Part shown: piece after piece, positions 1-19,852 of the stretch
Layout: each line of letters begins with the position of its first letter
Position numbering within the stretch: the stretch's first letter is position 1
Source of the DNA: Mycobacterium sp.
Lineage (GTDB): Bacteria; Actinomycetota; Actinomycetes; Mycobacteriales; Mycobacteriaceae
Length of the DNA: 19,852 bases
Assembly: GCA_019246375.1 (NCBI GenBank)
Contig: JAFAQO010000265.1
Location: 1-19,852, forward strand
Reading direction: 5' to 3'
Made by a program: the position numbers and the translations under genes
Notes under the pieces: model-generated
The model's database searches: none
Seen by the model: only the letters and a program-made list of their open reading frames with translations
Told to the model about the DNA's origin: nothing

Positions 1-369
1 ATGATCGTCAACGTATCGAGCATGGGCGGCCGCCTGGGGATAATCCACGAAGCCGCATACTGCGCCAGCAAGTTCGCGCTGTGCGGCTGGAGCGAGTCAA
101 TGGCCGTCGACCTGGCCGGCACCGGCGTATCGGTGAAGCTGATCGAGCCGGGACCCGTCGACACCGAGATCTGGAACCAGCCCGATAACGAGCCGCCCCT
201 GTACGACGGCCCCAAGGTCCCTGCGGACGATGTCGCGCAGGGGATTATCGCTGCGTTGGGCAGCGATAGCTTCGAGCACTACCTGCCCGACTTGAAGGCG
301 GTGGTCGACGGCAAAAATGCCGACCTTGATGCGTACATCGCGGGTGCGGCCGCCATGGCGCGACGATGA
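1..369 (+). CDS. Short-chain dehydrogenase/reductase, C-terminal part (5' end outside window)
   Basis: This is the C-terminal half of a classical NAD(P)-dependent SDR oxidoreductase. The visible 122 residues begin in the strand leading to the catalytic Ser (VNVSS, residues 3-7), followed by the YxxxK signature (Tyr20, Lys24) and the PGPVDTEIW segment near residue 50. The Rossmann TGxxxGxG half is missing because the window starts inside the gene; the ATG at base 1 is an internal Met, not a start. The stop TGA overlaps the ATG of the downstream zinc dehydrogenase (ATGA), so the two are translationally coupled and probably serve one pathway. The substrate cannot be told from this fragment. Family assignment is secure. 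Confidence 0.9.
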   Translation: MIVNVSSMGGRLGIIHEAAYCASKFALCGWSESMAVDLAGTGVSVKLIEPGPVDTEIWNQPDNEPPLYDGPKVPADDVAQGIIAALGSDSFEHYLPDLKAVVDGKNADLDAYIAGAAAMARR

Positions 370-1598
370 GGGCGCTGGTTTTCGGCGTGCCGCCGGAGCC
401 GTTCGAGGTACCCGACGACGCCACGGCGCTGGCCCGGAATCTGGCACACACGCCGACGGCGCTGCGGCAGTTGCCCGATCCCCAACTGCTGCACGACGAT
501 TGGGTGATCACCAGGCCGCGGCTTACCGGTATCTGCGGTTCAGACTCTAAACAGATTCTGCTCGACTTCGGCGAGGGCGACACCGACAACGCGATGTCAG
601 CTTTTTGCTCGTTTCCACAAGTGATGGGGCATGAAGTGGTTGCCGATGTCGTGGCGGTGGGACCAAAGGCGCGCGGGCTCGAGGTTGGGCAGCGGGTCGT
701 GCTCAACCCGTGGCTGTCGTGCGGGCCGCGTGGCATCGAGCCGCCCTGCCCGGCGTGCGAAAGCGGCGACTACAGCCTGTGCTGGAGCTTCGCCGACGGC
801 GATATCAAGCCGGGCATCCACACCGGGGTATCGGCGGACGTGACCGGCGGCTACGCCGAGCTGATGGCCGCCCACCACAGCATGCTGTTTGCCGTTCCAG
901 AATCGGTGCCCGACGAGCTGGCGGTGTTCGCCGACCCGTTCTCGGTGTCATTGCACGCGGTAACCCGCCACCCGCCGCCGCGATCGGGCCGGGTCCTGGT
1001 GTACGGGGCCGGCTCGCTCGGATTGTGCGCTGTCGCGATATTGAGGGCCGTCCACCCGGACGTGGCGGTGGCCGTGGTGGCGCGTTTCGATGCCCAGGCC
1101 GAGCTGGCCCGCCGGTTCGGAGCCGCCATAGTGCTGGCACACGAACCGCGGCTGGCCGTCATCGAAGAGCTGGTCGCCTGGGGCGGTGGTCGGCTGTGGC
1201 AGCCACTGCAGGGCCTGCCGATGGCCCACCCTGCACCGATCGACGTCGTTTACGACACCGTCGGAAAGCCGGAAACGTTCGAAGTCGGGGTCCGGGTTTT
1301 GGCTTCCCGCGGCACGCTGGTGAAGGCGGGCGTCCACGCGCCGGGCCGGTGGGAGTGGAGTCCGTTGTATTTCAAGGAGATCAGCTGGGTGGGGTCCAAC
1401 GCTTTCGGCGTGGAGCAGGTTGATGGCGAACGCAAGCACGCGATCGCGCACTACCTTGACATGGCAGCCTATGGCCGAATTGATCTGCGGCCCATGCTGA
1501 CGCATACCTTCGGGCTGGAGCAGTGGCGCGACGCGTTGCTCGCGATCGCGAACCAGGGTCAAAGCGGCGCGGTCAAGGTGGCTTTCGATCAGCGCTAG
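366..1598 (+). CDS. Zinc-dependent alcohol dehydrogenase (MDR superfamily)
   Basis: This is a 410-residue medium-chain dehydrogenase expected to oxidise an alcohol or sugar alcohol with NAD(P). Catalytic zinc ligands are visible as Cys57 in GICGSD and His89-Glu90 in GHE. The structural zinc lobe is represented by Cys119, Cys128, Cys131 and Cys139, and the nucleotide-binding turn is GAGSLGL at about 214-220. It is longer than the usual 340-380 residues because of an N-terminal extension and an insertion between the first two lobe cysteines. Its ATG overlaps the SDR stop by 4 bp, and an FAD monooxygenase follows, suggesting a three-step oxidative pathway. The substrate is not identifiable. The layout is closer to threonine/sorbitol dehydrogenase-like members than to classical ADH. 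Confidence 0.9.
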   Translation: MRALVFGVPPEPFEVPDDATALARNLAHTPTALRQLPDPQLLHDDWVITRPRLTGICGSDSKQILLDFGEGDTDNAMSAFCSFPQVMGHEVVADVVAVGPKARGLEVGQRVVLNPWLSCGPRGIEPPCPACESGDYSLCWSFADGDIKPGIHTGVSADVTGGYAELMAAHHSMLFAVPESVPDELAVFADPFSVSLHAVTRHPPPRSGRVLVYGAGSLGLCAVAILRAVHPDVAVAVVARFDAQAELARRFGAAIVLAHEPRLAVIEELVAWGGGRLWQPLQGLPMAHPAPIDVVYDTVGKPETFEVGVRVLASRGTLVKAGVHAPGRWEWSPLYFKEISWVGSNAFGVEQVDGERKHAIAHYLDMAAYGRIDLRPMLTHTFGLEQWRDALLAIANQGQSGAVKVAFDQR

Positions 1599-1635
1599 GC
1601 GCGTGTTGTCGGTTGACCGTTATGCTTGCGCGTTG

Positions 1636-2868
1636 ATGAGCGAGACGACCACCTGTGCGATCGTCGGCGGCGGCCCGGCCGGTGTGGTGCTCGGGCTGCT
1701 GTTGGCTAGGGCCGGTGTGGAAGTCACCCTGCTGGAGAAGCACGGCGACTTTCTGCGCGACTTTCGCGGTGACACGGTTCACCCGACCACGCTGCGGCTA
1801 CTTGACGAGCTGGGCCTGTGGGAGCGCTTCGCGGCTTTGCCCTACAGCGAGATCCGCGATGCGACCCTTGAATCGAATGGGCGTCGGGTGACCTATATCG
1901 ACTTCGGACGCCTGCGGCAACCGCACCCGTTTATCGCGATGGTGCCGCAATGGGATCTGCTGAACCTGCTCGCCGAGGCCGCCGAAACCGAGCCCAACTT
2001 CACTCTGCGGATGCGCACCGAAGTCACCGGGCTGCTGCGGGAAGCCGGCAGGGTTACCGGCGTGTCCTACCACGGACCCGGGGGAGCCGGTGAACTGCAT
2101 GCCGAATTGACCGCGGCCTGCGACGGTCGTCGGTCCATCGTCCGGCACGAGACCGGCCTGAAGGGACGCGAGTACCCAGTGAACTTCGACGTGTGGTGGT
2201 TCAGGCTGCCCCACGACGGCGCCGCGCAATTTTCCGTCTTGCCTCGCATCGGCCCGGCCAAGGCCCTCGTCGTGATCCCACGGCAAGGATATTTCCAGAT
2301 CGCTTACATCGGGCCCAAGGGCACCGACGCCCAGCTGCGCACACGAGGTATCGAAGCCTTTCGCCGTGACGTCGCCGAACTAGTGCCCGAAGCGGCCGAA
2401 TCGGTGGACGCGCTGAAATCCATGGACGACGTCAAGCACCTTGACGTGCGGGTCGATCGGCTGCGTCGCTGGCACACCGAGGGGCTGCTGTTCCTGGGCG
2501 ACGCCGCGCACGCAATGTCTCCACTGGGAGGCGTCGGCATCAATCTTGCGGTTCAAGATGCCGTCGCGGCCGCGACCTTGCTTGCCGAACCCCTGCGGCA
2601 GCACCGCGTTACCGGTCGAGACCTTGCCGCTGTCCGTCGACGCCGCGCGTTGCCCACCGCGGTGACCCAGGCACTGCAGCGGGTGTTGCACCGTCAGCTG
2701 CTCGGCCCGATTCTTCGCGGCGAGGACCCGACCCAATCGGCGGCCCTCCTCGAAGTGGTCCGCCGGTTGCCGTCGCTTTCGGTCGTGCCCGCCTACCTCA
2801 TGGGCGTCGGGATCCGGCCCGAGCACGCTCCCGCATTCGCCCGCCGCGGTTTCGCAGGGAGCGGGTAG
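1636..2868 (+). CDS. FAD-dependent aromatic-type monooxygenase (PHBH/UbiH fold)
   Basis: This is a 410-residue flavoprotein hydroxylase of the p-hydroxybenzoate hydroxylase fold. The FAD-binding GGGPAG motif is at 11-16, the acidic end of the second strand at LLEK, the DG motif at 161-170 (ACDGRRSIVR), and the GD motif with its AHAMSPLGGVG continuation at about 288-301. Members insert one oxygen atom into aromatic or polyketide-like substrates using NAD(P)H. I chose ATG 1636 because it puts the dinucleotide fold about 8 residues from the N-terminus, as is usual. An in-frame GTG at 1603 would add 11 residues and lie only 4 bp after the ADH stop. It is probably co-transcribed with the two dehydrogenases upstream. 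The substrate is unknown. Confidence 0.88.
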   Translation: MSETTTCAIVGGGPAGVVLGLLLARAGVEVTLLEKHGDFLRDFRGDTVHPTTLRLLDELGLWERFAALPYSEIRDATLESNGRRVTYIDFGRLRQPHPFIAMVPQWDLLNLLAEAAETEPNFTLRMRTEVTGLLREAGRVTGVSYHGPGGAGELHAELTAACDGRRSIVRHETGLKGREYPVNFDVWWFRLPHDGAAQFSVLPRIGPAKALVVIPRQGYFQIAYIGPKGTDAQLRTRGIEAFRRDVAELVPEAAESVDALKSMDDVKHLDVRVDRLRRWHTEGLLFLGDAAHAMSPLGGVGINLAVQDAVAAATLLAEPLRQHRVTGRDLAAVRRRRALPTAVTQALQRVLHRQLLGPILRGEDPTQSAALLEVVRRLPSLSVVPAYLMGVGIRPEHAPAFARRGFAGSG

Positions 2869-3053
2869 AAGCCAAACCGCAAGCACTCCGATGGGCTTGG
2901 AGTCGGCTGAAACGCGAATCACACATGCAAATTGCGCACTCCTTGGATTGTGATATCGCACGCGACGTCACTTCTGAGATGACGAGCATGGTCGGAAAAA
3001 GCCGACGAGGCTTCCCAATCCGGCGCACCACATTCGCCGTTGAGTTGCTGGCG
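2869..3053. other. Convergent intergenic spacer with small hairpins
   Basis: This is a 185-bp gap between the convergent monooxygenase and fucA genes. I see no credible gene in it. Two short dyads are present: ACTCC at 2885-2889 with GGAGT at 2899-2903, and GTCGG at 2991-2995 with CCGAC at 3002-3006 around an A-rich loop. Neither is followed by a T tract. They could act as weak terminators for the facing transcripts, but 5-bp stems are expected by chance in GC-rich DNA. Confidence 0.35.
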
Positions 3054-3710
3054 CTACATCGGGTTAGCACGCAGGTAGCTGTAGATACCGGCGAAGCCGG
3101 CGTTGATGTCGTCGGGAATGGGAATTGGTCCGCCAAGAGCCCTTGCGCCCCAGACGATCTGGGCGGTGCGCTCAACGAGGGCGGTGACGTGCAAGACCCG
3201 GTCGGGTCGGGGGCCCACCGCCACCAGGCCGTGGTTGGCGATCAGCGCCGCCGCCCGGCCCTCCAACGCTTTCACTGCGTTGTAGCCGACCTCGGGCGTA
3301 CCGGATGCGGCATAGTCCGCGCAGCGGATGTCCCCGCCGCAGAACACCGCGAATTCGTCAATACAGGCCGGGATCGATTGATGGGCAATCGCGAACATCG
3401 TGGCCCACACCGGATGACTGTGGATGACGCTGCCGATGTCGTCGAATGCCTTGTAACAGGCCAGGTGCAACTTCATCTCGGTTGATGGCGACCGGCCTTC
3501 GGCGGCCTTGAGCACACCGCCGTCCGGATCGACCAACACCAGGTCGTCGAGCGTCATGTCCCGGTAGTCGACCGACGACGGCGTGATGACGAGGTTGCCG
3601 TCTTGGCACCGGGCCGAAATGTTGCCCGCCGTTCCCTCGACCAGACCGCGTCGCAGCATGTCCTTGGCCGCTGCCAGCACTGCGGCTTGCGCATTGTCAA
3701 CGAATCTCAT
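3054..3710 (-). CDS. fucA: Class II (zinc) sugar-phosphate aldolase, FucA-like
   Basis: This is a 218-residue class II aldolase/adducin-family protein, annotated in mycobacteria as L-fuculose-phosphate aldolase, which would split a 1-phosphoketose into dihydroxyacetone phosphate and an aldehyde. The phosphate-binding segment GTAGNIS (27-33), TPSSVDY (43-49), the catalytic Glu78 in STEMKLH, the zinc ligands His97 and His99 in HSHP, and a third His at 160 (ANHG) are all visible. Length fits the family. It is the second gene of a minus-strand pair; its ATG overlaps the serA2 stop by 4 bp, so the two are co-translated. The substrate is not fixed by sequence: L-fuculose-1-phosphate, a pentulose-1-phosphate or a deoxypentulose-1-phosphate are all possible, and some relatives are decarboxylating or epimerising enzymes. 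Confidence 0.88.
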   Translation of the reverse strand: MRFVDNAQAAVLAAAKDMLRRGLVEGTAGNISARCQDGNLVITPSSVDYRDMTLDDLVLVDPDGGVLKAAEGRSPSTEMKLHLACYKAFDDIGSVIHSHPVWATMFAIAHQSIPACIDEFAVFCGGDIRCADYAASGTPEVGYNAVKALEGRAAALIANHGLVAVGPRPDRVLHVTALVERTAQIVWGARALGGPIPIPDDINAGFAGIYSYLRANPM

Positions 3711-4687
3711 GAGGCCAGCACCTCCGGGTTGACGATATGGGTTGGTCTACAGCCGGACATCAGCGCCTCTAGGTCGTCGGCAACCATCTGCGCCTGTCGC
3801 GCTTCAGTGTTCCACGTCGCACCGCCGATGTGCGGTGTAAGCACCACGTTCGGCATGGCCGCCAGCGGGTGATCGGGGGCGAGCCACTCACCGACGAAAT
3901 GGTCGAGGCCGGCGGCGGCCACCTTACCGCGGTGCAACGCGTCAACTAGCGCATCGGTGTCGTGCAGCTGTGCTCGTGCGGTGTTCAGAAAGACGACTCC
4001 GTCGCGCATGGCCGCGAACTGCTTGGCACCGATCAGCCCGACGGTGTCGTCGGTGACCGGAGCATGCAGCGAAACGATGTCGGCTTGCCCAAGCAGCTCG
4101 TCAAGGCTGTGCCGCGCTTCGTCGTTGTACGGGTCGCAGGCGATGACCCGCAGCCCCAGACCGGCCAACCGCCATTTCACCGCCCGACCAACCGCACCGA
4201 GGCCGACCACGCCGGCCGTTCGCCCAGCGATTTCCCATGCCCGGAACCGCTGATAGGGAATGGTGCCGTCGCGAAAGATGTTGCCGCCGCGCACATCCGC
4301 GTCGGCTGTCAACAGATGACGGGTCGCGGCAAGCAGCAGTGCCACCGTCATCTCAGCGACCGCGTCGGCGTTGCGGGCCGGGGTGTACAGCACCGGAATC
4401 CCGGCCTCGGTGGCACCGTCGACGTCGACGTTGTTGGGATCAGCCCGAGTGGAGGCGACGGCTCGCAGCCCGAGCTCGAACACCGGACCAGCAACCGAAT
4501 CACTCTCCACCACAACGACATCAGCGCCTTCCGCGCTGATCCGGTCGGCCAGTTGGTCGGCCGTGTAGATCCGCAGCGGTGTTTGATCGATCCACGGGTC
4601 GTAGACCACCTCTGTCAGCCGCCGAAGTTTCTCGAACCCTGCGCCACGCAACGGAGCCGTCACCAAAGCACGCGTCACGATTGCCAA
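3707..4687 (-). CDS. serA2: D-2-hydroxyacid dehydrogenase, SerA2-like
   Basis: This is a 326-residue NAD-dependent D-isomer-specific 2-hydroxyacid dehydrogenase. It has the NAD-binding GLGAVG (162-167), catalytic Arg238 in NTARAQ, Glu267 in VGEW and His286 in TPHIGG. It lacks the C-terminal ACT-type regulatory region of a true biosynthetic phosphoglycerate dehydrogenase, so a catabolic hydroxyacid or reductase role beside the aldolase is more likely than serine synthesis. The longest reading uses TTG at 4685-4687, and upstream in frame there is a stop; GTG at 4676-4678, three codons in, is an equally plausible start. It is divergent from xylB across about 20-30 bp and overlaps fucA by 4 bp. 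The family is sure, the substrate unknown. Confidence 0.87.
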   Translation of the reverse strand: MAIVTRALVTAPLRGAGFEKLRRLTEVVYDPWIDQTPLRIYTADQLADRISAEGADVVVVESDSVAGPVFELGLRAVASTRADPNNVDVDGATEAGIPVLYTPARNADAVAEMTVALLLAATRHLLTADADVRGGNIFRDGTIPYQRFRAWEIAGRTAGVVGLGAVGRAVKWRLAGLGLRVIACDPYNDEARHSLDELLGQADIVSLHAPVTDDTVGLIGAKQFAAMRDGVVFLNTARAQLHDTDALVDALHRGKVAAAGLDHFVGEWLAPDHPLAAMPNVVLTPHIGGATWNTEARQAQMVADDLEALMSGCRPTHIVNPEVLAS

Positions 4688-4715
4688 TGCTGGCGTACGG
4701 TGACGCCCGTGTCAC
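4672..4715. promoter_or_regulatory. Nested inverted repeats in the serA2/xylB divergent start region
   Basis: The space between the divergent starts holds nested, nearly concentric dyads. GCGTCAC at 4672-4678 pairs with GTGACGC at 4700-4706, and inside it GCCA at 4683-4686 pairs with TGGC at 4691-4694. A further inverted pair shares the right arm: GTGAC at 4700-4704 with GTCAC at 4711-4715. The half-site GTCAC/GTGAC thus occurs three times in 42 bp. This is what an operator shared by both transcripts could look like, although part of it is coding (the serA2 N-terminus and the first xylB codons). No regulator gene lies next to it in this window. Confidence 0.4.
4696..4701 (+). promoter_or_regulatory. 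Candidate -10 box for leaderless xylB mRNA
   Basis: TACGGT matches the mycobacterial TANNNT -10 pattern and ends 7 bases before the GTG at 4709. That is the spacing expected if transcription starts at the first base of the start codon. I see no Shine-Dalgarno sequence before GTG 4709, which agrees with a leaderless transcript. No good -35 box is visible at the usual distance. Confidence 0.45.
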
Positions 4716-6058
4716 GCAAAGAGGTCACAATCGGCGTCGACATCGGCACCACCGCCGTCAAAGCCGTCGCCGCCGACGAAGACGGTCGGGTGGTAGCCAG
4801 GGCCCGCCTTCCGCATCAGCTGCGGGTACCGGCACCGGACCGGCTCGAGCACGATGCCGACGAGGCGTGGCGGCGAGGCCCGCTGGCCGCCTTGGACCAG
4901 TTGGCCCGAACCGATGCTTCGGCGGCGGCGGTTTCGGCGATGGTGCCGTCGTTGACCGCTGTGGATGCCGGCGGCCGGCCGATGACGCCGGGCCTGCTGT
5001 ACGGCGACAGCCGCGGCCGCGTTCCCGCAGCGCTCGATGATGCGTTGCCTCCGATCGGCGAAGCGGCCGAATTCATGCGTTGGACCGCTGGAGAGGCGCC
5101 CACCGCGACCGGGTACTGGCCGGCACCGGCGGTGGCCAACTACGCCCTGGCTGGTGCTGCGGTGGTCGATTTCGGCACCGCGTACACGAGCCTCCCCCTG
5201 TTCGACGGCACCGGCTGGGACCCAGCCGCATGCGCTGATTGCGGCGTGACAGTCGACCGTATGCCCCGGATAGCGGCGACCGGCGCGGTCCTCGGGCAAG
5301 TGCGCGGAACTGACGCCGTATTAGCGGTCGGTGCGATCGACGCTATGTGCGAGCAGATCGTGGCCGGCGCCGGCCGCGACGGCGATGTACTCGTGCTCTG
5401 CGGAACGACCCTGATCGTGTGGGCGACCATCCCGGAGTTCCGACAAGTACGCGGCCTGTGGACGATTCCCCACACGGCCGCCGGGAAGAGCCAGCTCGGC
5501 GGGGCCAGCAATGCCGGCGGCCTGTTCCTCGGCTGGGTCGATCGCCTGGTGGGTCCCGGTGATCCGGCAGCAGTCGACCCGCGACGGGTGCCGGTGTGGT
5601 CGCCGTATTTGCGCGGTGAACGCACGCCGTTTCACGACCCCGATCGCCGCGGTGTGCTCGACGGATTGGATCTCACGCACGACGCCGCGTCAGTGCGACG
5701 GGCTGCCTACGAGGCGTCGGGGTTCGTCGTGCGCCAGCTGATCGAGCTGACCGGGTCACCGGTGTCGCGCGTGGTGGCGGCCGGCGGCGGCACGCGGGTG
5801 CTGCCGTGGATGCAGGCTATCGCCGACGCCACCGCCCGGCCGGTGGAGCTGTCCGGGGTGGCCGAAGGCGCGGCGCTGGGGGCGGCTTTCGTCGCACGCA
5901 TGGCAGTCGGCCTCGAATCGTCGATAACGGACGCTGCGCGGTGGGCCGCAATCGATCGAATCGTCGAGCCCGATCCCGCCTGGACGGGCGCAATCGAGGA
6001 CCGTTACCACCGGTTCCTGGAGCTAAGCGAACGGCCATCCAGGCCTGTGACGTCATAG
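4709..6058 (+). CDS. xylB: FGGY-family carbohydrate kinase, XylB-like
   Basis: This is a 449-residue sugar kinase of the FGGY family, annotated in mycobacteria as D-xylulose kinase, which transfers the ATP gamma-phosphate to a ketose. Visible are the N-terminal phosphate-binding DIGTTAVKA (from Asp11), the YGDSRGR segment near 98-104, the catalytic Asp211 in AIDAMCEQI, the PYLRGERTPFHD signature-like stretch at about 299-310, and the C-terminal ATP-binding AAGGGTR. The reading frame is open far upstream, but that is the antisense of serA2. GTG 4709 gives the MSRKEVTIGVDIGTT start typical of the family, and GTG 4700 is a weaker alternative. At 449 residues it is short for the family. Its 3' end faces the methyltransferases with a 7-bp gap. 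Together with the FucA-like aldolase, a kinase-aldolase route is plausible. Confidence 0.88.
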   Translation: MSRKEVTIGVDIGTTAVKAVAADEDGRVVARARLPHQLRVPAPDRLEHDADEAWRRGPLAALDQLARTDASAAAVSAMVPSLTAVDAGGRPMTPGLLYGDSRGRVPAALDDALPPIGEAAEFMRWTAGEAPTATGYWPAPAVANYALAGAAVVDFGTAYTSLPLFDGTGWDPAACADCGVTVDRMPRIAATGAVLGQVRGTDAVLAVGAIDAMCEQIVAGAGRDGDVLVLCGTTLIVWATIPEFRQVRGLWTIPHTAAGKSQLGGASNAGGLFLGWVDRLVGPGDPAAVDPRRVPVWSPYLRGERTPFHDPDRRGVLDGLDLTHDAASVRRAAYEASGFVVRQLIELTGSPVSRVVAAGGGTRVLPWMQAIADATARPVELSGVAEGAALGAAFVARMAVGLESSITDAARWAAIDRIVEPDPAWTGAIEDRYHRFLELSERPSRPVTS

Positions 6059-6065
6059 CCGCGCT

Positions 6066-6983
6066 TCAGAGCTCCGCGAAGACGTATTTGATGTCCCCGA
6101 ATGCGGCCATCGCGGCGTCATCGGGAAATTCGAAGCCGTAGCGGGCGTAAAGCTCTCGTGTGGTTTGTGCGGTCGTCCGCCAGCCCTGGCCAGTCAGGTA
6201 CTCCACGACGTCGTTGCGCTCGCCGCGGTAGATCAGCTCGGCCCAGTCCACGTCCAATCCCATGCGCCGCCAGCGCTCGGAAACGGCTTGGGCCCGGTTT
6301 TCGATCAAGGCGCCCATGTCCGGCACATAGCCGGCGGCAACCCTGCTGCCGGGTACGCTGAGCGCGGTGATGTTGTCGAACAACCGGTCCTGGGCCTCCG
6401 GAGGTAAATAGGACAACAGTCCCTCCGCGCTCCATGCCGTTGGCCGCGTTGGTTCAAAGCCGTTGTTCTGCAACGCGGTTGGCCAGTCATGACGAAGGTC
6501 GACGCCCACCGCACGTCGTTCCGCAGTCGGGCGCGCGCCCAGGCCGTCAAGTGTCCGGGTTTTGAATTCGACGACCTGAGGTTGGTCGACCTCGTAGACC
6601 ACGGTGCCGGCCGGCCAGCGCAGTCGATAGGCCCGCGTGTCCAGGCCGGTGGCCAGGATGACCGCTTGCCGTATGCCCGCATCGGTCGCGCCGGTGAAGA
6701 AGTCGTCGAAGTATCTGGTGCGGACTGCCATGCCCTCGGCCATCCGCTGCGGAGTGAAGAACGGATCGTCATCGGCGGCCTTGATCTCACCGTTGACCAT
6801 CCTGGTGAAGGCGTCGATGCCGACTGCTTTCACCAGCGGCTCGGCGAAGGGGTCGTCGATCAGCGGGTTGGGACCCTTCGACGCCAGTGCACGCCGGGCC
6901 GCGACCGCGGTAGCAGTGGCACCTACGCTGGACGCCAGATCCCAGCTGTCGCCCTCATACCGCGTTGATTCGGTGCTTGCCAT
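6066..6983 (-). CDS. SAM-dependent methyltransferase, mycobacterial LCM-like family (third of tandem)
   Basis: This is a 305-residue class I methyltransferase of the leucine-carboxyl-methyltransferase-like family (PF04072 type) that is expanded in mycobacteria. It has the N-terminal signature [15 protein letters not shown] (11-25), [11 protein letters not shown] (41-51), the SAM-binding segment [15 protein letters not shown] (107-121), the acidic VYEVDQPQV (129-137), and [16 protein letters not shown] downstream. The ATG at 6981-6983 is preferred over longer readings because AGGAG lies 7 bases upstream and overlaps the stop (TAG) of the preceding methyltransferase gene, a sign of translational coupling. 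It resembles Rv0731c and Rv0725c/0726c of M. tuberculosis from memory. The methyl acceptor is unknown; lipid or polyketide carboxyl or hydroxyl groups are only guesses. Confidence 0.88.
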
Positions 6984-6993
6984 CGCCTCACTC

Positions 6994-7914
6994 CTATCTG
7001 CGCGTTGCGATAACCGAGACAATGTTGCGGAACGGGGCCAGCGCGTCGTCGGCGGGAAAGACGCGCCCGTAGTCGCCGAACAACTCTCGTCGCGTCCGGG
7101 TGTTCACCTGCCAGCCTCGATCGCTCAGGTACTCGACGACATTGCTGCGTTCGCCTTCGTAGAACAGCTTCGACAGATCGAGGTCGCAGCCAAGACTGGC
7201 CCACCGATCGTTGAGCGCCTCGCCGCGTTGGGCCATCGTCGGACCGGTTTCCGGATGGTATTCGGTGGCCAGTTGGCTTCCGGGTGCGCTGAGCGCGGTG
7301 ATGTGGTCGAAGAGCCGGTCCTGAGCTTCCGGCGGCAAGTACATCAGCAGGCCTTCGGCGCTCCATGCCGTCGGCTGATCGTCGCGCAAACCGCTGCGGC
7401 GTAGCGCTGCCGGCCAGTCGTCACGTAAATCGATGCTGACGGTCCGCCGTTCCGCGGATGGTGTCGCGCCGAGCGCCGACATGGTGGCCGTCTTGAAGTC
7501 GATCACCTGAGGCTGATCGACTTCATAGACGACGGTGCCGGCCGGCCACGCCAATCGGTACGGCCGGGAGTCGAGGCCGGCGGCCAAGATCACCGCCTGG
7601 TGGATACCCGTTGCGGTGGCGTTGGCGAAGAACTCATCGAAGAACCGGGTGCGCACCGCCAGCGAGTCGGTTTCTTGTTGCAGTTGCGGTTTGGCGCCGT
7701 CGCCGACCCCGTCTTCTGTGGGTGGGCTGATCTTGCCATCGACCACGCGGGTGAAAAAGTCGATACCCACCGCGCGGACCAATCGCGCCGCGAATGGGTC
7801 GTTGATGATCGGATCTTTCTCTTCGGTGGCCAGCGCCCTGGCGGCAGCAACCATCGTCGCCGTCGCACCCACGCTGGAGGCCAGATCCCAGCTATCCCGA
7901 TCAGTGCGCGCCAT
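6994..7914 (-). CDS. SAM-dependent methyltransferase, mycobacterial LCM-like family (second of tandem)
   Basis: This is a 306-residue paralogue of its neighbours. It has [14 protein letters not shown] near residue 7, [17 protein letters not shown], the SAM site [24 protein letters not shown], and [23 protein letters not shown]. It carries a unique acidic, Gln-rich insertion before the [12 protein letters not shown] helix ([16 protein letters not shown]), which the other two copies lack or have in other form. The ATG at 7912-7914 is 3 bp after the stop of the gene upstream, so it belongs to the same operon. Acceptor substrate is unknown. The family call is firm because all three copies align along their whole length. 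Confidence 0.88.
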
Positions 7915-7917
7915 GAC

Positions 7918-8853
7918 TTAGGTGAGCTCGGCGCTGAAATAGACAACGTCGCCGAACGGTGCATCATCGGCGTCGATGGGCGGCAGCCCGTGCCGGGCCA
8001 ATAAGTCGGTGGTGCTGCTAGCGGCGATCTGCCAGCCGTGACCGGCAAGGTAGGTCGCCGCGGGGGTCCGCTCGTCGAAATACACCAGCGCCGCCATGTC
8101 GAAATCGAATCCATGTTTGCGCCAGCGATCGGATTGGCGCTCCATGCGCCGCCGGAGTTCGGCTTCGTTGACATCGTTGATGTCGAGCAAGCCCTCGGTG
8201 GCAAACCGGCTGCCGGGCGCGCTCAGCGTGGTAATCCGGTCGAGCAGCCGGTCCTGGGCATCGGCCGGCAGGTAGCCCAGTAGTCCCTCGGCGATCCACG
8301 CGCTTCGCTGCGCGGGGTCGAAGCCGGCCGCCTGGAGTGCTGCCGGCCAGTCGTCGCGCAAGTCGATCGCCACCGCGCGCCGATTGGCTGTCGGCTCGGC
8401 GCCCAGGCTGGCCAGCGTGGTGGTCTTGAAGTCGACCACCTGCGGCTGGTCGATTTCGTACACCGTGGTGCCGGCTGGCCAGCGCAGCCGGAAGGCCCGG
8501 GAATCCAGCCCGGCGGCCAGGATCACGGCCTGCCGTGCGCCCGCCTCGGTCGCGCCGAGAAAGAAGTTGTCGAAGTACTCGGTGCGAATGGCCATCGCAT
8601 CGGCGAAGCGCCGCAGGCCTTTGGCCTCGTCGTCGTCGAGATCCCGCGGATCCAATTCACCGCTGGCGATTTTTGTGAAGAAGTCGATGCCCACCGCGTG
8701 CACCAGGGGTTCGGCGAACGGGTCGCTGATCAACGCGTTCGAGGCTCGCGAAGCCACCGCCCGCGCGGCAGCCACCATGGTGGCCGTTACCCCCACGCTC
8801 GAAGCCAGATCCCACGTGTCGCCTTCGAAACGAGCGTTGCCCATACGCGTCAT
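7918..8853 (-). CDS. SAM-dependent methyltransferase, mycobacterial LCM-like family (first of tandem)
   Basis: This is a 311-residue member and the promoter-proximal gene of the three-gene minus-strand operon. Motifs are [15 protein letters not shown] near residue 11, [18 protein letters not shown], the SAM site [24 protein letters not shown] and [16 protein letters not shown]. The C-terminal third diverges most from the other copies (for example a charged [15 protein letters not shown] stretch), where acceptor specificity would be set. GAGG lies 6 bases before ATG 8851-8853; an internal ATG three codons later (MGNARFEGD) is an alternative. It is divergent from secY across a 244-bp gap that must carry both promoters. 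Confidence 0.88.
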
Positions 8854-9097
8854 TCATTACCTCGTTGAATCGACTGACCGGTGAATACTCATACTTAGCC
8901 AAAGTAAAGAGCTACCGAAACTTTACGCCTGGATGCGGGCGCGTGCTGCCAGCGCTGTTACTCTCGTAAACTGTCTGACGCGCGCCTGGACACGTTCTGG
9001 GCTGCAAGTGCTCGGCGCGTGCCGCAGATTACCCGACGCTGGCCAGACCAGCCCCGTTGGCACGCCGTGACCAGAGCCCGGCTGCCCAGGAGGAAGA
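8854..9097. promoter_or_regulatory. Divergent promoter region, methyltransferase operon / secY
   Basis: This 244-bp region separates the divergent methyltransferase and secY starts and is more AT-rich than its surroundings in its first third. Candidate -10 boxes of the TANNNT type are TAAACT (8967-8972, plus strand, for secY) and, on the minus strand, TACTTT (8901-8906) and TAAAGT (8920-8925). GTAAAG at 8904-8909 and CTTTAC at 8921-8926 form an inverted repeat around the two minus-strand boxes. secY has a strong Shine-Dalgarno, AGGAGG at 8088+1000 (9088-9093). No small gene or RNA is evident. Confidence 0.45.
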
Positions 9098-10423
9098 GTG
9101 CTTTCGGCTTTCATCTCATCGCTGCGAACAGTCGACCTGAGACGGAAGATCCTGTTCACACTGGGCATCGTCATCCTGTACCGGGTCGGAGCGTCCATCC
9201 CCTCCCCGGGAGTCAACTACCCGAACGTGCAGAAGTGTCTTGCGCAGGTCAGCGGCGGCGCGGCCGCGCAGATCTACTCACTGATCAACCTGTTCTCCGG
9301 CGGCGCGCTGCTGCAGCTGACGGTGTTCGCCGTGGGCGTCATGCCCTACATCACCGCGAGCATCATCGTGCAGTTGCTTACCGTGGTCATCCCGCGGTTC
9401 GAGGAACTGCGTAAGGAGGGCCAGTCCGGCCAGGCCAAGATGACGCAATACACCCGCTACCTGGCGATCGCGCTAGCCATTTTGCAGGCCACCAGCATCG
9501 TGGCGCTGGCGGCCAATGGCGGCCTGTTGCAAGGCTGCAGTTTGGACATCATCGCCGACCAGAGCATTTTCACTTTGGTCGTCATCGTCCTGGTGATGAC
9601 CGCGGGCGCCGCGCTGGTGATGTGGATGGGCGAAGTCATCACCGAGCGCGGTATCGGCAATGGCATGTCGCTGCTGATTTTCGTCGGTATCGCCGCCCGC
9701 ATCCCCGCTGAGGGGAAATCCATCCTGGACAGCCGCGGCGGCGTAATTTTCGCCGCGGTCTGCGCAGCTGCGCTGATCATCATTGTCGGGGTGGTGTTCG
9801 TCGAGCAGGGCCAACGCCGGATCCCGGTGCAATACGCCAAGCGGATGGTGGGCCGCCGCATGTACGGCGGCACCTCCACGTACCTGCCGCTGAAGGTGAA
9901 CCAGGCCGGTGTCATCCCGGTTATCTTCGCGTCGTCGCTGATCTACATCCCGCACCTGATCACTCAGCTGGTCCGCAGCGGCAGCGGCGGTACGGGTAAT
10001 ACGTGGTGGGACAAATTTGTCGGCAACTACTTGTCGAACCCGGCCGATCCGGTGTATATCGCCATCTACTTCAGCCTGATCATCTTTTTCACGTACTTCT
10101 ACGTGTCGATCACCTTCAATCCCGACGAACGCGCCGACGAGATGAAGAAGTTCGGCGGCTTCATCCCCGGCATTCGGCCGGGGAAGCCGACCGCTGACTA
10201 TTTGCGGTTCGTACTGAGCCGGATTACCTTGCCGGGCTCGATCTATCTGGGCGTGATCTCCGTGCTGCCTAATCTCTTCCTCCAGATTGGCAATACCGGG
10301 ACGGTGCAGAACCTGCCGTTCGGCGGTACCGCCGTTTTGATCATGATCGGTGTCGGTTTGGATACGGTCAAACAGATCGAGAGTCAGCTCATGCAGCGCA
10401 ACTATGAAGGGTTCCTGAAGTGA
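9098..10423 (+). CDS. secY: Preprotein translocase subunit SecY
   Basis: This is the 441-residue membrane channel of the Sec translocase, which moves unfolded proteins across or into the plasma membrane with SecE, SecG and SecA. The N-terminus ([24 protein letters not shown]) and internal stretches such as [30 protein letters not shown] and [10 protein letters not shown] are typical actinobacterial SecY. About ten hydrophobic segments can be counted, and the cytosolic loop [23 protein letters not shown] is the conserved ribosome/SecA-contacting loop. It starts with GTG preceded by AGGAGG. The last bases GTGA overlap the adk start, so secY-adk-mapA form an operon, the usual arrangement downstream of ribosomal protein genes, although here methyltransferases lie upstream instead. 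Confidence 0.98.
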
Positions 10424-10971
10424 GAGTTGTTTTGCTCGGACCGCCCGGGGCGGGGAAGGGCACGCAGGCCAAAAAGCTGGCCGACAAGCTGGGGGTCCCG
10501 CAGATCTCCACTGGCGAGCTGTTCCGGCAAAACATCGACGCCGGCACCAAGCTCGGTATGGAAGCCAAGCGCTACCTCGACGGCGGCGACCTGGTGCCGT
10601 CTGAGCTGACCAACCAACTCGTCGACGAGCGCCTCGACGAATCCGACGCGGCGGCCGGTTTCATCCTGGACGGATATCCGCGCTCCCTTGAGCAGGCCAA
10701 GGCCCTGCACGACATGCTCGAACGCCGCGGAACCGAACTCGCCGCGGCACTGGAGTTTCAGGTGTGCGAGGAGGTGCTGCTCGAGCGCCTCAAAGAGCGC
10801 GGCCGCGACGACGACACCGAGAAGGTCATCCACAACCGGATGAAGATTTACCACGACCAAACGGATGCGGTCTTGGAGTACTACCGCAAAGAACAAAAAT
10901 TGAAGACCGTCGACGCTGTCGGCACGATGGACGAAGTATTCTCCCGCGCCCTGCAAGTCTTGGGGAAGTAA
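10420..10971 (+). CDS. adk: Adenylate kinase
   Basis: This is a 183-residue cytosolic kinase interconverting ATP + AMP and 2 ADP. The P-loop GPPGAGKGT is at 7-15, the AMP-site segment LDGYPRS at 83-89 (Asp84, Arg88), and [20 protein letters not shown] covers the LID edge. The long zinc-type LID insert of many bacterial enzymes is absent, consistent with the short form known from mycobacteria. The GTG start overlaps the secY stop by 4 bp (GTGA), and mapA begins 2 bp after the stop, so translation is coupled through all three genes. Confidence 0.98.
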
Positions 10972-10973
10972 CG

Positions 10974-11774
10974 ATGATCGCTCTGGCAGGGCTGCGCAAC
11001 CGCAAAGTCGTGCCACAGCGCACTGCCGCTGAGCTCGACGCGATGGCCGCAGCCGGTGCTGTGGTGGCCGCCGCGCTGCGGGCGGTCCGACAAGCCGCGG
11101 CCCCCGGCGTGTCGACCCTGAGCCTCGATGAGATCGCCGAATCGGTGATCCGTGACGCCGGTGCCACACCGTCGTTTCTCGGCTACCACGGGTATCCGGC
11201 GTCGATCTGTGCGTCGGTCAACAATCGGGTCGTGCACGGGATCCCGTCCGGCGCCGAAATCCTTGTTCCCGGTGACCTGGTGTCCGTCGACTGCGGCGCA
11301 ATCCTGGACGGCTGGCATGGCGACGCGGCGGTCACATTCGGCGTCGGACCGCTTATCCCGGCCGACGAGGCGCTGTCGCGGGCGACCAGGGAGGCGATGG
11401 AAGCGGGAATCGCGGCCATGGTTGCCGGCAACCGGTTGACCGACGTCTCGCACGCTATCGAAACCGCTACCCACGCGGCCGAGGCACGTTATGACCGCGC
11501 GTTTGGCATAGTCGCCGGCTACGGGGGGCACGGCATCGGCCGGCAAATGCACATGGATCCGTTCCTGCCCAACGAAGGATCCCCGGGACGGGGTCCGTTA
11601 CTGGCCTCAGGATCGGTGCTGGCCATCGAACCGATGCTGACACTGGGGTCCGGCAAAACAGTGGTCCTCGAGGACCAATGGACGGTCACTACCGTCGACG
11701 GGTCCCGTGCGGCACACTGGGAGCACACCGTGGCGGTCACCGCGGATGGGCCCCGCATCCTGACCTTCGGCTAA
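10974..11774 (+). CDS. mapA: Methionine aminopeptidase type I
   Basis: This is a 266-residue metalloprotease that removes the initiator Met from nascent proteins. All metal ligands are present: Asp106 (VSVDCG), Asp117 (HGDAAV), His186 (GGHGIG), Glu219 (AIEPML) and Glu250 (WEHTVAV), plus the substrate-side His89 (RVVHGIP). It lacks the N-terminal SH3-binding linker extension seen in the other mycobacterial MetAP, which fits the MapA/MetAP1a form. The ATG at 10974 is 2 bp after the adk stop; longer in-frame starts lie within adk and are rejected. A SigL promoter follows its stop. Confidence 0.96.
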
Positions 11775-11794
11775 CCGGGGCCGGGTGTCGGCGA

Positions 11795-11822
11795 TGAACC
11801 GAAAGGGCGCTTCAGGCGTGTC
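11795..11822 (+). promoter_or_regulatory. SigL-dependent promoter of sigL-rslA (autoregulation)
   Basis: TGAACC at 11795-11800 and CGTGTC at 11817-11822 are separated by exactly 16 bp. This matches the -35/-10 pair I recall as the M. tuberculosis SigL consensus. Transcription would begin about 7 bases on, close to the GGGAGG Shine-Dalgarno at 11829-11834, giving a very short leader. It lies between mapA and sigL and explains positive autoregulation of sigL. Confidence 0.85.
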
Positions 11823-11842
11823 ATCACCGGGAGGTGAATGGA

Positions 11843-12373
11843 GTGCCTGCAGTTGTCAGCATGGCGGCTTCGCAAGAAGCCGCTTTGATGAAGGCGCTCT
11901 ACGACGAGCACGCCGCGGTGTTGTGGCGGTATGCGATGCGGCTTACCGGAGACCGGAATCGCGCTGAAGACGTCGTACAAGAGACGCTGCTGCGCGCCTG
12001 GCAGCACCCGGAGGTTGTCGGCGACACCGAGCGGTCAGCGCGGGCGTGGCTGTTCACCGTCGCCCGCAACTTGGTCATCGACGAGAGCCGAAGCGCACGG
12101 GCGCGCAGCGAAGTCACCTCGCTGGACAAGGCACCGGAGCACACGGGTCCCGACGAGGTCAACGCGGCACTCGACCGGCTGCTGATCGCCGACGCCCTCG
12201 CGCAGCTGTCGGCCGAGCATCGAGCGGTCGTTTGCCGCTCCTACTACAGAGGCTGGACCACCGCTCAGATCGCTGCGGATCTCGGAATTGCCGAGGGTAC
12301 CGTGAAGTCGCGACTGCACTATGCCATGCGAGCCATGCGATTGACCCTGCAGGAAATGGGGGTTACCCGATGA
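11843..12373 (+). CDS. sigL: ECF RNA polymerase sigma factor SigL
   Basis: This is a 176-residue extracytoplasmic-function sigma factor. Region 2 is visible as LYDEHAAVLWRYAMRLTGD...AEDVVQETLLRAWQHPE followed by RAWLFTVARNLVIDESR. Region 4 is the helix-turn-helix LAQLSAEHRAVVCRSYYRGWTTAQIAADLGIAEGTVKSRLHYAMRAMR. The C-terminus LQEMGVTR is like the M. tuberculosis protein. I chose GTG 11843, 8 bp after GGGAGG; GTG 11834 (+3 residues) and ATG 11861 are alternatives. SigL activity is held in check by the downstream RslA. In M. tuberculosis it directs envelope-associated, polyketide synthase and secreted thiol-oxidoreductase genes (from memory). Confidence 0.95.
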   Translation: MPAVVSMAASQEAALMKALYDEHAAVLWRYAMRLTGDRNRAEDVVQETLLRAWQHPEVVGDTERSARAWLFTVARNLVIDESRSARARSEVTSLDKAPEHTGPDEVNAALDRLLIADALAQLSAEHRAVVCRSYYRGWTTAQIAADLGIAEGTVKSRLHYAMRAMRLTLQEMGVTR

Positions 12374-12447
12374 TGGCACTGCCGGCCATCCGCGCCGCGA
12401 TCGGCTCCGAATACCAGATGCGGTACGAGATGAGGGTTAGACGATGA
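12370..12447 (+). CDS. Possible coupling micro-ORF between sigL and rslA
   Basis: A 24-25 codon ORF (MALPAIRAAIGSEYQMRYEMRVRR) exactly bridges the gap between sigL and rslA. Its two tandem ATGs at 12370 and 12373 overlap the sigL stop, and its TGA at 12445-12447 overlaps the rslA ATG at 12444 (ATGA). The peptide has no recognisable domain and is basic at its end. If translated, its role may be to carry terminating ribosomes from sigL to rslA and so keep sigma and anti-sigma in balance. It may equally be fortuitous. Confidence 0.35.
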   Translation: MMALPAIRAAIGSEYQMRYEMRVRR

Positions 12448-13217
12448 TGACGTTATGGGGCCCCAGCCCCCCTGATGGCGAGGAACGCGCCATGGGCCAA
12501 TCTTCTGGCGACCATGAGTACGCGATGTGGGACGCCGCCTATGTGCTGGGCTCACTCTCGCCCACCGACAGGCGGGAGTTCGAAGCGCACATGGGCGCGT
12601 GCCCGTCGTGCCGCAACGCTGTCGCCGAACTCGGCGGCATGCCGGCGCTGTTGTCACAGCTCGACCGCGACGAGTTGGCCGCGATGGACTCAGAAACCGA
12701 CCAAGCTGACCGCAATGGCGGAGAACCGTCGCTGCCCCCGGAGTTGCTGCCGTCGCTGCTGGCCAAGGTGAGTCGGCGACGGCACCGGTCCCGCCTCATG
12801 ACGTGGACGGCTGGGGCGGCCGCGGCCGTGGTGCTGGCGATCAGTGTGTTCGTCGGTATTCATGGCCATCTGTCGACGTCAGCGCCGGTGCCGCCGCAGG
12901 CCAGCGTGTTGACGCAGTCGATGAACCAAGTCGGCACCACCGCGCTGGCGTCCTCGTTCTCGCTCAGCAGCAAGAGCTGGGGGACCGTCGTCGACATGAA
13001 GTGTGTGTGCCTGGCTCCGATCAATGCCCGCCACGACAGGCTGGCGATGGTGGTGGTCGGTCGCGACGGTAGCCGCACCCGGCTGGCGACTTGGACAGCC
13101 GAACCGGGTCACACTGCGACTCCGGCCGGCAGCATTTCGACGCCGGTCACCCAGATCGCCGCGCTGCAAGTGGTTTTGGCGGACAACGACCGGCTGTTGC
13201 TGGAGCGCTCGCTGTAG
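12444..13217 (+). CDS. rslA: Zinc anti-sigma factor RslA (regulator of SigL)
   Basis: This is a 257-residue single-pass membrane protein. The cytosolic N-terminal domain has the zinc anti-sigma (ZAS) motif His49-x3-Cys53-x2-Cys56 (HMGACPSC) after YAMWDAAYVLGSLSPTDRREFEAH. A basic stretch (RRRHRSR) precedes one membrane helix at about 117-139, followed by an extracytoplasmic domain ending in DNDRLLLERSL. That domain carries a CVC pair, conserved in M. tuberculosis RslA as I recall. In the known system RslA binds SigL, and oxidation with zinc loss releases it. ATG 12444 follows GAGGG; ATG 12492 is an alternative start with GAGGA upstream. It is co-transcribed with sigL. Confidence 0.93.
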   Translation: MMTLWGPSPPDGEERAMGQSSGDHEYAMWDAAYVLGSLSPTDRREFEAHMGACPSCRNAVAELGGMPALLSQLDRDELAAMDSETDQADRNGGEPSLPPELLPSLLAKVSRRRHRSRLMTWTAGAAAAVVLAISVFVGIHGHLSTSAPVPPQASVLTQSMNQVGTTALASSFSLSSKSWGTVVDMKCVCLAPINARHDRLAMVVVGRDGSRTRLATWTAEPGHTATPAGSISTPVTQIAALQVVLADNDRLLLERSL

Positions 13218-13228
13218 AAATCCGCGCA

Positions 13229-13247
13229 GGGTGAACTGACTTCACCC
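13229..13247. promoter_or_regulatory. Inverted repeat over the -35 box of the ThDP operon
   Basis: GGGTGAA (13229-13235) and TTCACCC (13241-13247) form a perfect 7-bp inverted repeat with a 5-bp centre. It lies 12 bp after the rslA stop and covers the -35 element TGAACT at 13232-13237. It may be a repressor operator for the MarR protein encoded at the end of the operon. Alternatively the RNA hairpin may be a T-less terminator for rslA. The sequence alone does not decide. Confidence 0.55.
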
Positions 13248-13259
13248 GCCGGTCGTGTA
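13232..13259 (+). promoter_or_regulatory. SigL-type promoter of the ThDP/KAS III operon
   Basis: TGAACT at 13232-13237 and CGTGTA at 13254-13259 are separated by 16 bp, the same spacing as the sigL promoter upstream, with one base different in each box (TGAACC, CGTGTC). The -10 ends 6 bases before ATG 13266, so transcription is expected at or beside the A of the start codon, giving a leaderless mRNA. There is no Shine-Dalgarno in front of that ATG, which agrees. Confidence 0.7.
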
Positions 13260-13280
13260 ACTGGCATGCCAGTGCTACAC
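13255..13280. promoter_or_regulatory. Palindrome across -10, transcription start and start codon
   Basis: ACTGGCATGCCAGT at 13260-13273 is a perfect 14-bp palindrome containing the ATG of the first gene of the operon. It is flanked by GTGTA (13255-13259) and TACAC (13276-13280), which extend the dyad to 12 pairs with a 2-base offset (GC at 13274-13275). Position and length fit a MarR-type operator that would block RNA polymerase. In a leaderless RNA the same bases could not fold before initiation, so a DNA-level role is favoured. Confidence 0.6.
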
Positions 13281-15020
13281 CGGGTGGTCGATCACATCGT
13301 CGAGCACCTCGCGCGAACCGGAGTCGACTACGTCTTCGGTGTGGACGGCGCCAACATCGAAGATCTCTACGACGCCGCATATTTCCGGTCCGATGTCACC
13401 GCGGTGCTGGCCAAGCACGAGTTTTCCGCGGCCACTATGGCTGACGGGTACAGCCGCAGCGGCGCGGGACTTGGTGTGGTCGCGGCGACGTCGGGCGGCG
13501 GCTCGCTGAACCTGGTGCCCGGCCTGGGGGAGTCGCTGGCCAGCAGGGTGCCGGTGCTGGCGCTGGTCGGCCAGCCGGCGACCACCATGGACGGCCGAGG
13601 CAGCTTTCAAGACACTAGTGGCCGCAACGGATCGCTGAATGCGGAGGCGTTGTTTTCCGCCGTGTCGGTCTACTGCCGACGCGTGTTGAAGCCCGCCGAC
13701 ATTGTTTCCGCATTGCCGGCCGCCGTGGCTGCGGCGCGAACGGGCGGCCCGGCAGTATTGTTGCTGCCTAAGGATATTCAGCAGGCGGACGTCCCGCGGA
13801 TCGGATACGCCAATGGGCGGGAGGTGGAAAGCTCCGGAGCGTCCATCGGTGATCCGCATCCGATCGTGCGCGCGCTGCGGAGGGTGACCGGGCCGGTGAC
13901 GATTATCGCCGGTGAGCAGGTGGCCCGCGATGACGCCCGATCCGAGCTGGAGTGGCTGCGCGCGGTGCTGCGGGCCCGAGTCGCGTGCGTACCCGATGCC
14001 AAAGATGCCGCGGGCATACCGGGTTTCGGGTCATCGTCGACGCTGGGAGTGACCGGGGTGATGGGACATCCGGGGGTGGCCGAAACCGTCGCGGGCAGCG
14101 CCTTATGCTTGGTGGTCGGCACTCGGCTGTCGGTGACTGCCCGCAGCGGCCTGGACGATGCGCTGGCAGCGGTGCCCACAATCTCGATCGGGTCGGCGCC
14201 GCCGTATCTGGCCTGCACCCACGTGCATACCGACGACCTTCGCGCGTCGTTGCGAATGCTCACCGCGGCACTGTCTGGACGTGGGCGGCCAACCGGACTG
14301 CGGGTCCCTGATGCGGTGTCGCGCACCGAGTTGAGCCCGCCTGCTTTCGACGGTTCGGGTGTGCGCTACCGCGACGCCATGGTCACGCTTGATCGGGTGT
14401 TGCCTGACCGGGTGGACATCGTGGTCGACGCCGGCAACACGGGCGCGGCCGCCATTCATCACCTGCCCGTGCGCCGCAATGGGCGGTTCCTGGTCGCACT
14501 CGGCATGGGCGGCATGGGGTACAGCTTCGGCGCCGGTATAGGAATGGCGTTCGGCCGCGCGGTGCGCGAGGGCGCGGACAGCCGGCGCGTCGTCGTGATC
14601 GCCGGGGACGGTGCATTTTTCATGCACGGAACGGAGGTGCACACCGCGGTGCAATACCGCCTTCCGATCACATTCGTGCTGTTCAACAACAACGCACACG
14701 CCATGTGCGTGACCCGTGAGCAGCTGTACTACGACGACCTGTACAGCTACAACCGGTTCACACCTAGTCGGCTGGGTTCCGGCCTGGCCGTGATGTTCCC
14801 AGGACTGGCAGCCGTCGATGTCGCCGATGCAGAGGCATTCGACGCGGCGTTGAAAACGGCGTTGGACGCCGACGGTCCATCGGTAGTGAGCGTGGAATGC
14901 GCTGCCGACGAGATCCCACCGTTCGGACCGTTCCTCACCCAGCCATTCACCAAACCCCTTAAGTCACAGAAGATCCCGATCACGAAGGAGAACCGCACCG
15001 ATGTCGCTGCCAGCGCTTGA
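13266..15020 (+). CDS. Thiamine diphosphate-dependent enzyme, acetolactate synthase/decarboxylase-like
   Basis: This is a 584-residue ThDP enzyme with the three-domain fold of acetolactate synthase and 2-oxo acid decarboxylases. The cofactor-activating Glu52 is in AKHEFSAATMADGY. The ThDP/Mg motif begins at Gly447-Asp448-Gly449 and ends at Asn474-Asn476 (GDG-x24-NNN, then AHAM). The middle domain (VTIIAGEQVARDDAR...) resembles the FAD-type domain of the family. It could decarboxylate a 2-oxo acid and transfer the acyl anion to an acceptor, making an acyloin, 2-hydroxyketone or 2-acetohydroxy acid; the real substrate is unknown. It is not the housekeeping IlvB: no ilvN follows, and it heads a different operon. 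Its 3' end overlaps the SRPBCC gene by 20 bp. It is preceded by the SigL-like promoter. Confidence 0.88.
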   Translation: MPVLHRVVDHIVEHLARTGVDYVFGVDGANIEDLYDAAYFRSDVTAVLAKHEFSAATMADGYSRSGAGLGVVAATSGGGSLNLVPGLGESLASRVPVLALVGQPATTMDGRGSFQDTSGRNGSLNAEALFSAVSVYCRRVLKPADIVSALPAAVAAARTGGPAVLLLPKDIQQADVPRIGYANGREVESSGASIGDPHPIVRALRRVTGPVTIIAGEQVARDDARSELEWLRAVLRARVACVPDAKDAAGIPGFGSSSTLGVTGVMGHPGVAETVAGSALCLVVGTRLSVTARSGLDDALAAVPTISIGSAPPYLACTHVHTDDLRASLRMLTAALSGRGRPTGLRVPDAVSRTELSPPAFDGSGVRYRDAMVTLDRVLPDRVDIVVDAGNTGAAAIHHLPVRRNGRFLVALGMGGMGYSFGAGIGMAFGRAVREGADSRRVVVIAGDGAFFMHGTEVHTAVQYRLPITFVLFNNNAHAMCVTREQLYYDDLYSYNRFTPSRLGSGLAVMFPGLAAVDVADAEAFDAALKTALDADGPSVVSVECAADEIPPFGPFLTQPFTKPLKSQKIPITKENRTDVAASA

Positions 15021-15666
15021 CGATATCGTCACCCATACCGGCACTACCGATCCGATCGACGGTGTAGTACGGATCGAGACCTCGCCGCGCGAAAAAGCCA
15101 CGCCGATCATCATGGAGATGATGCGGTCGGTCTACCCGCATGATGAAGTCTTCGGCGAGTACTGCACGATCAACGACTACATCGACTGTCCGCCTGACGA
15201 GCTGTTCGACTACATGGCGGACACCCGATGCCTCGAGGAGTGGACCTATAGTCTGCGCGGCTTCACACCAACCGATGAACCCGGCCTGTGGCTCGCCTAC
15301 GACCGGCTCGGGTCGGGAACCAAGATCTACACCCGCACTATCGCCAACAACGAATCTCGCACCGTCGACTACCACTGCGCCTGGGATCAGGGCAAGCATC
15401 TCTGGATGATCTACATGATGCGGGTCGTCGACGCCCAAGTGGTCCTCGACAAGCCTGGCTCGGTGATGCTGTGGACCAATTGCCATCATCCGTTCTACGA
15501 CCACAACCCCTACCCGGAGACCGCCCCGCCGAAGCGACCGGTGTGGGTCGGCGACTTCTGGGACATGTTCGGCGCCGGCCACCTGCTGGAAATGAAGAAC
15601 CTCAAGGCGATTGCTGAATACCGCCACCGCAACGGCCTGCCGGTAACGCCGGCCTGGATGAGTTGA
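15001..15666 (+). CDS. SRPBCC (START/Bet v 1-like) superfamily protein, uncharacterised
   Basis: This is a 221-residue protein that I assign to the SRPBCC ligand-binding fold from its pattern: INDYIDCPPDELFDYMADTRCLEEWTYSLRGF (57-88), then alternating strands rich in aromatic residues and a long C-terminal helix (FWDMFGAGHLLEMKNLKAIAEYRH). Such proteins bind hydrophobic ligands or act as cyclases/aromatases and small-molecule lyases. A cluster Cys161-His162-His163...His168 (NCHHPFYDH) is unusual and could bind metal or act in catalysis. The ATG at 15001 has AAGGAG about 10 bp upstream inside the ThDP gene, with which it overlaps by 20 bp; the KAS III gene begins 4 bp after its stop. Its function in the pathway is unknown. 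Confidence 0.7.
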   Translation: MSLPALDDIVTHTGTTDPIDGVVRIETSPREKATPIIMEMMRSVYPHDEVFGEYCTINDYIDCPPDELFDYMADTRCLEEWTYSLRGFTPTDEPGLWLAYDRLGSGTKIYTRTIANNESRTVDYHCAWDQGKHLWMIYMMRVVDAQVVLDKPGSVMLWTNCHHPFYDHNPYPETAPPKRPVWVGDFWDMFGAGHLLEMKNLKAIAEYRHRNGLPVTPAWMS

Positions 15667-15670
15667 GGGC

Positions 15671-16693
15671 ATGGTGAACCAACCCAGCGTCAGCCTGACC
15701 GACATTTCCACATATCTGCCTGGCGACCCGATCGGCGCCGACTACTATGCGCAATTCGCCGAATCCGACGACTTACGTGACAATTTGATGTTCCGTGCAC
15801 CCAAGTTTCGCCATCACATCGCGGAGGGCGAGACCGCGATCGACATGGTGGAGCGAGCCGCGGAAGGCTTGATCGCGCGACACGGCCAGGACGTCATTTC
15901 CAACATTGACGTGCTGATCACCCACACCCAGATGCCCGACATGCCTTTCTACGGCGCGGGCGGCGGCATCGCGCACCGCTTGGGCATGCGCCCATCCTGG
16001 GTGCTTGATCTACACAACGGCGGATGCGCGGCATTTGTGTTGGGGCTCAAGGTGGCCCGTCAACTGCTGACGGCGGGCGAGGGGCACACGGCGTTGATCG
16101 CCATCGCGCAGAATGCCGCTGGTCAGGTCTTCGACCAGCCAGGTGTCCGGCGCAAGGCGCAGGCGGCGGTGCCCGGCGACGGCGCTGCCGTCGGACTGGT
16201 TACCGTGTCGGAGGATTCACCGATTCTCGGCGTCGAGTGCCGCACGTACGGCGAATACGCCGGTGAGATGACGATCACCACCGGTGGGCCCCGAAAGTGG
16301 TGGCAACCCGGTTCCGGCGAATCCTACATCGGTTTCAGCGAAACCAAGATCACTAAGGTGCTGGCCCGGGGCAACCGCCAGGTTCCCGAAGTCGCGCTCG
16401 CGGTTTGTGACCGAATAAACCTGCGCTCCAAGGATGTTGACTTGCTTGTCACCAACCAGCCCAATCGGGTGTTCCTGCGCAACTGGCGCGAGGCGCTTGA
16501 AGTGCCGCCCGAACGTCATCGCGACACCTTTGAGGAGTGCGGGAATCTGTTCGGTGCCGGTATCCCGGTCAACCTGGACCGCGCCATATCCGATGGTCAG
16601 CTCAAGGCCGGCGATGTCGTGCTGATGGCCGCCTTCGCGCACGCAGGCGACTTTGCCGGCGCGGCGGCACTCCGCTGGGGCGGACGGGGCTGA
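15671..16693 (+). CDS. KAS III-like (FabH-superfamily) protein lacking the catalytic His
   Basis: This is a 340-residue thiolase-fold protein of the 3-oxoacyl-ACP synthase III type. Cys119 lies in the nucleophile motif LHNGGCAAFVLGL, and GDGAAVGLV (169-177) matches the family's mid-protein motif. In the C-terminal half, TNQPN (261-265) aligns with the PHQAN of FabH, so Asn262 replaces the catalytic His. CGNLFGAGIPV (290-300) aligns with YGNTSAASIP and keeps the Asn at 292. The expected triad is therefore Cys-Asn-Asn, suggesting acyl transfer or another reaction rather than standard malonyl decarboxylative condensation. No carrier-protein gene lies nearby, so CoA thioesters are the likely substrates. 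Start ATG is 4 bp after the SRPBCC stop; the TGA overlaps the next ATG by one base (TGATG). Confidence 0.87.
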   Translation: MVNQPSVSLTDISTYLPGDPIGADYYAQFAESDDLRDNLMFRAPKFRHHIAEGETAIDMVERAAEGLIARHGQDVISNIDVLITHTQMPDMPFYGAGGGIAHRLGMRPSWVLDLHNGGCAAFVLGLKVARQLLTAGEGHTALIAIAQNAAGQVFDQPGVRRKAQAAVPGDGAAVGLVTVSEDSPILGVECRTYGEYAGEMTITTGGPRKWWQPGSGESYIGFSETKITKVLARGNRQVPEVALAVCDRINLRSKDVDLLVTNQPNRVFLRNWREALEVPPERHRDTFEECGNLFGAGIPVNLDRAISDGQLKAGDVVLMAAFAHAGDFAGAAALRWGGRG

Positions 16694-17760
16694 TGTCCCC
16701 TGTGGCGACCCCGGTCATCGCCGGCGCAGCGTTGCCCAGTGCGATCGATCCGCTGGCGTTGTCCCTGAACGAGAATCCGTTCCCGCCGTTGCCGGCGGTG
16801 CGGTCGGCGCTGATCAGGTCGATCGACGCCGCCAACCGCTATCCGGAGTTTCTGCCGGAGCGGCTGCGCTGCTTGATCGCCGACCATATCGGCTTGGACG
16901 CAGACCAGTTGGTGCTCGGCGCCGGTGCGACGGGTGTGGTGATGCAGGTCCTGCAAGCGCTGACCTTCCCGGGCGACACGATCGTCATGGCGTCACCGAC
17001 ATTCGACGGCTACCCGATCTTCGCGCAGATAGCCCGCCTTGTTTCGGTGACTGTGCCGCTCGACGAGCACGGCCATCACGACCTCGACGCCATGGCCGAC
17101 GCCGCCGCGCGGGCACGGGTCGTGGTGCTGTGCCGGCCACACAACCCGACGGGCACCCTGGAACCCGTCCGCGAATTGATCCGGTTTCTGCACCGGGTAC
17201 CGCCCGACACGATCGTGGTGCTCGACGAAGCGTACATCGAATTCGTCGCACCCGAACACCGTATCGACGCTGCGGCATTGATCGCCCGCTTTTCGAACGT
17301 GGTGGTGGTGCGGACCTTTTCAAAGGCGTATGGGCTGGCCGGACTGCGGATAGGTTACGCAGTCGGCTCGGCAGAGTTGACCGAGACCCTATGGACCAAC
17401 CAACTGCCCTTCGGCATGGGCATCACAAGCTTGCTTGCGGTAGCGGCGTCCTATGCAGCCGAACGTCAACTGCTGCAGCGGGTTCGGCTGATCACTGCCG
17501 AACGCCGCTATCTGGGCATGCGGTTGAGCGCGGCAGGCGTGTACAGCACCGACGCGCATGCGAACTTCGTGTACCTGCCGCCGCAGGGCCGGCAGTGGTG
17601 CGAGGTGTTCGCACACACCGGACTGCGGGTGCGCTATTACGCCGACGGCGGGGCGCGGATCACGGTCGGTGGCCGTGCGTCGACGATGGCGGTGTTGTCG
17701 GCAGCGGAAACATGGCCTGCCTTAGCCCGAGCGGCTAAATCCCGTCGCAAAGTGCGGTAA
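16693..17760 (+). CDS. HisC-like PLP-dependent aminotransferase (fold type I)
   Basis: This is a 355-residue aminotransferase of the histidinol-phosphate aminotransferase type. Motifs are LSLNENPFPP (23-32), PHNPTG (149-154; usual form NNPTG), LDEAYIEF (177-184; Asp178 and Tyr181 contact PLP), and TFSKAYGLAGLRIGY (208-222) with the Schiff-base Lys211 and Arg219. It is unlikely to be the histidine-pathway enzyme, because it lies in the ThDP/KAS III operon rather than with hisBD. A role transferring an amino group to a ketone made by the ThDP or KAS III protein, or supplying a 2-oxo acid to the ThDP enzyme by deaminating an amino acid, is plausible. The ATG overlaps the KAS III stop by one base. 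Confidence 0.87.
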   Translation: MSPVATPVIAGAALPSAIDPLALSLNENPFPPLPAVRSALIRSIDAANRYPEFLPERLRCLIADHIGLDADQLVLGAGATGVVMQVLQALTFPGDTIVMASPTFDGYPIFAQIARLVSVTVPLDEHGHHDLDAMADAAARARVVVLCRPHNPTGTLEPVRELIRFLHRVPPDTIVVLDEAYIEFVAPEHRIDAAALIARFSNVVVVRTFSKAYGLAGLRIGYAVGSAELTETLWTNQLPFGMGITSLLAVAASYAAERQLLQRVRLITAERRYLGMRLSAAGVYSTDAHANFVYLPPQGRQWCEVFAHTGLRVRYYADGGARITVGGRASTMAVLSAAETWPALARAAKSRRKVR

Positions 17761-17769
17761 GAAAAGGGC

Positions 17770-18273
17770 GTGGCCGCTCCGAAATCCGACAAAGATCCAA
17801 TCGCTCAGGCCAGGGCCAATTGGGAGCGATCCGGCTGGGCTGACGTGGCGCAAGGCATGGTCGCGGTGACGTCGGTGATGCGGGCGCACCAGATCCTGCT
17901 CGCTCGTGTCGAGAGCGCGCTGCGGCCTTACGAGCTGAGTTTTTCCCGCTTCGAGTTATTGCGGCTACTGGCATTCAGCCGCACCGGAGCATTGCCGATC
18001 ACCAAGGCCTCCGACCGGCTGCAGGTTCATGTCACCAGCGTCACCCATGCGATCCGCCGGCTGGAAGCCAACGGGCTGGTGCAGCGAGTGCCGCACCCTA
18101 CCGACGGGCGAACGACGCTGGTGCAGATCACCGATCTGGGCCGCTCGACTGTCGAGGACGCCACCGTGACGCTCAATGAGCAGGTGTTCGCCGATATCGG
18201 GATATCCGCGCGTGAGTCACAGGCATTGGTGTCGTCGATCGAGACGTTGCGGCGGCGCGCCGGCGACTTCTGA
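17770..18273 (+). CDS. MarR-family transcriptional regulator (Rv0737-like)
   Basis: This is a 167-residue winged-helix regulator. After an N-terminal helix that would form the dimer interface (WADVAQGMVAVTSVMRAHQILLARVESALRPYELSFSRFELLRLLAFS), the DNA-binding region runs PITKASDRLQVHVTSVTHAIRRLEANGLVQRVPHPTDGRTTLVQIT, with the wing Asp112-Gly113-Arg114. MarR proteins usually repress nearby genes and let go when a phenolic or other small ligand, or an oxidant, binds. This copy has no cysteine, so it is more likely ligand- than thiol-controlled. GTG 17770 is 9 bp after the aminotransferase stop, so it is probably co-transcribed and may autoregulate the operon. M. tuberculosis Rv0737 is, from memory, a similar protein directly after rslA. 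Confidence 0.88.
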   Translation: MAAPKSDKDPIAQARANWERSGWADVAQGMVAVTSVMRAHQILLARVESALRPYELSFSRFELLRLLAFSRTGALPITKASDRLQVHVTSVTHAIRRLEANGLVQRVPHPTDGRTTLVQITDLGRSTVEDATVTLNEQVFADIGISARESQALVSSIETLRRRAGDF

Positions 18274-19506
18274 TTACGCTAAGACTGAGTGCAGCGGAAT
18301 CGTCGCCGTCACCGCTGTGCCGGCTCCGGGCCGGGACCGGACGTTGAGCCGCCCCCCGACGAGCTCAGCGCGCTCGGCCATCGACAACACCCCGTAGCCG
18401 CCCGTCTCGTCGCTGCCCACCGGATTCTCGAAAGTGTCGAAACCCACTCCGTCGTCGACGATTTCCAACCGGGCCGTATCGTCATCCACCGCGAACCGCA
18501 GCCGAGCCATCGTCGCATCGGCGTGTTTGACGATGTTCTGCAATGCCTCCTGGGCGATGCGGTACAGGGCAAGCTCGATGTGCTCGGGCAACCGCGCATC
18601 GGAAAGTTCCAGCTCCAGGTCGATCTGCGGCACCGATCTGGCCAGGCTGGCCAGGCCGCCGGCCAGGCCGAGATCGTCGAGGACGGGTGGGCGCAGCCCG
18701 CTGATCGCGGCGCGCGCCTCTTCCAGCGTCAATCGCGCGAGCTGGCGCGCCTCGCCGAGCTGTTGTGAAGCTTCGATCGGGTCGTCGCCGACGGCTCGCG
18801 CCGCGGCGTCGAGCCGGTAGGACAGCGTGATGAGGCGCTGCGAGATGCCGTCGTGGATGTCACCGGCCAGTCGGCGGCGTTCGATCTCCTGCGCTTCGAT
18901 CACTTGCTCGACGAACAGCTCGTGGGCACGTTCCCGAGCCACCAGCTGTCGATGCAACCGTGCTTGATGCAGCGCCCCGGCGATCAACCGGCCGATGACT
19001 CGTAACAGCTCAACGTCACCATCGGTGAATTCCCGGCGCTCGACGGTGTGCACGTTGAGCACCCCGACCAGTCCACCGGGGTCGGTTTCCATCGGCACCG
19101 ACACCATCGAGGTGAAGTCGCGTCCGCGCAGCGATTGGATGGGCAGGTAGCGCGGGTCGGCTTCCTTGTCGTCGCTGATCACCACCGGCTTACGATGGCT
19201 AGCCACCCAACCGGAAATCCCGGATCCCAGCGGCAGCTGAATCTTTCCGACCTGGCCGTCGAACGGCGGCGTCGCACCGGCGAGGGTAAGCGAGCGATCG
19301 CTGTCGTCGAGCACGTGCACAAAACAGACGTCGGTGCCGGTGGCCGCGGTGATCATGCGGGCGGCCGCGGCCGCCAGCGGCTCGACTCCCGGACCACTGG
19401 ACGCTGCCTGGATGAGTTCACGCAGCAAGACCAGCTCACGGTCGGCGTCGACGAGATCACGCACGGCGTTCGAGCTGCGGGTGTCCCGGGACTGTTCAGA
19501 TGTCAT
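18274..19506 (-). CDS. Two-component sensor histidine kinase, GAF + HisKA_3 + HATPase
   Basis: This is a 410-residue soluble sensor kinase of the NarX/DevS-like class. A GAF domain covers about 40-182 (AAAARMITAATGTDVCFVHVLDD ... FTSMVSVPM ... GVLNVHTVERREFTDGDVELLRVIGRLIAGAL). The dimerisation/phosphoacceptor helix has ERRRLAGDIHDGISQRL with phospho-His218. The ATPase has the N-box EALQNIVKHA (Asn324), DDGVGF (351-356) and GGYGVLSMAERA. No membrane helix is visible, so it senses a cytosolic or diffusible signal; no haem His is obvious in the GAF. Its ATG overlaps the regulator stop by 4 bp. It ends exactly where the convergent MarR gene ends, without intergenic bases. Confidence 0.93.
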   Translation of the reverse strand: MTSEQSRDTRSSNAVRDLVDADRELVLLRELIQAASSGPGVEPLAAAAARMITAATGTDVCFVHVLDDSDRSLTLAGATPPFDGQVGKIQLPLGSGISGWVASHRKPVVISDDKEADPRYLPIQSLRGRDFTSMVSVPMETDPGGLVGVLNVHTVERREFTDGDVELLRVIGRLIAGALHQARLHRQLVARERAHELFVEQVIEAQEIERRRLAGDIHDGISQRLITLSYRLDAAARAVGDDPIEASQQLGEARQLARLTLEEARAAISGLRPPVLDDLGLAGGLASLARSVPQIDLELELSDARLPEHIELALYRIAQEALQNIVKHADATMARLRFAVDDDTARLEIVDDGVGFDTFENPVGSDETGGYGVLSMAERAELVGGRLNVRSRPGAGTAVTATIPLHSVLA

Positions 19507-19852
19507 TGGTAGATGCCTTCGCGCAATGCTGTCGCCACGGCGCCGGTTCGGTCGCTGACGCCGAGTTTGCGGTAGATCGAGCGTAAGTGGCTCTTGACCG
19601 TTTCCTCGCCGATGACGAGCTTGTTCGCGATGCCGCGGTTCGACAATCCAGTCACCATGCAGGACAGGATTTCGCTTTCGCGTTGCGTCAGTCCCTGTCG
19701 TGCACCGGGCCAGAACTCGTCGCGCTGCAGTCGCGCCGCGGTGTCGGCCGCCCGGGCGGCCATTTTCGGGTCGATCACGGTTTCCCCGTGGTGGGCCAGT
19801 TCCAGCTGGCGCACCAGTTCGTCGCTACCGATGCTCTTCAACAGGTAGCCGC
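19503..19852 (-). CDS. NarL/FixJ-family response regulator, C-terminal part (start outside window)
   Basis: This is the C-terminal part (about 116 residues) of a LuxR-type response regulator. It enters the window at GYLLKSIGSDELV, the end of the receiver domain. A linker follows, then the DNA-binding LuxR helix-turn-helix LTQRESEILSCMVTGLSNRGIANKLVIGEETVKSHLRSIYRKLGVSDRTGAVATALREG. The phosphorylated Asp lies beyond the window edge. The stop overlaps the kinase ATG by 4 bp (ATGA), so regulator and kinase form a cognate pair transcribed from outside the window. Target genes are unknown. Confidence 0.93.
   Translation of the reverse strand, partial: GYLLKSIGSDELVRQLELAHHGETVIDPKMAARAADTAARLQRDEFWPGARQGLTQRESEILSCMVTGLSNRGIANKLVIGEETVKSHLRSIYRKLGVSDRTGAVATALREGIYQ

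What the first reader, a model, noticed from the sequence alone, without database searches (positions are those of the whole stretch)
13218..18273. Possible SigL-controlled, previously undescribed biosynthetic operon: ThDP enzyme, SRPBCC, KAS III-like, HisC-like aminotransferase, MarR
Five genes on one strand are packed with overlaps or gaps of 1-20 bp, directly behind sigL-rslA. Their upstream gap holds TGAACT-N16-CGTGTA, nearly the same as the sigL promoter TGAACC-N16-CGTGTC 1.4 kb upstream with identical spacing. The families together (acyl-anion chemistry, ligand-binding or cyclase fold, acyl-CoA thiolase fold, amination) suggest a small amino-ketone-like or related metabolite made without a carrier protein. 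I know of no described pathway with this set. Inference: the SigL/RslA redox and envelope signal turns on the pathway, and MarR gates it by product or precursor.
Basis: partly seen in the sequence, partly recalled or inferred. Interest (0 to 1): 0.88.

Follow-up and report, generated by a model that had tools for sequence, protein, structure and literature searches.

The report
SigL-controlled carbazole-like pathway in mycobacteria
Next to a stress-sensing switch (SigL-RslA), many mycobacteria carry a small, conserved gene set that resembles the enzymes Streptomyces uses to build carbazole ring compounds, which suggests an unrecognised mycobacterial natural product and a purpose for a poorly understood switch.

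The parts
11795..11822 (+). SigL-type promoter of sigL (TGAACC-N16-CGTGTC)
   Evidence: the motif precedes 58 of 75 sigL-like genes tested
11834..12373 (+). sigL, ECF sigma factor
   Evidence: Sigma70 regions 2 and 4; NCBIfam NF007227 over its cut-off; named sigL by family and position, the M. tuberculosis protein was not compared
12444..13217 (+). rslA, zinc-finger anti-sigma factor
   Evidence: zf-HC2; synteny
13232..13259 (+). SigL-type promoter of the operon (TGAACT-N16-CGTGTA); 6 bases lie between the -10 hexamer and the start codon, so the transcript may be leaderless (inference)
   Evidence: 72 of 73 sigL-linked loci
13266..15020 (+). ThDP-dependent enzyme of the CqsB3/NzsH (acyloin) clade
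   Evidence: Pfam TPP domains; one clade with CqsB3-type enzymes, SH-aLRT 99, apart from 9 other ThDP enzymes of two Mycobacterium genomes
15001..15666 (+). CqsB2-like cyclase (carbazole synthase homologue; Bet v1/SRPBCC fold)
15671..16693 (+). KASIII-like condensing enzyme with Cys119-Asn262-Asn292 in place of Cys-His-Asn
16693..17760 (+). Aminotransferase (class I/II), grouping with CqsB7 (Trp to indole-3-pyruvate) rather than with four other aminotransferases of the genus
17770..18273 (+). MarR regulator, last gene; counterpart by position of Rv0737/Ms_1492
   Evidence: Pfam MarR; stays beside rslA in 13 of 20 cyclase-less genomes; PMC13002591 passages

Best explanation
The operon makes a small aromatic, most likely carbazole-type, metabolite and is switched on by SigL. 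When RslA lets SigL go (shown in print for M. tuberculosis RslA under oxidation; inferred here), SigL transcribes its own operon and this one from matching TGAAC[CT]-N16-CGT promoters (comparative support; transcription not shown). Proposed chemistry, inferred from the carquinostatin/neocarazostatin pathway: the aminotransferase turns an aromatic amino acid, most likely Trp, into its 2-oxo acid; [quoted passage not shown] the KASIII-like enzyme loads an acyl group on Cys119 and joins it to that acid with loss of CO2 (the labile beta-keto acid may not need the missing His); the CqsB2-like cyclase closes the ring on the arene and water loss makes it aromatic. The MarR protein most likely acts on sigL-rslA rather than being part of the chemistry.
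For: CqsB2 homology by sequence and fold. Y144, Y172, H206 and E209 of CqsB2 identical in 57 of 57 and in 12 of 12 carbazole-lineage and 72 of 72 other rows. ThDP enzymes of both lineages form one clade, support 99. CqsB7-type ATs group with the ATs of this lineage apart from four other ATs, support 99 (81). Four enzyme genes together behind rslA in 41 of 60 loci; ThDP-CYC-KAS(-AT) also in Nocardia, Streptomyces, Segniliparus and others. Motif statistics, including loci where 0.9 to 5.7 kb separate rslA from ThDP, and a second chromosomal site with its own sigma/anti-sigma pair (5 of 5 loci fetched there). Flavin oxidases near some copies, as in the chlocarbazomycin cluster (PMC10100901, passages). 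RslA redox release: PMC2877774 (passages incl. abstract).
Against: The catalytic His of KASIII is Asn in all 73 and 57 rows of this lineage, so the condensation may differ. KAS is only 25-27% identical to the CqsB1-type enzymes, and the branch joining the two KAS lineages against FabH has support 93 only. CqsB2 E105 is Asp. No ACP or classical KASIII found nearby, so the acyl donor is unknown. In the first AT tree three other genome ATs and a Bacteriovorax AT, all on long branches, fell among the ATs of this lineage; they were left out. No mycobacterial carbazole showed up in the search listings. Substrates, product, transcript start and SigL dependence were not measured. 12 Mycobacterium copies are not sigL-linked; 10 of them have no motif upstream and 2 have it at -122 and -93; 3 more unlinked copies have none.
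Confidence: 0.6

Rival explanations
1. Same chemistry on another substrate: the aminotransferase uses Phe, Tyr, His or a branched amino acid, and the Cys-Asn-Asn KASIII uses a different acyl donor or does not decarboxylate, so the product is another ring system (for example naphthalene- or benzimidazole-like) and not a carbazole.
For: The KASIII active site is changed across the lineage; KAS is only 25-27% identical to CqsB1-type enzymes; no ACP found; among solved structures the AT matches a putative phenylalanine aminotransferase best (4r2n).
Against: The AT groups with CqsB7; by the threshold only two cyclase positions carry different fixed residues in the two lineages, and one further position is missing from one of them; none is a proposed catalytic residue.
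Confidence: 0.27
2. SigL control is coincidental: the operon is read from another promoter, and the motif reflects common ECF promoter sequence.
For: No expression data; consensus matches alone predict poorly (a passage of PMC4821874, says so for M. tuberculosis sigma factors).
Against: 72 of 73 linked loci against 151 of 20,000 random windows; the motif stays with ThDP when the operon is displaced; the strict motif has only 3 sites in the assembly, the other two before SigL-type genes.
Confidence: 0.06
3. One reading: the aminotransferase acts last, on a ketone made by the other enzymes.
For: A PLP aminotransferase lies in the operon.
Against: AT homologues in the carbazole pathway act first (PMC7466098); some loci of this lineage show ThDP-CYC-KAS without an AT beside them (for example L132, L145, L195), as expected if a general AT can supply the 2-oxo acid.
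Confidence: 0.04

Closest known systems
Carquinostatin A / neocarazostatin A carbazole pathway (CqsB7, CqsB3, CqsB1, CqsB2; NzsH/J/I)
   Same: The four enzyme families, the cyclase's Tyr-Tyr-His-Glu residues and fold, ThDP and AT clades; genes clustered
   Different: Gene order ThDP-CYC-KAS-AT instead of KAS-CYC-ThDP; KASIII Cys-Asn-Asn instead of Cys-His-Asn; Glu105 to Asp; no ACP (CqsB6), classical KASIII (CqsB5) or CqsB4-like prenyltransferase found near the window's operon; sigma-factor promoter
Chlocarbazomycin cluster of Streptomyces tubbatahanensis
   Same: HisC-annotated AT, ThDP enzyme, KASIII and SRPBCC carbazole synthase, with FAD oxidoreductases (PMC10100901 passages), as beside some mycobacterial copies
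   Different: Has an ACP and SDR genes; sequences not compared here
M. tuberculosis SigL-RslA-Rv0737
   Same: sigma / anti-sigma / MarR genes in the same order (PMC13002591)
   Different: In the window four biosynthetic genes lie between rslA and MarR; the paper places rv0737 immediately downstream of sigL-rslA in M. tuberculosis; that genome was not identified among those searched here
Scytonemin biosynthesis (ScyA ThDP enzyme, ScyC cyclase)
   Same: ThDP enzyme plus a cyclase on an indole-3-pyruvate product (recalled)
   Different: ScyC match very weak (18.8 bits against cut-off 400); no KASIII or AT in that pathway (recalled)

Membership tests
Carbazole-skeleton pathway (Cqs/Nzs type) | CqsB2-family cyclase with Y144, Y172, H206, E209 and E105 | tested here: met
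   Four of five identical in every row; E105 is Asp in 57 of 57 and 72 of 72 rows of this lineage, and in 2 of 12 of the carbazole lineage
Carbazole-skeleton pathway (Cqs/Nzs type) | ThDP enzyme of the CqsB3/NzsH clade | tested here: met
   One clade, support 99, against 9 other ThDP enzymes; activity not tested
Carbazole-skeleton pathway (Cqs/Nzs type) | KASIII-like enzyme of CqsB1 type with Cys-His-Asn | tested here: not met
   His in 12 of 12 carbazole-lineage rows, Asn in 73 of 73 others; Cys in 72 of 73, Asn292 in 73 of 73; separate clade beside it
Carbazole-skeleton pathway (Cqs/Nzs type) | Aminotransferase making indole-3-pyruvate from Trp (CqsB7) | tested here: inconclusive
   Groups with CqsB7-type ATs; substrate unknown
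Carbazole-skeleton pathway (Cqs/Nzs type) | Dedicated ACP and classical KASIII that supply the acyl group | tested here: not met
   CqsB6 matches, and strong (over 400 bits) CqsB5 matches, only in 5 Streptomyces carbazole loci of 141 loci (single-sequence search, a divergent ACP could be missed; 7 of 12 carbazole-lineage loci lack them too)
Carbazole-skeleton pathway (Cqs/Nzs type) | Carbazole product | not testable with these tools
   Needs enzymology or metabolite analysis
SigL regulon | SigL-type -35/-10 with 16-base spacer before the first gene | tested here: met
   judged against the window's own sigL promoter; the published consensus is recalled, the defining paper is not held
SigL regulon | Loss of transcription without sigL | not testable with these tools
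   No expression data
Rv0737/Ms_1492 MarR regulators | MarR gene beside sigL-rslA that binds its promoter | tested here: inconclusive
   Position met; sequence not compared with Rv0737; binding reported for Rv0737/Ms_1492 only

The most novel reading that the evidence does not exclude
Mycobacteria hold a second, unrecognised lineage of carbazole-synthase chemistry, with a KASIII whose catalytic His is replaced by Asn, as a trait of about two thirds of sampled species. SigL-RslA-MarR is its dedicated switch, and in species that lost the four enzymes, M. tuberculosis apparently among them, the switch lives on as an orphan whose known targets are secondary.
Probability: 0.45. Interest if true: 0.88.

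Novelty: new variant of a known kind. Interest (0 to 1): 0.77.

Why it matters
It turns a generic 'ThDP/SRPBCC/KASIII/aminotransferase' reading, with the cyclase in about two thirds of sampled Mycobacterium genomes, into a testable pathway with a predicted ring chemistry. It gives SigL-RslA, described in print for M. tuberculosis as a regulator of cell-wall and polyketide genes, a likely older job, and suggests why a MarR regulator sits beside it. The lineage-wide Cys-Asn-Asn KASIII is a clean enzymology question.

Tried and rejected
Considered and rejected: an amino-ketone product (the aminotransferase acts first in the known pathway); plain acetolactate synthase (the 25 best NCBIfam models shown all score far below cut-off; separate clade); HisC (311.1 and 232.5 bits, below cut-offs of 374 and 276.55; separate clade); scytonemin ScyC. 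A perfect 14-base palindrome over the first start codon (13260-13273) looked like a MarR operator, but it is not kept in the other promoters listed. Cyanobacterial and Syntrophus loci were checked: they go with the carbazole lineage, not the mycobacterial one. The AT tree had long branches; one search repeated it without 7 rows (among them three genome ATs and one MAG AT that had fallen inside this lineage), and forks next to CqsB7's place have support of only 49 and 66. The four remaining outgroup ATs are taken to be Pat- and HisC-like; those names are mine and come from no call. Rows dropped: L086 cyclase (in-frame stop, 144 aa) from the 58 cyclases. The trees use part of what was fetched: 27 + 9 + 8 KAS rows. 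Foldseek's own alignment to CqsB2 had TM 0.64 and a poor rmsd; the second aligner gave 2.7 A over 159 residues; model residues 44-57 are low confidence. Weak CqsB4-like (phytoene-synthase-type) matches lie near two Streptomyces loci of the window's lineage, L167 and L156; not followed. Print searches, all in the held CC-licensed library and judged by listings and abstracts; none showed a carbazole pathway in mycobacteria, but subscription papers were not searched.
Full report
WHAT IS THERE. Five genes on the + strand (13266-18273) follow sigL (11834-12373) and rslA (12444-13217) with junctions of -20, 4, -1 and 9 bp. Upstream of the first gene is TGAACT-N16-CGTGTA (13232-13259), matching the sigL promoter TGAACC-N16-CGTGTC (11795-11822). 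Six bases lie between the -10 hexamer and the first start codon, so the transcript may be leaderless (inference).

TWO LINEAGES. A scan of one genome per species found 524 places that encode a relative of CqsB2; the best 80 were kept. Twelve loci (6 Streptomyces, 3 Nostoc, 1 Scytonema, 2 Syntrophus) form what I call the carbazole lineage; S. achromogenes (L120) matches the CqsB2 fragment at 100% and has neighbours in the order KAS, cyclase, ThDP, squalene/phytoene-synthase-type protein, KASIII, ACP, AT. The other 68 (Mycobacterium, Nocardia, some Streptomyces and Streptacidiphilus, Segniliparus, Tsukamurella, scattered others) share the window's form, mostly ThDP-cyclase-KAS(-AT). The cyclase keeps Tyr144, Tyr172, His206 and Glu209 of CqsB2 in 12 of 12 and 72 of 72 rows; Glu105 is Asp in 72 of 72 of the window's lineage. 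The KASIII catalytic His is His in 12 of 12 carbazole-lineage rows and Asn in 73 of 73 others, and Asn in 57 of 57 of a second, partly overlapping set. Trees: the two KAS lineages have support 98 and 99, their union against 8 FabH-type rows 93; ThDP enzymes of both lineages form one clade against 9 others, 99, with one Planctomycetota enzyme on the carbazole side; ATs of this lineage and CqsB7-type ATs stand apart from four other ATs, 99 and 81, where long-branched rows later left out had fallen among them. A CqsB6-type ACP was found in 5 of 141 loci, all Streptomyces carbazole loci.

DISTRIBUTION. The window's genus is Mycobacterium in the broad sense: contigs of its unnamed relatives have the same lengths as named Mycobacterium/Mycolicibacterium contigs. 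The cyclase matches in 202 of 297 genomes of the genus at E 1e-10 (this count includes decayed and contig-split copies) and in 4 of 236 genera in a phylum-wide draw (14 of 396 genomes). In 60 loci taken around a cyclase match, 41 have the four enzymes behind rslA, 37 of these followed by MarR; 12 Mycobacterium loci and 4 loci of other genera are not sigL-linked; 3 show a lone cyclase, two of them in genomes with a full operon elsewhere. Of 20 genomes with rslA and no cyclase match, chosen from the list, 13 have rslA and MarR 19-79 bp apart (between alignment ends), 5 have 267 bp to about 2 kb between them (one keeps the AT), and 2 show no MarR there. On a MAP+SigL+MarR tree (38 with, 18 without) presence changes at least 12 times, 5 forced by well-supported branches. 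The simplest reading is old presence and repeated loss with the switch kept; repeated gain at this site is not excluded by the count alone. Three genomes of about 3.2-3.3 Mb carry decayed copies in place. dN/dS is 0.06-0.11 for the cyclase and 0.11-0.32 for the other enzymes in six pairs.

CONTROL. Within 130 bp upstream of ThDP the motif TGAACN-N16-CGT occurs in 72 of 73 sigL-linked loci; the exception (L070) has one changed base in the -35. It occurs in 11 of 53 unlinked loci; 8 of these are Nocardia, 6 of the 8 with sigL-rslA on the opposite strand nearby. Controls: 151 of 20,000 random windows; 0 of 137 KAS, 0 of 109 AT, 0 of 63 MarR, 0 of 53 MAP and 4 of 141 cyclase starts; 58 of 75 sigL starts. 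It stays with ThDP where 0.9-5.7 kb lie between rslA and ThDP. Of ten further loci, five lie beside proteasome and Pup-ligase-family genes (checked in one of them) with their own SigL-like (56-61%) and RslA-like (31-32%) genes and all five have the motif; two more sigL-linked loci have it; three unlinked ones do not. In the own assembly the strict motif has 3 sites: sigL, this operon and a second SigL-like gene. M. tuberculosis RslA releases SigL on oxidation (PMC2877774, passages incl. abstract). A 2026 paper reports that Rv0737 and its M. smegmatis homologue bind the sigL-rslA promoter and raise its expression (PMC13002591, passages and one section).

HOW IT MOST LIKELY WORKS. Shown: gene set, homologies, residue patterns, synteny, promoter conservation. 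Inferred: SigL transcribes the operon; the AT makes an aromatic 2-oxo acid, most likely indole-3-pyruvate; the ThDP enzyme joins it with pyruvate; the KASIII-like enzyme condenses an acyl unit; the cyclase closes the ring to a carbazole-type product. The Asn in place of His is the largest departure: the beta-keto acid may lose CO2 without it, or His324, invariant in this lineage (73 of 73), may stand in. In some mycobacteria flavin oxidases (L166, L168), or a flavin monooxygenase, a methyltransferase and an FtsX-type permease (L066), sit between rslA and ThDP; a chlorinated-carbazole cluster has similar FAD oxidoreductases (PMC10100901, passages).

VERDICT. Observation confirmed. SigL control is well supported by comparison. 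The pathway is neither unknown in kind nor an amino-ketone route: it is a distinct lineage of carbazole-synthase-type chemistry. Because the Cys-His-Asn feature is not met, I do not file it as a member of the Cqs/Nzs pathway, but as a new variant that works like it. Product identity is open.

Noticed in passing
G000 contig C454, about 1256-1283 (L281): Third SigL-type promoter of the assembly, 43 bases before a second SigL-like sigma gene (61% identical) followed by an ORF that joins an RslA-like zinc finger to an AAA_16 ATPase region; a Rieske-like protein lies nearby (by eye).
   Followed up: partly
L166:4525-7062 and relatives; L066:4537-10123: Tailoring-type genes near some mycobacterial copies: an FMO-like enzyme (matches in 20 of 141 loci), a FAD_binding_4 oxidase (20 of 141), a FAD_binding_3 monooxygenase (18 of 141), a methyltransferase and an FtsX-type permease.
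   Followed up: partly
L220, L221, L222: Decayed copies of the operon in place in three genomes of about 3.2-3.3 Mb; two sizes fit the leprosy bacilli as recalled.
   Followed up: partly
L284-L288: A second chromosomal home of the operon, beside proteasome and Pup-ligase-family genes, with its own sigma/anti-sigma pair.
   Followed up: partly
L139: Planctomycetota MAG whose ThDP enzyme groups with the carbazole lineage and whose KAS groups with the mycobacterial lineage.
   Followed up: no
L032, L033, L051: Lone extra cyclase genes without KAS or ThDP beside them, in loci that also hold FAD_binding_3 monooxygenase-like genes.
   Followed up: no
window 13260-13273: Perfect 14-base palindrome over the first start codon; not kept in relatives.
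   Followed up: yes
window 18274-19841: GAF histidine kinase and a LuxR-type (GerE) regulator end on the opposite strand behind the operon.
   Followed up: no
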